From Burkholderia cepacia (lineage in GTDB: Bacteria; Pseudomonadota; Gammaproteobacteria; Burkholderiales; Burkholderiaceae), in assembly GCF_029962485.1 (NCBI RefSeq), contig NZ_CP073638.1, positions 1,302,001-1,366,000 of the forward strand: 64,000 nt of DNA. Reading direction: 5' to 3'. The position numbers and the translations under genes were made by a program. The notes beneath the pieces are model-generated. The model was not told where the DNA came from. It worked only from the letters and a program-made list of their open reading frames with translations, and searched no databases. How positions within the stretch are numbered: position 1 is the first letter of the stretch; every line of letters begins with the position of its first letter. Shown piece by piece: positions 1-64,000 of this stretch.

Positions 1-203
1 GGGTTGTCGTACACGCCAACGTTGGTGCCGACCTCGTCACGCAGGTCGTTCCACTCCATGCATGCCGTCTGGCATGCCTTGCAGCCGATGCACTTCGATA
101 CGTCGATCAGCTTCGCGACGCTCCCGGTCACCGGTTCGCGCACCGTGGGCGGTGGCGTCGTGGTGGCCGAGACGCGCTTGATATCCAGCGATTGCAATGC
201 CAT
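1..203 (-). CDS. fdxH: Formate dehydrogenase iron-sulfur (beta) subunit, partial at the left edge
   Basis: Only the first 67 codons are present; the rest lies beyond base 1. The visible part carries a ferredoxin-type cluster motif, [11 protein letters not shown], around residues 37-47, as in the E. coli FdnH/FdoH subunit that passes electrons from the catalytic subunit to the membrane cytochrome. The ATG at 203 follows the fdnG stop by only 10 bases, so the two are one operon. By analogy to known operons the cytochrome b subunit should follow outside the window. The N-terminus lacks a signal peptide, as expected for a partner co-exported with the Tat-bearing alpha subunit. Confidence 0.93.
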
Positions 204-213
204 CTCTTTCCCC

Positions 214-3200
214 TTACGCCTTTTCGACCTTCACCAGGAACGACTTGAATTCCGGTGTATAGGAGTTGCCGTCACCCACGGACGGAGTCAGGGTATTGGC
301 GAGATAGCCGGGCTTCGTCAGACCCTTGAAGCCCCAGTGCAACGGGACGCCGACCGTCTGGACCTTCTTGCCGTCGACCATCAGCGGCTTGATCCGCTTC
401 GTGACGAGGGCGACCGCGATGATGTAGCCGCGCTTGGACGACACCTTCACGCGCTCGCCATGCGCGACGCCGACTTCCTTCGCGAGGTCTTCGCCGATCT
501 CGACGAATTGCTCGGGCTGGATGATCGAGTTCAGCCGCGCATGCTTGGTCCAGTAATGGAAGTGCTCGGTCAGCCGGTACGTCGTCGCGGCATGCGGGAA
601 CTCCGGCGCCTGGCCGAACGACGCGCGGTCGTCCGGGAACACGCGGGCGGCCGGGTTGTTCAGCGCCAGCGGGTTGTTCGGGTGCAGCGGGTTCGTGCCG
701 ATCGGCGTCTCGAACGGCTCGTAGTGCTCGGGGAACGGACCTTCGTTCATCCCCGCACGCGCGAAGAAGCGCGCGACACCTTCCGGATTCATGATGAACG
801 GCCCCATCCCGTTCTCGGGCGTTTCGTCCGCCTTGAAGTCGGGAATGTCGGCGCCCTTCCACGCGCTGCCGTTCCAGCCGATCAACTTGCGGGTCGGGTC
901 GAACGGCTTGCCGGCGACGTCGCACGATGCACGGTTGTACAGGATCCGCCGGTTCGCCGGCCACGCCCACGCCCAGTTCAGCGTCTGGCCGATGCCGGTC
1001 GGGTCGGAGTTGTCGCGCCGTCCCATCTGGTTGCCGGCCTGCGTCCACGCACCGCAGAAGATCCAGCAGCCGCTCGCGGTCGTGCCGTCGTCCTTCAGCT
1101 GCGCGAACGCGGCGAGCTGCTCGCCCTTCTTCACGAGCGCCTTGGCCGGATCCTTCGGATCAGGCAGGTCGGCGAGCGCCTTTCCGTTGAACTCCATTGC
1201 AAGCTCTTCGGGCGTCGGGCTCTCCGGGTTCGAGTACGGCCACGTCAGGTTGACGATCGGATCCGGATACTTGCCGCCGTCCTTCTGGTACATCTTGCGC
1301 ATGCGCAGGAACAGCCCCGACATGATCTCGAGGTCGCTCTTCGCTTCGCCCGGCGGCTCCGCGCCCTTCCAGTGCCACTGCAGCACACGGCTCGAACTCA
1401 CGAGCGAGCCGTTTTCCTCCGCGAAGCACGTGGTCGGCAGACGGAACACCTCGGTCTGGATCCTGGACGCATCGACGTCGTTGTAGTCGCCGTGATGCTT
1501 CCAGAACTCGGACGTCTCGGTCGCGAGCGGATCCATGATCACGAGCCACTTCAGCTTCGCGAGGCCCGCCGCCGTCTTCACCTTCGACGGCGCCGCCGCG
1601 AGCGGGTTGAAGCCCTGGCAGATGTAGCCGTTCATCTTGCCGGCATTCATCAGCTCGATCGCCTGCAGCAGGTCGTACTGCTTGTCCAGCTTCGGCAGGT
1701 AGTCGTAGGCCCAGTTGTTCTCGGCGGTCGCCGCGTCGCCCCACCAGGACTTCATGAAGCTGACGTGGAAGGCCTTGTAGTTCTTCCAGTAGCTCAACTG
1801 GTTCGGCCGCAGCGGCAGCTGCACGCGCTTCTTGATGTAGCCGTCGAAATCCTGCTCGGACTGCATCGGCAGCGTCATGTAGCCCGGCAGCAGGTTCGAC
1901 ATCAGCCCGAGGTCGGTCAACCCCTGGATGTTCGAGTGCCCGCGCAGCGCGTTCATCCCGCCGCCGGCGATGCCGATGTTGCCGAGCAGCAGCTGCACCA
2001 TCGCGCCGGTGCGGATGATCTGCGCGCCGATCGAGTGGTGGGTCCAGCCGAGCGCGTACAGCACCGTGCCGGCGCGGCCGGGAACGGCCGTGGTCGCGAG
2101 CATCTCGCACACCTTCAGGAATTTCTCCTTCGGCGTGCCGCAGACCTGCTGGACCATGTCCGGCGTATAGCGCGCGTAGTGCTGCTTCAGCAGGTTGTAC
2201 ACGCAACGCGGATGCTGCAGCGTCGGGTCGACCTTCACGAAGCCGTCGTCGCCGAGCTCGTAGTCCCAGCTCGATTTGTCCGGGTACGCGTGCTTCTCCG
2301 CGTCATAGCCGGAATAGATGCCGTCGTTGAACGCGAAATCCTCGCGCACGATGAACGAGAAGTCCGTGTAGTTCTTCACGTACTCGTGCTGGATCTTGTC
2401 GTTCGTCAGCAGATAGTTGATGACGCCGCCCAGGAAGACGATGTCGGTGCCGGTGCGGATCGGCGCGTAGTAATCGGCCACCGAGGCCGTACGCGTAAAG
2501 CGCGGGTCGACGACGATCAGCCGCGCCTTGCGGTGCGCCTTCGCCTCCGTTACCCACTTGAAACCGCACGGATGGGCCTCGGCTGCATTGCCGCCCATCA
2601 CGAGAATCACGTCCGCGTTCTTGATGTCGACCCAATGGTTCGTCATCGCTCCACGGCCAAACGTCGGGGCAAGACCTGCCACCGTCGGGCCATGTCAGAC
2701 ACGCGCCTGATTGTCGAATGCGAGCATCCCGAGACTGCGGATGGTCTTGTGCGTCAGGTAGCCGACCTCGTTGCTGCCCGCCGACGCGGCCAGCATGCCG
2801 GTCGTGAGCCAGCGGTTGACCTTCGCACCGTCTTCAGCCGTCTCGACGAAGTTCGCGTCGCGGTCGGCCTTCATCAGCTTCGCGATGCGGTCGAGCGCGT
2901 CGTTCCACGAAATCGGTTCCCACTTGTCCGAGCCGGGCGCGCGATACTCGGGGTGCGTCAGGCGGTTCGGGCTGTGGATGAAGTCGATCAGGCTCGCGCC
3001 CTTCGGGCACAGCGTGCCGCGATTGACGGGATGGTCGGGATCGCCCTCGATGTGGATGATGCTCGGCTGGGCGTTTTTCGCGCCGTCGCCGAGGCTGTAC
3101 ATCAGGATGCCGCAACCCACTGAACAGTAAGGACAGGTGTTGCGCGTTTCGACTGTGCGCGCCAGCTTGTACTGTCGGACTTCGGCGAGCGCTTCGGACG

Positions 3201-3285
3201 GAGAGAAGCCCATCAGGGCTAGACTCGATCCGGCAAGCGACGTAGCCGTCACCTTCAGGAACTGGCGCCGGGACATTTGTAGCAT
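214..3285 (-). CDS. fdnG: Formate dehydrogenase-N/O catalytic alpha subunit, selenocysteine-containing
   Basis: Molybdopterin- and selenium-dependent oxidation of formate to CO2 on the periplasmic side of the membrane. The frame is interrupted by a TGA at 2697-2695 in the context [26 protein letters not shown], which matches the selenocysteine site of E. coli FdnG/FdoG; read through, the protein is about 1023 residues (E. coli about 1015) with Sec at about 197. A Tat signal (SRRQFLK, residues 5-11) and a 4Fe-4S motif (CPYCSVGC, about 51-58) precede the Sec. I chose ATG 3285, three codons before an alternative ATG at 3276 that sits directly on the Tat motif. Automated callers will split it into two pieces. 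Cells carrying it need SelA, SelB, SelC and SelD, none of which are in this window. Confidence 0.95.
2652..2697 (-). promoter_or_regulatory. Bacterial SECIS element for the fdnG selenocysteine codon
   Basis: Directly 3' of the UGA (2697-2695) the mRNA can form a lower stem between CAUGGCC (2694-2688) and GGCCGUG (2658-2652), and an apical hairpin GGCA-GGUCU-UGCC (2680-2668). The GGUCU loop on a short stem, a few tens of bases after the UGA, is the known SelB-binding form seen in E. coli fdnG and fdhF. The structure is read by eye and was not folded by program. Confidence 0.85.
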
Positions 3286-3328
3286 GGCTGGTCTCGGCGT
3301 TATTGTGGGGGTGGGGAAACTGAAAGGA

Positions 3329-3334
3329 ATTATA
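3329..3334 (-). promoter_or_regulatory. Candidate -10 box for the fdnG operon
   Basis: The minus strand carries a perfect TATAAT at 3334-3329, about 44 bases upstream of the fdnG start. The upstream -35 region is poor (around CGAACA), so an activator could be needed. The call rests on the -10 match and position only. Confidence 0.35.
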
Positions 3335-3427
3335 GACAGTTCGCGCAACTATGTTCGAATCCTCGGATCAATACTGAATTGTCTGATTACCAACGATGAT
3401 CCGCGTTCCGCGCGCAACCGAACCGTC

Positions 3428-4367
3428 ATGAAACGACAGATCACCTCCGAAGCAACCCGTCTTGCCCAGCAACAGGCCAACTGGGCCCTCAACGCGTTCA
3501 AGCGTTTCTCGTCCGACCGCTGCTCCGCGATGGCCGCGGGCATCGCGTTTTTCTCCGCGTTCTCGCTCGCGCCGATGCTCGTGATGGTGATCGCGGTGGC
3601 CGGCTGGTTCTACGGCGACGATGCCGCGCGCGGCCAGGTATTCGAGCAGGCGCACCAGCTGATCGGCGACGACGCGGCGGCCAGCATCCAGACGATCGTG
3701 CAGAACGCGCACCGCGCGGGCGAGCGCGGCGGCCTGGCCACCCTGATCTCGTTCGCCGCGCTCGCCATCGGCGCGTCGGCCACGTTCGCGTCGCTCAGCG
3801 CCGCGCTCAGCGTGATCTGGCCGGCTACCGAGAACCGCTGGTCGAGTATGCTCGGGCTCGTGCGCGTGCGGCTGATCTCGTTCGGGGCTCGTGCTAGGCG
3901 TCGCGTTTCTGCTGATCGTGTCGCTCGTGCTCGACACCGCGATCACGTTCGTCGGCACCTGGCTGCTCGGCAATTCGCCGTATGTGGTCGTCACGAACCT
4001 CGTGCAGTTCTTCGTCGGCATCGCCGTGCTCGCGGCTGCGTTCGCTTCGTTGATGAAGTTCCTGCCCGATGCGCGCGTCGCGTGGCGCGACGCCGCGGTC
4101 GGCGGTGTCGTGTCCGCGATCCTGTTCTCCGGCGGCAAGAAGCTGTTCGCGCTGTACCTCGCGCACGCGGGCACGGCCAGCGCATTCGGCGCGGCCGGAT
4201 CGTTCGCGGTCCTGCTGATGTGGCTGTACTTCTCCGCGATCGTGCTGCTGCTCGGCGCGGAATTCGCGGCGGCGCGCGGCAATGCGCATCAGCCGGCAAG
4301 CGCCGCACCGGCTGCGTCCGCCCGACCACAGCCCGGCCCCGGCAACGACCGCATGCGCGGCGACTGA
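3428..4367 (+). pseudogene. BrkB/YihY family inner-membrane protein, frameshifted
   Basis: Two frames together encode one YihY/virulence-factor BrkB protein. Residues 1 to about 154 (start ATG 3428, MKRQITSEAT) include FSAFSLAPMLVMVIAVAGW; the rest continues in the next frame from about 3888 (LVLGVAFLLIVSLVLD to the stop at 4367). The break lies in GGGG at 3884-3887: with three G instead of four the protein reads SFGLVLGVAFLL without interruption for about 312 residues, a normal length for the family. The second half keeps the expected membrane segments, so the lesion looks recent, or is a sequencing error. Function of the family is unproven despite the old ribonuclease BN name. It is divergent from fdnG. 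Confidence 0.85.
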
Positions 4368-4760
4368 TTTACCCCGCCGCAAGCCCCCCGCACACCCGCC
4401 CGCCCCTTTGCAACCACGCTGCCCGCCGCGCATTTGCGCGGCGTTGACACGCATCTTGCGTGTCCGCATGGACATTGCCGCAACAGCAAACGTTTGCACA
4501 CCCCCGTTTCCATGACGGAACCCGGCGAAACACGCAACCTGCCGCCCGGCGCATCGACTTTTGAAACAATCGCGGCGCAGCAATTGTCAACTATTTCAAA
4601 AACAGGAACAGTTGTTGATGTGCTTGATATATATGGACTTTTTCACGCTGTTACCTTTTCGAGACACTTTATTTTTTAAGCTTTCTTGCGTCTATGGCAC
4701 TGAGCTATTCTCCAATCCGCAACAAATAACGATGAATCACTTGCGTGGAGAAACTCAACG
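4368..4760 (+). promoter_or_regulatory. 393-base upstream region of the porin, with three palindromes
   Basis: No gene is supported here. Three perfect symmetric elements lie in 75 bases: arms CGCCGCGCA / TGCGCGGCG around TT (4424-4443); arms GACACGCA / TGCGTGTC around TCT (4446-4464); and the 12-bp palindrome GCAAACGTTTGC (4486-4497). The last resembles LacI/PurR-family operators. The first two could form adjacent hairpins ending brkB transcription but lack a U-tract. From about 4560 the base composition turns AT-rich, with TATATA near 4630, and probably holds the porin promoter. Confidence 0.55.
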
Positions 4761-5918
4761 ATGAAGAAACTCGCTCTCTCGACCCTCTCGCTCGCCCTGC
4801 TGGGCGCCGCTGGTGCTGCTCATGCTCAATCGAGCGTGACGCTGTACGGCGTGATCGACACGTCGATCGCTTGGGTGCACGGCAATGACGGCCAGTCCAA
4901 CAACTCGGTCCAAATGCTGTCGGGCAACCTGCAAGGTAGCCGCTTCGGCCTGAAGGGTGCAGAAGACCTCGGCGGTGGCCTGAAGGCGATCTTCCAGTTG
5001 GAAAACGGTTTTGATCCGGGCACCGGCCACCTGAACCAGGGCGGTCGCATGTTCGGCCGTCAGGCATTCGTCGGCCTCGAAAGCAGCCAGTACGGCACGC
5101 TGACGCTCGGCCGCCAGTACGACCCGCTGGTCGACCTGGTCCAGGCAGTCACGGCTGACAACTACTTCGGCAGCACGTTCGCCACGCCGGGTGACGTCGA
5201 CAACAACGACAACAGCCTGCGCGTCAGCAACGCAATCAAGTACACGTCGCCGGTGATCGCTGGCTTCCAGGCTGAAGGCATGTACGCCCTCGGCGGCGTC
5301 GCAGGCAAGACGGGCGCAGGCCAGACGTGGTCGGTCGCAGCTGCCTACAACAACGGCCCGGTCGGCGTTGCAGCAGGCTACTTCTACGCGAACAACCCGA
5401 CGCCGACGGCTGCAGGCCTCCGCTCGGGCTGGGGTTCGACGACGTCGGACAACATCGTCGACGGCCCGATCAACTCGGGTTACGTGACGGCGAAGTCGAT
5501 CGCGATCGCCCAGGTTGCAGGTCAGTACGTGATCGGCCCGGTTACGGTCGGCCTCGGCTACAGCAACGCGCAATACAAGCCGGACGCATCGTCGGGCTTC
5601 GGTTCGACCGAGAAGTACAACACCGGCCGCGGCTTCGTGACGTATCAGGTTACGGCACCGCTGCTGCTGGGTCTCGGCTACTCGTACACGAAGTCGAGCG
5701 GCGACACGACCGCGAAGTACCACCAGGTTTCGCTGGGCGCGGACTACTCGCTGTCGAAGCGCACGGACGTCTACCTGGTCGGCGCATACCAGCACGCAAG
5801 CGGCACGCAGCTCGTCGACGGCGTTCAACAGAACGCGCAAGCTTCGATCGGCTCGTACGGCTTCGCCGGCAAGAGCTCGGCCGAAATGGTCGCTCTCGGC
5901 CTGCGTCACAAGTTCTAA
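4761..5918 (+). CDS. Gram-negative general porin (trimeric outer-membrane channel)
   Basis: The 385-residue product has a signal peptide ending at about residue 22 (GAAHAQSS), followed by SSVTLYGVIDTSIAW, the usual start of the Burkholderia OpcP/Omp38-type porins. It has repeated GLKGAEDLGGGLKAIFQLE and GLGYSYTKSSGD strand signatures and ends in a phenylalanine (LGLRHKF), the outer-membrane assembly signal. It should form a 16-stranded beta-barrel for small hydrophilic solutes. A GGAG ribosome site lies 9-10 bases before the ATG. Codon use is strongly biased, as for a highly expressed gene. It is monocistronic, with its own long upstream region and a terminator after it. The exact substrate preference cannot be read from sequence. 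Confidence 0.93.
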   Translation: MKKLALSTLSLALLGAAGAAHAQSSVTLYGVIDTSIAWVHGNDGQSNNSVQMLSGNLQGSRFGLKGAEDLGGGLKAIFQLENGFDPGTGHLNQGGRMFGRQAFVGLESSQYGTLTLGRQYDPLVDLVQAVTADNYFGSTFATPGDVDNNDNSLRVSNAIKYTSPVIAGFQAEGMYALGGVAGKTGAGQTWSVAAAYNNGPVGVAAGYFYANNPTPTAAGLRSGWGSTTSDNIVDGPINSGYVTAKSIAIAQVAGQYVIGPVTVGLGYSNAQYKPDASSGFGSTEKYNTGRGFVTYQVTAPLLLGLGYSYTKSSGDTTAKYHQVSLGADYSLSKRTDVYLVGAYQHASGTQLVDGVQQNAQASIGSYGFAGKSSAEMVALGLRHKF

Positions 5919-6303
5919 GAAGTACGTTTCCGGCGTGCACGGCGTCTCCGACGCCTTGCCGCCGACCTGGAAAGCCAGTCCCGGTTTCGGCCGCGACTGG
6001 CTTTTTTTCGTCCGTCTCCCGCGTGCCGGCGGCGCCTGCACGGGCCGGCACCCCGAACCCGAGCCCGATGCACGCCGACCGGCCGGCAGCGGCGCCTGGC
6101 GGCTGCAAAGCGCCGGGAACACCGTTTGCGGATAGCCGCGCAGGTCGCCATCCGTTCGCCGAGCGACTACCATCCGCACTGCCGGCCCCGCTCGTCCGGT
6201 GCGATGGCGATATGCCGCGGCGTGTCGATTTCGGCAACCGTCGTCCGTCGTATCGATGGCGGCACGGGTTCGCACGTCGCCCCATTCACACAGGAGATTC
6301 GCC
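5919..6303 (+). other. Intergenic stretch after the porin
   Basis: Apart from the terminator at 5971-6008 I see nothing with clear meaning in these 385 bases. The part from 6010 is GC-rich and has no supported gene. A GGAG ribosome site for the next gene sits at its end. Confidence 0.5.
5971..6008 (+). terminator. Rho-independent terminator of the porin gene
   Basis: Arms AGCCAGTC and GACTGGCT flank a 14-base GC-rich loop and run straight into TTTTTT. It lies about 53 bases after the porin stop. Confidence 0.9.
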
Positions 6304-6777
6304 ATGACGATTCAGAAGATCACGCCTTTTCTCTGGTATTCGACGGAAGCCGAAGAAGCCGCGGCCTTCTACGCAGGCATCTTTCCGGATTCACGCGTCG
6401 TGCGCGTCACGGCGGTGCCCGGCACCGACGGCACGCGAATGGTCGAATTCGAGCTGTTCGGCCAGCCGTTCTTCGCGATGAGCCACGCGCGCACGGAGAC
6501 GTTCAATCATGCGATCTCGCTGCTGGTCAGTTGCGCCAGCCAGGCGGAACTCGACCGCTACTGGAACGCGCTGCTCGACAACGGCGGCACGGCCGACGCC
6601 TGCGGCTGGCTGAGGGATCGCTATGGCGTGTCGTGGCAGATCGTTCCGGAAGCGCTCATCCCGATGATGACCGACCGCGACCCGGTCAAGGCGGCGCGCG
6701 TGGCCGCGACGATGATGCAGATGGTCAAGTTCGACGACGCCGCACTGAAGGCCGCCTTCGCGGGCACGGCGGGCTGA
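6304..6777 (+). CDS. VOC/PhnB-like protein (3-demethylubiquinone methyltransferase-like fold)
   Basis: A 157-residue protein starting MTIQKITPFLWYSTEAEEAAAFY, with the paired beta-alpha-beta-beta-beta pattern of the vicinal-oxygen-chelate superfamily, specifically the PhnB/YjdN group. Signatures include WQIVPEAL and the ending VARVAATMMQMVKFDDAALKAAF, common to this group. Members are often misnamed 3-demethylubiquinone-9 3-methyltransferase; no methyltransferase motif is present. The start is fixed by AGGAG 8 bases upstream of ATG 6304. It is a single gene, convergent with the adenylyltransferase that follows. The biological substrate is unknown. Confidence 0.85.
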   Translation: MTIQKITPFLWYSTEAEEAAAFYAGIFPDSRVVRVTAVPGTDGTRMVEFELFGQPFFAMSHARTETFNHAISLLVSCASQAELDRYWNALLDNGGTADACGWLRDRYGVSWQIVPEALIPMMTDRDPVKAARVAATMMQMVKFDDAALKAAFAGTAG

Positions 6778-6837
6778 CGACGCACGTCGCGCCGCACATG
6801 CATGACCGTGCGCCGATCACGCGCCCGGTAGCTGCCG

Positions 6838-7629
6838 CTACGCCCGCAGCATCGATTCGACGGTTCGCCGCGCGTAGCCGATGAAGGCGGCGAGCGGCTC
6901 GCCGGACAGGATTGCCGCGCCTGCGTCGCCACCGAGATAGGCGTCGCGCGCGGCTGCCACCACCGGCCGATACGCGTGAGGCAGGCGCTCCAGCACCCAT
7001 GCCGCGGCGACGTCCTTGGGTGCAATCGTGCCGGTCGCGGCGCTGTACCAGATGCGCGCGAGCGCGAGCACCACGTTGCACTCGTCGCCGCGCCAGTCCG
7101 GTTCGGCGTTCCATTGCGCAACGGTCGCGAGCAATGCGACGACGAAATCGCGCGCGGGCACCGGCTCGAACAGCGCGGCCGCAGGCGGCCCGAACAACGC
7201 GATGCTGTGCTGCCGCGCCTTCGTCAACAGGATCGCCAGATCGTGATCGACGAGCGGCGGTTCGACGATGCCCGCATCGAGATCGCGGCGCAGCCACTCG
7301 CCGAACTGCAGTTCGCGCCGCGCCGGATGACGCCACGGCACCACGTCGCCGTGCGCGACGACGGTGATCTCCAGTGCGCGCATGCCGCCTGCGCCACCCG
7401 GCGGCGCCGACACGTTGAGCAGATCGTGCATCAACGCATGCCGCACCGCTTCGTCGGGTCGCGCCGTCACCGTCACCAGCAAGTCGATGTCGCTGCGCGG
7501 TTTCAATCCGCCGTCGAGCGCCGATCCGAACAGGTGGATGGCTTCCAGCGTCGCGCCGAGATGCCGCTCGATCGCAGTGCGTGCGGCAGCGACCTGTACG
7601 GCGATTTCGTTCGGGATGAATCCAGTCAC
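6838..7629 (-). CDS. aadA: AadA-type aminoglycoside (streptomycin/spectinomycin) 3''-nucleotidyltransferase homologue
   Basis: The 263-residue protein has the nucleotidyltransferase motif GSALDGGLKPRSDIDLLV (residues 35-51; Asp47 and Asp49 are the metal ligands). The C-terminal domain contains RRELQFGEW, DLAILLTKARQHSIALFGP, WNAEPDWRGDECNVVLALAR and IWYSAATGTIAPKDVAAAWVLERLP, all close to AadA (ANT(3'')-Ia). The expected reaction is transfer of AMP from ATP to streptomycin or spectinomycin. There is no integron attC site, recombinase or insertion sequence nearby and base composition matches the neighbourhood, so this looks like a resident chromosomal gene rather than a cassette. Actual resistance cannot be read from sequence. 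Confidence 0.88.
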   Translation of the reverse strand: MTGFIPNEIAVQVAAARTAIERHLGATLEAIHLFGSALDGGLKPRSDIDLLVTVTARPDEAVRHALMHDLLNVSAPPGGAGGMRALEITVVAHGDVVPWRHPARRELQFGEWLRRDLDAGIVEPPLVDHDLAILLTKARQHSIALFGPPAAALFEPVPARDFVVALLATVAQWNAEPDWRGDECNVVLALARIWYSAATGTIAPKDVAAAWVLERLPHAYRPVVAAARDAYLGGDAGAAILSGEPLAAFIGYARRTVESMLRA

Positions 7630-7838
7630 GACGGCCGGACTTGCGATGCGCAGGCAACGGGCGTCGCGGGCGCGACGCGTGCGCCGGGCTGCGGCGAAAC
7701 CGCGTCCCGCGCAACTGCGGTTTGCAGATCACCGTTCGGCATTAAGCATGGACGGCATGCGATGCATTGCACCGCGCGCGTCGTGCTGCCCATCGTCGCC
7801 GCACTGCCGCTTCGCTGCCGCGCGATTGGCGCGGCGCA

Positions 7839-7872
7839 ATAAAAATCCCCGCACGCTTTCGCGTACGGGGAT
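7839..7872 (-). terminator. Rho-independent terminator of the HU-like gene
   Basis: On the minus strand GATCCCCGTACGC and GCGTGCGGGGAT flank a GAAA tetraloop, followed by TTTTT. It lies about 52 bases after the stop at 7925 and separates that gene from aadA. Confidence 0.93.
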
Positions 7873-7924
7873 CGCAGGACTCCGCAACGGCTGCCGACAT
7901 GTATTCGGCAGTCGTTGCGCGGCA

Positions 7925-8374
7925 TTACGCTGCCGCGTCCTTCAGCTTCTTCAGCGCACGTGCCTTCACGCGCACGCTGGCCGGCTTCGCCGGGAACCAA
8001 CGCTCTTCGCCCGAGAACGGATCCTTGCCGAAGCGCTTCTTCTTCGCCGGCACGACTTGTGCCGTGATCTTCAGCAGACCCGGCAGCGTGAATTCGCCTG
8101 CGCCCTTCTTGTGGACCGAGCCCAGCACGACGTTCTCGAGTGCGGCGAGCACTGCCTTGACCGCCTTCACTTCGACAGCTGCGCGCTCAGCGATGTGCGT
8201 TGCGAGCGATGCCTTCGTGAACTTGTCCTTCAGCGGCGTCGGAGCAGCCGGTGCTGCCTTCGCGACAGCCTTCTTGGCCACTACTTTCTTCGCGGGCGCA
8301 GCCTTTTTTGCAGCCACTTTCTTGGTGGCCGGTGCGGCAGCCTTCTTGGCCACCTTTTTTGCGGAAGTCGCCAT
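7925..8374 (-). CDS. HU-family DNA-binding protein with a lysine/alanine-rich N-terminal tail
   Basis: The 149-residue protein joins two parts. Residues 1 to about 46 are a histone-H1-like tail of repeated AKKVAKKAAAP-type units. Residues about 47-149 form an HU/IHF core, ending in GEFTLPGLLKITAQVVPAKK and KPASVRVKARALKKLKDAA. Standard HU proteins have about 90 residues and no tail. Similar tailed HU-like nucleoid proteins are known in betaproteobacteria (for example Bordetella BpH3 and related). ATG 8374 has AGGAG 5 bases upstream, which rules out the longer start at 8407. It should bind DNA non-specifically and compact the nucleoid. It is monocistronic with its own terminator. Confidence 0.88.
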   Translation of the reverse strand: MATSAKKVAKKAAAPATKKVAAKKAAPAKKVVAKKAVAKAAPAAPTPLKDKFTKASLATHIAERAAVEVKAVKAVLAALENVVLGSVHKKGAGEFTLPGLLKITAQVVPAKKKRFGKDPFSGEERWFPAKPASVRVKARALKKLKDAAA

Positions 8375-8586
8375 GTTTCTCCTACCAGGTGTGGTCGTTG
8401 GATACACGAAGCGTGCAACGCGCGCGCTTCAACGCCGGATTCTACAAGCGCCTTGACGCTTCGTGCAGTACTTTTATGCGTTTTCGCGGGGTTTCCCGCA
8501 GGTTTTGTTGCGCGCGACCGACTTCATCGACGCTTGAGCATCCAAAAACGCCTTTACGTATGCGTCCAAACGAGCCCGAACGCGAA

Positions 8587-8614
8587 TTACGTTCGATATT
8601 TGCGCACCTATACT
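8587..8614 (+). promoter_or_regulatory. Possible promoter of bceU
   Basis: TATACT (8609-8614) with TTACGT (8587-8592) 16 bases before it, 28 bases upstream of the bceU start. The -10 is good, the -35 weak. Confidence 0.3.
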
Positions 8615-8641
8615 GGGCTCGCTCAATGCCCGGATGCCTCC

Positions 8642-9760
8642 ATGCGCGAAGCCAGATACGTCAAAGGACTCGACGGCCTGCGAGCCCTCGCCGTCATCCT
8701 CGTTTTCCTGTCCCACAAGGGCCACGTCCTTGCCGTCGACGTCGGCAAGCTTGGTGTGTGGACGTTTTTCCTCATCAGCGGATTCCTGATCGTCGGCGAA
8801 CTGCATCGCAACCGCCAGGCCGTCGAGTGCGGCACCATGACGCGCCGCCACGCGTTCGCGCTGTTCCTCGCGAAGCGCGCGCTGCGGATCTTTCCCGTGT
8901 ACTACCTGCTGCTCGCCGCGCTCGCGATCGCGCACGCGCTGTTCTACCAGCGCGGCGTCAACCTCGGGCTCGCGTGGCACGCGGTGTTCCTGTCGAACTA
9001 CTGGATCGGCGTCGTGAAGGACGGCTGGCCGGGCTCCACGTCGCACTTCTGGAGCCTCGCGGTTGAACAGCAGTTCTATCTGATCGCACCGCTCGCGTTG
9101 CTCGCGGTGCCTGCCGCACGACACGTCGCGCTCGGCATCGCGGCCGTCGCGCTGTGCGCGATCGCGCATCTCGCGCTCTATCTGGCCGATGCGTCGCCGG
9201 TACTGATCTACGCGTTTTCCCCGTGGAATTTCGCACTGATCGCGCTCGGCGGCGTCGGCGCGATGGCGCTCGCCGATCGCGGCGTGGCCGCCGTGCGACG
9301 CGTTCCGCCCGGCTGGCTCGGCGCGGCAGGCGTCGTATTCTTCCTCGCGCTGCCCGCGTGCACGACGCTGCCCGACGCGGTCGCGGGGCTCGCGGATCTC
9401 GGCCTGTCCGCGTCGCTCGGCGCACTGATGCTGTGGATCGTCAGCGAACCCGAACATCCGGTCGTCGCACTGCTCGACTGGGGTCCGCTCGTCTATCTCG
9501 GCACGATCAGCTACGGCTTCTACCTGTTCCACAACCTGATTCCGACGCGCTTCGGCATGCTGCCCGCATCTTTCGCGCATGTACCGATGCCGGAATTCGT
9601 CCGCGAAGCGCTGCCCGAGATGCTGCAATTCGCGCTCGCCGTCCTGCTTGCGCACCTCTCCTGGCGCTATCTCGAAAAGCGGCTGCTCGACTTCAAGAAA
9701 CCGATCGCCACGATGCTCGCCCGGCACTTCGCCGCGCAGCCGAGCACGTCGCCGCGCTGA
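8642..9760 (+). CDS. bceU: Membrane acyltransferase 3 family protein, cepacian bce-II cluster
   Basis: A 372-residue integral membrane protein with the acyltransferase-3 (AT3/OafA) signatures: GLDGLRALAVILVFLSHKG near the N-terminus with the conserved His, WTFFLISGFLIVGEL, SHFWSLAVEQQFYL and YLGTISYGFYLFHN. About ten hydrophobic segments are visible. The family moves acyl, usually acetyl, groups onto sugars. Position at the end of the bce-II cluster, next to the UDP-glucose pyrophosphorylase gene, suggests O-acetylation of the exopolysaccharide repeat unit. It is transcribed towards galU/bceT, the two being convergent. The symbol is assigned from gene order in the described cepacian cluster; the acceptor sugar is not known from sequence. 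Confidence 0.85.
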   Translation: MREARYVKGLDGLRALAVILVFLSHKGHVLAVDVGKLGVWTFFLISGFLIVGELHRNRQAVECGTMTRRHAFALFLAKRALRIFPVYYLLLAALAIAHALFYQRGVNLGLAWHAVFLSNYWIGVVKDGWPGSTSHFWSLAVEQQFYLIAPLALLAVPAARHVALGIAAVALCAIAHLALYLADASPVLIYAFSPWNFALIALGGVGAMALADRGVAAVRRVPPGWLGAAGVVFFLALPACTTLPDAVAGLADLGLSASLGALMLWIVSEPEHPVVALLDWGPLVYLGTISYGFYLFHNLIPTRFGMLPASFAHVPMPEFVREALPEMLQFALAVLLAHLSWRYLEKRLLDFKKPIATMLARHFAAQPSTSPR

Positions 9761-10121
9761 ACGTCACGCAGACGCGCACCCGACCCAAAGGAAAGGCAAC
9801 GCCCTCTTCGCGTTGCCCGGCGAGCGGCGCGACTTCACCGCGCGACGCCGGCCGGCCCGGCGCCGGCACACACGTCAACATCCATCAACGCACGTCACGC
9901 CAACGAAACCGCCGAAGCACTCGCCCAGGGCCAGCGCTTCGGCACCGGTTTCACGCGCAACACGCCACCTCACCCGGCGCCCCGCCCAAGCTCGAATCCG
10001 GCACGAACCAGCGGCTGCGCGCACCACGATCGCGCACGCGCGGATACAAAAAAGCCCCGGCGCCTGAGCGGCCGGGGCCAACGGAACAACCACCACCTGA
10101 AACAACGGAGCGCGCAGCTGC
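9761..10121. other. Convergent intergenic region between bceU and bceT
   Basis: About 360 bases without a supported gene. The only recognisable element is the bceT terminator at 10047-10079; I see no obvious terminator for bceU and no repeat. Confidence 0.5.
10047..10079 (-). terminator. Rho-independent terminator of bceT/galU
   Basis: On the minus strand GGCCCCGGC and CGCCGGGGCT flank a short loop, followed by a T-rich run (TTTTTTG). It lies about 43 bases after the galU stop. Confidence 0.88.
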
Positions 10122-11009
10122 TTATGCGACAGCAGCCAGCGCGGGCAAGCAGGTACGCAGGTACGCCTCGAATTCGCGGCTCACTTCCGGATGCTGGAGC
10201 GCGAGCTCGACGGTAGCCTTGAGATAGCCGATCTTGCTGCCGCAGTCGAAGCGCGTGCCGAAGTAGCGATACGCGAGCACCTGCTCGTTCGCGAGCAGCG
10301 ACTGGACCGCATCGGTCAGCTGCAGCTCGCCGCCGGCGCCCGGCTTGAGCTTGCGCAGATGATCGAAGATCGTCGGCATGAACACATAGCGGCCGACCAC
10401 GCCGAGATTCGACGGCGCATCTTCGGGCGCCGGCTTCTCGATGATGCCCGACAGCTTGATGACGTCCTCTTCCCATTCGCGGCCTTCGACGACGCCGTAC
10501 GAGCGGCTGTCCTCGCGCGCGATCGTCTCGACCCCGATCACCGAGCTGTGATAGTGGTCGAACACGTCGACGAGCTGCTTGAGCACCGGCTGCTCGCCGT
10601 GCAGCAAGTCGTCGGCGAGGATCACCGCGAACGGCTCGCCGTGCACGAGCTTCTCCGCGCACAGCACCGCATGGCCGAGGCCGAGTGCTTCCGGCTGACG
10701 CACGTAGAAACAATTGACGTTGCTCGGCTTGATGCCGCGCACGAGTTCCAGCAGCTTTTCCTTGCCGCGCGCCTCGAGTTCGGCCTCGATCTCGTACGAC
10801 TTGTCGAAGTGATCCTCGATCGCGCGCTTGCTGCGCCCGGTGACGAAGATCATCTCGGTGATACCGGCGTTGATCGCTTCCTCGACCGCGTACTGAATCA
10901 GCGGCTTGTCGACGACGGGCAACATTTCCTTCGGGCTCGCCTTCGTTGCCGGGAGGAACCGCGTGCCGAGACCGGCAACGGGGAACACGGCCTTGGTGAC
11001 TTTCAACAT
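10122..11009 (-). CDS. bceT: UTP-glucose-1-phosphate uridylyltransferase
   Basis: A 295-residue GalU protein making UDP-glucose from UTP and glucose-1-phosphate, precursor of the glucose, galactose and glucuronate residues of exopolysaccharides. Diagnostic stretches are [20 protein letters not shown] with the nucleotide-binding loop (about residues 9-28), [18 protein letters not shown], and the late [15 protein letters not shown] motif. Length matches bacterial GalU enzymes. It sits inside the bce-II cluster, where the corresponding protein has been called BceT; a second galU is likely elsewhere in the genome, but that is inference. Upstream (11010-11238) lies an AT-rich promoter-like region shared with opposite-facing signals. 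Confidence 0.93.
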
Positions 11010-11134
11010 GTTCGCATCCTGATTGCGTTGACTGCGCCGCGTCGACCAGCGACCCGGCGCGATTGTGTTCCGAACGGCATATCGAGAATCGACGGTACTG
11101 CCAATTCCACTCCGCTCATTATCGATATGGACGA

Positions 11135-11163
11135 TTGCCCAATGATTCCGAAAAAAATATAAT
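11135..11163 (+). promoter_or_regulatory. Strong-looking sigma-70 promoter facing bceS
   Basis: TTGCCC (11135-11140), a 17-base spacer and a perfect TATAAT (11158-11163) on the plus strand. It lies 435 bases upstream of the bceS start. It also points into the small minus-strand gene at 11239-11382, so its transcript would be antisense to that gene before reaching bceS. Confidence 0.5.
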
Positions 11164-11238
11164 CCCTTCCATTCGGTCGATATTGCCGGACCGAGTGCCG
11201 AGGCAGAAACAAATTACCGATTTTCCGGATACAAATCC

Positions 11239-11382
11239 TTACGATTCAAATTCCTCGATATAGGGCACGCCGCCCCGTTCGAGACCCGGGCGAATCGGTT
11301 CGTTCTTCAGCGCCTCGCGGTACGCCGACAGCACGGCCATGACCAGCAATACTGCAGCGCTCGCGATCCAATGCATGTCCAT
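11239..11382 (-). CDS. Small predicted membrane protein, 47 residues
   Basis: I do not recognise a family. The protein starts MDMHWIASAAVLLVMAVLSAY, giving one hydrophobic segment of about 16 residues near the N-terminus, followed by a charged tail ending PYIEEFES. A strong ribosome site AAGGAG lies 7 bases before ATG 11382, much better than for the longer frame from 11490. It is located between bceT and bceS, in the same direction as bceT, about 230 bases upstream of it. Small single-pass proteins can modulate membrane complexes, but no role is assigned here. An antisense promoter overlaps its far side. Confidence 0.55.
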   Translation of the reverse strand: MDMHWIASAAVLLVMAVLSAYREALKNEPIRPGLERGGVPYIEEFES

Positions 11383-11598
11383 CTTGCCGCTCCTTGCATC
11401 AATCAACTGGAGCTTCAAACTATCAGAAAAAAATCGGTAAATAATTGACGCGCCTGCGGAACCGCTTTCAGACCGGGATAAACCCATCATGTGGAATACC
11501 GTTATTTCCGGGCGAGATTTTTTTATTCATTGATCGAATTCTTGCGCATTACGATTGGATGAAACATCCCCTCCATCCGTCGCAAGGAATCGAATCGC

Positions 11599-12777
11599 AT
11601 GCAAGCTTTCAGCGGATCGTCTCTGACCGCGCCGCCTGTCGCCGATCACAAGGAACACGTGATCGACGCGATGCGCGGCTTCGCGGCGCTGCTCGTCGCC
11701 TATTTCCACTGCCGGCAAGTCGTCTGGGTCGGCATGCAGAGCTTCCATCAGGCTTACGGTCATGCACTGAACCCGAGCGTGATCGCCGGCTACCTGACCT
11801 TCCCGTTCGCGTGGGGCTCCGCCGGCGTGCCGATCTTCTTCGTGATCAGCGGCTACTGCATCCACCGCAACGCGGCGCTCAAGCTCGCGGCCAATCCCGC
11901 GTACCGGCTCGATGCGCCGAACTTCTGGGTACGCCGGTTCGCGCGCATCTACCCGGTGCTGCTCGCCGCGCTGCTGTTCACGCTCGCGCTCGACTCGGTC
12001 AGCCTGCAAATCGAGCCCGTCAGCCACAAGATCCGCGACGTCGGCATCGTCGCGTTCCTCGTGAACCTGTTCTCGCTGCAAGGCATGGCCGGCTACACGT
12101 ACGGATCGAACGGCGCGCTGTGGACGCTGTCGCTCGAGGTGCAGTTCTACGCGATCTACCCGCTGCTGTTCGCGCTGCGCCGGCGCATCGGCATGCCGGC
12201 CGTCGTGGCCGCGATCGCGCTCGTCAACGTCGCGTCGGCGTGGCTGCTCGAGCGGCACGACCTGCAGTTCTTCACGTCGTACTGGCTGTCCTGGACGATC
12301 GGCGCGTGGATCGCCGACGTGCGTGCGCAGCAGGCGCGCGGCGCGGCCGCCACCGTGCCGTCGCGTGCGTGGTACGTCGCGGCCGCCGTGCTGCTGGCCG
12401 CCGGCTGTGGCGCGTTCCATTTCGGCCAGTACGGTGCATTCCAGCTGTGGTCGGCAGGCTTCGCGTGCTTCCTGTACCGTGCGCTCGCCCGCCCGCCGCG
12501 CCCGACGCCGCCGCTGCGCGTGCTGAGCTGGTTCGGCGACTTCAGCTACTCGCTGTACCTCGTCCACCTGCCGCTGTTCGTCTGCCTCGGCTCGGTGCTG
12601 TTCCACTCCGAACTGCAACTGTCGATCTGGCCGTCGTTCGCGTTCATGGCCGCCGCGATCCCGGTCGCGTACCTGTTCTACCGGATGTTCGAACGGCCGG
12701 CGATGATGTGGTCGGCCAGCTTCAAGCCGACGCGCCCGGCCCGCGTCGTCGCGCCGGCGCCCGAACGGGCCGTCTGA
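11599..12777 (+). CDS. bceS: Membrane acyltransferase 3 family protein, cepacian bce-II cluster
   Basis: A 392-residue multi-pass protein of the AT3/OafA family. Signatures: HVIDAMRGFAALLVAYFHCR with the conserved Arg and His (about residues 21-40), PIFFVISGYCIHRN, YGSNGALWTLSLEVQFYAIYPL and FGDFSYSLYLVHLPLFV. About ten membrane segments. Expected to decorate the lipid-linked cepacian repeat unit or the polymer with acetyl groups. It is one of three AT3 proteins in the cluster, which fits the several acetyl substituents known on cepacian. It is flanked by its own terminator (12798-12834) and convergent with bceR. The symbol comes from gene order. Confidence 0.86.
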   Translation: MQAFSGSSLTAPPVADHKEHVIDAMRGFAALLVAYFHCRQVVWVGMQSFHQAYGHALNPSVIAGYLTFPFAWGSAGVPIFFVISGYCIHRNAALKLAANPAYRLDAPNFWVRRFARIYPVLLAALLFTLALDSVSLQIEPVSHKIRDVGIVAFLVNLFSLQGMAGYTYGSNGALWTLSLEVQFYAIYPLLFALRRRIGMPAVVAAIALVNVASAWLLERHDLQFFTSYWLSWTIGAWIADVRAQQARGAAATVPSRAWYVAAAVLLAAGCGAFHFGQYGAFQLWSAGFACFLYRALARPPRPTPPLRVLSWFGDFSYSLYLVHLPLFVCLGSVLFHSELQLSIWPSFAFMAAAIPVAYLFYRMFERPAMMWSASFKPTRPARVVAPAPERAV

Positions 12778-12797
12778 CGCGATCGGCAGGCTGTCGA

Positions 12798-12834
12798 AGC
12801 CCCCGTGCGGTGTTGGGCCGCGCGGGGGCTTTTT
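12798..12834 (+). terminator. Rho-independent terminator of bceS
   Basis: AGCCCCCGTGCGG and CCGCGCGGGGGCT form a long stem followed by TTTTT, 21 bases after the bceS stop. Confidence 0.92.
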
Positions 12835-13084
12835 CATGGCCGGCACGCGGTTGCATGCCGGGTTGCGCGGGGATGGGCAGCCCGCTGCCGTCCGACGGCG
12901 CTACGGCCCGCGTGGGCCGCCTCCGGCCTGTTTCCGCCACGTGACTGCCCCGGCGCGGGTTGTCGCTTCAGGATCGCCATCGAAACGCGATCGGTCGATC
13001 CCGCACCGCACACCTCGCACCCCACACACCTCCCGCACCGCGCAAACCGCCTGCCCGCCATTCGCCCGACAAGCCAGGCACCCT

Positions 13085-13127
13085 GAAAAGCAAAGCCCCC
13101 ACACGGCGCTTCGCCGCATGAGGGCTC
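13085..13127 (-). terminator. Rho-independent terminator of the bceP-bceQ-bceR transcript
   Basis: On the minus strand an imperfect stem of about 15 pairs (AGCCCTCATGCGGCG against CGCCGTGTGGGGGCT) is followed by TTGCTTTT, about 32 bases after the bceR stop. Confidence 0.85.
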
Positions 13128-13158
13128 GTTTCCCGCCGGCGCGCGCCGGCGACGGCTA

Positions 13159-15630
13159 CTACTTCTTCGACTTCGCAGCCTTCGCGGCCTTCGCCGTATC
13201 CGAGAGGATCTTCTCGACGCGCTCCACATAGGTCTCGGTGCCGAACCGTCGCACCGCCGTCGCGCGCCCGCTCGCGACGAGCCGCTCGCGCAGCGCACCG
13301 TCGCGCTTCAGCGTATCCAGCGCGTTGGCCAGCGCGGTCGCATCGCCCGGCTCGCAGAGCAGCCCGTTGTCGCCGTCCTCGATGATCTCGACGACGCCGC
13401 CCGCGCGAGCCGCGACGACCGGCCGGCGCGCGAGCATCCCTTCGACGATCACGCGCCCGAACGGCTCCGGCGTGATCGACGTATGCGCGACGACGTCGAC
13501 CGCCGTCATGCAGGCGGCCACGTCGCGCTGGAACCCGAGGAAATGCACGCGGTCGTCCATCGCATGGCGCGCGACGTACTCGTGCAGCTGCGCCGCGTAT
13601 TCGTCCTCACCGAACAGCGGCGCGCCGACCAGCACCACATGCATGTCGGGATGCCGCGCAGCCGCCTCCAGCAGCACGTGCTGCCCCTTCCAGCGTGCGA
13701 GACGGCTGAACGAACCGACGAGCCACGCGTGCTCGGGCAACCCGAGACGCGCGCGCAGCGCGGCCTGGCTGACCCCTTCCAGCGCATCGAACGGCTCGGC
13801 CGAAATGCCGTTGAACACGACGTCGACGTGCTGCGGCGTGAAGCCCGTCAGCGTACGGAACGCCTGCGCGGATGCGTCGGAGTTCGCGATCACGCGCGTG
13901 ATGCCAAACCGCGCGCAGTACTTGATCGCGAGCAACTGCTTGCTGCCGAAATGGTCGGTGCTGACGATGTCGCGCAGGTGCCAGACCACCGGCTTGCGTG
14001 CGATCCGCCCAGCCAGCGCCGCAACCACCATCGCGCGCTGCGTGTTCGCGTAGATCACTTCGGCACGGCGTGCGCGGCGCGCGACATCGCGCACCAGCCG
14101 CACGAGCTGCTTCACCGCGCCGAGCGACACGCCGCCCTGCTTGCGCACCCCCGCAAGCGCCCCCTGGTCGACCACGTCGACGCGCGCGCCGATCTCGTCG
14201 AGCGCCGCGCGGAACGGGCCGTCGTCGAACAGCAGCACGTCGGCGTTCGCGCGCATGTGCTTCATGATCTCGAGCAGCGACAGCTCGGCGCCGCCGAGCA
14301 CGCCGCTCTGGTCGAGCACGAGCGTCGCGGGACCGCGCGCGGCGGGCATCGGCGCGATCGCCGTGCCGCGCTGCGCGGTCGAGCCGGGCAGCGCCGCCTC
14401 GACATAATCGAGGAAGCGCCGCCGGAACGTATCGGCGGAAAACCGCTCCGCATTCGTGCGGCAGGCAGTCGGCGTGAAGCGCTGCGGCGCGCGTTCAAAA
14501 TCGTCGACGGCCGCCACGATCGCGTGCGGCGTCTGTTCGTCGAAGAACAGCCCGGTCGGGTTCAGGTCCGATTGCGGGTCGAGCACGGTTTCGAGCGCAC
14601 CGCCCTTGCCGTAGGCGATCACCGGCGTGCCGCAGGCCTGTGCCTCGACGACCGAGATCCCGAAATCCTCCTCTGCCGCGAACACGAACGCCTTCGCACG
14701 CCGCATCCGGTCGTGCAGCACCGCGAACGGCTGGTATCCCATGATCTCGACGTTCGGGCCGGCCTTCGCGCGGATCTTCTGCATCTCGGGGCCGTCGCCG
14801 ATCACGACGAGCTTGCGCTCCGGTGTGCGCGAGAAGGCCTCGACGATCAGGTCGATCTTCTTGTACGGCACCATCCGCGACGCGGTCAGGTAGAAATCGT
14901 CCTTCTCGGCGTTCAGCGAAAACGCGTCGACGTCGACCGGCGGGAAGATCACGGCCGCGTCGCGGTGGTAGACCTTCTTGATGCGCCGCGCGATGAACGC
15001 GGAGTTCGCGACGAAACCGTCCACCGCGTTCGCGGTGCGCGTGTCCCAGTTACGGATGTAGTGCAGGATCATCCGCGCAAGCAGCGATTTCGGCCCGCGC
15101 GTGAGGTTCGACTGTTCCAGATACTGGTGCTGCAGATCCCACGCATAGCGGATCGGCGAATGCACGTAGCTGATGTGCACCTGGTCCGGCCCCGTCAGCA
15201 CGCCCTTCGCGACCGCATGGCTGCTCGAGATCACGAGATCGTACTCGGACACGTCGAGCTGCTCGATCGCGAGCGGCATCAGCGGCAGGTAGCTGCGGTA
15301 CTTGGTGCGCGCGAACGGCAGCTTCTGGATGAACGACGTCGTCACCGGCTTGCCGCGCACGAACGCGCGGTTGTCGAGGAAATCGACGAGGCTGAACAGG
15401 TCGGCGTCGGGAAAGCACGCGACGAGCTGCTCGAGCACGCGCTCGGCGCCGGCATAGGTGACGAGCCAGTCGTGGACGATCGCCACGCGCAGCGCACGCG
15501 ACGGCTGCCGCGCGCTGGCACGCCCGGCCGGCATGGGCCGGCGCAGGGCGGCGACATCGCCGGCTTCGGCCACGGCGGCATCGGCCGTGGCGAGATTCAA
15601 GACGGCGTGTTCCGCCAGATCGCGATTCAT
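13159..15630 (-). CDS. bceR: Bifunctional two-domain GT4 glycosyltransferase, cepacian biosynthesis
   Basis: An 823-residue protein with two complete GT-B domains in tandem. Domain 1 (about residues 45-415) begins LRVAIVHDWLVTYAGAERVLEQL and holds the E-X7-E motif in EDFGISVVEAQACGTPVIAYG; domain 2 (about 440-815) holds its own in EPFGRVIVEGMLARRPVVAARAGG. The two probably add two different sugars to the undecaprenyl-linked repeat unit in the cytoplasm. The last residues, AKAAKAAKSKK, form a lysine-rich tail. The start ATG overlaps the bceQ stop (ATGA), implying translational coupling. Sugar specificity cannot be deduced from the sequence. Both domains keep the retaining-GT4 glutamates, so neither looks degenerate. 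Confidence 0.9.
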   Translation of the reverse strand: MNRDLAEHAVLNLATADAAVAEAGDVAALRRPMPAGRASARQPSRALRVAIVHDWLVTYAGAERVLEQLVACFPDADLFSLVDFLDNRAFVRGKPVTTSFIQKLPFARTKYRSYLPLMPLAIEQLDVSEYDLVISSSHAVAKGVLTGPDQVHISYVHSPIRYAWDLQHQYLEQSNLTRGPKSLLARMILHYIRNWDTRTANAVDGFVANSAFIARRIKKVYHRDAAVIFPPVDVDAFSLNAEKDDFYLTASRMVPYKKIDLIVEAFSRTPERKLVVIGDGPEMQKIRAKAGPNVEIMGYQPFAVLHDRMRRAKAFVFAAEEDFGISVVEAQACGTPVIAYGKGGALETVLDPQSDLNPTGLFFDEQTPHAIVAAVDDFERAPQRFTPTACRTNAERFSADTFRRRFLDYVEAALPGSTAQRGTAIAPMPAARGPATLVLDQSGVLGGAELSLLEIMKHMRANADVLLFDDGPFRAALDEIGARVDVVDQGALAGVRKQGGVSLGAVKQLVRLVRDVARRARRAEVIYANTQRAMVVAALAGRIARKPVVWHLRDIVSTDHFGSKQLLAIKYCARFGITRVIANSDASAQAFRTLTGFTPQHVDVVFNGISAEPFDALEGVSQAALRARLGLPEHAWLVGSFSRLARWKGQHVLLEAAARHPDMHVVLVGAPLFGEDEYAAQLHEYVARHAMDDRVHFLGFQRDVAACMTAVDVVAHTSITPEPFGRVIVEGMLARRPVVAARAGGVVEIIEDGDNGLLCEPGDATALANALDTLKRDGALRERLVASGRATAVRRFGTETYVERVEKILSDTAKAAKAAKSKK

Positions 15631-17093
15631 ACGGTTTTCCTCGCATTGAGACGGACAAACAGGTCGCGCACGAGCGCGCGCAGCCCCGGCGTCATCGTGA
15701 GCGACCACGCGACGTTCAGTACGAGCACGATCGCGCACATGCCGATCGACTCGCCGAGCCCCGGCCATGCCTGCGCCAGGAACAGGCTCGCCAGCAGGAA
15801 CGCGAGGTGAGCGAGCATGTCGAGCACGATCGCGCGCATCCGGATCGCCGACAGGTACAGCAGCACGCCGTAGTCGACGAACGCGCGCGCCGCGACGACC
15901 ACCGCCGCGCCGACCAGTCCGAAGTGATGGATGCCGAACCACAGGCCACCGACGAAGAACGGCATCTGGACGAGCCCGGCAAACGCCGCGCGGGCCGGAT
16001 TGACCTGCGACTGGATCAGGATCCGCGTGACACTCGCCTGGCCGACGAGCCACACGCTGATCACCAGCACTCGGCCGACCGGCGCCGAATGCGCGGCGAG
16101 ATCCGAGCCGACCCACAGCGTGAGGAACGGCGCGAGCGCGAAGATCGCGACGATGCCGACCGGCGTGAACACGCCGTTCAGGAATTCAAGCGACTGGCGC
16201 GCGAGCGTGTCCGCGTGGTCGCGGCCCACCGCCGACAGGCGCGGGAACAGCGTGCGCACGAGCGCGTTCGGCAGCATGTTCAGGCGCGTGACGAGGTTCT
16301 GCGGCACCGTGTAGTAGGTGACGAACTTCGCCCCCATGCCGGCGCCGAGCATCACGCGGTCGAGCGTGTCGGCGATCATGCTCGTGGTGCTCGCGATCAG
16401 CATCCAGCCGCCGAAGTTGAACAGCCCTTTAGCGGTGCCCCACTGCGGCGGATCGATGCGCCGGATCCCGAGCACCTTGATGCTGGCCTGGCCGAGCATC
16501 ACCGCCGCGATCAGGCGCGCGACGACGGCCGCTGCAAGCACCGTCTGCAGGTTCGGCGCGATCCACCATGCGGCGGCGAGCGGCAGCAACTGGAACAGGA
16601 ACGTGCCGATCGTCTGGTTCGTGTTGAACACGCCGAACCGCTCGGCGCCGTTGATCGCGCCGGCGAACACCCACGACACGTTCGCGAGCGGAATCGCGAG
16701 CGCAAGCCACGGCAGCGCGAGATACACCTCGTGCTGCATCGCGGCCGAGACCTTCGTGAAGTACGCGGTATAGATGAACGCGCCGAAATAGATCAGCAGC
16801 CCGCCCACGATGCCGGTGCCGAGATTCAGCCAGAACGCGCTCCAGAACACGCGTGCGCTTTCGTCGGCGTTGCCGCTCGCGAGCGCCTTCGAGATGTGGT
16901 TCTGCGCGGCCATGCTCATCCCGAGATCGAGGATCCCGAAATAGCCGATCAGCGTCCACACGAGGCTGACGACGCCATAGCGCTCGACGCCGAGCGCGTG
17001 GATATAAGCCGGCACCGTCACCAGCGACACGAAGGTCGGCAGGATCAGCCCGACGAAGTTGATCGAAACGTTCTTGAGTATGCCTTTGTCCAT
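15627..17093 (-). CDS. bceQ: Wzx-type polysaccharide flippase
   Basis: A 488-residue integral membrane protein of the MATE/MVF/polysaccharide-export superfamily with 12-14 hydrophobic segments. It begins MDKGILKNVSINFVGLILPTFVSLVTVPAYIHALGVERYG, the usual Wzx opening. Its expected job is to flip undecaprenyl-diphosphate-linked repeat units from the cytoplasm to the periplasm for Wzy polymerisation. It lies between bceP, which ends 26 bases upstream, and bceR, which it overlaps by 4 bases, so the three form one minus-strand operon. ATG 17093 was chosen because it starts the family-like N-terminus. The C-terminus (LFVRLNARKTV) is short and basic. Confidence 0.9.
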   Translation of the reverse strand: MDKGILKNVSINFVGLILPTFVSLVTVPAYIHALGVERYGVVSLVWTLIGYFGILDLGMSMAAQNHISKALASGNADESARVFWSAFWLNLGTGIVGGLLIYFGAFIYTAYFTKVSAAMQHEVYLALPWLALAIPLANVSWVFAGAINGAERFGVFNTNQTIGTFLFQLLPLAAAWWIAPNLQTVLAAAVVARLIAAVMLGQASIKVLGIRRIDPPQWGTAKGLFNFGGWMLIASTTSMIADTLDRVMLGAGMGAKFVTYYTVPQNLVTRLNMLPNALVRTLFPRLSAVGRDHADTLARQSLEFLNGVFTPVGIVAIFALAPFLTLWVGSDLAAHSAPVGRVLVISVWLVGQASVTRILIQSQVNPARAAFAGLVQMPFFVGGLWFGIHHFGLVGAAVVVAARAFVDYGVLLYLSAIRMRAIVLDMLAHLAFLLASLFLAQAWPGLGESIGMCAIVLVLNVAWSLTMTPGLRALVRDLFVRLNARKTV

Positions 17094-17119
17094 GCTTATG
17101 CCTTGTGTGACGTCGTTCG

Positions 17120-19360
17120 TCACGGTTTCCAGCGATACATCAGCACTTTGCCGCGCGCGTCTTCCTCGACGAACACGAGGTATTCGCCGTTCTCGCGCCG
17201 GAACGCGCTGATGCCGAACGGCACGTCGACCCAGCCGGATGCCTTGCCGACCTCGGCGCCCGGGCTCATCACGCCCACTTCCTTGCCGGTGTCCTTGTCG
17301 TACACGTGGATCTTGCCGACCGGTTCCACGGTGAAGATGTAGCGGCCCTCGACCGTGATCCCGATCAGGTCGAAGATCGGCTTCGCATCGAGCTTCCACG
17401 GCAGCGCCACCTGGTAGCGCACGACCGGCGAGCCTGTCGACCACTTGTCGAAGCGGATCAGCACGCGTCCCACTTCCTTGTTGATGCCCGGCTGCGGCGG
17501 TGCGTCGGCCGTGTAGCCGGTCACGTACAGCGTGTCGGTCTGCGGCTCGTAGATCGCGCGGCGCAGCTGCGTGAACGGCTGCGGCATCGGGTAGGTCGTG
17601 ACCTTGTCGTACGAGTAGATCGGGTTGCCGGCCTTGTCGACGCCGCCGTACTGGAAGCGGTGGATGCCGCGCACGTCGCTCGTGCGCCAGATGTCGCCCT
17701 TCGTGTCGACCCACCAGCCCCAGCCGCCCGCCTTCGCCTTGCCGGTCGTGTTGATCTCGGCCTCGTCGGCATCGATCCGGCCGTTGCCGTTCGCGTCGCG
17801 CCACAGCCAGTCGCCGCCCGGCGGCTTGTTCGGCACCTTGTCGACCGGCCGCGCGCGGCCCGCGATCAGGCCCGACGGAATCGCGACCTCGCCGTCGCGC
17901 TTCGCGTCGAAGCGGTAGATCTTCAGGTGATCGGCGTACATGTCGGTCAGGTACAGGAACGTGCGGCCGTCCAGGCGACGCGCGATCGGCATGCCCGGCC
18001 ACTGGTCGGTATGGAACACCGGGTCGTCCGGATACTTGAAGCGGTTCGACAGGAAGCCGACGTATTTCCAGTCCTGGCCCGGCGGCTTCGACAGGTCGAG
18101 CTCGAAGCGCTTGTTGCCCGTGTACACGCTGTTCGGCCGCGCGGGGTCGAGCCACGCGCCGTCGACGAACAGCAGCCCCTGCACCTGCCAGCGCGGCTTG
18201 CCGTCCGGCGTGTAGCTTTCGAGCACCGCGCCGAGCCCGGCGCCGATCGTGTCGTGGCGCGGCCCGATGCCGTTCATCGACACATAGATGTTGCCCGCGC
18301 GGTCGACGCCGACGCCCGTCAGCCCGTTGAAGCGCTGCGGCCCCGGCCGCCCCGGCACGGGGCCCGCGAAGATGCCGCCGCGCTCGCCGAAGGTGCCCGA
18401 CTGCGCATAGCCCTTGCCGCCTTTCGAGAAAATCAGGATCTGCTGGCGCGGCCCGTTGTCCGCGACGAGCACGCGCCCTTTCGCGTCGACCGCCACATCC
18501 ACCGCGTCGGTGCCTTCCGGCAGCGCGGGCGCGTCGTCGAGCTTGCGGCCGTCGGCACGCACGTGCACGAGATGCGCGGGCCCGCTCAGCGTATCGGTCA
18601 GCAGCCACAGTGTGCCGTCACCCGCGAGCGCGATGCGGCCCGGCTCGTGCGCACTCCACGTTCCCTTCTGTTGCATCGTCTCGGCGTCGTAGACATCCAC
18701 GACGTCGCGCGACGGATTCGTCGCGAACAGCGTCTTGTCGTCGGCCGCGAGGCCGCCCACTTCCGCCTTCGCCTCGCCCACTTCCGAGCGCGCGGGGGCC
18801 GCCACCTCGTTCATCATCATGAAGCTCGCGGCCATCCGCGCGCGGCCGGCATCGGCGCGCCCGCCCGGTGCGACCTGCGGCGACGCGCGAAACGGCGCGG
18901 GCTGCTTCATGTCGCCGATCGTGCGCCGCGAGATGCCGAACCACTGCTTGCCCTTGTCCGGCCAGATGCCGGGCGACTGCAGGTGACCGCGCTCGTTGCC
19001 GACGCCGATCGCCACATACGCGTACTTGCTGTTCACGGCGATCGCGTTGCCGCCGAGATTGCCCCAACCGTGCGTGCCGCCGGCGAAACCGAGCATCTTC
19101 CCGTCCTGGTAGACGCTCGCCTCAGCCCCGCTCTCGTCCCACGGCGCATTCGTATACACCTTGCCTTCAGGCGTCACCGCAATCGCGCGGATGTCGATCT
19201 GCGTCCAGCTGCCGTCTCCATAGCCGAACGTGTTGCCGATCCACGACGTCGTCGCGGGCAACACCGTTTCGGCCGGCGCGGCGCTCGTCAGCAGCGCCGC
19301 GCTTACCGTCATGCCTACCAGAATCAGACGTCGCAATGCGCTTCTCCAGACTTGATGCAA
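17120..19360 (-). CDS. bceP: Exported beta-propeller-like protein with an EF-hand-like loop, cepacian cluster
   Basis: A 746-residue protein with an N-terminal signal peptide (basic start, then LILVGMTVSAALLTSAAPAE). The mature part is made of NHL/SMP-30-like repeats such as GLTGVGVDRAGNIYVSMNG, DAVDVAVDAKGRVLVADNG and GGLAADDKTLFATNPSRD, which predict a beta-propeller. Around residue 520-533 it contains DANGNGRIDADE, which fits the calcium-binding EF-hand loop spacing (D1, N3, N5, D9, E12). No catalytic motif is evident. As first gene of the bceP-Q-R operon and exported, it might act on or bind the polymer outside the inner membrane, but the function is unknown. The symbol is taken from gene order and is less certain than its neighbours. 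Confidence 0.8.
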   Translation of the reverse strand: MHQVWRSALRRLILVGMTVSAALLTSAAPAETVLPATTSWIGNTFGYGDGSWTQIDIRAIAVTPEGKVYTNAPWDESGAEASVYQDGKMLGFAGGTHGWGNLGGNAIAVNSKYAYVAIGVGNERGHLQSPGIWPDKGKQWFGISRRTIGDMKQPAPFRASPQVAPGGRADAGRARMAASFMMMNEVAAPARSEVGEAKAEVGGLAADDKTLFATNPSRDVVDVYDAETMQQKGTWSAHEPGRIALAGDGTLWLLTDTLSGPAHLVHVRADGRKLDDAPALPEGTDAVDVAVDAKGRVLVADNGPRQQILIFSKGGKGYAQSGTFGERGGIFAGPVPGRPGPQRFNGLTGVGVDRAGNIYVSMNGIGPRHDTIGAGLGAVLESYTPDGKPRWQVQGLLFVDGAWLDPARPNSVYTGNKRFELDLSKPPGQDWKYVGFLSNRFKYPDDPVFHTDQWPGMPIARRLDGRTFLYLTDMYADHLKIYRFDAKRDGEVAIPSGLIAGRARPVDKVPNKPPGGDWLWRDANGNGRIDADEAEINTTGKAKAGGWGWWVDTKGDIWRTSDVRGIHRFQYGGVDKAGNPIYSYDKVTTYPMPQPFTQLRRAIYEPQTDTLYVTGYTADAPPQPGINKEVGRVLIRFDKWSTGSPVVRYQVALPWKLDAKPIFDLIGITVEGRYIFTVEPVGKIHVYDKDTGKEVGVMSPGAEVGKASGWVDVPFGISAFRRENGEYLVFVEEDARGKVLMYRWKP

Positions 19361-19804
19361 CAGCGACCGGCATCGCCGCGGACTGCCGCCGGCACGCCCT
19401 GTCGCTTAATGGGTTTCAAACGTCGCGATGCAGGTTACAAGCAAAAATAATCACAAGAAATTTGGAAATATTTGGGGATGTTTCTGCCTGAAATATCGAA
19501 CCGGAACAGGCAGAAAATCGCATCGGGAAACGGCAATAACGACCGCCTTTCGCCCGCCATCGCGTAGAAAATGCCGCTCCGCACCGCCTGTCAGGGCTGT
19601 CCGGGCACCAACCTTTCATCTCGCGACCGGAATAATCGGCATTTGAATGTTTTCCGTCAGATAAATGACGCGCGTTTTTTTGCCGATTTCTTTTCCCTAG
19701 AATCGATTTCGACTCGATATTTCATTTAAAGGCATGCATTACGTTCACGCATCGGATGTGCGACACGCCGCGGCCCCCGCCGCGCGTCGCAAAGGAGCGG
19801 CGCG
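19361..19804. promoter_or_regulatory. Divergent control region between the bceP-Q-R and bceO-N-M operons
   Basis: 444 bases, noticeably AT-richer than the flanking genes, with no supported gene. The divergent promoters of both exopolysaccharide operons must lie here. It contains the long inverted repeat at 19481-19516, and an AT-rich tract at 19660-19730 upstream of bceO. I could not pick a convincing -35/-10 pair. Confidence 0.6.
19481..19516. promoter_or_regulatory. Perfect 10-bp inverted repeat, candidate operator or hairpin
   Basis: Arms TTTCTGCCTG (19481-19490) and CAGGCAGAAA (19507-19516) are exact reverse complements separated by 16 bases. The arm length and the position between two divergent operons favour a dimeric regulator site. 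The centre-to-centre distance of about 26 bp would place the arms on nearly the same helix face. Confidence 0.55.
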
Positions 19805-22894
<3,090 letters not shown>

Positions 22895-22933
22895 CGTCGC
22901 ACCGGCCACGCCGCGCGACTTCATCGACACGAA

Positions 22934-22972
22934 AAAGAAGGGCCGTTCGCGCAAGCGAACGGCCCTTCTTCC
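22934..22972. terminator. Bidirectional terminator between bceM and metZ
   Basis: A perfect stem GAAGGGCCGTTCGC / GCGAACGGCCCTTC with a GCAA tetraloop, with A-run on the left and T-rich on the right. It lies between the two convergent genes and can serve both. Confidence 0.93.
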
Positions 22973-23016
22973 ATCTTCACGTCAAATCACGTCACGACAT
23001 GCGTGACATGCCGCGC

Positions 23017-24207
23017 TCAGCCTTCCAGCCCGCGCGCGAGGTCCTTGCGCAGGTCGCCCGCATCCTCCAGGCCGACCGACAAGCGGATCAGCCCTTCGGT
23101 GATCCCTGCTGCCGCGCGCGCTTCCGGCGTGATGCGGCCGTGCGTGGTGGTCGCCGGATGCGTAATGGTCGTACGCGTGTCGCCGAGGTTGCCGGTGATC
23201 GAGATCAGCGTCGTGTTGTCGATCACGCGCCATGCATTCGCGCGCTGCTGTTCGGGCGTGTCGCCCTTCAGCTCGAACGACAGGATCGCCCCGCCCGCCT
23301 TCTGCTGACGCTTCGCGAGTTCGTGCTGCGGGTGCGATTCGAGCCCCGGATGAAACACGCGCGCGACGGCCGGATGCGAATCGAGCCAGCGCGCGATCTC
23401 CAGCGCGTTCGCCGATTGCTTTTCGACGCGCAGCGACAGCGTCTCCATTCCCTTCAGCAGCACCCATGCGTTGAACGCCGACAGCGTCGGGCCCGCGCTG
23501 CGCACGAACGGGAACACCTTGCCCATGATGAATTCCTTCGAGCCGACCAGCGCGCCGCCGAGCACGCGGCCCTGGCCGTCGAGGAATTTCGTCGCCGAGT
23601 GCATCACGACATCCGCGCCGAGCTTCAGCGGCTGCTGCAGCACCGGGCTGCAGAAACAGTTGTCGACGACGAACAGCGCGTTCGCGGCCTTCGCGATCTT
23701 GCCGATCGCCTCGATGTCGGCGAGTTCGGTCAGCGGGTTCGACGGCGTCTCGAGGAAGAACATCTTCGTTTCCGGCCGCACGGCTTCCTGCCATGCGTTC
23801 AGGTCGGTCGGGTCGACGAAGGTCGTCGTGATCCCGAACTTGCTGAAGATCTGCGAGAACATCCCGAGCGTCGAGCCGAACAGGCTGCGCGAGCTGACGA
23901 GGTGGTCGCCGGCCTGCAGCGCGGACATCACGACCGACATGATCGCGGCCATCCCCGACGCCGTCGCGATGCATGCCTCGCCGCCCTCGAGCGCCGCGAG
24001 ACGCTCCTGGAACATGGTGACGGTCGGGTTCGTGAAGCGCGAATAGGTGAAGTAGTCTTCCGAATTCGCGAAGCGCTCGGCCGCGTCGGCCGCGCTCTGG
24101 AAGCAGAAGCTCGACGTGAGGAACAGCGCTTCCGAGTGTTCGTTGAAGTCGCTGCGCAGCGTGCCTGCGCGCACGGCAAGCGTGTCGAAGTTGAGGGAGT
24201 CGTCCAT
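23017..24207 (-). CDS. metZ: O-succinylhomoserine sulfhydrylase
   Basis: A 396-residue PLP enzyme of the Cys/Met metabolism family, forming homocysteine from an O-acylated homoserine and sulfide. Visible: SGMAAIMSVVMSALQAGDH, the PLP-lysine motif MHSATKFLDGQGR (about residue 206), SAGPTLSAFNAWVLLKGMETLSLR and the C-terminal RLSVGLEDAGDLRKDL. ATG 24207 gives the usual N-terminus (MDDSLNFDTLAVRAGTLRS). The upstream leader holds a SAM-II-like aptamer plus terminator, so expression is probably repressed by S-adenosylmethionine. MetB or MetY specificities are close relatives; MetZ is the best fit by length and motifs. Confidence 0.92.
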   Translation of the reverse strand: MDDSLNFDTLAVRAGTLRSDFNEHSEALFLTSSFCFQSAADAAERFANSEDYFTYSRFTNPTVTMFQERLAALEGGEACIATASGMAAIMSVVMSALQAGDHLVSSRSLFGSTLGMFSQIFSKFGITTTFVDPTDLNAWQEAVRPETKMFFLETPSNPLTELADIEAIGKIAKAANALFVVDNCFCSPVLQQPLKLGADVVMHSATKFLDGQGRVLGGALVGSKEFIMGKVFPFVRSAGPTLSAFNAWVLLKGMETLSLRVEKQSANALEIARWLDSHPAVARVFHPGLESHPQHELAKRQQKAGGAILSFELKGDTPEQQRANAWRVIDNTTLISITGNLGDTRTTITHPATTTHGRITPEARAAAGITEGLIRLSVGLEDAGDLRKDLARGLEG

Positions 24208-24264
24208 GTTCCGTTTTCCGTATCCGATGGCCACGCGCGACGCGCAGGCCAGATCAAAACCAGG

Positions 24265-24309
24265 CCAAAAAAACAAAAAGCCCGCTATGCGTCTGCATCA
24301 GCGGGCTTA
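24265..24309 (-). terminator. Rho-independent terminator in the metZ leader
   Basis: On the minus strand AGCCCGCT pairs with AGCGGGCT, with an inner ATGC/GCAT extension, followed by TTTTTGTTTTTTT. It lies between the SAM-II-like aptamer and the metZ start (58 bases away), so it can act as the expression platform. It may also end purF transcription. Confidence 0.85.
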
Positions 24310-24353
24310 GGTGCGGTACGACAGCGATCGACTCGGGCCGGTTGCCACCGGCC

Positions 24354-24417
24354 TTCGCTTTAGCTGTTTTGGGAAGTCGCCCCGCGTCCGCAAGCTGATA
24401 TCAAATCGACGCAAGGC
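24354..24417 (-). ncRNA. SAM-II-type riboswitch aptamer upstream of metZ
   Basis: On the minus strand a P1 stem GCGTC (24412-24408) / GACGC (24388-24384) encloses a loop with GATTTG and GCTTGC, and about 20 bases later comes GCTAAAG (near 24362-24356). The set GAUUUG ... GCUUGC ... GCUAAAG with a P1 stem between is the conserved core of SAM-II (SAM-alpha, metA-type) aptamers, in the right order and near-right spacing. AGCU in the loop can pair with AGCU of the 3' segment as the pseudoknot. A strong GGCCGG/CCGGCC hairpin (24335-24353) and a terminator follow. A covariance-model search was not possible here. Confidence 0.75.
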
Positions 24418-24455
24418 CACATCCTATCACGCCTCGCCGGAAGCGTGCGCCGGTG

Positions 24456-25988
24456 TCACTCGACCGACAGCTGCAGGTTCATCTGCGAACGCTCGGTGTC
24501 GCCGGCCGTATCGCGATCGGCCTGCGACGCCGGCGCGAGACGCGCGCGCTCGATCGTATCGAGATACTCGGGCGTCACGTCACCGGTGATGTAGTTGCCG
24601 TCGAAACACGATGCCTCGAAACCTTCGAGCTTCGGATTGATGTCACGCACCGCGCGGCGCAGGTCGTCGACGTCCTGGTAGATCAGGTGGTCGGCGCCGA
24701 TCATCTTCGCGACTTCTTCGTCGGTGCGGCCGTGTGCGACGAGCTCGCCGCGCGTCGGCATGTCGATACCGTACACGTTCGGGAACTTCACGGGCGGCGC
24801 CGCCGACGCGAAGATCACCGACTTCGCGCCCGCATCGCGCGCCATCTGCACGATTTCATGCGAGGTCGTGCCGCGCACGATCGAGTCGTCGACGATCAGC
24901 ACGTTCTTGTCCTTGAACTCGATGCTCATCGCATTGAGCTTCTGGCGCACCGACTTCTTGCGCACGGCCTGCCCCGGCATGATGAACGTACGGCCGACGT
25001 AGCGGTTCTTGAAGAAGCCCTCGCGATACTCAACACCGAGCTTCGCGGCGACCTGCATCGCGGCCGGGCGCGACGAATCGGGAATCGGCATCACGACGTC
25101 GATCGGCACGTTCGGCAGTTCGCGCTTGATCTTCTCGGCGAGATAGTCGCCCATGCGCAGGCGCACGTTGTAGACCGGCACGCCGTCGAGGCACGAATCC
25201 GGACGCGCGAGGTACACGTATTCGAACATGCACGGATTCAGCGTCGGCTGCTCCGCGCACTGCTGGCTGTGGAAGTTGCCGGCCGGATCGATGAAGATCG
25301 CTTCACCCGGCTGCACGTCGCGCACGAATTCGAAACCGATGCCTTCGACGGCCACCGACTCCGACGCGACCATCCACTCGGTGCCGTGTTCCGTTTCGAG
25401 CTTGCCGATGCACAGCGGGCGGATGCCGAACGGATCGCGGAACGCGAGCAGGCCGTAGCCGGCGATCAGCGACACGATCGCATACGAACCTTGCAGGCGG
25501 CGATGCACGCCGGAGACCGCCTTGAACACCGAGGCCGGGTCGAGCTCGAGGCCCGTGGTCGACAGTTGCAGCTCGTGCGCAAACACGTTGAGCAGCACTT
25601 CGCTGTCGGAATTGGTGTTGATGTGCCGGCGATCGATCCGGAACATCTCGTCCTTCAGTTGCTGCCAGTTCGTCAGGTTGCCGTTGTGTGCAAGGATGAT
25701 CCCGAACGGCGCGTTCACGTAGAACGGTTGCGCTTCGGCCTCGCTCGACGCCGAACCGGCCGTCGGGTAACGCACCTGGCCGATGCCGTAGGTGCCGGGC
25801 AGGCTGCGCATGTTGCGCGTGCGGAACACGTCGCGCACCATGCCGTTCGCCTTGTACATGTGGAAATTGCTGCCGTCCACCGTCGCGATGCCCGCCGCGT
25901 CCTGACCGCGATGCTGCAGGAGCAGCAGGCTGTCATAGATCAGCTGATTGACCGGGGATTGGGAGATAACGCCTACGATGCCGCACAT
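24456..25988 (-). CDS. purF: Amidophosphoribosyltransferase
   Basis: A 510-residue first enzyme of purine synthesis, transferring glutamine amide nitrogen to PRPP. The nucleophile Cys2 (MCGIVGV) directly follows the start Met, so there is no propeptide. The glutaminase part has LLLLQHRGQDAAGI and LAHNGNLTN; the phosphoribosyl part has VLIVDDSIVRGTTS, the PRPP loop. Cysteines seen in B. subtilis-type 4Fe-4S PurF are not arranged the same way, which fits the E. coli type. It is the last gene of the long minus-strand run, 51 bases after cvpA, as in many proteobacteria. The C-terminal tail is long and polar. Confidence 0.96.
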   Translation of the reverse strand: MCGIVGVISQSPVNQLIYDSLLLLQHRGQDAAGIATVDGSNFHMYKANGMVRDVFRTRNMRSLPGTYGIGQVRYPTAGSASSEAEAQPFYVNAPFGIILAHNGNLTNWQQLKDEMFRIDRRHINTNSDSEVLLNVFAHELQLSTTGLELDPASVFKAVSGVHRRLQGSYAIVSLIAGYGLLAFRDPFGIRPLCIGKLETEHGTEWMVASESVAVEGIGFEFVRDVQPGEAIFIDPAGNFHSQQCAEQPTLNPCMFEYVYLARPDSCLDGVPVYNVRLRMGDYLAEKIKRELPNVPIDVVMPIPDSSRPAAMQVAAKLGVEYREGFFKNRYVGRTFIMPGQAVRKKSVRQKLNAMSIEFKDKNVLIVDDSIVRGTTSHEIVQMARDAGAKSVIFASAAPPVKFPNVYGIDMPTRGELVAHGRTDEEVAKMIGADHLIYQDVDDLRRAVRDINPKLEGFEASCFDGNYITGDVTPEYLDTIERARLAPASQADRDTAGDTERSQMNLQLSVE

Positions 25989-26039
25989 GGCATGTCCTTC
26001 AGAATGACAAAATCGGTTCCGTCCTGCCCGGCCGCGTCG

Positions 26040-26534
26040 TCACACGCGTACGTACTGGGCCATGCCGTCGGGCAGGAGCTGCTTCAGCTCGTGCACGCCC
26101 TGTTCGGCGAAAGGACGCAATAGCGCATTGCGCCAGAAATCCTGTTTGGGCAGTTCGGTCAGCCCGGCCGCCGCGACCAGCAGCACCACCAGCACACAGC
26201 CGCGGACGAGCCCGAACATCATGCCCAGCGAGCGGTCGACGCCGCCCAGGCCACTCGCCTGCGCGATCCGCGACAGCAGCGCGTTGGCGACACCGGCGAC
26301 CAGCACGACGCCGATCACGAGCAGCGCGAAGGCGATCACCCATTGCGTCAGCGCGCCGCCCGGCCAGTTCGCCGGAATGTACGGCACGACCAGCCCGACG
26401 TAGCGGCCCGCGATCACGATCGCCGCAATCCAGCCGATCAGCCCGAATATCTCCGACACGAAGCCGCGCCACGCACCGCGCAGCGCCGACAACACGATCA
26501 CCGCCAATACAGCGTAGTCGAAAGCCGTCAGCAT
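26040..26534 (-). CDS. cvpA: CvpA family inner-membrane protein
   Basis: A 164-residue protein with four hydrophobic segments, beginning MLTAFDYAVLAVIVLSALRGAWRGFVSEIFGLIGW, diagnostic of CvpA. In E. coli CvpA is needed for colicin V production and contributes to envelope stress tolerance; its biochemical role is not settled. It lies directly upstream of purF, the same pairing as in E. coli, and begins only 6 bases after the SPOR-protein gene stop. Confidence 0.92.
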   Translation of the reverse strand: MLTAFDYAVLAVIVLSALRGAWRGFVSEIFGLIGWIAAIVIAGRYVGLVVPYIPANWPGGALTQWVIAFALLVIGVVLVAGVANALLSRIAQASGLGGVDRSLGMMFGLVRGCVLVVLLVAAAGLTELPKQDFWRNALLRPFAEQGVHELKQLLPDGMAQYVRV

Positions 26535-26540
26535 CGTGCG

Positions 26541-27368
26541 TTATTGCGTCAGACCGGCTTCGCGCACCTTCGCGATCGCGGCGGAGGCCGCCGAGCGATC
26601 CGCGAACGGGCCCGCACGCAACAGTGTAGCCGTGCTGCCATCCGACTGCTTGCGATGCTCGACATATGCGGGCACGCCCGCCGATTTCAACTTGGTGGCC
26701 CACGAACGGGCCGTCGCGTCGTCCTTGAACGAACCGAGCTGCACCGCGAAGCGCGCACCGGCCGGCGATGCCGGCGACGATGCGTCACCGCTGTCCGGGC
26801 TCGCGGCGTCGGCATTCGCGACGGTCGCGGGCGCAGGCTTCGGCGCAGCCGGTTTCGTCACGGGGGCGGCCGGCTTCGGCGGCGTCACGCTCGCCGTGGC
26901 CGTCGTATCGGGTTTCGCGGCCGGCTTGGGTGCGGGCGCCGGCACCGGCGCCGGTGCGGCCACAACGGCCGTGTCGGAGGCCGGCGGTTCGTCATGCGCG
27001 ACGCCCGCCTGCACGTCGGACGCATCGTCATCACGCGGCGCGACCGCCTGGTGCGCGGGCCGGTTCGGGATGTCGATCGCGATATCGTCCGTGACAGGCT
27101 TCGGGTGCGAATCGAGCACCATCGGCAGCACGATCACGGCTGCCACAACGAGCGCGATCGCACCGACGAGGCGACGGCGTGCGCGTTGCTTTTCTGGAAG
27201 GGTCGGATCGAGGAGCAGCGCGTCCGATTCCGGACGCTCGGTGCGGCGCGAGCGGCGCTCGACGCGTTCAGTGGTGCGCTCCGTGCGCACGTTCCGGGAG
27301 GTCCCGGTGCGACCGCCGCGCCGCGGGGGCGCGTCGTCGTCTTTTTTGCCGAAGGAGAAAATTCCCAT
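26541..27368 (-). CDS. dedD: SPOR-domain cell-division protein (DedD-like)
   Basis: A 275-residue protein with a basic cytoplasmic N-terminus, one membrane segment (RRRLVGAIALVVAAVIVLPMVL, about residues 64-85), a long Pro/Ala-rich linker, and a C-terminal SPOR domain (ARFAVQLGSFKDDATARSWATKLKSAG onward, about 205-275). SPOR domains bind denuded septal peptidoglycan, so the protein probably goes to the division septum. Position between folC and cvpA-purF matches E. coli dedD. The linker varies a lot between species, so only the ends are informative. Confidence 0.87.
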   Translation of the reverse strand: MGIFSFGKKDDDAPPRRGGRTGTSRNVRTERTTERVERRSRRTERPESDALLLDPTLPEKQRARRRLVGAIALVVAAVIVLPMVLDSHPKPVTDDIAIDIPNRPAHQAVAPRDDDASDVQAGVAHDEPPASDTAVVAAPAPVPAPAPKPAAKPDTTATASVTPPKPAAPVTKPAAPKPAPATVANADAASPDSGDASSPASPAGARFAVQLGSFKDDATARSWATKLKSAGVPAYVEHRKQSDGSTATLLRAGPFADRSAASAAIAKVREAGLTQ

Positions 27369-27397
27369 GAATGGCTGAGTCCGAAACTGCCCGTCAG

Positions 27398-28708
27398 TCA
27401 GTGTTGCTGCGATTTACGGTAGGCCAGCACGCCGGCAACCGTATGGAAACTGCCGAAAACCACGATTCTATCATTCTCGGATGCTCTTTTTAGTGCATCG
27501 CGAAACGCTTCTGCAGGCGACGCGTAGCGCGTCACGCTGGAATCGGGCCCCTCCTCCACGCCAGCCTTGCGCAGCGCGGCTTCGAGCTGCTCCGCGGAGG
27601 CCGCGCGCGGCAGCGGCAGGTCGGTCACGCACCAGTGGTCGATCTCGCCTTTCAGGTGCTGCAGCACGCCATCGATGTCCTTGTCGTGCATCGCGCCGAA
27701 CACCGCATACGTGTACGGGAAAAAGCCCATGTTGCCGAGGTTCTGCTCGAGCACGGCCGATGCATGCGGGTTGTGCGCGACGTCGAGCACGATCGCCGGC
27801 TTGCCGGGCAGCACCTGGAAACGCCCCGGCAGCTCGACGTTGGCGAGCCCGAGCCGGATGTCCTGCGCGGACACCGGCAGCACCGGGCGCAGCGCCTCGA
27901 GCGCGGCGAGCGCGGCCGATGCATTGATCAGCTGATTCGCACCGCGCAGCGCCGGATACGCGAGTGCCGGATAGCGCTTCTCGCGGCCGAGGTAGCTCCA
28001 CTGCTGGCGCTCCGAGCCTGCCTGCGCTTCGTAGCGGAAATCGCGGCCGACGAGCCACAGGTCGGCGCCGATCGCTTCTGCGTGGTCGATCAGCGTTTGC
28101 GGCACGGCCGGATCGCCGCAGATCGCCGGCGTGCCCGCGCGGAAGATCCCGGCCTTCTCGAACGCGATCTTCTCGCGCGTGTCGCCGAGATATTCGGTGT
28201 GGTCGATGTCGATGCTCGTGACGATCGCGCAATCGGTATCGATGATGTTGACCGCGTCGAGCCGGCCGCCGAGGCCGACTTCGAGGATCACCGCGTCGAG
28301 CCCGCGCGACGCGAACAGGTGCAGGATCGCGAGCGTCGTGAATTCGAAATACGTGAGCGACACGGGCTCGGGCAGCGACGTGCGCGCGGCTTCGACGGCC
28401 TCGAAGTGCGGCAGCAGCTCAGCGTCGGTGACGTTCTGCCCGTTCACGCGTGCGCGCTCGTTGAATTCGAGCAGGTGCGGCGACGTATGGCAGCCGACCT
28501 TGTAGCCCGCGCGCACGAGGATCGTCTCGAGGAACGCGCAGGTCGAGCCCTTGCCGTTCGTACCGCCGACCGTGATGACGGGGCAGGCGAATTCGAGCTG
28601 CAGCGCCGCCTTGACCTGCCCGATACGGGTCAGGCCCATGTCGATGCCGACCGGGTGCGCGCGTTCGAGATGCGAAAGCCACGCGTCGAGAGTGGGAAAA
28701 GTGCTCAT
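27398..28708 (-). CDS. folC: Bifunctional dihydrofolate synthase / folylpolyglutamate synthase
   Basis: A 436-residue Mur-ligase-family enzyme adding glutamate to dihydropteroate and folates in the cytoplasm. The ATP-binding loop VGGTNGKGSTCAFLE lies near residues 42-56; other motifs are SPHLLEFNERARVNG, AIVTSIDIDHTEYLGDTREKIAFEKAGI and LDVAHNPHA. Length fits bacterial FolC (about 420-440). The gene follows accD after a 99-base gap that contains a terminator-like hairpin, and is followed after 29 bases by the SPOR gene. Confidence 0.95.
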   Translation of the reverse strand: MSTFPTLDAWLSHLERAHPVGIDMGLTRIGQVKAALQLEFACPVITVGGTNGKGSTCAFLETILVRAGYKVGCHTSPHLLEFNERARVNGQNVTDAELLPHFEAVEAARTSLPEPVSLTYFEFTTLAILHLFASRGLDAVILEVGLGGRLDAVNIIDTDCAIVTSIDIDHTEYLGDTREKIAFEKAGIFRAGTPAICGDPAVPQTLIDHAEAIGADLWLVGRDFRYEAQAGSERQQWSYLGREKRYPALAYPALRGANQLINASAALAALEALRPVLPVSAQDIRLGLANVELPGRFQVLPGKPAIVLDVAHNPHASAVLEQNLGNMGFFPYTYAVFGAMHDKDIDGVLQHLKGEIDHWCVTDLPLPRAASAEQLEAALRKAGVEEGPDSSVTRYASPAEAFRDALKRASENDRIVVFGSFHTVAGVLAYRKSQQH

Positions 28709-28742
28709 CGGATCAAATCTGGATCGGTACCGCCACTACGCC

Positions 28743-28786
28743 AAAAAACGAAGCGCGCCGCCTGACGCTGAAGCCAGGCGACGCGC
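28743..28786 (-). terminator. Terminator-like hairpin between accD and folC
   Basis: On the minus strand GCGCGTCGCCTG and CAGGCGGCGCGC form a 12-pair stem with one mismatch around a 10-base loop, followed by TTCGTTTTTT. It would reduce or stop read-through from accD into folC, so the downstream genes may need a promoter of their own. Confidence 0.75.
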
Positions 28787-28807
28787 AGAGTTCACACCTT
28801 GCGCCGG

Positions 28808-29680
28808 TCAAGCCAGCGCGTCGGCCGGCTGTCGCTGCAGCAGCGCGAGCAGTTGCGCAATCTCGTCGCGCAGCTTGCGACGGTCGACGATCATGTCGAT
28901 CGCGCCCGTCTTCAGCAGGAATTCGGCGCGCTGGAAGCCTTCCGGCAGCTTCTCGCGGACCGTCTGCTCGATCACCCGCGGGCCGGCAAAGCCGATCAGC
29001 GCCTTCGGCTCGGCGATCACGACGTCGCCGAGGAACGCAAAGCTCGCCGACACGCCGCCCATCGTCGGGTCGGTCAGCACCGAAATGAACGGCAGCTTCG
29101 CTTCGGCCAGCTTGGTCAGCATCGCGGTGGTTTTCGCCATCTGCATCAGCGACAGCAGGCTTTCCTGCATCCGTGCGCCACCCGACGCCGTGAAGCAGAT
29201 GAACGGCACGTGCTGTTCCAGCGCGTTCTGCGCGCCGCGCGCGAAGCGCTCGCCGACGACCGAACCCATCGAGCCGCCCATGAACGAGAACTCGAAGCAG
29301 GCCGCGACGACGGGCAGCGTGTGGATCGCCCCGCCCATCACGACCATCGCGTCGGTCTCGCCCGTCTCGTCCATCGCTTCCTTCAGACGATCGGGGTACT
29401 TGCGGCTGTCCTTGAACTTCAGCGTGTCGACCGGCACGATTTCCTGGCCGATTTCATAGCGGCCTTCCGGATCGAGCAGCCCGTCGAGGCGTTCACGCGC
29501 GCCGATGCGCATGTGGTGATCGCACTTCGGGCACACGTGCAGGTTCGCGTCCACGTCGTTGCGGTACAGCACGGCCTCGCAGGACGGGCACTTGACCCAC
29601 AGGCCTTCCGGAATGCCCTTGCGGCTTTTCGGGTCGGTCTGCTTGATCTTCGGCGGCAACAGTTTGTCGAGCCAGCTCAT
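28808..29680 (-). CDS. accD: Acetyl-CoA carboxylase carboxyltransferase subunit beta
   Basis: A 290-residue subunit that with AccA moves the carboxyl group from carboxybiotin to acetyl-CoA, the committed step of fatty-acid synthesis. It has the N-terminal zinc ribbon C31-x2-C34 / C50-x2-C53 and the crotonase-like core with [31 protein letters not shown] and [18 protein letters not shown]. Start ATG 29680 was chosen over the longer frame because [13 protein letters not shown] is the conserved AccD opening. It lies 64 bases after trpA and has no other start in good context. Confidence 0.96.
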
Positions 29681-29744
29681 CGTATGGTTTCCTGTTCCGT
29701 GGCGGGCCGGGCCGCATGGCCCGTTCCCGCTTCCTGTGTTGTGT

Positions 29745-30560
29745 TTATCGCGCCGTCTTGCCCGCGCCGTCCAGGGCGGCACGCAGCTCGGCGATGAAAG
29801 CCTTCAGCGTGGCGGCGGCAGCGTCCGGCGCAGCGCTTTCGAGCAGCTGCACGAGGCGGCTGCCGATCACGACGGCGTCCGACACTTCGGCCACCGCGCG
29901 CGCCGTTTCGGCGTCGCGGATACCGAAGCCGACGCCCACCGGAACCGGCACGCGCGACTTGATGGCCGGGATTTTACCCGCAATGCTCGAAACATCCAGA
30001 TTTCCCGCGCCGGTCACGCCCTTGAGCGACACGTAATACACGTAGCCGCTCGCGATCTTGCCGACGTCGGCGATGCGTTCGTCGGTCGACGTGGGCGCGA
30101 GCAGGAAGATCGGATCGATCTGCGCGGCGCGCATCTTTTCGGCGAATACACCCGCCTCTTCCGGCGGATAGTCGACGACCAGCACGCCGTCGACACCGGC
30201 CGCCTGCGCCTCGGCCGCGAACGCGTCGACGCCCATCCGTTCGATCGGGTTCGCATAGCCCATCAGCACGACGGGGGTCTTGGGGTCGGTTTCGCGAAAG
30301 CGCTTCACGTCGGCGAGCACGCTCTTCAACGTGACGCCGCGCGCGAGCGCGCGTTCCGACGAGCGCTGGATCACGGGGCCGTCGGCCATCGGGTCCGAGA
30401 ACGGCACGCCGAGTTCGATCACGTCCGCGCCGCCTGCGGCGAGCGCGTGCATGAATTCGACGGTTTTCGCGGGATCGGGGTCGCCGGCCGTGATGAACGG
30501 GATCAGGCCCTTACGGCCTTGTTCGGCGAGTGCGGCGAAGGTTTGCTGAATACGGGACAT
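29745..30560 (-). CDS. trpA: Tryptophan synthase alpha subunit
   Basis: A 271-residue TIM barrel that cleaves indole-3-glycerol phosphate to indole. Catalytic region [21 protein letters not shown] contains the essential Glu and Asp (about residues 49 and 60); the phosphate-binding [12 protein letters not shown] is near residue 211. It works in an alpha2-beta2 complex with TrpB, but here the two genes are separated by a methyltransferase gene. The start at 30560 was chosen over 30575 because [11 protein letters not shown] is the usual N-terminus. The stop is 64 bases from accD. Confidence 0.96.
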
Positions 30561-30600
30561 GGCAATTTTCCTCAATGCTTCGGCGACGCGGCTGCGCGAT

Positions 30601-31452
30601 TCACGCGCACGCCGGCGCAGCGAGCGCGTTCACGCGCTCGTGCGCGATCGCACAATAGCTTTCGTTGATCTCGTAGCCGACGAAGTCGCGCCCCTGCCGT
30701 GCGCAGGCCACCGCGGTCGTGCCGCTGCCCATGAACGGATCGAGCACGCGGCCGCCCGGCGGGCAGCTTGCGAGCACCATCCGCTCGATGATTTCCAGCG
30801 GCTTCTGGGTCGGATGATCGACGCGCTCCGCGTGCTGCCGGTGCAGGCGCGAGACCGACCAGACGTCCTTCGGGTTGTAGCCCATCTCCAGCCACTTGCT
30901 GCCTTCGAACAGCTTGCGCGAGCGGGCCTTCTTCGTATCGGCGTCGTACGGGATGCGGACCGGATCGAGATCGAAGTAATACGCCTTGGAAACCGCGAAA
31001 AAGCCGATGTTGTCGTGCACCGACGTGAAACGGCGCGTCGTGCCGCCCATGCTCGGCACGCGCCGGTCCCAGATGATCTCGTTGACCATCGTGAGCTGCG
31101 TCTTCAGGAAGCTGAAGATTTCCGGCGCGTACTGCCATGTGCAGAAGATGTACATCGACCCGCTCGGCTTCAGCTTCGGAATCGCGAGCTCGAGCCACTC
31201 GCGCGTCCACGCGAGGAAATCGTCGCCCGAACGCTTGTCCGAGTCGTTGCCGTAGTCCTTGCCGAGCCCGTACGGCGGATCGGCGACGATCAGGTCGATC
31301 GACGCATCCGGCAGGTGCACGGCATCGGTCAGGAAATCGCGGTTATGCAGTTCGATACCGGACGGCAGCGCGCGCGGCACCGCGGCGGCGGGCTGAACCG
31401 CCTCCGCCTCGCTCGCGGCCCCGCCGCCCGGCTCTTCGATCAGATCACGCAT
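30601..31452 (-). CDS. Orphan DNA adenine methyltransferase (beta class, N6/N4 type)
   Basis: A 283-residue DNA methyltransferase with the catalytic DPPYGLG motif first (residues 58-64) and the SAM-binding [18 protein letters not shown] motif near the C-terminus (about 237-254), the order of the beta class. [15 protein letters not shown] is also typical. The target-recognition region lies between. No restriction enzyme gene is adjacent, so it is solitary and may have a regulatory role. It is embedded between trpB (9 bases upstream) and trpA (40 bases downstream). From memory, the orthologue in B. cenocepacia methylates GTWWAC and influences biofilm and motility; this should be confirmed. Confidence 0.93.
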
Positions 31453-31461
31453 CGGTCGGGG

Positions 31462-32655
31462 TCAGAGGTCGATGCCCGATCGCTCGGCGACCGTGTGCAT
31501 GTCCTTGTCGCCGCGGCCCGACAGGTTGACGAGCAGGATCTTGTCCTTCGGCAACGTCGGCGCGAGCTTCACGCCGTACGCGATCGCGTGGCTCGACTCG
31601 AGCGCGGGAATGATCCCCTCGATCCGGCAGCAATCGTGGAAGGCCTTCAGCGCCTCGTCGTCGGTGATCGGCACGTACTGCGCGCGGCCGCTGTCCTTCA
31701 GCCAGGCGTGTTCGGGGCCGACGCCCGGATAGTCGAGGCCGGCCGATACCGAATGCGTCTCGATGATCTGGCCGTTGTCGTCCTGCAGCAGGTACGTGCG
31801 GTTGCCGTGCAGCACGCCCGGGCTGCCGGCGATCAGCGATGCCGCGTGATGGCCGGTGTCGAGGCCGTCGCCGGCCGCTTCGACGCCGATCAGCTGCACC
31901 GATTTATCGTCGATGTACGGATAGAAGATACCCATCGCATTCGAACCGCCGCCGACGCAGGCGATCACCGCGTCGGGCTGACGGCCCGCGAGTTCGGGCA
32001 TCTGCACCTTGCACTCGTCGCCGATCACGCGCTGGAAGTCGCGCACCATCATCGGGTACGGGTGCGGACCCGCGACCGTGCCGATGATGTAGAACGTGCT
32101 CTCGATGTTCGTGACCCAGTCGCGCATCGCTTCGTTCAGCGCGTCCTTCAGCGTGCGCGAGCCCGATTCGACCGGCACGACCGTCGCGCCGAGCAGCTTC
32201 ATCCGGTACACGTTCGCGGCCTGCCGGCGCACATCCTCGGCACCCATGTAGACGATGCACTCCATGCCGAAGCGCGCGCAGATCGTCGCGGTCGCCACGC
32301 CGTGCTGGCCGGCGCCGGTTTCCGCGATCACGCGCTTCTTGCCCATGCGCTTCGCGAGCAGCGCCTGGCCGATCACGTTGTTGATCTTGTGCGCGCCCGT
32401 GTGGTTCAGATCCTCGCGCTTCAGGTAGATCTGCGCGCCGCCGAGCATCTCGCTCCAGCGCTGCGCGTGGTAGATCGGCGACGGACGGCCGACGAAATAC
32501 TTCAGTTCGCGCTCGTATTCAGCGACGAAATCGGGATCGGTCCGGAATTTTTCATACGCCGCGCGCAGTTCGTCCAGCGCGTGAATCAGCGTCTCGGCGA
32601 CGAACACGCCGCCATACGGGCCGAAGTGGCCGCGATCATCAGGAAGGTTGTACAT
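31462..32655 (-). CDS. trpB: Tryptophan synthase beta subunit
   Basis: A 397-residue PLP enzyme joining indole and serine to make tryptophan. Motifs: [13 protein letters not shown] near the N-terminus, [14 protein letters not shown] with the PLP lysine at about residue 90, [12 protein letters not shown], and [10 protein letters not shown], the phosphate-binding loop. It is a standard TrpB1. It follows trpF after 54 bases that hold a stem-loop (32675-32703) and precedes the embedded methyltransferase gene. Confidence 0.97.
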
Positions 32656-32674
32656 GGTGTCTCTCTTGATCGGT

Positions 32675-32703
32675 CGGTGCGCCCCGCTTTCGGGGCCGCA
32701 CCG
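32675..32703 (-). other. Intercistronic stem-loop between trpF and trpB
   Basis: On the minus strand GGTGCG and CGCACC, then CCCC and GGGG after a one-base bulge, close a small GAAA-containing loop. There is no T-run, so it is more likely an mRNA-stability or processing element than a terminator. Confidence 0.5.
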
Positions 32704-32709
32704 CTTGCA

Positions 32710-33411
32710 TCACCGGGCGTCCGCTTCGCGCACCGCGCGTACGAACGCCGCCATCCGGGCGTGATCCTTCACGCCCTTTGCGCCCTCCACTTCGATGCCA
32801 CTTGAGACATCGACAGCAAACGGACGCAACTGGCGGATCGCATCACCGACGTTTTGCGCGCTCAAGCCACCACTCAAAACGGCCCGATGCGCGAGCTCTG
32901 CGGGAATAAGAGACCAATCGAAGACCTTGCCGCTACCGCCGTAATCCGGCACCAGGGTGTCGAACAGGAGGCCGCGCGCTTTCGAATAATGAAGAGCCGA
33001 TTCTACCAAATCGGACGGCTGCGTCGAGGGGCCGACGCGCACCGCGCGCAGCCACGGCAGGCGTGCCGCGCGGCCGAGCGCGTCGCACTGCCCGGACGTC
33101 TCGTCGCCGTGGAGCTGCAGCATCGTCAGCGGCACGTCGCGCACGACGGCCTCGATCTCGGCTTCGGTCGCATTCACGAACAGCCCGACCACCGACACGA
33201 ACGGCGGTGCGAGGCTCGCCAGCTCGGCCGCCTGCGCGATGGTCACCGCGCGCGGGCTCTTCGGGTAGAACACGAGGCCGATCGCATCGGCGCCGAGCGC
33301 CGCCGCGTGCAGCACGTCCTCGGGGCGCGACAGCCCGCACAGCTTGATGCGCGTGCGCGGCGCCAGGCCGGTGGCGGCGGGAGTCGGGGAAGACACGGCG
33401 TGATCCGTCAT
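32710..33411 (-). CDS. trpF: Phosphoribosylanthranilate isomerase
   Basis: A 233-residue TIM-barrel enzyme of tryptophan synthesis. Catalytic Cys in [13 protein letters not shown] (about residue 25) and Asp in [11 protein letters not shown], plus the phosphate-binding [14 protein letters not shown]. An N-terminal extension of about 20 residues ([20 protein letters not shown]) precedes the barrel compared with minimal TrpF proteins. Its ATG at 33411 overlaps the truA stop (ATGA), so translation is probably coupled to truA. It is followed by trpB. Confidence 0.95.
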
Positions 33412-34220
33412 GATTGAGGGTCCAGATCGGCCCAGACGCTGCTCCACGGCACGCTGCCGAGCTGCGCGGGCGGGACGGCGAATTCCGCCGGGTAGCCGAC
33501 GTGGGCGAGGTACAGCCCGTCGGCCATGAACGTGGGCGCCGCGAGATTGCGGTCGCGCCCGGCCAGCACGTCGGCAAGCCAGTCGGCCGGATAACGGCCG
33601 CGCCCGACCGCGACGAGGCAGCCCATCAGGTTGCGCACCATGTGATGCAGGAACGCGTTCGCACGGAAGCGGAAATGGATGAAATGCCCCGCGCGCCGCA
33701 CGTCGATCTGATACAGGTGTTTGACCGGCGTCTTCGACTGGCATTCCGACGACCGGAACGACGAGAAATCGTGCTCGCCGATCAGGTGCGCGGCGGCGGC
33801 GCGCATCGCGTCGTCGTCGAGCGGCGTGTGGATCCAGCCTGCGCGCCCGGCCAGCATCGGCGACCGTACGGGATGCACGTACAGCGCGTAGTAATAGGTG
33901 CGCTCGAACGCGGAGAACCGCGCGTGGAACGTGTCCGGCATCGGCTTCGCCCATTGCACCGACACGGTCGACGGCAGGAACGCGTTGGTGCCGCGCACCC
34001 ACGAGAACACCTCGCGATCGAGATCGGTGTCGAAGTGCACGACCTGCCCGAGCCCGTGCACGCCCGCGTCGGTCCGGCCGGCGACCGTCGTATGCAGCGG
34101 CACCCGCGCGAACTCGGCCAGCGCGTGCTCGAGCCGGTCCTGCACGGTTTTGCCGTGCGGCTGCGCCTGCCAGCCGCAGAACGCCGCGCCGTCGTACTGG
34201 ACGCCCAGTGCGATCCGCAT
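33408..34220 (-). CDS. truA: tRNA pseudouridine(38-40) synthase
   Basis: A 270-residue enzyme modifying uridines 38-40 of the tRNA anticodon arm. It has the opening [20 protein letters not shown] and the catalytic aspartate in [11 protein letters not shown] (Asp51), and [14 protein letters not shown]. The start ATG shares a base with the fimV stop (TGATG) and the stop overlaps trpF, so it is tightly embedded between a cell-pole protein gene and tryptophan genes. TruA in E. coli also influences his-operon attenuation, so a link with amino-acid genes has precedent. Confidence 0.95.
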
Positions 34221-36301
34221 CACGCCTCGTCCGCCAGCTTCGCGAGCAGCGCGCGCGCATCGTCGCGCGTCGCGGTGTCGTTCGCGTCGACCACTTCCTG
34301 CAGCAGCGTCCGTGCGCCGGACAGGTCGCCCAGTTCGACGTACTCCGATGCGAGATCGAGCTTGTTGCGCGCGATCCGGGCGAGTTCGTCCGCCGTCAGC
34401 GCGGGCAGCGTGGCGCCCGGCGCGGACGGCAGGTCGAGATCGAAATCGAGCTTGAGCGCGCCGAACTGCGCGCCGCCGAGCGACGGGAGCGACGACAGCG
34501 CAGGCGCGCTGCCCGCGTGGCCGGCGGGCGTCGCAGCATCCGGATCCCAATCGTACTCGTCGTCCTGGTCGGCCGGATGTTCGTGGGCCGGATGGTTCGC
34601 GCCAATCGGCGGGTGCGATGCGGCTTGACCGTTAGTTGCGAATATATCGGCATCGGACTGCCCTGCCCGCGCTGACAGCTCGTCCGGTGTCAGCGGCGCG
34701 CCGCCCGACGTCCGCGGCGGCAACGGCATGTCGAGGCTGCTGAGCGCGCTGATTGCGTTCTGCATCAGCGTCGCGTGTTGCGCGTCGGTCGTCGAAGGCG
34801 CGGCAGGCGTGTCGGCCGGCTTGGCGGCGGCCTTTTCTGCCGGTTCTGCATCGTGCGGAACTGGAACCGGTGCTGCGTCGCTCGCGAGCGGCACTGCCGC
34901 TTGCGCGGCCGGCAATTCGGGATGCTCGTCATGCGGCTTTGCGACTTCCGGCGTCGACGCCGCGTCAGCGGCAGTCGGCTCGACCGTTTCGGCCGCAGCA
35001 GCCGTCGCCGCAGCGAGGTACTGATCGGACGCCGCGTCGCGCGCGACCGGCATCTCGGGCAGGATCGGCAGCTCGCGGTCGATCGACGGCGCGGCTTCGG
35101 CTTCCGGCGTCACGGCAGCACCTGCCGCGGTTGCCGCCACACCCGCATCGCCCGCTCCGCGGCCCTTCCGGCGCTTGCGCCACGCAAAACCGGCCGCGAG
35201 CACGATCACGGCTGCGCCGGCCACGGCGGCAGGACGCCAGTCCATTTGCCCGGTACGGCGCACCGGCGTCGCGACAGGTGCAACCGGTTGAGCAGGCACC
35301 GATGCCGGTTGCGCCGCACTGGCAGCGACGCCGGACGCCGCTTCGCTTGCTGTCGACGCGGCCGCCGACGCACCGGCGTCGTTCGTGGCCGGACGCGGCG
35401 CGGCGGGTGCCGGCGCGGGCACCGGTGCGACGTCGTTCGTCGTGCCCGGCTTGCCGATGCCGTGCTTCTGCAACTCCATCAGCACGCGGTTCTTCAGCGC
35501 CAGCAACTGCTGCAGGCTCGACGGTCGCGGCTGCGACGCGCCCGTGGCGGGCGCCGCACCAGCCGGTTCATGCGAACCCGAAACCTGGCTGCCCGGCACC
35601 GACTGGACCGCGGCCTCGCTCGCGAACGACGGCGCCGACTGGATCGCCCCGCTCCACACATGCGGGCCGCTTGCACCTGCAACAGGTGCCGCCGGCTGCA
35701 AGCTGTCGGCCGCCGACGCACCGTGCGCCGCCGAAGCACCGACCGAAGCCGACGCCCCCGCTGCCGTCACAACGCTCGCGCCGCTCACCGGAGCCGCATG
35801 GACGGCCGGTGTGACCGGTGCCGACTGCACGGCCGACCCCGGATGCGGCGCGGACGCGCCATGCTGCGCTTCCGCGGCGCTGCCGGATGCAGCGGCAGGC
35901 GCGGACGCGGACGCCGTACCCGATGCAGCGGCGGCACCGGCCGGCACGAGTGCCGCGCCAGTTGCGTCGAGCGCGGGCACGGTCAGCGTCGCGCCGACTT
36001 TCAGGCGGCTCGCGTCGCGCTTCATGAACGCCTGCGGATTGGCGTCGAACAGCGCGCGGCCGGCACGCGCGAGCACGCCGGGATCGTGCGATTGCGTGGC
36101 GGCTTTCGCGATGTCGTTCAGCGACTGGCCCGGCTGGACCGTCACGGTGAGCGGTGCTGCGGCGCCGGCAGCGGACGCCGGCAGTTCGACGGTGCCGACG
36201 GCCCAGGCCGATGCGGCTGCGCCAAGCGCCAGGATCGCCAGCGCGCCACGCACGGCGCGCGACAGACGGGACTGACGCGGAAACAAGGAAATTCGGGACA
36301 T
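34220..36301 (-). CDS. fimV: FimV-family LysM and coiled-linker cell-envelope protein
   Basis: A 693-residue protein in FimV order: signal-like N-terminus ([22 protein letters not shown]), a LysM-like domain at about residues 48-110 ([18 protein letters not shown] to VGATLTVPA), a very Ala/Pro-rich region, a single membrane segment near [20 protein letters not shown] (about 345-364), an acidic cytoplasmic part, and a C-terminal FimV/TPR-like domain ([24 protein letters not shown]). FimV organises the cell pole and type IV pili in Pseudomonas. In many bacteria fimV precedes truA, as here. It heads the long fimV-truA-trp-accD run. The hairpin at 36379-36405 lies in its leader. Confidence 0.9.
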
Positions 36302-36378
36302 CGTTGGCTCTATCGCCGCGCGCGGGCGCGGCTCGGATTCGCGGTTGAAGGCGTCAATAAAGTTGCCGCAGAAATGCA

Positions 36379-36405
36379 AAAGCGTCGCGCGGAACGCGAC
36401 GCTTT
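36379..36405 (-). promoter_or_regulatory. Strong hairpin in the fimV leader
   Basis: On the minus strand an 11-pair perfect stem AAAGCGTCGCG / CGCGACGCTTT around a 5-base loop, followed by TGC (four Ts in all). It is about 78 bases upstream of the fimV start. It could be a terminator of an upstream transcript or an attenuator-like element. Confidence 0.55.
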
Positions 36406-36803
36406 CGGCTGGTCTGTGCGTCGTAACCGCGTAGTTTACTTCACGCGATCGCGTTCGGGCCGAATTCGTCTCCGGCCGGTGCAACCGGGCGCGGGCGCCC
36501 GGAGCTCGGAGGGCCGCAGCCTCCCCGGATCCGCACCCGGTGGTCGGTACACCGGATTGATCGAACAAACCTGCCCCCATCGATGGAAGGCATCGCGACA
36601 TCATCGCTTCCGGAACGAATGGCTCGGCTGTCGCGTACGCCCCGGGCGGCATTGCCTACCGGCGCCTCCGGCGTTGGATCTCGACGACGAAATCACGCAC
36701 ACCGGCTCAACAATTCGCGCGGCCTGCCGTTAATGAATTAGCCGCCGATAATCAAAAAAAATCCCGACGGATGGCCAATCCCACTCAAATTAATTTCAAT
36801 TGA

Positions 36804-36835
36804 CCGATAAGAAGGCAATTTCCATCTCTTATCGG
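36804..36835. promoter_or_regulatory. Perfect 9-bp inverted repeat upstream of the flgE paralogue
   Basis: Arms CCGATAAGA (36804-36812) and TCTTATCGG (36827-36835) are exact reverse complements with a 14-base spacer. The left arm overlaps a FliA-like -10 (ACCGATAA). It is a candidate operator or, as RNA, a hairpin. Confidence 0.5.
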
Positions 36836-37140
36836 AGAATTGAACATTTCCCCCAGCAAAGCCATGTCTGACAAGGCTTTCCGCTCTTACCCCACGATCC
36901 ATTGCTCATACAAAAGCATTCATTTCGACATCAATTCAATTACATTACACAAAATTACACAGACGAAATAATCGCCGTCGATACGATCGCCTTCAAACAG
37001 GAATCGGTGCAATTCGACCTTTGCGTTCACCCACGCCGGAAAGGCGGGAGCGCGATCGGCCGGGCTGACGCCGTGCAGTGCCAGAAGTCAGCGCAGTCGC
37101 AAGGCTGCATTTACTCACCAGCTCGTTACGGGGATCGAAC

Positions 37141-38385
37141 ATGGGCTATCAGCAGGGTTTGAGCGGGTTGACCGGCGCGTCGAGCAATCTCGACGTGATC
37201 GGCAACAACATCGCGAACGCAAACACGGTTGGCTTCAAGCAGGGGCGCGCGAACTTCGCCGACATGTACGCGAATTCGGTCGCGACGTCGGCCAACACGC
37301 AGATCGGCATCGGCACGCAGCTCGCGTCGGTGCAGCGGAATTTCGGCCAGGGGACGATCAACACGACGAAATCGTCGCTCGACGTCGCGATCAACGGCAA
37401 CGGCTTCTTCCAGATGTCGAGCAACGGCGTGACCACGTACTCGCGCGACGGCACGTTCCATCGCGACAAGTACGGCGCCATCGTCGACTCGCAAGGCCGC
37501 AACCTGATGGGCTACGCGGCCGGCGCGGGCGGCGTGATCAACACCGCGCAGACCGTGGCGCTGCAGGCGCCGACCAACAACATCGCGCCGCGAGCGACGA
37601 ACACGATTACCGGCCAGTTCAACCTGAACTCGCAGGACAAGGTGCCGACCAAGACGCCGTTCAACGCGAGCGACAGCACGACGTACAACTACAACTCGTC
37701 GATCCAGGTCTACGACACGCTCGGCGGCTCGCAGCAGGTCACGATGTATTTCGCGAAGAGCGCGGCCGGTACGTGGCAGGCGTACGCGGGCGTGCAGGGC
37801 CAGACGCCGACGAATCTCGGCACCGTCACGTTCGATGCATCGGGCCGGATCAGCTCGACGACGTCGGCCGCGACCGGCCAGCCGACGCCGAGCCTCGGCC
37901 AGTTCGCGTTTTCGATTCCCAACACGACGGGCGGCGCCAACCCGCAGAACCTGACGCTCGACCTGGGCGGCACGACGCAGTACGGCGGCAAGGACGGCGT
38001 AACCAATCTCGCGCAGGACGGCTTCGCGAGCGGCACGCTGACGACGTTCTCGATCGGCACCGACGGCAAGCTGACCGGCAACTACTCGAACGGCCAGAGC
38101 GCGGTGCTCGGCCTGATCGCGCTCGCGAATTTCAACAACCCGAACGGGCTCGTGAACGTCGGCGGGAACCAGTATGTCGAAACCGCCGCGTCGGGCGTGC
38201 CGCAAGTCTCCGCGCCGGGCAGCACGAACCACGGCACGCTGCAGGGCAGCGCACTGGAGAACTCGAACGTCGACCTGACAACCGAGCTCGTCAACCTGAT
38301 CACCGCGCAGCGCAATTACCAGGCGAACGCGCAGACGATCAAGACACAGCAAGCCGTCGACCAGACGCTGCTGAGCATGCGCTGA
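37141..38385 (+). CDS. flgE: FlgE-family flagellar hook protein paralogue
   Basis: A 414-residue flagellar rod/hook family protein: N-terminal MGYQQGLSGLTGASSNLDVIGNNIANANTVGFKQ and C-terminal NSNVDLTTELVNLITAQRNYQANAQTIKTQQAVDQTLLSMR are the two helices that pack in the hook core, with a Ser/Thr/Asn-rich FlgE D1/D2 middle. Normal length for FlgE. There is no other flagellar gene in the window; a standard flgBCDEFGHIJ operon is expected elsewhere, which makes this probably a second copy. It sits alone between fimV and asd on the opposite strand from both. GGGGA precedes the ATG at a suitable distance. Whether it is made into hooks is unknown. Confidence 0.9.
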   Translation: MGYQQGLSGLTGASSNLDVIGNNIANANTVGFKQGRANFADMYANSVATSANTQIGIGTQLASVQRNFGQGTINTTKSSLDVAINGNGFFQMSSNGVTTYSRDGTFHRDKYGAIVDSQGRNLMGYAAGAGGVINTAQTVALQAPTNNIAPRATNTITGQFNLNSQDKVPTKTPFNASDSTTYNYNSSIQVYDTLGGSQQVTMYFAKSAAGTWQAYAGVQGQTPTNLGTVTFDASGRISSTTSAATGQPTPSLGQFAFSIPNTTGGANPQNLTLDLGGTTQYGGKDGVTNLAQDGFASGTLTTFSIGTDGKLTGNYSNGQSAVLGLIALANFNNPNGLVNVGGNQYVETAASGVPQVSAPGSTNHGTLQGSALENSNVDLTTELVNLITAQRNYQANAQTIKTQQAVDQTLLSMR

Positions 38386-38395
38386 TCCGCATATG

Positions 38396-38442
38396 AAAAA
38401 CGCGCCGCGCCAGCCCTGAACCCAGGGCCGACGCGGCGCGTC
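38396..38442. terminator. Terminator between the flgE paralogue and asd
   Basis: CGCGCCGCG and CGCGGCGCG enclose an inner CCCTG/CAGGG stem. On the minus strand it ends in GTTTTTC, giving a good terminator for asd (43 bases after its stop); on the plus strand the tail is TCTTCG, weaker. Confidence 0.85.
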
Positions 38443-38484
38443 TTCGTGTGCAGTCCGGCCCGCGGGCCGGACACGCAAGCGGAT

Positions 38485-39606
38485 TTACTTGTCGAGCAGG
38501 ATGCGCAGCATGCGGCGCAGCGGCTCGGCCGCGCCCCACAGGAGCTGATCGCCGACCGTGAAGGCCGACAGGTATTCGCCGCCCATCGCGAGCTTGCGCA
38601 GGCGGCCGACCGGCACCGTCAGCGTGCCCGTGACGTTCGCCGGCGACAGGTCGCGCATCGACGCTTCGCGCTCGTTCGGCACGACCTTCACCCAATCGTT
38701 CGCCGACGCGAGGATGCCGTTGATCTCGTCGAGCGGCACATCCTTGTTCAGCTTGATCGTCAGCGCCTGCGAGTGGCAGCGCATCGCGCCGATCCGCACG
38801 CACAGGCCGTCGACCGGGATCGAACCCGGCTCGCCCATTGCCGGCTTGCCGAGGATCTTGTTGGTTTCCGCGCCGCCCTTCCACTCTTCCTTCGACATCC
38901 CGTTGCCGAGATCCTTGTCGATCCACGGGATCAGCGAACCGGCCAGCGGCACGCCGAAGTTGCTGGTCGGCATCGCGTCGCTGTTCATTGCGGCCAGCAC
39001 GCGGCGGTCGATGTCGAGGATCGCGGAAGACGGATCGGCGAGCTGCTCCTTCACCGCACCGTTCAGCGTGCCCATCTGCGCGAGCAGTTCGCGCATGTTC
39101 TGCGCGCCCGCGCCCGATGCGGCCTGGTAGGTCATCGCCGTCATCCAGTCGACGAGGTTCTCGCGGAACAGGCCGCCGAGCGCCATCAGCATCAGGCTGA
39201 CCGTGCAGTTGCCGCCGACGAAGTTCTTCGTGCCCTTGACGAGCGCATCCTTGATCACGTCGAGGTTGACCGGATCGAGGATGATGACTGCGTCATCCTT
39301 CATCCGCAGCGACGATGCCGCGTCGATCCAGTAGCCGTTCCAGCCGGCCGCGCGCAGCTTCGGGAACACGTCGTTCGTGTAGTCGCCGCCCTGGCACGTG
39401 ATGATCACGTCGCACTTCTTCAGCTCGTCGACGTTGGTCGCGTCCTTGAGCGTAGTCTCGTTTTTCGCGAACGACGGCGCCTTGCCGCCCGTGTTGCTGG
39501 TGCTGAAAAACACCGGTTCGATCAGGTCGAAATCGCCTTCTTCCTGCATGCGCTGCATCAGGACGCTGCCGACCATGCCGCGCCAACCTACGAGACCTAC
39601 GTTCAT
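38485..39606 (-). CDS. asd: Aspartate-semialdehyde dehydrogenase
   Basis: A 373-residue enzyme reducing aspartyl phosphate to aspartate semialdehyde, the branch point to lysine/diaminopimelate, threonine, methionine and isoleucine. NADP-binding [13 protein letters not shown] (residues 4-16), active-site Cys134 in [11 protein letters not shown], and the base His in [10 protein letters not shown] (about 277). Start ATG 39606 gives the conserved opening [10 protein letters not shown]. It is the last gene of the leu run; a 315-base gap to leuB holds a possible leader peptide and promoter. AAAGGG precedes the start. Confidence 0.96.
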
Positions 39607-39921
39607 GACTAACCCTTTGCTTTGAATGGAGCTTCCCCGCCATTTCCGTCCCCGCGTGACCGCGCGGGGAAACAGGCGGGCACGACGGCGATCAGCGTTT
39701 AATGATCGTTTTCGTGGTAATGGTTTTCGTGATGACGATGGCGCGCGCACCCGCACGGGCAGTGTTGCCGTGGAGTTTCAGGACCGGGGAGATCAGGGAA
39801 ATCAGCGCCATCGTTCGAGTCTACACAAAGCCGGTGGCCCGCACAACGGCCAACCGTGGGCGAACCGGCCGATTTTCGCGGCCCGTTCGCACCCTTTCTA
39901 CATTATCGGTGCCGCATCGCT
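39607..39921 (-). promoter_or_regulatory. leuB-asd intergenic control region
   Basis: On the minus strand a promoter-like pair TTGTGC (39846-39841), 17-base spacer, TAGACT (39823-39818) is followed six bases later by the ATG of the leader frame (39811). After the leader stop, CCCCGCG/CGCGGGG (7 pairs) competes with pairing of TTCCCCGC to a second GCGGGGAA nearer to asd. A CGATCA/TGATCG hairpin overlaps the last leader codons. No U-run follows, so simple intrinsic termination is not obvious. Confidence 0.5.
39692..39811 (-). CDS. Candidate asd leader peptide rich in Ile, Thr and Lys
   Basis: A 39-codon frame, ATG 39811 to TGA 39692, ending 85 bases before asd. The last 15 residues before the stop are [15 protein letters not shown]: five Ile, five Thr, three Lys and one Val in 14 consecutive codons. 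The products of the aspartate-semialdehyde branch are exactly Lys, Thr, Met and Ile, so the run has the composition expected of an attenuation leader such as that of the E. coli thr operon. The start has no clear ribosome site; the TAGACT box places a transcription start at or next to the ATG, which would make it leaderless. It is not proven to be translated. Confidence 0.55.
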
Positions 39922-40989
39922 TTACAGCGCCGCGACCACCGCGTCACCCATCGCTGCCGTGCCGACCTGCTGGCAGCCCGGCGTGGCGATGTCGCCCGTA
40001 CGGTAACCTTGTTCGAGCACCGTTTTCACCGCGCGCTCGATGCGATCGGCCTGCTCCGCACGATTCAGCGAGTAACGCAGCATCATCGCGGCCGACAGGA
40101 TCGTCGCGAGCGGATTCGCGATGCCCTTGCCCGCGATGTCCGGCGCCGAACCGTGCGACGGTTCGTACAGGCCCTTGTTGTTCTTGTCGAGCGACGCCGA
40201 CGGCAGCATGCCGATCGAGCCCGTCAGCATCGACGCTTCGTCCGACAGGATGTCGCCGAACATGTTGCCGGTGACGATCACGTCGAACTGCTTCGGCGCC
40301 TTCGCGAGCTGCATCGCCGCGTTGTCGACGTACATGTGCGACAGCTCGACGTCCGCGTATTCCTTCGACACGTCGATCATGATGTCGCGCCAGAACTGCG
40401 ACGTTTCGAGCACGTTCGCCTTGTCGACCGACAGCAGCTTCTTCGCGCGCTTGCGGGCCGCCTGGAACGCGACGTGGGCAATGCGACGCACTTCCGGTTC
40501 CGAATAGCGCATCGTGTCGAAGCCTTCGCGCTCGCCGGCGAACGGGCCGTCCGGCGCCGCACGCACGCCGCGCGGCTGGCCGAAATAGATGTCGCCGTTC
40601 AGTTCGCGCACGATCAGGATGTCGAGGCCCGCGACGAGTTCGGCCTTAAGCGGCGATGCATCGACGAGCTGCGGATAGCAGATCGCCGGGCGGAAGTTCG
40701 CGAACAGCTCGAGATGCTTGCGCAGCCCGAGGATCGCCTGCTCAGGGCGCAGCGCGCGCTCGAGCGAGTCGTACTTCCAGTCGCCGACCGCGCCGAACAG
40801 GATCGCGTCGGCTTCCTTTGCGAGCTTCAGCGTCGCGTCGGGCAGCGGATGACCGCTCGCCTCGTAGCCCGCGCCGCCGACCGGCGCCTGTTCGAGTTCG
40901 AACTTCTCGTCGAGTGCGTTCAGCACCTTCACCGCTTCATTGACGATTTCCGGACCGATGCCGTCGCCGGGCAGCACTGCAATCTTCAT
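39922..40989 (-). CDS. leuB: 3-isopropylmalate dehydrogenase
   Basis: A 355-residue NAD-dependent enzyme of leucine synthesis. Signature stretches: [21 protein letters not shown] at the start, [19 protein letters not shown] with the catalytic Arg/Tyr region, [28 protein letters not shown] with the metal-binding Asp residues, and [23 protein letters not shown]. Normal length. It follows leuD after 77 bases. Confidence 0.97.
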
Positions 40990-41066
40990 GCGAAATTCCT
41001 GACTGGGTAGGTTTTATGAGGCAGGCCGGCGAACGCGCCGCTGGCGCGCCCGCCCGAAAGGCACGA

Positions 41067-41717
41067 TCAGCCGACCAGCTTGGTGTTGAGCCACGGCTGC
41101 TTCACGAGCCGCTCGGCTTCGAACTGGCGGATCTTGTCCGCATGGCGCAGCGTGAGGCCGATGTCGTCGAAGCCGTTCAGCAGGCAGTACTTGCGGAACG
41201 CGGTGATCTCGAACGGATACTCGCGGCCGTCGCCCGAACGCACGACCTGTGCGTCGAGGTCGACCGTCAGTTGAAACCCGTTGAACGCAACCGTCTCGTT
41301 GAACAGGTGATCGACCTGCTGCTCGGTCAGCACGATCGGCAGCAAGCCGTTCTTGTAGCAGTTGTTGAAGAAGATGTCCGCGAAGCTCGGCGCGATGATC
41401 GCGCGGAAGCCGTACTGCTGCAGCGCCCACGGTGCGTGCTCGCGCGAGCTGCCGCAGCCGAAATTCTTGCGGGCGATCAGCACCGACGCGCCCTGGTAGC
41501 GCGGCTGGTTCAGCACGAAGTCGGGATTCAGCGGACGCTTCGAGTTGTCCTGGCCCGGCTCGCCGTGATCGAGGTAACGCCATTCGTCGAACGCGTTCGG
41601 ACCGAAGCCCGTGCGCTTGATCGACTTCAGGAACTGCTTCGGGATGATCGCGTCGGTGTCGACGTTCTCGCGATCGAGCGGCGCTACGACGCCGGTATGT
41701 ACAGTGAATTTTTCCAT
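41067..41717 (-). CDS. leuD: 3-isopropylmalate dehydratase small subunit
   Basis: A 216-residue swivel-domain subunit, partner of LeuC in isomerising 2- and 3-isopropylmalate. Motifs: [21 protein letters not shown] (about residues 10-30) and [22 protein letters not shown], which carry substrate-binding residues. Length matches bacterial LeuD of the long class (about 200-215). It is separated from leuC by the small lipoprotein gene; its own ribosome site is in the 68-base gap. Confidence 0.96.
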
Positions 41718-41785
41718 GATCCGTCTATCCGGTTGAAGGGCCGGCGTTCAGCCGGCGCACATCGACAAATCCTCGGCGGGCCGCG

Positions 41786-41932
41786 TCATTCCGCGGCGCG
41801 CTTGATCGCGCTGCCGGCGGCGTTGACGTCCTGCCCGAAGCCCTGGACGGTATTGCAGCCCGCGAGGCCGAACCCCAGCCCCGCCAGCGCCAGCGCGGCA
41901 ACCAGCCGCGCAATGACCTTCGATGTCGTCAC
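41786..41932 (-). CDS. Entericidin A/B-type small lipoprotein
   Basis: A 48-residue product too short for usual length filters. It starts with GTG 41932, four bases after the leuC stop, with TGGGG upstream. The sequence has a basic N-terminus, a hydrophobic stretch (ARLVAALALAGLGFGLAGC), a lipobox LAGC with the lipidated Cys at residue 26, and the entericidin signature NTVQGFGQDVNAAGSAIK. Entericidins are tiny cell-envelope lipoproteins first described as an antidote/toxin pair in E. coli. Being wedged between leuC and leuD without a promoter, it would be made with the leucine genes. Start could also be a later codon. Confidence 0.85.
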   Translation of the reverse strand: MTTSKVIARLVAALALAGLGFGLAGCNTVQGFGQDVNAAGSAIKRAAE

Positions 41933-41935
41933 GCG

Positions 41936-43345
41936 TTACCCCAGCTGGCGAATGTCGACGAAGTGACCTTCGATCGCCGCGGCTGCCGCCATCGCGGGGC
42001 TCACGAGGTGCGTGCGACCGCCCGCGCCCTGCCGGCCCTCGAAGTTGCGGTTCGATGTCGACGCGCAGCGCTCACCCGGATCGAGCCGATCGGCGTTCAT
42101 CGCGAGGCACATCGAGCAACCCGGCTCGCGCCATTCGAAGCCGGCATCCGTGAACACCTTGTCGAGCCCTTCGCGCTCGGCCTGCGCCTTCACGAGGCCC
42201 GAGCCCGGCACGACCATCGCGAGCCGCACGTTCGATGCGACACGACGGTTCAGTTTCTTCACGACATACGCGGCCGCGCGGATATCTTCGATCCGTGCGT
42301 TCGTGCACGAGCCGATGAAGATCTTGTCGACCTTGATCGATTCGATCGGCGTGTTCGGCTCGAGCGCCATGTACGCCAGCGCGCGCTCCATCGCGTCGCG
42401 CTTGACCGGATCCTTCTCGCGCTCGGGATCGGGCACGCGACCGTCGATCGACGTGACCATTTCCGGCGACGTGCCCCACGTGACCTGCGGGACGATCTCG
42501 GCTGCATTCAGCTCGACCACACGGTCGAACTGCGCGCCGTCGTCCGACTTGAACTGGCGCCAGTATTCGACGGCCTGATCCCATTCCGCGCCGGTCGGCA
42601 CGAACGGGCGGCCTTTCAGGTAATCGACCGTCGTATCGTCGACCGCGACCATGCCCGCACGCGCGCCGGCTTCGATCGCCATGTTGCAGACGGTCATGCG
42701 GCCTTCCATCGTCAGCGCGCGGATCGTCGAGCCGCCGAATTCGATCGCGTAGCCCGTGCCGCCTGCCGTGCCGATCTTGCCGATGATCGCGAGCACGATG
42801 TCCTTCGCGGTACAGCCGCGCGGCAGCGTGCCCTCGACCTTCACGAGCATGTTCTTGCTCTTCTTCTGCAGCAGGGTTTGCGTCGCGAGCACGTGCTCGA
42901 CTTCCGACGTACCGATGCCGTGTGCGAGCGCGCCGAACGCGCCGTGCGTCGACGTGTGCGAATCGCCGCACACGATCGTCATGCCCGGCAGCGTCGCGCC
43001 CTGTTCCGGCCCGATGATGTGGACGATGCCCTGGCGCACGTCGTTCATCTTGAACTGCGTGATGCCGAACGCATCGCAGTTCGCGTCGAGCGTGTCGACC
43101 TGCAGCTTGGAGACGGGATCGGCGATGCCGTGGCTGCGGTCCGTGGTCGGCACGTTGTGGTCGGACACGGCGAGGTTCGCGCTGATGCGCCACACCGGAC
43201 GCTGCGCCATCTTCAGCCCTTCGAACGCCTGCGGGCTCGTGACTTCGTGCAGCAACTGACGGTCGATATAGAGCAGGGTCGTGCCGTCTTCCTCGGCGTG
43301 GACCACGTGGGTGTTCCACAGTTTGTCGTAGAGAGTCTGTGCCAT
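41936..43345 (-). CDS. leuC: 3-isopropylmalate dehydratase large subunit
   Basis: A 469-residue aconitase-family subunit binding a 4Fe-4S cluster through Cys residues in [13 protein letters not shown] (about 349) and [14 protein letters not shown] (about 409 and 412). [21 protein letters not shown] is another aconitase signature. It is the first gene of the leuC-ecn-leuD-leuB run; a CATAAT -10-like box lies about 56 bases upstream. I saw no leucine-rich leader peptide ahead of it. Confidence 0.97.
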
Positions 43346-43580
43346 GGGTATGCGGGGTCGTTGTGACTACAAGCCTTGCGGATGTGGTCGATTATGCCAC
43401 GCAGCACGCGTCCCGGCGCAGGCCGGATGCGAAAAAACCCATTAAAAACAGTGGTTTGGCTGGTAGTCGCAATACCTGTATCGGCATTACCCGGCAAAAC
43501 GGGGCACGCACGATCCGTGCGGACGACGATCGCGCGGATGCGTCGCCCGGATCTCGTGCCGCGCCCCGCGGCCGGCGGCG

Positions 43581-44339
43581 TCAGCCGTTCGGGTACTCGC
43601 GGTTGATCAGGTCGAGCCGCAGCATCGCGAGCTGCATGCCGGCGTTGCTCAGCAGGTAGAGGTCGCGCCGCCGCATGGCCGCCATCTGCGCGGACGTGTC
43701 GTAGAGCGACGGCAGCGTGAAGCCCGCCGGCGCCGCCGCCTGCATCCCCGCCGTATTCGACGCGCGCACGGCGAGCGAAGCCTGATCCGCATGCGTGACG
43801 ACGCCGACCTTGCCGAGCGCCGCGGCCGAGCCGGCCTGCTTGACGATTGCGGCGACGACGCCGTCGGGGGTCGGTATCGGGCTGCCGGCCGCCAGCGCAG
43901 GTGTCGCAATCGCCGTCACGCCGGCCGTCAGACCGTATTTCGACGCGAGCACGCTGGCGATGTCCTGCTGCGCGAAGATCGGCGCCGCGACCTTCTGCCG
44001 AAGCTGGAACACGACGTCCGCAATCGCCTCGTTGACGGGGCCCGGTACGGGTGCTGCGGCCGATGCCCCGGCGCGGTTGCCGAAACTGAACGCGGCGATC
44101 GTATTGATGGAAGCCGCGGCGACGGTCGGCGGCGTCCACGAGAAAAACGTGTCGAGCAGATAGCCGGTTTCGTCGGTGGCGGTCGCGCGATCGTTCAGTT
44201 CGTTCGTCAGCTTGCCGAGCATCTGGCGCTGCAGTTCTGCATCGCTGGCAGGCGCGTCGCTCGCGAACACGGGCGTGGCGGCCGCGCACGCCGCGGCAAG
44301 GACGGAGGTGGAAGCCAGGAAATGGCGACGGGTATTCAT
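43581..44339 (-). CDS. Exported protein of unknown function, paralogue of the next gene
   Basis: I do not recognise a named family with certainty. The 252-residue product has a signal sequence with a twin-arginine-like start (MNTRRHFLASTSVLAAACAAATPVFA). It shares with the neighbour at 44372-45193 a set of segments: SFGNR, PGPVNEAIADVVFQLRQ, the SKYG motif, then a later VVTHADQA and a closing RRDLYLL. Overall length and order of blocks agree, so they are tandem duplicates. The stop of the upstream paralogue is 32 bases before this start. ATG 44345 two codons upstream is an alternative start. A faint likeness to DUF218/YdcF proteins (a late VxxHxxHA-type motif) is speculative. Confidence 0.8.
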   Translation of the reverse strand: MNTRRHFLASTSVLAAACAAATPVFASDAPASDAELQRQMLGKLTNELNDRATATDETGYLLDTFFSWTPPTVAAASINTIAAFSFGNRAGASAAAPVPGPVNEAIADVVFQLRQKVAAPIFAQQDIASVLASKYGLTAGVTAIATPALAAGSPIPTPDGVVAAIVKQAGSAAALGKVGVVTHADQASLAVRASNTAGMQAAAPAGFTLPSLYDTSAQMAAMRRRDLYLLSNAGMQLAMLRLDLINREYPNG

Positions 44340-44371
44340 GGTCATGAGAGTCGTATGGGAAGCGGAAGGCA

Positions 44372-45193
44372 TCAGCCCTTCGGGAACGCCTGCATCGTCG
44401 CGGTCACCGCGCGCGTCAGCATCTGCGCATACATGTCGTGCACGAGGTAGAGGCTGCGGTTGCGCGTCCACGGCTGGCCCGACTGCGGGTCGTACGTCGT
44501 CGGCAGCGCTACCTCGGCGACGGCAGCCGCCTTCATGCCCGCCTGCTGCGACGTCTGGATACAGCGCTTCGCGTGATCGCGGTGGCCAACCACCGCGACG
44601 GTGCCCATCGCCGCCGCTCCGCCCGCCCGCGACACGGCCACAGCCGCGACGCCTGCGGTGCTCAGGTACACGATCGAACCGTCGGTCGCGATCACCGGTT
44701 CGACCGACGACAGCACGTCGGCGCCCATTCCGTATTTCGACACGAGGAAACGCGCGATTTCCCACTGTGCATAGACCTTGACGGGCTTCAGTTGACGGAT
44801 GCGGTACACGGCGTCCGCGAGCGCTTCGTTCACGGGCCCCGGATCGGGCAGCGCCGACTGGTTGCCGCCGGTGCTCGACGTGTTGCCACTCGCCGCGTTC
44901 GGACGATTGCCGAAGCTGTACGCGACGATCGCGCCGATCTGCGCGGCCGGCACCGTCGGCAGGTCCCACGTGAAGCCGACGTCGGTCATCGCCGGGACGA
45001 TCGCGTTGACGACCGCCGCATCGCCGAGCTGCGCGTTCAGCTTCGCGGACATCTGCGCGGCGAGCGCGCTGTCGGTGATCGGCGCCGACGTGACGTCGTC
45101 GCCACCGCATGCGCTCAGCAGTGACGACGCCGCGACGGCTGGCGCGGCGGCAAGGAATTTTCTTCGGGACGAAGCCGGGGAATGCTGACTCAT
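44372..45193 (-). CDS. Predicted lipoprotein of unknown function, paralogue of the preceding product
   Basis: A 273-residue protein with a twin-arginine-like signal (SSRRKFLAAAPAVAASSLLSAC) ending in a lipobox LSAC, so probably lipidated, unlike its downstream paralogue. Shared blocks: VAYSFGNR, PDPGPVNEALADAVYRIRQ, WEIARFLVSKYG, AVVGHRDHAKRC, PTTYDPQSGQPWTRNRSLYLVHDM. The HRDHAKR segment and the downstream conserved Tyr/Arg could be functional. The two genes form a short operon starting from a 365-base region shared with the divergent cupin gene. No function is assigned. Confidence 0.8.
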   Translation of the reverse strand: MSQHSPASSRRKFLAAAPAVAASSLLSACGGDDVTSAPITDSALAAQMSAKLNAQLGDAAVVNAIVPAMTDVGFTWDLPTVPAAQIGAIVAYSFGNRPNAASGNTSSTGGNQSALPDPGPVNEALADAVYRIRQLKPVKVYAQWEIARFLVSKYGMGADVLSSVEPVIATDGSIVYLSTAGVAAVAVSRAGGAAAMGTVAVVGHRDHAKRCIQTSQQAGMKAAAVAEVALPTTYDPQSGQPWTRNRSLYLVHDMYAQMLTRAVTATMQAFPKG

Positions 45194-45558
45194 GGGCACG
45201 ATACGCAATGATGCGAACGACGACCGCGCCTGACGACAGGCAGGGTCAATGGCATTCGCAGGTTCAAGGGGAAAGGCAATCGGGCGAGTTCGCGTGAACC
45301 GGAATCGCGGCGCGCCACCGATCGACGAAGCGCGATCCTAGGCGGCGTTGGTTAAATTGCGGTGAAAACACTGGTCGAATCCGTTCGATTGCCGCGCCGT
45401 TTCACCGGCGGGCGATCTTGTTTCACATGCGGTGAGCGAATCGCCCGTTTGTTTCGCCGGTGGCGCGCTCGCGACCGGTACGGGGTTTCGACATATCGAC
45501 ACCCGCGCTACGATGGCGCAATACACGTCCCCACGATCCGGACCCGGAGCCCACCACG
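45194..45558. promoter_or_regulatory. Divergent region between the paralogue pair and the cupin gene
   Basis: About 365 bases without a gene. It contains a near-perfect inverted repeat at 45483-45504 close to the cupin start. The rest shows nothing I can interpret. Confidence 0.45.
45483..45504. promoter_or_regulatory. Imperfect 22-bp palindrome upstream of the cupin gene
   Basis: GGGTTTCGA and TCGACACCC are reverse complements except at one position, around CATA. It is about 55 bases upstream of the cupin start, a typical place for an operator. Confidence 0.35.
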
Positions 45559-45879
45559 ATGAAGCTCGGCCTGAACGAATCGCTCGCGCGCCTCGACGAC
45601 GAAGGCACGCTGTTCACGACATTGTTTCGCCACGGCTCGCTCGACGTCGAGCTGTACCGTCCGCGCGTCGAGGACATGCAAACACCGCACACGCGGGACG
45701 AGATTTACGTGATTGCCACCGGCACGTCGCGCTTCGTCGTCGACGGGCGCGAATGCGACGTCGCGGCCGGCGACACGCTGTTCGTCCCCGCATTCGCGGC
45801 GCACCGCTTCGTCGGCTTCTCCGACGATTTCTCGACCTGGGTGTTCTTCTACGGCCCGGAAGGCGGCGAGCGCGCGTGA
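45559..45879 (+). CDS. Small cupin-fold protein
   Basis: A 106-residue single-domain cupin. First motif region MQTPHTRDEIYVIATGTSRFVVDG and second GDTLFVPAFAAHRFVGFSDDF contain His residues in metal-binding positions, though the first motif is reduced. Such proteins may be enzymes or ligand-binding sensors; the specific role is not known. The ATG at 45559 was chosen because the cupin fold starts soon after it. It is a single gene, divergent from the paralogue pair. Confidence 0.8.
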   Translation: MKLGLNESLARLDDEGTLFTTLFRHGSLDVELYRPRVEDMQTPHTRDEIYVIATGTSRFVVDGRECDVAAGDTLFVPAFAAHRFVGFSDDFSTWVFFYGPEGGERA

Positions 45880-46000
45880 CCCATGATGCGCGCGGCGCTT
45901 CTCCCGCGATCGCCTAGACTGTCTATTCGCAACGGGCGGCGCGCGGCCGCCCGGTCGTCACGATGCCGACGGCATCCGGTTCAACGAACAGGAAGACAGC

Positions 46001-46726
46001 ATGCGATATGAACTCTATTACTGGCCCGAGATTCAGGGCCGCGGCGAGTACGTGCGGCTCGCGCTCGAGGCAGCCGAAGCCGACTATGTCGATGTCGCGC
46101 GCGAATCGGGGCGCGGGATGGGCGTGCCGGCGATGATGCGCATGATGGACAGCACGAAGGCCGAATGCGTGCCGTTCGCGCCGCCGTTCCTGAAGGCGGG
46201 CGAAGTGGTCGTCGGGCAGACGGCGAACATCCTGCTGTTTCTCGGCGCGCGGCTCGGGCTCGCACCCGACGACGAAGCCGGCCGGCTGTGGGTGCACCAG
46301 CTCCAGCTGACCGTCGCCGATTTTGTCACCGAGATCCACGACACGCATCACCCGATCGCCAGCGGCCTGTATTACGAGGACCAGAAGGCGGAAGCCGCCG
46401 AGCGTGCAGCCGATTTCCTCGAGAACCGGCTGCCGAAATTCCTCGGCTACTTCGATCGCGTGCTCGGACAGAATCCGCACGACAGCGGCTATCTCGCGGG
46501 CACCGCGCTCAGCTACGCGGACCTGTCGATGTTCCAGCTGATCGAAGGCCTGCGCTATGCGTTTCCGAAGGCGATGAAGCGCGCGGAGCGGAAAGTCGCG
46601 GCGCTCGTCGCGCTGCATGATCGCGTCGCGCAGCACCCACCCGTCGCGCGCTATCTCGTGTCGGCGCGCCGCATCCCGTTCAACGACATGGGGATTTTCC
46701 GCCACTATCCGGAGCTGGACACCTAG
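46001..46726 (+). CDS. Glutathione S-transferase family protein
   Basis: A 241-residue two-domain GST. The N-terminal thioredoxin-like domain starts MRYELYYWPEIQGRGEYVRLALEAAE, with Tyr6/Tyr7 in the place of the sigma-class catalytic Tyr and VVGQTANILLFLG for glutathione gamma-glutamyl binding. The alpha-helical second domain includes YLAGTALSYADLSMFQLIEGL, the conserved Asp that stabilises the fold. Substrate unknown. It is convergent with the NTF2-like gene 15 bases later. Confidence 0.88.
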   Translation: MRYELYYWPEIQGRGEYVRLALEAAEADYVDVARESGRGMGVPAMMRMMDSTKAECVPFAPPFLKAGEVVVGQTANILLFLGARLGLAPDDEAGRLWVHQLQLTVADFVTEIHDTHHPIASGLYYEDQKAEAAERAADFLENRLPKFLGYFDRVLGQNPHDSGYLAGTALSYADLSMFQLIEGLRYAFPKAMKRAERKVAALVALHDRVAQHPPVARYLVSARRIPFNDMGIFRHYPELDT

Positions 46727-46741
46727 CGGTGCGGTGACCGA

Positions 46742-47146
46742 TCACGCTTGCGCGGCGACCGCAGTCTCATGCAGATGGCGCCACACGATCAAGCCATCCG
46801 CCTCGCGCCGGAACACGACCGTCGAGCGCCGCATCGTGCGCCGCCCTTGCGCGTCGGTCTGCGCCTCGCGATAGCCGATCGTCGCGCCATCGGCCCAGAC
46901 GGCATGCGCGCGCAACTCGTCGATATCGATCACCAGCCCGGGACGCGCGCCGTGACCGTGTGAAAACAGCGCATCGACGCCCGCGTAATCGAGCACCGTG
47001 CCCGACATCGTGATCATCGAAAATCCCGGCGAGAAACGCGCCATCAGCGTCGCGAGCCGCTCGGGGCCGGCACGGCCGGACAACCAGCACGCGATGTCGG
47101 CAACGGTATCGACGACTTCCTTGAAATACGGATTCGGCAAATTCAT
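46742..47146 (-). CDS. NTF2-like / DUF4440-type protein
   Basis: A 134-residue protein with the cone-shaped NTF2-like pattern: an N-terminal helix, FSPGFSMITMSGTVLDYAGVDALF, and a C-terminal beta-sheet (VVFRREADGLIVWRHLHETAV). Fold members include isomerases and binding proteins, so function cannot be given. It lies 15 bases downstream of the MFS transporter stop, same strand, and probably shares its transcript. Confidence 0.75.
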   Translation of the reverse strand: MNLPNPYFKEVVDTVADIACWLSGRAGPERLATLMARFSPGFSMITMSGTVLDYAGVDALFSHGHGARPGLVIDIDELRAHAVWADGATIGYREAQTDAQGRRTMRRSTVVFRREADGLIVWRHLHETAVAAQA

Positions 47147-47161
47147 AAGGCTCTCAGGTTC

Positions 47162-48547
47162 TCACGAGTGGGATGAAACGGGTTGCGCGAGCGGCGCATG
47201 ATGCGCGGGAAGCCGTGCGATCAGGCAGAGCGGCAGCAAGGTCAGCAGGACCGCCAGCCCGAAGCACCAGCGGTACGGCGCGAGCGACGGGCCGCCCGCG
47301 TCGAGTGCCAGCAACGCATTGAGTGCGCTGCCAAGAACGGCCACGCCGACGCAAAAGCTCAACTGGCGGTTGATGTTCCACAGCGCGCTCGCGTCGCCCA
47401 TCCGGTCGGCGGGCACGTCGACGAACGCCGCGCTTTGCGACGTGCTCGTGCACAGGCTCGCGCCGAACCCCATCGCCGCGAATGCCGCGATGCGCACGGC
47501 TTCAACGCCGGCCCACGGCGTCGCGAGCAGTGCGATGCCGACGCAATCGATCGCGATGCCGTATGCGAACAACGGCTTCGCGCCGTGGCGTGCGAAGCAG
47601 CGGCGCGTGGTCGCGATCGCGAAGAACGCCGCGATCGCCCACGGCAGCATCAGCGCGCCGGCATGCGCAGCGCTCAATCCGAGCGCGTTCTGCAGGTAGA
47701 GCGACGCGACGAGGTTGACGCCCGTAAAGATGCCCGGCACGCACAGATAGACCACCACGCCGGTCCGCAGCAACGGTTGTGCGAGCAGGCGCAGGTCGAC
47801 GACGGGCGACCTGGCACGACGCGCATGCGCCGCATAGCCGGCGCCTGCCGCGGCCGCGACGGCCAGCATCGCGAGCGGGAAACCCGCGCCGCCGGGCTGC
47901 CCCGCCGCGGTCAGCCCGAGCAGCAGCGCGACGAGCGTGGCCGCACTCAGGCCGAGCCCCGGCCAGTCGAGTCGCGGCGGCCGGTCGCGCACGCCGTCGC
48001 GCGGCAACCAGGCGAACGCGAGCGCGCAGGTCGCGGCCGCGATCGGCAACATCGCGAAGAAGATCCCGCGCCACGACCCGCGATCGACGATTGCCCCGCC
48101 GATCGCAGGCGACAGTGCCGGCACGAGCAGCGCGACCATCATCACGATCGACGTGAGCCGCGCCCGTGCCTGCGGCGGATATGCGCGATAGGCCATCGTC
48201 TGCCCGACCGGAATCAGCAGCCCGCCGCCAAGCCCCTGGACCAGCCGCCACGCGAGCAGCGCCTCGATCGACGGCGACGCGCCGACGCCGGCACTGCCGA
48301 ACCCGAACAGCAGCAACGATGCGGCGAACACGCGCCGCTCTCCGCAGCGGCGCGCGAGCCACGTGCCGAACGGAATCACGACGGTCAGGCCGAGCACATA
48401 CATGTTGCCGACCCACGCAAGCTGCGCGACCGACGCGTGCAGTTCGCGCTGCAGCGCCGGATACGCGGCGTTCAGCATGAACATGTTCGCGAGGTCGATC
48501 GCGAAGCCGAGCAGGTAGACGGCGGCGATTCTGGAACGGTCTGGCAT
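47162..48547 (-). CDS. MFS drug-efflux type transporter (DHA2-like)
   Basis: A 461-residue major-facilitator protein with about 13-14 hydrophobic segments. It has ANMFMLNAAYPALQRELHAS, then WVGNMYVLGLTVVIPFGTWLARRCGERRVF (the motif between segments 2 and 3) and GLGGGLLIPVGQTMAYRAYPP, which fit the EmrB/QacA (DHA2) drug:H+ antiporters. It is divergent from a LysR regulator, a usual arrangement for an inducible efflux pump. ATG 48547 (MPDRSRIAAVYLLGF) is the start of the first membrane segment region. Confidence 0.9.
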   Translation of the reverse strand: MPDRSRIAAVYLLGFAIDLANMFMLNAAYPALQRELHASVAQLAWVGNMYVLGLTVVIPFGTWLARRCGERRVFAASLLLFGFGSAGVGASPSIEALLAWRLVQGLGGGLLIPVGQTMAYRAYPPQARARLTSIVMMVALLVPALSPAIGGAIVDRGSWRGIFFAMLPIAAATCALAFAWLPRDGVRDRPPRLDWPGLGLSAATLVALLLGLTAAGQPGGAGFPLAMLAVAAAAGAGYAAHARRARSPVVDLRLLAQPLLRTGVVVYLCVPGIFTGVNLVASLYLQNALGLSAAHAGALMLPWAIAAFFAIATTRRCFARHGAKPLFAYGIAIDCVGIALLATPWAGVEAVRIAAFAAMGFGASLCTSTSQSAAFVDVPADRMGDASALWNINRQLSFCVGVAVLGSALNALLALDAGGPSLAPYRWCFGLAVLLTLLPLCLIARLPAHHAPLAQPVSSHS

Positions 48548-48733
48548 GGCGGCGGGAACATCACGAAACGCCGCAGTGTAGAAGCCGGCGCGTACGTCGG
48601 TAAGCGGCCGGATTCGACGGGTCCCGTCGAAATTTTTTGACAATCGGATCGCGCCGCGACGACGCCGCACCCGGAGGCACATTCGGGTACCCTTCGAGCA
48701 ATCCAACGCATAGACAGGACCCACGCCCCAACC

Positions 48734-49648
48734 ATGGTGAGCCTCGATCGTTTCGCTGTATTCCGTGCCGTGGTCGAAGCCGGTTCGTTCACGGCCGCCG
48801 CAACCGCGCTGAACCAGGCGCGGGCGGCCGTCAGCTTCAACGTGAAGCAGCTCGAAGCCGAGCTCGGCGTCACGCTGCTCACGCGGACGACCCGGCGTGT
48901 CGAGCTGACCGACGCAGGCGAGCGTTTCTACCAGCGCTGCCTGCGGGTGCTCGAAGAAGCCGAAGGTGCGATCGACGAGGTGCGCGGCGAGCATGGCGGG
49001 ATGCAAGGCATCCTGCGCGTGACGTCGACGGTTGAGTATGCGGCGCGCGTCCTCGCACCGATGCTGCATGCGTTCACCGCGCGGCATCCCGCGTTACGCG
49101 TGCGGCTCGAAACGCATACGTCGCAGGCCGATCTCGTGCGCGACCGCTTCGACGTCGCGATCCGGCTCGGACGCCACGAGCACTTTCGCGACCTGCCCTA
49201 TCGCGGCGCCTGCCTTGCTACCTACGACGTGCTTGCCGTGATGGCGCCCGACCTGCCGGCGAGGGCCGGGCTCCCGCAACCGGTATCGCCCGGCGACCTC
49301 GCCCGCCTGCCGCAACTCGGCCACAGCCGGCTCGAGCGGATCGCCGAATGGACGCTCACCGATCGCGCGGGCAACCAACATGCGTTTCGACCGGCCACGA
49401 AGCCTCGCGTCGTCGTCGACAATGCATCGGTATTGAGTGAACTCGCGCGCCAGGGCAGCGGCGTTGCGCTGCTGCCCGAATGGCTCGTGCGCGACGATCT
49501 CGACAGCGGCGCCCTGGTCGATGCGCTGCCCGCCTTCCGGTTTCCGCAGCAGAACGTCTACGCGCTGTACGTCGCGACGCGGCACGTGCCGCAGAAAGTG
49601 CGCGCGTGGGTCGACTTCATGAAGGAGCAATTGCAGCTCGTGCACTGA
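48734..49648 (+). CDS. LysR-type transcriptional regulator
   Basis: A 304-residue regulator with the N-terminal winged helix (MVSLDRFAVFRAVVEAGSFTAAATALNQARAAVSFNVKQLEAEL, about residues 1-44) and a C-terminal periplasmic-binding-protein-like effector domain. It is divergent from the MFS gene with 186 bases between starts, so it most likely controls the pump and itself. The inducer is unknown. A TTGACA lies in the shared region near 48637. Confidence 0.92.
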   Translation: MVSLDRFAVFRAVVEAGSFTAAATALNQARAAVSFNVKQLEAELGVTLLTRTTRRVELTDAGERFYQRCLRVLEEAEGAIDEVRGEHGGMQGILRVTSTVEYAARVLAPMLHAFTARHPALRVRLETHTSQADLVRDRFDVAIRLGRHEHFRDLPYRGACLATYDVLAVMAPDLPARAGLPQPVSPGDLARLPQLGHSRLERIAEWTLTDRAGNQHAFRPATKPRVVVDNASVLSELARQGSGVALLPEWLVRDDLDSGALVDALPAFRFPQQNVYALYVATRHVPQKVRAWVDFMKEQLQLVH

Positions 49649-49686
49649 GCGCGGTTTGCGCGCGTCGCCGCGCGCGGGCCGCCACG

Positions 49687-49717
49687 GCAAAGCCGGCCGT
49701 ACGACACGACCGGCTTC
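49687..49717. terminator. Weak bidirectional hairpin between LysR and lysP
   Basis: AAGCCGG and CCGGCTT flank a 13-base loop, but no T-run follows on either strand. It lies between two convergent genes, where a terminator is expected. Confidence 0.4.
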
Positions 49718-49730
49718 GGTTGCCGCGCTT

Positions 49731-51272
49731 TCAGTGCGGGTGCCCGTGCTGCGAGGCCGTCGCATCGATGGCCTCGACCGAACGCGTCAGCCACGGCCCG
49801 ATGTCCATCTCCTCGTAGCGCACGAGCCGGCTCTTGCGCGCACGGCGGTACGCCCACCAGATCGCGACGAACAGCGGAATCCACACGTAGATCGACAGCA
49901 CTTCCATCCAGTCGATGCGCGCCGCGAAGAACGCCTGGTAATCCTGCCCGAGCGAGATCACGATGCAGATCGCGATCGCGAACAGCGGCCCGAACGGAAA
50001 CCATTTCGCGCGGTACGGCAACTGGTCGAGCCGGTAGCCCTGCTTCAGGAAGCCCTTGCGGAACCGGTAATGGCACACCGCGATGCCGAGCCACGCAATG
50101 AAGCCCGTGATGCCGACCGTATTCAGCAGCCACAGATAGATGCTCTGGTTGTTGGTCAGCGACGTGAGGAAGCACAGCCCGCCAACGGCCATCGTCGCAT
50201 ACAGCGCGTTGCGCGGCACGCCGCCCGGCGACAGCGTCGCGAACATTGCCGGCGCGCGCCCTTCCGCTGCCAGGTTGTACAACATCCGCGTCGCCGCATA
50301 GGTGCCGGAATTGCCGGCCGACAGCACGGCCGTCAGGATCACCAGATTCATCGCACCGGCGGCGAGCGGGAAGCCCGCATGGCTGAACACCAGCGTGAAC
50401 GGGCTCACGCCGATGTCGGTCACGTCGCTCTTCAGCAGGTTCGGGTCGGTGTACGGCACGAGCAGGCCGATCACGAAGATCGCGAACACGTAGAACAGCA
50501 TGATCCGCCAGAAGATCTGCTTCACCGCGCGCGGGATCGTCTTGCGCGGATTCTCCGATTCACCGGCCGTGATTCCGACCAGCTCGGTGCCGAGAAACGA
50601 GAAGCCCGCGATCAGCGCGACGCTCATCATCGCGTGCATGCCGCCGACGAACGGCGCATCGCCCGTCGTGAAGTTGCGCAAGCCGACCGGATGCCCGGTG
50701 CCGATCAGGCCCGCGGCGATCAACAGCCCGGCCGCGATGAACGCGACCACGGTGACGACCTTGATCAGCGAGAACCAGTACTCCGATTCGCCGAAGCCGC
50801 GCACCGACAGCGTATTGAGCAGGAAGATCAGCACGAGGAAGCCCGCGCCCCACCAGATGCCGGGCACGGTCGGAAACCAGTAGCGCATCACGATCTGCGC
50901 GGCGACCAGCTCGATCGCGATCGTCACGGCCCAGCTGTACCAGTAGGTCCAGCCAAGCGCGACGCCGAAACCTTCGTCGACGTACTTCTCGCCGTAGGTC
51001 GCAAACGAACCCGATACCGGCATCAATGCGGCCATCTCGCCGAGGCCCGTGACGACGAAGTACACCATCAGCCCGATCGCGATATACGCGGCGATCGCCC
51101 CGCCCGGCCCCGCCTGTGCGACCGACGCGCCCGACGCGACGAACAGCCCCGTGCCGATCGATCCGCCGATCGCGATCATCGCGATGTGACGGCCCTGCAG
51201 ACGGCGCTTGAGCGTCGTCCCGGACGGCGCGGCCGTCTCCACTGCCGCTTGCATAGCATCCATAGTGTTCAC
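49731..51272 (-). CDS. lysP: Lysine-specific amino-acid permease
   Basis: A 513-residue APC-superfamily permease with 12 membrane segments. Long stretches match E. coli LysP: HIAMIAIGGSIGTGLFVASG, GEMAALMPVSGSFATYGEKYV, GFSFLGTELVGITAGESENP, ILTAVLSAGNSGTYAATRML and GVPRNALYATMAVGGLCFL. It imports L-lysine by proton symport. It is the third gene after the DDAH and Lrp-like genes on the minus strand; direct repeats and a palindromic element in the Lrp-lysP gap are candidate regulator sites. Length is slightly over the usual 489. Confidence 0.92.
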   Translation of the reverse strand: MNTMDAMQAAVETAAPSGTTLKRRLQGRHIAMIAIGGSIGTGLFVASGASVAQAGPGGAIAAYIAIGLMVYFVVTGLGEMAALMPVSGSFATYGEKYVDEGFGVALGWTYWYSWAVTIAIELVAAQIVMRYWFPTVPGIWWGAGFLVLIFLLNTLSVRGFGESEYWFSLIKVVTVVAFIAAGLLIAAGLIGTGHPVGLRNFTTGDAPFVGGMHAMMSVALIAGFSFLGTELVGITAGESENPRKTIPRAVKQIFWRIMLFYVFAIFVIGLLVPYTDPNLLKSDVTDIGVSPFTLVFSHAGFPLAAGAMNLVILTAVLSAGNSGTYAATRMLYNLAAEGRAPAMFATLSPGGVPRNALYATMAVGGLCFLTSLTNNQSIYLWLLNTVGITGFIAWLGIAVCHYRFRKGFLKQGYRLDQLPYRAKWFPFGPLFAIAICIVISLGQDYQAFFAARIDWMEVLSIYVWIPLFVAIWWAYRRARKSRLVRYEEMDIGPWLTRSVEAIDATASQHGHPH

Positions 51273-51275
51273 CCT

Positions 51276-51316
51276 GATTGGATTCGGGTCAGCCGATTTG
51301 ATTCGGATTCCAAATC
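51276..51316. promoter_or_regulatory. Repeats in the Lrp-lysP gap, candidate regulator site
   Basis: GATTGGATTCGG (51276-51287) and GATTTGATTCGG (51295-51306) are near-identical direct repeats 19 bases apart, and GATTTG/CAAATC (51295-51300, 51311-51316) form an inverted pair. They sit just upstream of lysP, next to the gene of an Lrp-family regulator. Confidence 0.4.
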
Positions 51317-51365
51317 GACCAGCCTGGTCATTCGCCTCGAAACCGGCCCTGCCCGGCCGGCCGCA

Positions 51366-51830
51366 TCACACGACGCTGCGCTTGATCGCCTGCAGTTCGG
51401 CCGTGGTCACGATCTTCTCGATCCGGAACCGCGGGCTTTCCAGCCACACGTTCGCGATCCGCCGGTACTCGTCGAGATCCTCGCACGCGAGCCGCACGAG
51501 AAAATCGAACGTGCCGCTGACGAGCCAGCAATCGAGCACGGCTGGATTCGCGCGCATTTCGTCCTCGAACGGCGCCTGCGAACGCCCGTGGTCGGCCAGC
51601 ACGATCTGCGCGATCACGACGATCGGCTTGGTCGCGCGCGGCGCCTTGATCACCGCCCGGTAGCCTTCGATCACGCCGAGCGCCTCGAGCCGCTCCACGC
51701 GCGCCTGGCAGGGCCGCGGCGTGAGGTTCACGAGCTCGGACAGCTTCCGGTAGGAAATCCGCCCGTCGGTACGCAGGATATCGAGGATCCGGAGATCGAT
51801 CTTGTCGAGCTGCATCTTCTTGTCGGTCAT
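51366..51830 (-). CDS. Lrp/AsnC-family transcriptional regulator
   Basis: A 154-residue regulator with an N-terminal helix-turn-helix (LDKIDLRILDILRTDGRISYRKLSELVNLTPRPCQARVERLEALGVIEGY) and a C-terminal RAM/ACT-like ligand domain. This family often responds to one amino acid; lysine or arginine-derived ligands are plausible from the neighbouring permease and DDAH-like genes, by inference only. It sits 98 bases downstream of the DDAH gene and 93 bases upstream of lysP. Confidence 0.9.
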   Translation of the reverse strand: MTDKKMQLDKIDLRILDILRTDGRISYRKLSELVNLTPRPCQARVERLEALGVIEGYRAVIKAPRATKPIVVIAQIVLADHGRSQAPFEDEMRANPAVLDCWLVSGTFDFLVRLACEDLDEYRRIANVWLESPRFRIEKIVTTAELQAIKRSVV

Positions 51831-51928
51831 CCGCGTTCGCTCCGGTCGGATCGTGGCTGGTGCGCGGAACGTCGCCTTGTCCGCGCGGGGGCCACATTAT
51901 CCGGCCGAAGCGGCCGCGCGCCAATCGG

Positions 51929-52687
51929 CTAGAACCGCAGCGACAGGCAGGTCAGGCCGCCGTCCATCTTGCGGAACTCGCTGGTGTCGATCACGTGCAG
52001 CGGCATGCCGAGCGATGCGATCGCGTCATGGACGCGCGGATAGCCGGCCGGCGTGATCAGCGTGCCGTTCACGCGCAGCGTATTGCCCGCGTACTCGTCG
52101 GCGGCCGAGATCGCGATCCGGCGATAGTCGGCGAACGCCGGATGCGCGGCCAGCGCTTCGGTCACGAGCAGCGTGTCGTCGCCGAGCGCGTTGACGACCG
52201 ACTTCAGGTGCAGGCCGGCGCCGACCGGCACCGCGACGACCGAGTAGCCGTAGCGCGACACCAGCGATTCGAACGCGGCAATGCCTTCGGCATCGGTGCG
52301 GCCCGTCAGGCCGATGAAGAAGCGCTTGCCGACCTGCATCACGTCACCGCCGTCGAGACGGCCGTCCTGCATCGGCAGCAGGTCGCGATGTGCGGCGAGC
52401 GCCGCTTCGATATGCACCGTCTCGCCACGCCGCGCGGGTGCGCCCGGTCGCGTGATCACCGCGAATTCCGGCGTCACGACCGCGGTGTCCTCGACGAAGT
52501 GCGAATCGGGGAACGCGTCCAGCGGCGGCAGTTCGGTCAGCTCGACGCCGAGCGTGCGCAGCGCGTCGCAGTAAGCATAGAACTGGGTGAGCGTCTTGTC
52601 GTAATCGGGCGCGCCGAGTTCGGCGGTGGTCAGGCCCGCGCCGCAGGACGGCGCGGGACGGCGAACGATCGCTTGCGTGAATTGCAT
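51929..52687 (-). CDS. Dimethylarginine dimethylaminohydrolase-like guanidino hydrolase
   Basis: A 252-residue protein of the arginine deiminase/DDAH fold. It has PDSHFVEDTAVV (about residues 60-71), DGRLDGGDVM, GAGLHLKSVVNAL with the catalytic His at about 160, and the near-C-terminal nucleophile Cys at about 247 (DGGLTCLSL). Known relatives hydrolyse methylated arginines to citrulline plus dimethylamine. Start ATG 52687 is preceded by GGAGG, favoured over the ATG 12 bases upstream. It is the first gene before the Lrp-like regulator and lysP. The substrate in this organism is unproven. Confidence 0.88.
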   Translation of the reverse strand: MQFTQAIVRRPAPSCGAGLTTAELGAPDYDKTLTQFYAYCDALRTLGVELTELPPLDAFPDSHFVEDTAVVTPEFAVITRPGAPARRGETVHIEAALAAHRDLLPMQDGRLDGGDVMQVGKRFFIGLTGRTDAEGIAAFESLVSRYGYSVVAVPVGAGLHLKSVVNALGDDTLLVTEALAAHPAFADYRRIAISAADEYAGNTLRVNGTLITPAGYPRVHDAIASLGMPLHVIDTSEFRKMDGGLTCLSLRF

Positions 52688-52764
52688 CGACTCCTCCATG
52701 ATCTGCGCCGCACCCTTGCGGCGCAAGGGCCGGCGGCGTTGTGTCCGGACCATTATCGGAAGCC

Positions 52765-52776
52765 AAATTGCGCAAT
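52765..52776. promoter_or_regulatory. Palindrome AATTGCGCAATT upstream of the DDAH-like gene
   Basis: A perfect 12-bp palindrome about 78 bases upstream of the DDAH start, followed by GTCGATTTCGAC (52780-52791) and a half-site-like GAATTGCGC near 52811. Its AT-ended form fits Lrp/AsnC-type sites, and a regulator of that family is encoded downstream. Confidence 0.45.
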
Positions 52777-52896
52777 TCGTGTCGATTTCGACTCCGCTGA
52801 CAGCCGATTGCGTCGAATTGCGCGCGGCACGCAGCGGATTCGGCAAACGGTGGTTCGCCGCATCGCGAACGGCCGCCTGCGCACGCGGCGCGGCCG

Positions 52897-54147
52897 TTAC
52901 GCGCCGGGCCCGAACCCCATCTGCGCGCGGCCCAGCGCCGTCAGATCGCCCTCCCCGCCGCGCCCGCCGAATTCGACCTCGAAATGGTCGGCCGGGAAAT
53001 CGGGCGGGCTTTCGCCGCGCAGGAACGCGGACCGCTGGCGCTGCAGGTACGCGTCGTTCTTCGCGCAGCCCGGTGCCGCGGCGATGTACATCACGTTGCT
53101 GTCGCCGCTGCCGCGGTGTGCATCCTCGACCGCGTGCACGACGTCGCCGTGCCAGAACACCGCGTCGCCGGGCTCCATGTGCGGGATCGGCACCAGCGCG
53201 TCGAGCAGCAGCGCATGCCATTCGGGCCGGATCGACAGCGCACGGCCCGGACGCGCGCCGCACAGATCGTCGTCGGCGACATCGTCCTGCAGCGCGCGCA
53301 GCACGACGTAGGCCATCGCGTTCGCGACCGGGATCAATTGCAGCGTGCCGTCGCCGGGCCCTTGAGGCGTCAGCGCGGTCCAGCCCTGGAACGTGCGGAA
53401 CATCGAGCAGACGGCCGGCGACGGAATCTCCTCCACGTCGGGACGGAACGCGGCATCGAACGGATTGTAGTCGCGCCAGCGCCCGGCCAGCACGTGACGG
53501 TAGACCTGCCGGAAGTTCGCGCCGAGCCAGCGCTCGACGGAGCCGCCGTCCACGTGCGGCGACAGCCCGAGCGACGACGAACCGGGCGGCCGGCGGCGAA
53601 TCCGGTCCGCATAGGCCGGCACCTGGTCGGGATCGAAATGCATGCTTGCGGCATCCGCATGCCGCCACAGGCAGTTGAGGAACACGCGCGCCTGCGTCAG
53701 CGCCGGCGACTGGCGCGCGGCCACCTGCGGCTTCGACCAGTAGACGCCGTAAATCTGCGGCTTGCCCGATGCGAGATTGCCGAAATAGCGGTCTTCTGCA
53801 CGCGCATTCAACCGGTCGGCGAAGCGGTTCGTGTCCAGATACGCGCCTATCTCGTCGTTCCAGTCGCTCGCCTGCCGTGCATCGAACACGCCGCGAATCA
53901 CGACCGCGCCATGCGTACGGATCGCGGCAATCGCGCGGGGATCGACGGCTCCGCCCGCGATATCCGCGAACGGCACGACCGGAATCACGTCATCGCCGTG
54001 TGCGTGCGCACGGCGGATCGCATCGACCTGCCGCGCGATGTCGCCCTCCAGCTCGCGGAACGACGCCGCATAACCGGGCAGGTCGGCGCGCAGCGCTCGT
54101 TTCGCCGCGCGGATCGCGGCCGGCAGATCGTCAATCGTCAGTTGCAT
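52897..54147 (-). CDS. DUF1479 protein, predicted Fe(II)/2-oxoglutarate-type dioxygenase
   Basis: A 416-residue protein of the DUF1479 (E. coli YbiU) family. Recognisable parts: THGAVVIRGVFDARQASDWNDEIGAYL, SPHVDGGSVERWLGANFRQVYR with an HxD-like metal site (His-Val-Asp), and MEPGDAVFWHGDVVHAVEDAH with the distal His. These support a cupin-like Fe(II) dioxygenase fold. Related proteins have not been assigned a substrate with certainty. It follows a VOC gene on the same strand and has its own region of about 110 bases ahead. Confidence 0.85.
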   Translation of the reverse strand: MQLTIDDLPAAIRAAKRALRADLPGYAASFRELEGDIARQVDAIRRAHAHGDDVIPVVPFADIAGGAVDPRAIAAIRTHGAVVIRGVFDARQASDWNDEIGAYLDTNRFADRLNARAEDRYFGNLASGKPQIYGVYWSKPQVAARQSPALTQARVFLNCLWRHADAASMHFDPDQVPAYADRIRRRPPGSSSLGLSPHVDGGSVERWLGANFRQVYRHVLAGRWRDYNPFDAAFRPDVEEIPSPAVCSMFRTFQGWTALTPQGPGDGTLQLIPVANAMAYVVLRALQDDVADDDLCGARPGRALSIRPEWHALLLDALVPIPHMEPGDAVFWHGDVVHAVEDAHRGSGDSNVMYIAAAPGCAKNDAYLQRQRSAFLRGESPPDFPADHFEVEFGGRGGEGDLTALGRAQMGFGPGA

Positions 54148-54257
54148 CGGGGACTCCTCGCTGAAGCGTGTCGTGATGTGCTACCAGCGTACGGCCGGCA
54201 CGCGACCGCCATCACCCCTATCCGGCCAACTATCGATACAATCCTGACAAATGCATG

Positions 54258-54647
54258 TTACTCCGGGCGATGACAGACCACGCAGAGCTTGTTGCCGTCC
54301 GGATCGCGAAAATAGGCGCCGTAGTAGTCGCGGTGATAGTCCGGCCGCAGGCCCGGCGGCCCTTCGCAGGTGCCGCCATGCCGCAGTGCGAGCGCGTGGC
54401 AGCGATCGACATGCGCGCGGGTCGGCGCAGCGAACGCGATCGTGTGGCCATTGCCCGGTTGGGGCGCGCGGCCGTCGAGCGGCTGGCCGAAGAAGAACAG
54501 CGGCCGATCCGTGTCGGCCGGCATCCAGCCCGACCAGCCGTCCGGCTCGCGGAATTTCAGGCGCAGCCCGAGTTCCGCGAACAGCGGCGCGTAAAAATCG
54601 TAGGCACGTGCGGTGTCGCTGACGCCCACGCAGACATGTGAAAACAT
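54258..54647 (-). CDS. VOC-superfamily protein (glyoxalase/bleomycin-resistance-like)
   Basis: A 129-residue protein starting MFSHVCVGVSDTARAYDFYAPLF and ending YYGAYFRDPDGNKLCVVCH, the two halves of a VOC fold with the metal ligands His4 and the C-terminal Asp/Glu positions of YFRDPDGN. The enzyme or binding activity is unknown. It is divergent from an AraC-family regulator 72 bases away, which may regulate it and perhaps the DUF1479 gene behind it. Confidence 0.85.
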   Translation of the reverse strand: MFSHVCVGVSDTARAYDFYAPLFAELGLRLKFREPDGWSGWMPADTDRPLFFFGQPLDGRAPQPGNGHTIAFAAPTRAHVDRCHALALRHGGTCEGPPGLRPDYHRDYYGAYFRDPDGNKLCVVCHRPE

Positions 54648-54719
54648 CGCATCGCTCCGTCGTGACGAATGCTCTCGATCATGCCACGGCGCGGTGCCCG
54701 CCCTCACCGGGAGGCCGCG

Positions 54720-55685
54720 ATGAAACCGCAGTACGAGCACGTGACGTTCGCGCCCGGCTGTTCGATCCGCGTGTATCACCGCCAGCTCGCGCGCATCCCG
54801 TTCGAGTGGCATCGCCATCCCGAGTACGAACTGACGCTGACGCTCAACAGTTGCGGCCAGCGCTTCATCGGCGATCACGTCTCGCGCTACGCGGACGATG
54901 ACCTCGTGCTCGTGCCGCCCAACCTGCCGCATACGTGGTCGTCGAACGCGCGAATCGAGCGCGAGGCGCCCGAAGTCGCACTCGTCGTCTGGTTCGACGG
55001 CGACTGGGTACGGCGGCTGGCAGATTGCTGCCCCGAATACGCGCCGCTGCGCTCGCTGCTGCGACGCGCGGCACCGGGCCTGCGTTTCGACGTGGAAGCC
55101 GCCCGTGCGATGCGCGCCCGACTGCCGCAGCTGCTCGATCCGTCGCCGCGCACGCGGCTCGCGGCCACGCTCGACACGCTCGCCGATCTCGCGCAGGCCG
55201 GTGGCGAGCCGCTCGCCACCGCGCATGCGTACGACCGGCCCGACGGCACCGCACCGGCCGTCGACACAGCCGCGCCCGAAGCCGAACGCCTCGACCGCGT
55301 GCTCGACGCGATCGACCGGCACTTTCACGAACCGCTGCGCATCGACGCGCTCGCCGCTGCCGCGCACCTGTCCGAACGCACGCTGCAGCGCCTGTTCGTC
55401 CGGCATCTCGGCGAAAGCGTCGGCCGCTACGTGCAGCGGCTGCGGCTTGCGCACGCGTGCCGTCATCTCGTCGGCACCGACTGGCCGATCGCAACGGTGG
55501 CCGCGCGCTGCGGCATTCCGAATACCGCGAACTTCAACCGCCAGTTCCTCGCCGCGCGCGGGATGACGCCCAGCGCATACCGGCAGTTCTTTCTGCGGCA
55601 CGGCCACGCGCCCGACAATGAAGCGCCGGCACTCGACACACGCCCGCCGTCGCTGGAGCGCCGCACCGATCCGGCGCCCCAATGA
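54720..55685 (+). CDS. AraC-family transcriptional regulator with cupin sensor domain
   Basis: A 321-residue protein. The N-terminal cupin-like part (VYHRQLARIPFEWHRHPEYELTLTL, about residues 18-42) probably binds the effector, and the C-terminal double helix-turn-helix (RIDALAAAAHLSERTLQRLFVRHLGESVGRYVQRLRLAHACRHL and GIPNTANFNRQFLAARGMTPSAYRQ, about 205-300) binds DNA. GGGAGG precedes the ATG. It is divergent from the VOC and DUF1479 genes and its terminator is shared with gltA. Confidence 0.9.
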   Translation: MKPQYEHVTFAPGCSIRVYHRQLARIPFEWHRHPEYELTLTLNSCGQRFIGDHVSRYADDDLVLVPPNLPHTWSSNARIEREAPEVALVVWFDGDWVRRLADCCPEYAPLRSLLRRAAPGLRFDVEAARAMRARLPQLLDPSPRTRLAATLDTLADLAQAGGEPLATAHAYDRPDGTAPAVDTAAPEAERLDRVLDAIDRHFHEPLRIDALAAAAHLSERTLQRLFVRHLGESVGRYVQRLRLAHACRHLVGTDWPIATVAARCGIPNTANFNRQFLAARGMTPSAYRQFFLRHGHAPDNEAPALDTRPPSLERRTDPAPQ

Positions 55686-55719
55686 AAACACCCCGACGGG
55701 CGGACCCGTCGGGGTGTCT
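55686..55719. terminator. Shared terminator between the AraC gene and gltA
   Basis: A 13-pair perfect stem ACACCCCGACGGG / CCCGTCGGGGTGT with a CGGA loop. On the minus strand it runs into TTTTC, serving gltA; on the plus strand it is followed by CTTGG. Confidence 0.9.
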
Positions 55720-55776
55720 TGGCGTTGCGTTTTGCCCGACGCGACCGGCCTGCCGGCCGTTCGCGCGGCACACGAC

Positions 55777-57078
55777 TTAACGTGCGCTGATCGGCTTCGC
55801 TTCGCGCGGCGTATCGCCGATGAACAGCTGACGCGGACGGCCGATCTTCTGCTCCGGATCGCCGATCATTTCGTTCCACTGTGCAATCCAGCCGACCGTA
55901 CGTGCCATCGCGAAGATACACGTGAACATCGACGTCGGGATGCCCAGCGCGCGCTGGACGATGCCCGAGTAGAAGTCGACGTTCGGGTACAGCTTGCGCG
56001 ACACGAAGTATTCGTCTTCCAGCGCGATCTTCTCGAGCTGCATCGCGAGCTTGAACAGCGGGTCGTCGTGCAGGCCCAGTTCGTTCAGCACTTCGTAGCA
56101 CGTTTCGCGCATCAGCTTCGCACGCGGATCGTAGTTCTTGTACACGCGGTGGCCGAAGCCCATCAGCTTCACGCCCGAATTCTTGTCCTTCACCTGCTTG
56201 ATGAATTCGGGGATGTTGTCCGGCGAACCGATCTGCTCGAGCATGTTCAGCGCGGCTTCGTTCGCACCGCCGTGCGCCGGGCCCCACAGACACGCGATAC
56301 CGGCCGCGATACATGCGAACGGGTTCGCGCCCGACGAGCCGGCCAGGCGGACCGTCGACGTCGATGCGTTCTGCTCGTGGTCGGCGTGCAGGATCAGGAT
56401 GCGGTCGAGTGCGCGGACGAGCACGTCGTTGACCTTGTACTCTTCGCACGGGTTCGAGAACATCATGTGCATGAAGTTCGCGCTGTACGACAGCGAGTTC
56501 TTCGGATACACGAACGGCTGGCCGATGCTGTACTTGTACGCCATCGCGACGAGCGTCGGCAGCTTCGCGATCATGCGGATCGCCGACACTTCACGGTGAC
56601 GCGGATCGTTGATGTCGAGCGAGTCGTGGTAGAACGCGGACAGCGCGCCGACTGCGGCGACCAGGATCGCCATCGGGTGCGCGTCGCGGCGGAAGCCACG
56701 GAAGAAGAAGTGCATCTGCTCGTGCACCATCGTGTGCTTCGTGACGGTGTCGACGAATTCCTTCTTCTGCGCTTCGTTCGGCAGCTCGCCCTTCAGCAGC
56801 AGGTAGCAGCTTTCGAGGAAGTCCGCGTTTTGCGCGAGGTTGTCGATCGGGTAGCCGCGGTACAGCAGCTCGCCCTTGTCGCCGTCGATGTACGTGATCG
56901 CCGAATTACAAGCTGCCGTCGACATGAAGCCCGGGTCGTACGTGAACTTGCCGGTCTGGCCGTACAGCTTGCGGATGTCGATTACGTCCGGGCCCATCGT
57001 GCCCTTGTAAATCGGCAGTTCGACGCTCGGCGAGTTGTCGCTGAACGATAGCGTGGCTTTAACATCAGACGGAGTCAT
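55777..57078 (-). CDS. gltA: Citrate synthase, hexameric type II
   Basis: A 433-residue TCA-cycle enzyme condensing oxaloacetate with acetyl-CoA. Signatures: LIGYTYKGTM-like opening replaced by [31 protein letters not shown], catalytic His/His/Asp regions in [15 protein letters not shown] and [15 protein letters not shown]. Length matches the larger proteobacterial enzyme that NADH inhibits. It follows the sdh operon on the same strand after a 66-base gap, fitting coordinated expression. Confidence 0.96.
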
Positions 57079-57144
57079 GGCACATCCTCAATCGAAATAA
57101 AGAAACGGGATTCGATAACGGGCACAACGTGTCACACATCGGCG

Positions 57145-57417
57145 TTACACGTTGCGCAGCATCTCCAACAGCCGGTGAATGTCCGGGCTGCCTAGGTCGC
57201 CTTCTGGTTCCTTGCGCGCGAGGAGCAAGTCCATCAGGTCGTTGTCGCTCAGATCGAGCAGGCGCGACAACGCGCCTACGTCTGCATCGGTGAGGTCATG
57301 CTCGTATCTGCTGAAGAAACGCTCGAAGATGATGTCGTTTTCCAGCAGACCCCGCCGCGCGCGCCAGCGAAGGCGCGCGCGGCGGTGCGGGTCGGATTGA
57401 TGCGAATCGTCGCTCAT
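57145..57417 (-). CDS. sdhE: Succinate dehydrogenase assembly factor 2 (FAD insertion)
   Basis: A 90-residue protein of the SdhE/YgfY/Sdh5 family that helps attach FAD to SdhA. The signature RRGLLENDIIFERFF matches the conserved RGxxE region, and MDLLLARKEP is also typical. It starts 12 bases after the sdhB stop, so it is the last gene of the sdhCDAB-sdhE operon. Confidence 0.95.
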   Translation of the reverse strand: MSDDSHQSDPHRRARLRWRARRGLLENDIIFERFFSRYEHDLTDADVGALSRLLDLSDNDLMDLLLARKEPEGDLGSPDIHRLLEMLRNV

Positions 57418-57429
57418 TGCAACCCGGCC

Positions 57430-58131
57430 TTAAACCGCGCGGCGGACCATCAGTTCCTTGATCTTGCCGATCGCCTTCGTCGGGTTCAGGCCCTTCGGGC
57501 AAACGTCGACGCAGTTCATGATCGTGTGGCAACGGAACAGACGGTACGGGTCTTCCAGGTTGTCGAGACGCTCGCCGGTGGCCGTGTCGCGGCTGTCCGC
57601 GATGAAGCGGTAAGCCTGCAGCAGGCCGGCCGGGCCGACAAACTTGTCCGGGTTCCACCAGAAGCTCGGGCACGACGTCGAGCAGCTCGCGCACAGAATG
57701 CACTCGTACACGCCGTCGAGCTCGTCGCGCTCTTCCGGCGACTGGAGGCGTTCCTTCTCCGGCGGCGGCGCGTCGTTGATCAGGTACGGCTTGATCGAGT
57801 GGTACTGGTTGAAGAAGTGCGTCATGTCGACGATCAGGTCGCGCACGACGGGCAGGCCCGGCAGCGGACGCAGCACGATCTTCTGCGGCAGGTCGTTCAG
57901 GTTCGTCAGGCACGCGAGACCGTTCTTGCCGTTGATGTTCATCGCGTCCGAACCGCACACGCCTTCACGGCACGAACGGCGGAACGACAGCGTCTCGTCC
58001 AGTGCCTTCAGCTTCACCAGTGCGTCGAGCAGCATGCGTTCATGCTGGATCTCGAGCTCGTACGTCTGCATGCGCGGCGCTGCGTCCTTGTCCGGATCGT
58101 AGCGGTAGACTTCAAAAATGCGTTTTGCCAT
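57430..58131 (-). CDS. sdhB: Succinate dehydrogenase iron-sulfur subunit
   Basis: A 233-residue subunit carrying three clusters: 2Fe-2S in [22 protein letters not shown], 4Fe-4S in [12 protein letters not shown] and 3Fe-4S/4Fe-4S in [17 protein letters not shown]. It passes electrons from SdhA flavin to ubiquinone at the membrane. It is 21 bases after sdhA and 12 bases before sdhE. Confidence 0.97.
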
Positions 58132-58152
58132 TTCGGATTCCTTTGACTCGGC

Positions 58153-59928
58153 TTAGAACGTGCGCGGCTTCGGCGGCACGGATTCGACCGTCAGCGGCTT
58201 CATTTGAACCGGCTTGTAGTCGAGGCGATCGCCCTCGCTGTACCACAGCGTGTGGCGCAGCCAGTTCTCGTCGTCACGGTGTTCGTAGTCGCTGTGAGCG
58301 TGCGCGCCACGGCTTTCCTTGCGTGCTTCCGCCGACACCATCGTGGCGCGAGCCACTTCGATCAGGTTCTCCAGCTCGAGCGCTTCGACGCGCGCGGTGT
58401 TGAACACCTTCGACTTGTCCTTCAGGTGGATGTTTTCCACGCGCGCTGCCAGGCCGGCCATCTGGTCGACGCCTTCCTTCAGCAGTGCCGACGTGCGGAA
58501 CACGCCTGCGTGCTTCTGCATCGTCGCGCGGATGTCGTTCGCGACGTCCTGCGTGTATTCGCCCGAGGTCGACTTGTCGAGCTTCGCCAGGCGCGCCAGC
58601 GAGTATTCGCCTGCGTCGGCCGGCAGCGGCTTGTGTTCCTTCTGGTTCTTCACGTGCTCGACGATGTGGTTGCCGGCCGCACGGCCGAACACCACGAGGT
58701 CCAGCAGCGAGTTCGTGCCCAGACGGTTCGCGCCGTGCACGGACACGCACGAGCATTCGCCCACTGCGTAGAAACCGTTGACCGGCTCCTTGTGATCGCG
58801 CGACGTGCCGACGACCTGACCATGGATGTTGGTCGGGATGCCGCCCATCTGGTAGTGGATCGTCGGGACGACCGGGATCGGTTCCTTGATCGCGTCGACG
58901 TTCGCGAACTTCAGCGCGATTTCGCGGATCGACGGCAGACGCTTCATGATCGTCTCGGCGCCGATGTGCGACAGGTCGAGCAGCACGTGATCCTTGTTCG
59001 GACCGACGCCGCGACCTTCCTTGATTTCCTGGTCCATCGAACGCGACACGAAGTCACGCGGCGCCAGATCCTTCAGCGTCGGCGCGTAGCGCTCCATGAA
59101 ACGCTCGCCGTTCGCGTTGCGCAGGATACCGCCTTCGCCGCGCACGCCTTCGGTGATCAGCACGCCCGCGCCGGCCACGCCGGTCGGGTGGAACTGCCAG
59201 AACTCCATGTCCTGCAGCGCGATGCCCGAGCGTGCAGCCATGCCGAGGCCGTCGCCGGTGTTGATGAACGCGTTGGTCGATGCCGCGAAGATCCGGCCTG
59301 CGCCGCCCGTCGCGAACAGCGTCGTCTTGCCTTCCATGATGTAGACGTCGCCCGTCTCCATCTCGAGGGCCGTCACGCCGAGCACGTCGCCTTCCGCATC
59401 GCGGATCAGGTCGAGCGCCATCCATTCGACGAAGAACTGCGTCTTCGCTTCGACGTTCTGCTGGTACAGCGTGTGCAGCAGCGCGTGACCGGTACGGTCG
59501 GCGGCCGCGCAAGCGCGCTGGACCGGCTTCTCGCCGTAGTTCGCGGTGTGGCCGCCGAACGGACGCTGGTAGATCGTGCCGTCCGCGTTACGGTCGAACG
59601 GCATGCCGAAGTGCTCGAGTTCGTACACGACGTTCGGCGCTTCACGGCACATGAATTCGATCGCGTCCTGGTCGCCGAGCCAGTCGGAGCCCTTGATCGT
59701 GTCGTAGAAGTGGAAGTGCCAGTTGTCTTCGCTCATGTTGCCGAGCGACGCACCGATACCGCCCTGCGCGGCCACCGTGTGCGAACGCGTCGGGAACACC
59801 TTCGACAGCACGCCGACCGACAGGCCCGCGCGCGACAGTTGCAGCGCCGCGCGCAAGCCGGAGCCGCCCGCGCCGACGATCACCACGTCGAACTTGCGGC
59901 GCGGGAGGTTGGATTTGATTGCAGCCAT
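58153..59928 (-). CDS. sdhA: Succinate dehydrogenase flavoprotein subunit
   Basis: A 591-residue catalytic subunit oxidising succinate to fumarate. FAD-binding [20 protein letters not shown] (about residues 15-34), [14 protein letters not shown] with the His that carries covalent [24 protein letters not shown] and [22 protein letters not shown]. Start follows the sdhD stop by 3 bases. Assembly needs the adjacent SdhE. Confidence 0.97.
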
Positions 59929-59931
59929 TCT

Positions 59932-60300
59932 TTACACTCTCCAGAGAATCTGCGCGGCGTAGCCCGCACATGCGAGCAGCCAGACGATGGTCAGCGATTG
60001 CAGCAGCAGGCGCACACCGACGGGCTTCACGTAGTCCATCCAGATGTCGCGCACGCCGACCCATGCGTGGTAGAAGAGGGAAAGCAGCATCACGAAGGTT
60101 GCGAGCTTCATCCATTGCGCGGCGAAGATCGATGCCCAGCCTTCGTACGAGAAATCGTGCGCGCCGAAGAACAGGGCGAGCAGGATGACCGTGTAGACTG
60201 CCATGATCGTGGCGGTGATGCGCTGCGCAAGCCAGTCGCGCAGGCCGTAATGAGCGCCGACGACGAGGCGCTTCGAGCCGATTCGGTTATTGGCTGCCAT
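59932..60300 (-). CDS. sdhD: Succinate dehydrogenase hydrophobic membrane anchor subunit
   Basis: A 122-residue, three-segment membrane protein. It contains SLFYHAWVGVRDIWMDYVKPVGVRLLLQ with the residues near the quinone and heme, and ends RV just ahead of SdhA. It is 3 bases upstream of sdhA and 4 bases after sdhC, in the normal CDAB order. Confidence 0.95.
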   Translation of the reverse strand: MAANNRIGSKRLVVGAHYGLRDWLAQRITATIMAVYTVILLALFFGAHDFSYEGWASIFAAQWMKLATFVMLLSLFYHAWVGVRDIWMDYVKPVGVRLLLQSLTIVWLLACAGYAAQILWRV

Positions 60301-60304
60301 TTTC

Positions 60305-60721
60305 TTAGAATGCTCCGAACAGTTTGAGTGCCATGGCGATCGTCAGGGCGATCGAGACGACAAAGACGACGACTGCCGTCCGCTTGCCGCCTTCCTTCGT
60401 GACGGCGTCGTGGTTGACGTCCATCAGCAGGTGGCGAATGCCGGCGCAGAAATGGTGGAAGAAGGCCCACGACAGTGCGAGGACGATCAGCTTGACGATG
60501 ATGTTGGAGAGGAAAGCCTTGAAGACTTCGAAGCTGAGCTCGGACGTCAGGCTCTGGTCGAAGAGGAACAGCAGGAACGGCAGGAACAAGAACAGCAGCG
60601 CGCCGCTGACTCGATGGAGAATCGACAATATCGCTGCCAGCGGCATGCGATATTTCATCGTGATATCGCCGAATCCGATGTTCCGGTATTCCGGCCTCGG
60701 CTTTCTTACTGCATCAGTCAT
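60305..60721 (-). CDS. sdhC: Succinate dehydrogenase cytochrome b556 subunit
   Basis: A 138-residue three-segment membrane protein with heme ligand His in FFHHFCAGIRHLLMDVNHD (about residues 84-102). It begins with the conserved RPEYRNIGFGDITMKYRMPLAAILSILHRVSG. It heads the sdhCDAB-sdhE operon; the promoter lies in 60722-60889, for which I could choose no convincing -35/-10 pair. Confidence 0.95.
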   Translation of the reverse strand: MTDAVRKPRPEYRNIGFGDITMKYRMPLAAILSILHRVSGALLFLFLPFLLFLFDQSLTSELSFEVFKAFLSNIIVKLIVLALSWAFFHHFCAGIRHLLMDVNHDAVTKEGGKRTAVVVFVVSIALTIAMALKLFGAF

Positions 60722-60889
60722 GCTAGACCCCTACTATGTTGTCACACTAATCCGCGATTTTAGCGCCTTTTTATATCGCGCTGCAGCGAAAGTCTGCTCT
60801 GGATAGTTGCGCGAACAAGAACAAAGGCGGCCCGAAACATGCTTCGCGAGCGTGGGAATCGCGAAGCACTCGGCCTGAGCCGAAACTGC

Positions 60890-61714
60890 TCAACTCAAGT
60901 CATTCTGATAGTAGTACCCGGTTGTGACATACCAGCCGCGACGCACTTCCACCGGCCGGTCTCCGTATGTATAGGACACACGCTCGACCGACAGCAACGG
61001 AAAACCCGCGGGCACATGCAGCAGGTCGGCCACCGACGGCTCGGCCGCGACCGCGCGAATCTTCTCCGTCGCGCGGATCATCCGCGTGCCGAACTCCGTC
61101 TCGAACATCGCGTAGAGCGGCCCCTTGTACTCGCTCAGCCGCTCGAACGTCAACCCGCGGAACATCGCGCCCGGCAGCCAGATCTCGTCGAGCACCGTCA
61201 CTTCGTTCTCGAACTCCAGCAGGCGGCGCACCTGCACGACCGGATCGGCCGGCTTCAGGTCGAGCTGCCGCGCGATCTCGGCCGGCGCACGCAGGCGGCG
61301 ACATTCGAGCAGGCGGCTCACGTGCGGGTGTTCGGCACCGTCGTCGGCCAGCAGACGCAGGAAACGGAACTGCGCGCGATCCTCGTTGTGCGTTGCAACA
61401 AAAGTACCCTTGCCCTGCCGCCGGACCACGAGGTTTTCGGCGGCCAGTTCGTCGATCGCCTTGCGAACGGTGCCCTGGCTGACCTTGTAGCGGGCCGCGA
61501 GCTCCACTTCGCTCGGGATGATCTCGCCGGGCTTCCATTCACCGGTTTCGAGACTTTGCGTGATCAATGACTTAATCTGCTGGTATAACGGGCTGAACGT
61601 CGGCGACGGCGGCGCCGCAGGCGAAGGTGCGGGATCGCCCGCGCCCGGCTGCCCTGGGCTGCCTGCGCCGGTCTGATTCGCGGTATTCGCCTGGTTCGAT
61701 GTCATGGCGCGCAT
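60890..61714 (-). CDS. GntR-family regulator with UTRA ligand domain, TCA-gene neighbour
   Basis: About 274 residues: a Pro/Ala-rich N-terminal part, a winged-helix GntR domain (about 40-107; LYQQIKSLITQSLETGEWKPGEIIPSEVELAARYKVSQGTVRKAIDELAAENLV), and a C-terminal UTRA domain of the HutC class, which binds small metabolites. ATG 61714 or 61705 (three codons later) may be the start; neither has a strong ribosome site. Location between sdhCDAB-sdhE-gltA and mdh, and a palindrome 49 bases upstream of the start, suggest that it controls TCA-cycle genes and itself. I recall a betaproteobacterial regulon of this type being predicted computationally; unverified here. Confidence 0.88.
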   Translation of the reverse strand: MRAMTSNQANTANQTGAGSPGQPGAGDPAPSPAAPPSPTFSPLYQQIKSLITQSLETGEWKPGEIIPSEVELAARYKVSQGTVRKAIDELAAENLVVRRQGKGTFVATHNEDRAQFRFLRLLADDGAEHPHVSRLLECRRLRAPAEIARQLDLKPADPVVQVRRLLEFENEVTVLDEIWLPGAMFRGLTFERLSEYKGPLYAMFETEFGTRMIRATEKIRAVAAEPSVADLLHVPAGFPLLSVERVSYTYGDRPVEVRRGWYVTTGYYYQNDLS

Positions 61715-61762
61715 TTCATCACAAACCGGACTTTTAAGTCCACTCAATTTCCGCAAAACATC

Positions 61763-61778
61763 TGTCTTATATAAGACA
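61763..61778. promoter_or_regulatory. Perfect 16-bp palindrome TGTCTTATATAAGACA, likely GntR operator
   Basis: TGTCTTAT followed directly by ATAAGACA, without a spacer, 49 bases upstream of the gntR start and 225 bases upstream of mdh. GT...AC-ended palindromes of this length are typical of GntR/HutC binding sites. I found no second copy in the sdhC or gltA upstream regions. Confidence 0.75.
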
Positions 61779-62002
61779 TATGATACCGTTTGACTTTGAG
61801 CCGGACGGCTCCTACACTCCCGGTCGAGCAAGGGTTCGCGGGTGCAACAGCGCGTCCCCGGCTACGTGCCACGGCCGTCTCCAGGTTCACCGCGTCTGCC
61901 ATCGCGAGTCCTCCGCCCTGCTTCAATGCAACGCTACGCACAACGCGCATAGAATGGCGTTTTCGCTAGCGTCCAACGCTTCACCCGTCCTGGAGATTTT
62001 CA

Positions 62003-62989
62003 ATGGCTAAGCCCGCAAAGCGCGTTGCCGTCACCGGCGCCGCAGGTCAAATCGCTTACTCCCTGCTGTTCCGCATCGCGAACGGCGACCTGCTCGGCAA
62101 GGATCAGCCGGTCATCCTGCAACTGCTCGACCTCCCGCAAGCCCAAGGCGCCGTCAAAGGCGTCGTGATGGAACTCGACGATTGCGCGTTCCCGCTGCTC
62201 GCGGGCGTCGTGATCACCGACGATCCCAAGGTTGCATTCAAGGATGCAGACGTCGCGCTGCTGGTCGGCGCACGTCCGCGCTCGAAGGGCATGGAGCGCA
62301 AGGACCTGCTGTCGGCAAACGCTGAAATCTTCACGGTTCAGGGCGCTGCACTGAACGAAGTCGCCAGCCGCGACGTGAAGGTGCTGGTCGTCGGCAACCC
62401 GGCGAACACGAACGCCTACATCGCGATGAAGTCGGCGCCGGATCTGCCGAAGAAGAACTTCACGGCCATGCTGCGCCTCGACCACAACCGCGCGCTGTCG
62501 CAACTCGCCGCAAAGTCGGGCAAGCCGGTCGCGTCGATCGAGAAGCTCGCCGTGTGGGGCAACCACTCGCCGACGATGTACCCGGACTTCCGCTTCGCGA
62601 CCGCCGAAGGCGAATCGATGCTGAAGCTGATCAACGACGACGTGTGGAACCGCGACACGTTCATCCCGACCGTCGGCAAGCGCGGCGCGGCGATCATCGA
62701 AGCGCGCGGCCTGTCGTCGGCAGCGTCGGCAGCCAACGCTGCGATCGACCACGTCCGTGACTGGGTGCTCGGCACGAACGGCAAGTGGGTCACGATGGGC
62801 ATCCCGTCGGACGGCTCGTACGGCATCCCCGAAGACATCATCTACGGTGTGCCGGTCGTTTGCGAAAACGGCGAGTACAAGCGCATCGAAGGCCTGGAAA
62901 TCGACGCGTTCTCGCGCGAGAAGATGGACGGCACGCTGGCCGAGCTGCTCGAAGAGCGCGATGGCGTCGCCCACCTGCTGAAGAACTAA
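62003..62989 (+). CDS. mdh: Malate dehydrogenase (NAD)
   Basis: A 328-residue LDH/MDH-family enzyme of the cytosolic-like type, converting malate and oxaloacetate. NAD-binding [16 protein letters not shown] (residues 10-25), substrate Arg158 with the catalytic Asp160 (MLRLDHNRA), and catalytic His188 in [12 protein letters not shown]. Ribosome site TGGAG is 8 bases upstream of ATG 62003. It is divergent from the GntR gene. No terminator follows before the lyase gene 187 bases downstream. Confidence 0.97.
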
Positions 62990-63176
62990 GCATCACGCGC
63001 CCTTGCCGGGCGGCCCTCGGGCCACCCGGTTCCGGCCCGGGCCGGCGCCAGCCGCCGGCCCTGCCGAACGATCCGATTCGCGCACGTTTTGCCGCCCCGC
63101 GCCCGCCGCGCACCGGCCCAGAACCTGCCCGAATCCGATTTTCTCCACGCTGACACGCTCCCCTGACGTCGAAGAG

Positions 63177-64000
63177 ATGGCCGCGCTCACTCCTGCACAA
63201 GTGCTGTACGACGGGGCGTCCCCGCCCGCGATCCTGCCCTGCTGCGATCATTACGCGGGCAGCGAAAAGCTGATGCGCAAGTCGCTCGCGCTGCAAGCCG
63301 AACTGGGTCCCGTATTCGACATCACGTTCGACTGCGAGGACGGCGCGGCCGTCGGCCAGGAAGCCGCGCATGCGGCCCTCGTCGCCGACCTGCTCGGCAG
63401 CGACGAGAACCGCTTCGGCCGCGTCGGCGTCCGGATCCACGACTTTTCCCACCCGCACTGGCGCGACGACGTCCGCATCGTGCTGCGCGCCGCGCGCGCA
63501 CCGGCCTACATCACGCTCCCGAAGATCGCGAACGCGGCCGACGCCGCCGAAATGACCGCGTTCATCGAAGGCGCGCGCCGCGAGCTCGGCATCGCGCAGC
63601 CGATCCCGGTCGACGTGCTGGTCGAGACGCACGGCGCGCTTGCGCAGGCCGCCGCCCTCGCCGCGTTGCCGACGGTCGGCACGCTGAGCTTCGGGCTGAT
63701 GGATTTCGTCTCCGCGCACCATGGCGCGATTCCCGATTCCGCGATGCGCTCGCCCGGCCAGTTCGAACACCCGCTCGTGCGCCGCGCGAAGCTGGAAATC
63801 GCCGCGGCCTGCCACGCGCACGGCAAGACGCCGTCGCACAACGTGACGACCGAAGTGCGCGACATGAGCGTCGTGGCCGGCGATGCGCGCCGCGCGCGCG
63901 ACGAATTCGCGTTCACGCGCATGTGGAGCATCCATCCCGCGCAGATCCGCCCGATCGTCGACGCATTCGCGCCGCGCACCGACGAGGTCGCGCTGGCCGC
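63177..64000 (+). CDS. HpcH/HpaI-family (CitE-like) CoA-ester lyase, partial at right edge
   Basis: The first 274 residues or so of a CitE/malyl-CoA-lyase-like protein; the end lies beyond base 64000. Visible: FDITFDCEDGAAVGQE with the acidic metal ligand, ITLPKIANAADAAEMT, PVDVLVETHGALAQAAALA with the second acidic ligand, and FGLMDFVSAHHGAIPDS. The usual reaction is Claisen-type cleavage of a malyl-CoA-like thioester. The role in this organism, possibly acting with mdh, cannot be given. ATG 63177 was chosen as first suitable start; an in-frame stop lies just upstream. Confidence 0.88.
   Translation, partial: MAALTPAQVLYDGASPPAILPCCDHYAGSEKLMRKSLALQAELGPVFDITFDCEDGAAVGQEAAHAALVADLLGSDENRFGRVGVRIHDFSHPHWRDDVRIVLRAARAPAYITLPKIANAADAAEMTAFIEGARRELGIAQPIPVDVLVETHGALAQAAALAALPTVGTLSFGLMDFVSAHHGAIPDSAMRSPGQFEHPLVRRAKLEIAAACHAHGKTPSHNVTTEVRDMSVVAGDARRARDEFAFTRMWSIHPAQIRPIVDAFAPRTDEVALA

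Follow-up and report, generated by a model that had tools for sequence, protein, structure and literature searches.

Leader-peptide attenuation of amino acid biosynthesis is a known kind of control, and one of the closest described systems is the thr operon attenuator (thrL) of enteric bacteria, in which a leader rich in Thr and Ile codons precedes genes of the aspartate family and ribosome stalling chooses the RNA fold. The leader described here, asdL, resembles thrL in its Thr/Ile-rich peptide, its aspartate-family target and, as we propose, the selection of folds by a stalled ribosome. It differs in that its target is asd, in that Lys codons occur in 61/61 distinct ends, and in that its mRNA is predicted to be leaderless and lacks a U-run terminator in Burkholderiaceae. 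The asd step is the branch point to Lys and diaminopimelate, Thr, Ile and Met. Mycobacterial poly-Cys uORFs are reportedly leaderless, as predicted for asdL, and belong to another phylum, other genes and other amino acids.

The likewise proteobacterial trpL/rnTrpL transcript of Sinorhizobium meliloti (PMC7298713) begins with the ATG of trpL, so that the ORF lies at the 5' end as predicted for asdL; trpL differs in that it senses Trp alone, has a transcription terminator and serves another gene. The mycobacterial ilvB1 attenuator (PMC13236596) combines a uORF carrying regulatory codons with alternative folds, as asdL does, and differs in its Rho-independent terminator, its phylum, its genes and its amino acids. 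Leader-peptide attenuators from a survey of premature terminators (PMC2965389) fall into the same control class as asdL; the survey starts from Rho-independent terminators, and its main text mentions neither asd nor threonine.

Titles and abstract openings of the open-licence papers searched gave no description of an asd leader in this group, which does not prove its absence from print. The term "asd" was also absent from the main text of the B. cenocepacia start-site paper (PMC4603805) and of further B. cenocepacia papers. The start-site paper describes a screen of unannotated frames of at least 50 residues, so a leader of 39 residues would be missed. Searches of open-licence papers turned up no mention of asd as the target, of Lys codons in the run, of a leaderless start or a missing U-run at this site, or of a sensor within the LeuB tail.

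The window, meaning the whole stretch of 64,000 nucleotides of Burkholderia cepacia DNA that was analysed, carries asdL, an unannotated frame, in the gap between leuB and asd, whose start ATG lies at 39606. The features of the gap and its flanks are as follows.

39692..39811, minus strand: leader peptide ORF "asdL" (name given here), 39 aa, ATG start, stop TGA
39698..39739, minus strand: Ile/Thr/Lys codon run, 13/14 codons, presumed sensor
38485..39606, minus strand: asd, aspartate-semialdehyde dehydrogenase, 373 aa, presumed controlled gene (TIGR01745, 650.2 bits, cut-off 402.9)
39922..40989, minus strand: leuB, the upstream gene
39613..39618, minus strand: weak Shine-Dalgarno AAAGGG of asd, read from the sequence

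A flagellar-hook-like protein gene, presumably of FlgE type, lies convergent and directly behind asd (37078-38385, plus strand).

An earlier note on this DNA had claimed a 39-codon frame with 13 Ile, Thr or Lys codons among its last 14, and asd downstream of it. The TIGR01745 match bears out the identity of asd, and the frame is as claimed: a run of 13/14 occurs once among the 104,782 stop-free 14-codon stretches in the six frames of the whole window, in which the best unrelated stretch holds 9. The asdL peptide had no match to any protein family in NCBIfam or Pfam, and the 48 database relatives of a Paraburkholderia leader were all unnamed, hypothetical or uncharacterized. A known riboswitch, T-box or Rfam leader was rejected, as Rfam gave no match at the leader-asd gap: there was none in 39500-40000 at E up to 1 and none at the locus at gathering scores. 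Elsewhere in the window, Rfam models matched a SECIS_3 selenocysteine element (2642-2700, minus strand, 81.6 bits) and the Burkholderia small RNA candidate Bp2_287 (24275-24448, plus strand, 195.3 bits).

Conservation of the frame, its position and its codon run had been set beforehand as a refutation test, and the leader came through it. Specifically, all 25/25 Burkholderia loci (the own genome included) had the frame with at least 11 I/T/K in the last 14 residues, and other genera carried it as well, a leader outside family f49 being scored as present when I/T/K made up at least 8 of its final 14 residues. The end of the divergent Burkholderia locus L024 reads ILVGKIIITKTITKI, with different codons and the same composition. 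The peptide itself has diverged, with 76 distinct sequences among the 83 regions that have a paired promoter and ATG. The best 80 named loci comprised 46 with the run, 33 without it and one (L071) without an asd start. Carriers among these 80 were Burkholderia, Paraburkholderia, Caballeronia, Trinickia, Cupriavidus and one MAG (L093); the run was absent from the listed loci of Massilia, Duganella, Pseudoduganella, Noviherbaspirillum, Collimonas, Undibacterium, Zoogloea, Limnobacter and Pandoraea and from Burkholderia sp. L27(2015) (L072). Loci lacking the run mostly had the leuB end within ~120 nt of asd, L084 and L095 being among the exceptions.

Three sets of Burkholderiaceae representatives had the run in 6/20, 20/20 and 14/24 loci. 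The 20/20 set was made up of genera already known or expected to carry the leader, and the 14 positives of the last set were of genus g40, one Asd of which matched Ralstonia. Order-wide samples yielded the run in 3/29 loci (two Burkholderiaceae and the genome G037) and 3/40 loci, and the remaining 26/29 and 37/40 had no run at the 8-in-14 threshold. The Leeia family f14 carried it in 3/3 loci (G037, G271 and G312, all of one genus), the Asd of G037 being 100% identical to a Leeia protein. Family f49, possibly Comamonadaceae, carried the run in 62/71 loci as a stand-alone leader or a LeuB tail; two loci that belong to it are L235 and, at 7/14, L242, in which leuB itself ends with the run. This distribution exceeds what the earlier note supposed, adding two further families and an enzyme-tail version.

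All 61 distinct 14-residue ends contained T, I and K (means 4.7, 3.5 and 2.5), and Met, also derived from aspartate semialdehyde, appeared in 2/61. The last nine codons of the 62 f49 loci were 42% T, 21% K and 17% I. In the structural set of 86 distinct regions (109 loci minus 23 repeats; L180 was left out because one anchor base differs), the mean number of I/T/K was 11.0 in the leader frame versus 2.2 and 0.6 in the other two frames. Among close relatives, 23/38 single-base codon differences in the run stayed within I/T/K (17 synonymous and 6 within I/T/K) versus 41% expected, and pN/pS of the last 13 codons ranged from 0.27 to 1.19 by group. As judged from these comparisons, the composition of the run is kept and its sequence much less. 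Such weak peptide constraint is expected if composition matters, yet is compatible with weak selection too. Two traits of attenuators were found here, namely a short ORF before a biosynthetic gene that is rich in end-product codons, and conservation of codon content rather than sequence. A screen of loci near hom, ilvB and lysC in the same genome (L274, L275, L283, L284) for at least 7 I/T/K or at least 8 I/L/V in the 14 residues before a stop found no similar leader.

The promoter elements upstream of the leader are the following.

39841..39846, minus strand: probable -35 TTGTGC, 17 nt upstream of the -10 and conserved among the aligned Burkholderia loci
39818..39823, minus strand: -10 TAGACT, with TGTG in front of it and six bases between it and the leader ATG, likewise conserved among the aligned Burkholderia loci

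This -10 had been claimed at 39823-39818, near the ATG, and is found there. This six-base spacing puts the predicted transcription start at the leader ATG, so that the leader mRNA would be leaderless. A TANNNT hexamer (CGTGTANNNT or TGTGTANNNT in Burkholderiaceae) stood 6-9 nt before the ATG in 83/86 distinct regions, the three without a promoter-ATG pair being L025 (contig end), L069 and L171, and the -10 had the same spacing in 27/30 stand-alone leaders of f49. The Burkholderia alignment also conserved the -10-to-ATG distance, hairpin H1 and the downstream hairpin arms. Both B. cenocepacia (PMC4603805) and C. metallidurans (PMC7563307) are known to have leaderless mRNAs.

The RNA across the last leader codons and the leader-asd gap holds one local hairpin and four segments with alternative partners.

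39703..39708, minus strand: 5' arm of hairpin H1, CGATCA, inside the leader codons
39689..39694, minus strand: 3' arm of hairpin H1, TGATCG, beginning with the stop codon
39675..39686, minus strand: segment 2, GTCGTGCCCGCC, with segment 4, segment 5 (long hairpin) and weakly the asd RBS as partners
39664..39672, minus strand: segment 3, TTTCCCCGC, with segment 4 or segment 5 as partner
39646..39655, minus strand: segment 4, GCGGGGACGG
39632..39641, minus strand: segment 5, GGCGGGGAAG, 3' arm of hairpin 3:5, ~25 nt before the asd ATG, no U-run

The complementary pieces, the hairpin over the last codons and the lack of a U-run noted earlier were all recovered: CCCCGC (39669-39664) complements GCGGGG (39655-39650) or, as TTCCCCGC, complements GCGGGGAA (39640-39633); CGATCA/TGATCG is present and conserved; and the terminator scan gave no match. 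The predicted leaderless start and the alternative pairings were conserved too. Segments 2 and 3 are C-rich and segments 4 and 5 G-rich. The single-sequence fold of 39811-39596 was not unusually stable (z = -1.0, with 30/200 shuffles as good), and the structural case rests on conservation and covariation, that fold being unremarkable.

Over the 86 distinct regions, hairpin 3:5 was the most conserved, paired in 757/774 cells (98%) versus at most 72% in slid controls, and H1 was paired in 484/515 cells (94%) versus 5-61%. Pairing 2:4 (498/598 cells) and the inner part of 3:4 (354/426 cells) also exceeded their slid controls. The outer part of 3:4 was unsupported, at 378/494 cells (77%) versus 191/218 (88%) when slid by -4. 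Covariation within Burkholderiaceae is thin because most 3:5 columns are invariant. Changes read from the sequences include the reduced-genome locus L145, in which the 3:5 arms are rewritten and the pairing kept, and a compensatory change in the Leeia family, CCCCGC:GCGGGG in L270 versus CTCCGC:GCGGAG in L271. The RNAalifold consensus kept 3:5 alone under default scoring; with ribosum scoring it also held H1 and a pairing of segment 2 with the RBS.

Alternative folds of single loci were near-equal in Paraburkholderia L047 (-24.8/-24.6 kcal/mol), Cupriavidus (-27.1/-26.9), Caballeronia (-27.5/-26.0) and g24 (-25.0/-23.5); two Burkholderia loci favoured the long hairpin by 8.1 and 6.2, and L055 and the Ralstonia locus favoured 3:5. 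A uniform structural switch by ribosome position was rejected: with the ribosome placed on the run or the stop, the predicted folds were clade-dependent and without a common answer.

Three loci of g24, with genomes of ~1.2 Mb, showed leader decay in reduced genomes. L145 kept the run and the hairpin with rewritten arms, L146 lost the run, and L147 has a stop inside the run and an AT-rich hairpin with a T-run.

The f49 sample comprised 71 loci (70/80 genomes found, plus G259), in which a stand-alone frame needed at least 5 I/T/K in the last 10 residues and a LeuB tail at least 4, L355 being the weakest. L304 was left out as a repeat of L235. Thirty loci had a stand-alone leader (e.g., MFAARPFALNTASAALAGVATRAITTKTTTIKG), 32 a LeuB tail (L242, L290, L291, L293, L295 and 27 others) and nine neither. 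In the LeuB-tail loci the enzyme runs past its usual end into an I/T/K tail that replaces the separate leader. Beyond MGDAVVA, these tails averaged 11.6 residues and were 66% I/T/K, versus 2.9 residues and 4% I/T/K for 105 other LeuB ends, a comparison set drawn from the stand-alone class and other families in which one entry (L242) is itself a tail locus.

In the 62 f49 loci with the run, the conserved element that follows the stop codon allows segment 4 (GACGAGCCGGGG) to pair with segment 2 or segment 3. The median length was 11 uninterrupted bp for 2:4 versus 5 in shuffles and 6 for 3:4 versus 4. Own pairs beat all 50 between-species partner swaps (mean 9.77 versus at most 9.68 for 2:4, and 6.21 versus at most 6.08 for 3:4), a margin that is small because the f49 segments are similar to one another. 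A triple covariation was found: wherever segment 4 reads GCCAGG (6/6 loci), its partners in segments 2 and 3 both carry T, reading CCTGG (CTTGG in segment 2 of one). The 56 loci with G there had C in both partners in 27, T (a G-U pair) in one partner in 16 and at least one unclassed side in 13; the segment 4 pattern matched the wrong place in L316, whose row was kept. Some LeuB-tail loci, as read by eye, offer segment 3 another partner immediately upstream of the asd RBS, and both sides of this pairing carry changed letters, e.g., CCTGGACCCC:GGGGTCCAGG in L312, CACAAACCCC:GGGGTTTGTG in L330 and CCAAACCC:GGGTTTGG in L346. Exclusive pairings downstream of the codons, with covariation, are present in f49, and the evidence for them is weaker in Burkholderiaceae.

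Immediately upstream of the asd RBS, the MAG locus L093 and stand-alone f49 loci such as L288, L306 and L337 have another hairpin, which is A+T-rich (ACAGT..ACTGT) and has a T-rich stretch behind it. This hairpin may be a terminator in f49.

We consider it highly probable, from sequence comparison, that asdL is a ribosome-mediated attenuator tuning asd to the supply of Thr, Ile and Lys. The frame, codon run and promoter spacing are conserved, the pairings exclude one another and covary in f49; leader translation, stalling, the choice of the OFF fold (assigned by pathway logic) and the output step are what we infer. RNA polymerase would start at the leader ATG or within ~3 nt of it, and the peptide would be translated from a leaderless mRNA whose last ~14 codons call for Ile, Thr and Lys, all of them end products made by way of aspartate semialdehyde. 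Shortage of any of the three charged tRNAs would stall the ribosome on the run and keep region 1 of H1 open, leaving segment 2 free for 2:4 pairing. With all three plentiful, the ribosome would reach the stop codon and cover the start of segment 2; segment 3 would then take segment 4 or 5, forming a compact hairpin before asd and lowering its expression. Footprint size suggests that a ribosome at the stop would cover the start of segment 2, and that one stalled on the run would not.

How the signal would reach asd is puzzling at this site of a G+C-rich clade, where a U-run terminator was not found. In a simple scan, terminator-like sites occurred in 2/86 Burkholderiaceae regions versus 4.6 in shuffles, in 3/32 of the LeuB-tail class versus 4.0 and in 14/30 of the f49 stand-alone class versus 8.2. 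The 8 nt after segment 5 held a mean of 2.65 T, with five or more in 2/86. A classical intrinsic-terminator attenuator was rejected for Burkholderiaceae, as terminators were not above chance and the leader-asd gap here has none; in the f49 stand-alone class such a terminator may operate. For this clade we give even chances to premature termination helped by Rho or a U-poor hairpin, hold an effect on asd translation or mRNA stability to be possible, and see any other output as unlikely.

A Rho-dependent leader, in which ribosome position would expose or cover a C-rich Rho site between leader and asd, is a tentative alternative. The 45 nt after the stop have no U-run, and in every clade their YC density falls in the top 0.1-1.4% of window stretches, but this C-richness may just stem from the G+C hairpin arms. 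Regularly spaced YC, as in known rut sites, was found in 7/86 regions and so was not enriched over the window background of 8%.

Somewhat doubtful is a translational attenuator in which segment 2 or the leader codons would hide the asd RBS until a stalled ribosome frees it. Ranked for RBS complementarity among 134 12-mers (0 = best), segment 2 had a median of 1 in Burkholderia, 0 in Paraburkholderia, 4 in Cupriavidus and 3 in g24, but 10, 14 and 63 in Caballeronia, Ralstonia and g21. The ribosum-weighted RNAalifold consensus pairs segment 2 with GGG and CAUG of the asd RBS (P ~0.8), and hairpin 3:5 ends 20-27 nt before the AUG. However, RBS pairing equalled shuffles in the 25/86 loci tested (group mean z -0.9 to +0.7), a ribosome on the run gave no consistent fall in it (group mean z -2.0 to +0.6), and the best RBS complementarity of upstream pieces in 25 Burkholderiaceae loci was equalled by 9-93 of 100 shuffles. 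The Leeia-family leader of L270 had a strong RBS match (8/300 shuffles as good), but 249/300 and 84/300 shuffles equalled the best in L271 and L026. Overall, RBS sequestration by segment 2 or leader codons did not exceed shuffles in the loci tested.

A conserved RNA or a functional small protein with incidental codon content is quite improbable. The RNA after the stop is indeed more conserved than the peptide, and leader peptides with trans functions exist, such as peTrpL (PMC7298713). Against this, genera differ strongly in the N-terminal part of the peptide but keep its final codons I/T/K-rich in an unchanged frame, and in 32 f49 loci LeuB ends with the run, a composition not shared by other LeuB ends. 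A chance ORF in a conserved promoter region can be dismissed: short frames are common in G+C-rich DNA, but the run is unique in the window and its conservation across three families contradicts chance.

The Asd of Ralstonia L191 is 67-69% identical to the Asd of the compared Cupriavidus, Burkholderia, Massilia and Noviherbaspirillum loci, and 84-87% identical to database proteins of Herminiimonas, Oxalicibacterium and other Noviherbaspirillum. The leader and RNA are retained in L189-L202 (g40, assigned to Ralstonia by one Asd match). An asd of another lineage behind a kept leader suggests that the control element outlived gene replacement and, as far as sequence can tell, asd was probably displaced behind it in Ralstonia.

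On balance, we favour the view that a leaderless attenuator reading three amino acids (Thr, Ile, Lys; hardly Met) controls asd in several families of Burkholderiales, and that in 32/71 f49 loci its sensor is a LeuB tail of 6-17 residues past the usual end, selected for its codons and not for protein function, so that translation of the leuB end reads the amino acid supply for the next gene. As a natural experiment, the LeuB-tail version lets one compare sister genera in which these codons either follow a promoter and start codon of their own or lack them; it makes codon sensing directly testable and would explain an odd and variable protein tail. The element would join leaderless translation and attenuation in a G+C-rich clade. 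A multivalent attenuator at asd, if true, would show how these bacteria balance the aspartate family, and the answer on which products count would be Thr, Ile and Lys, and hardly Met.
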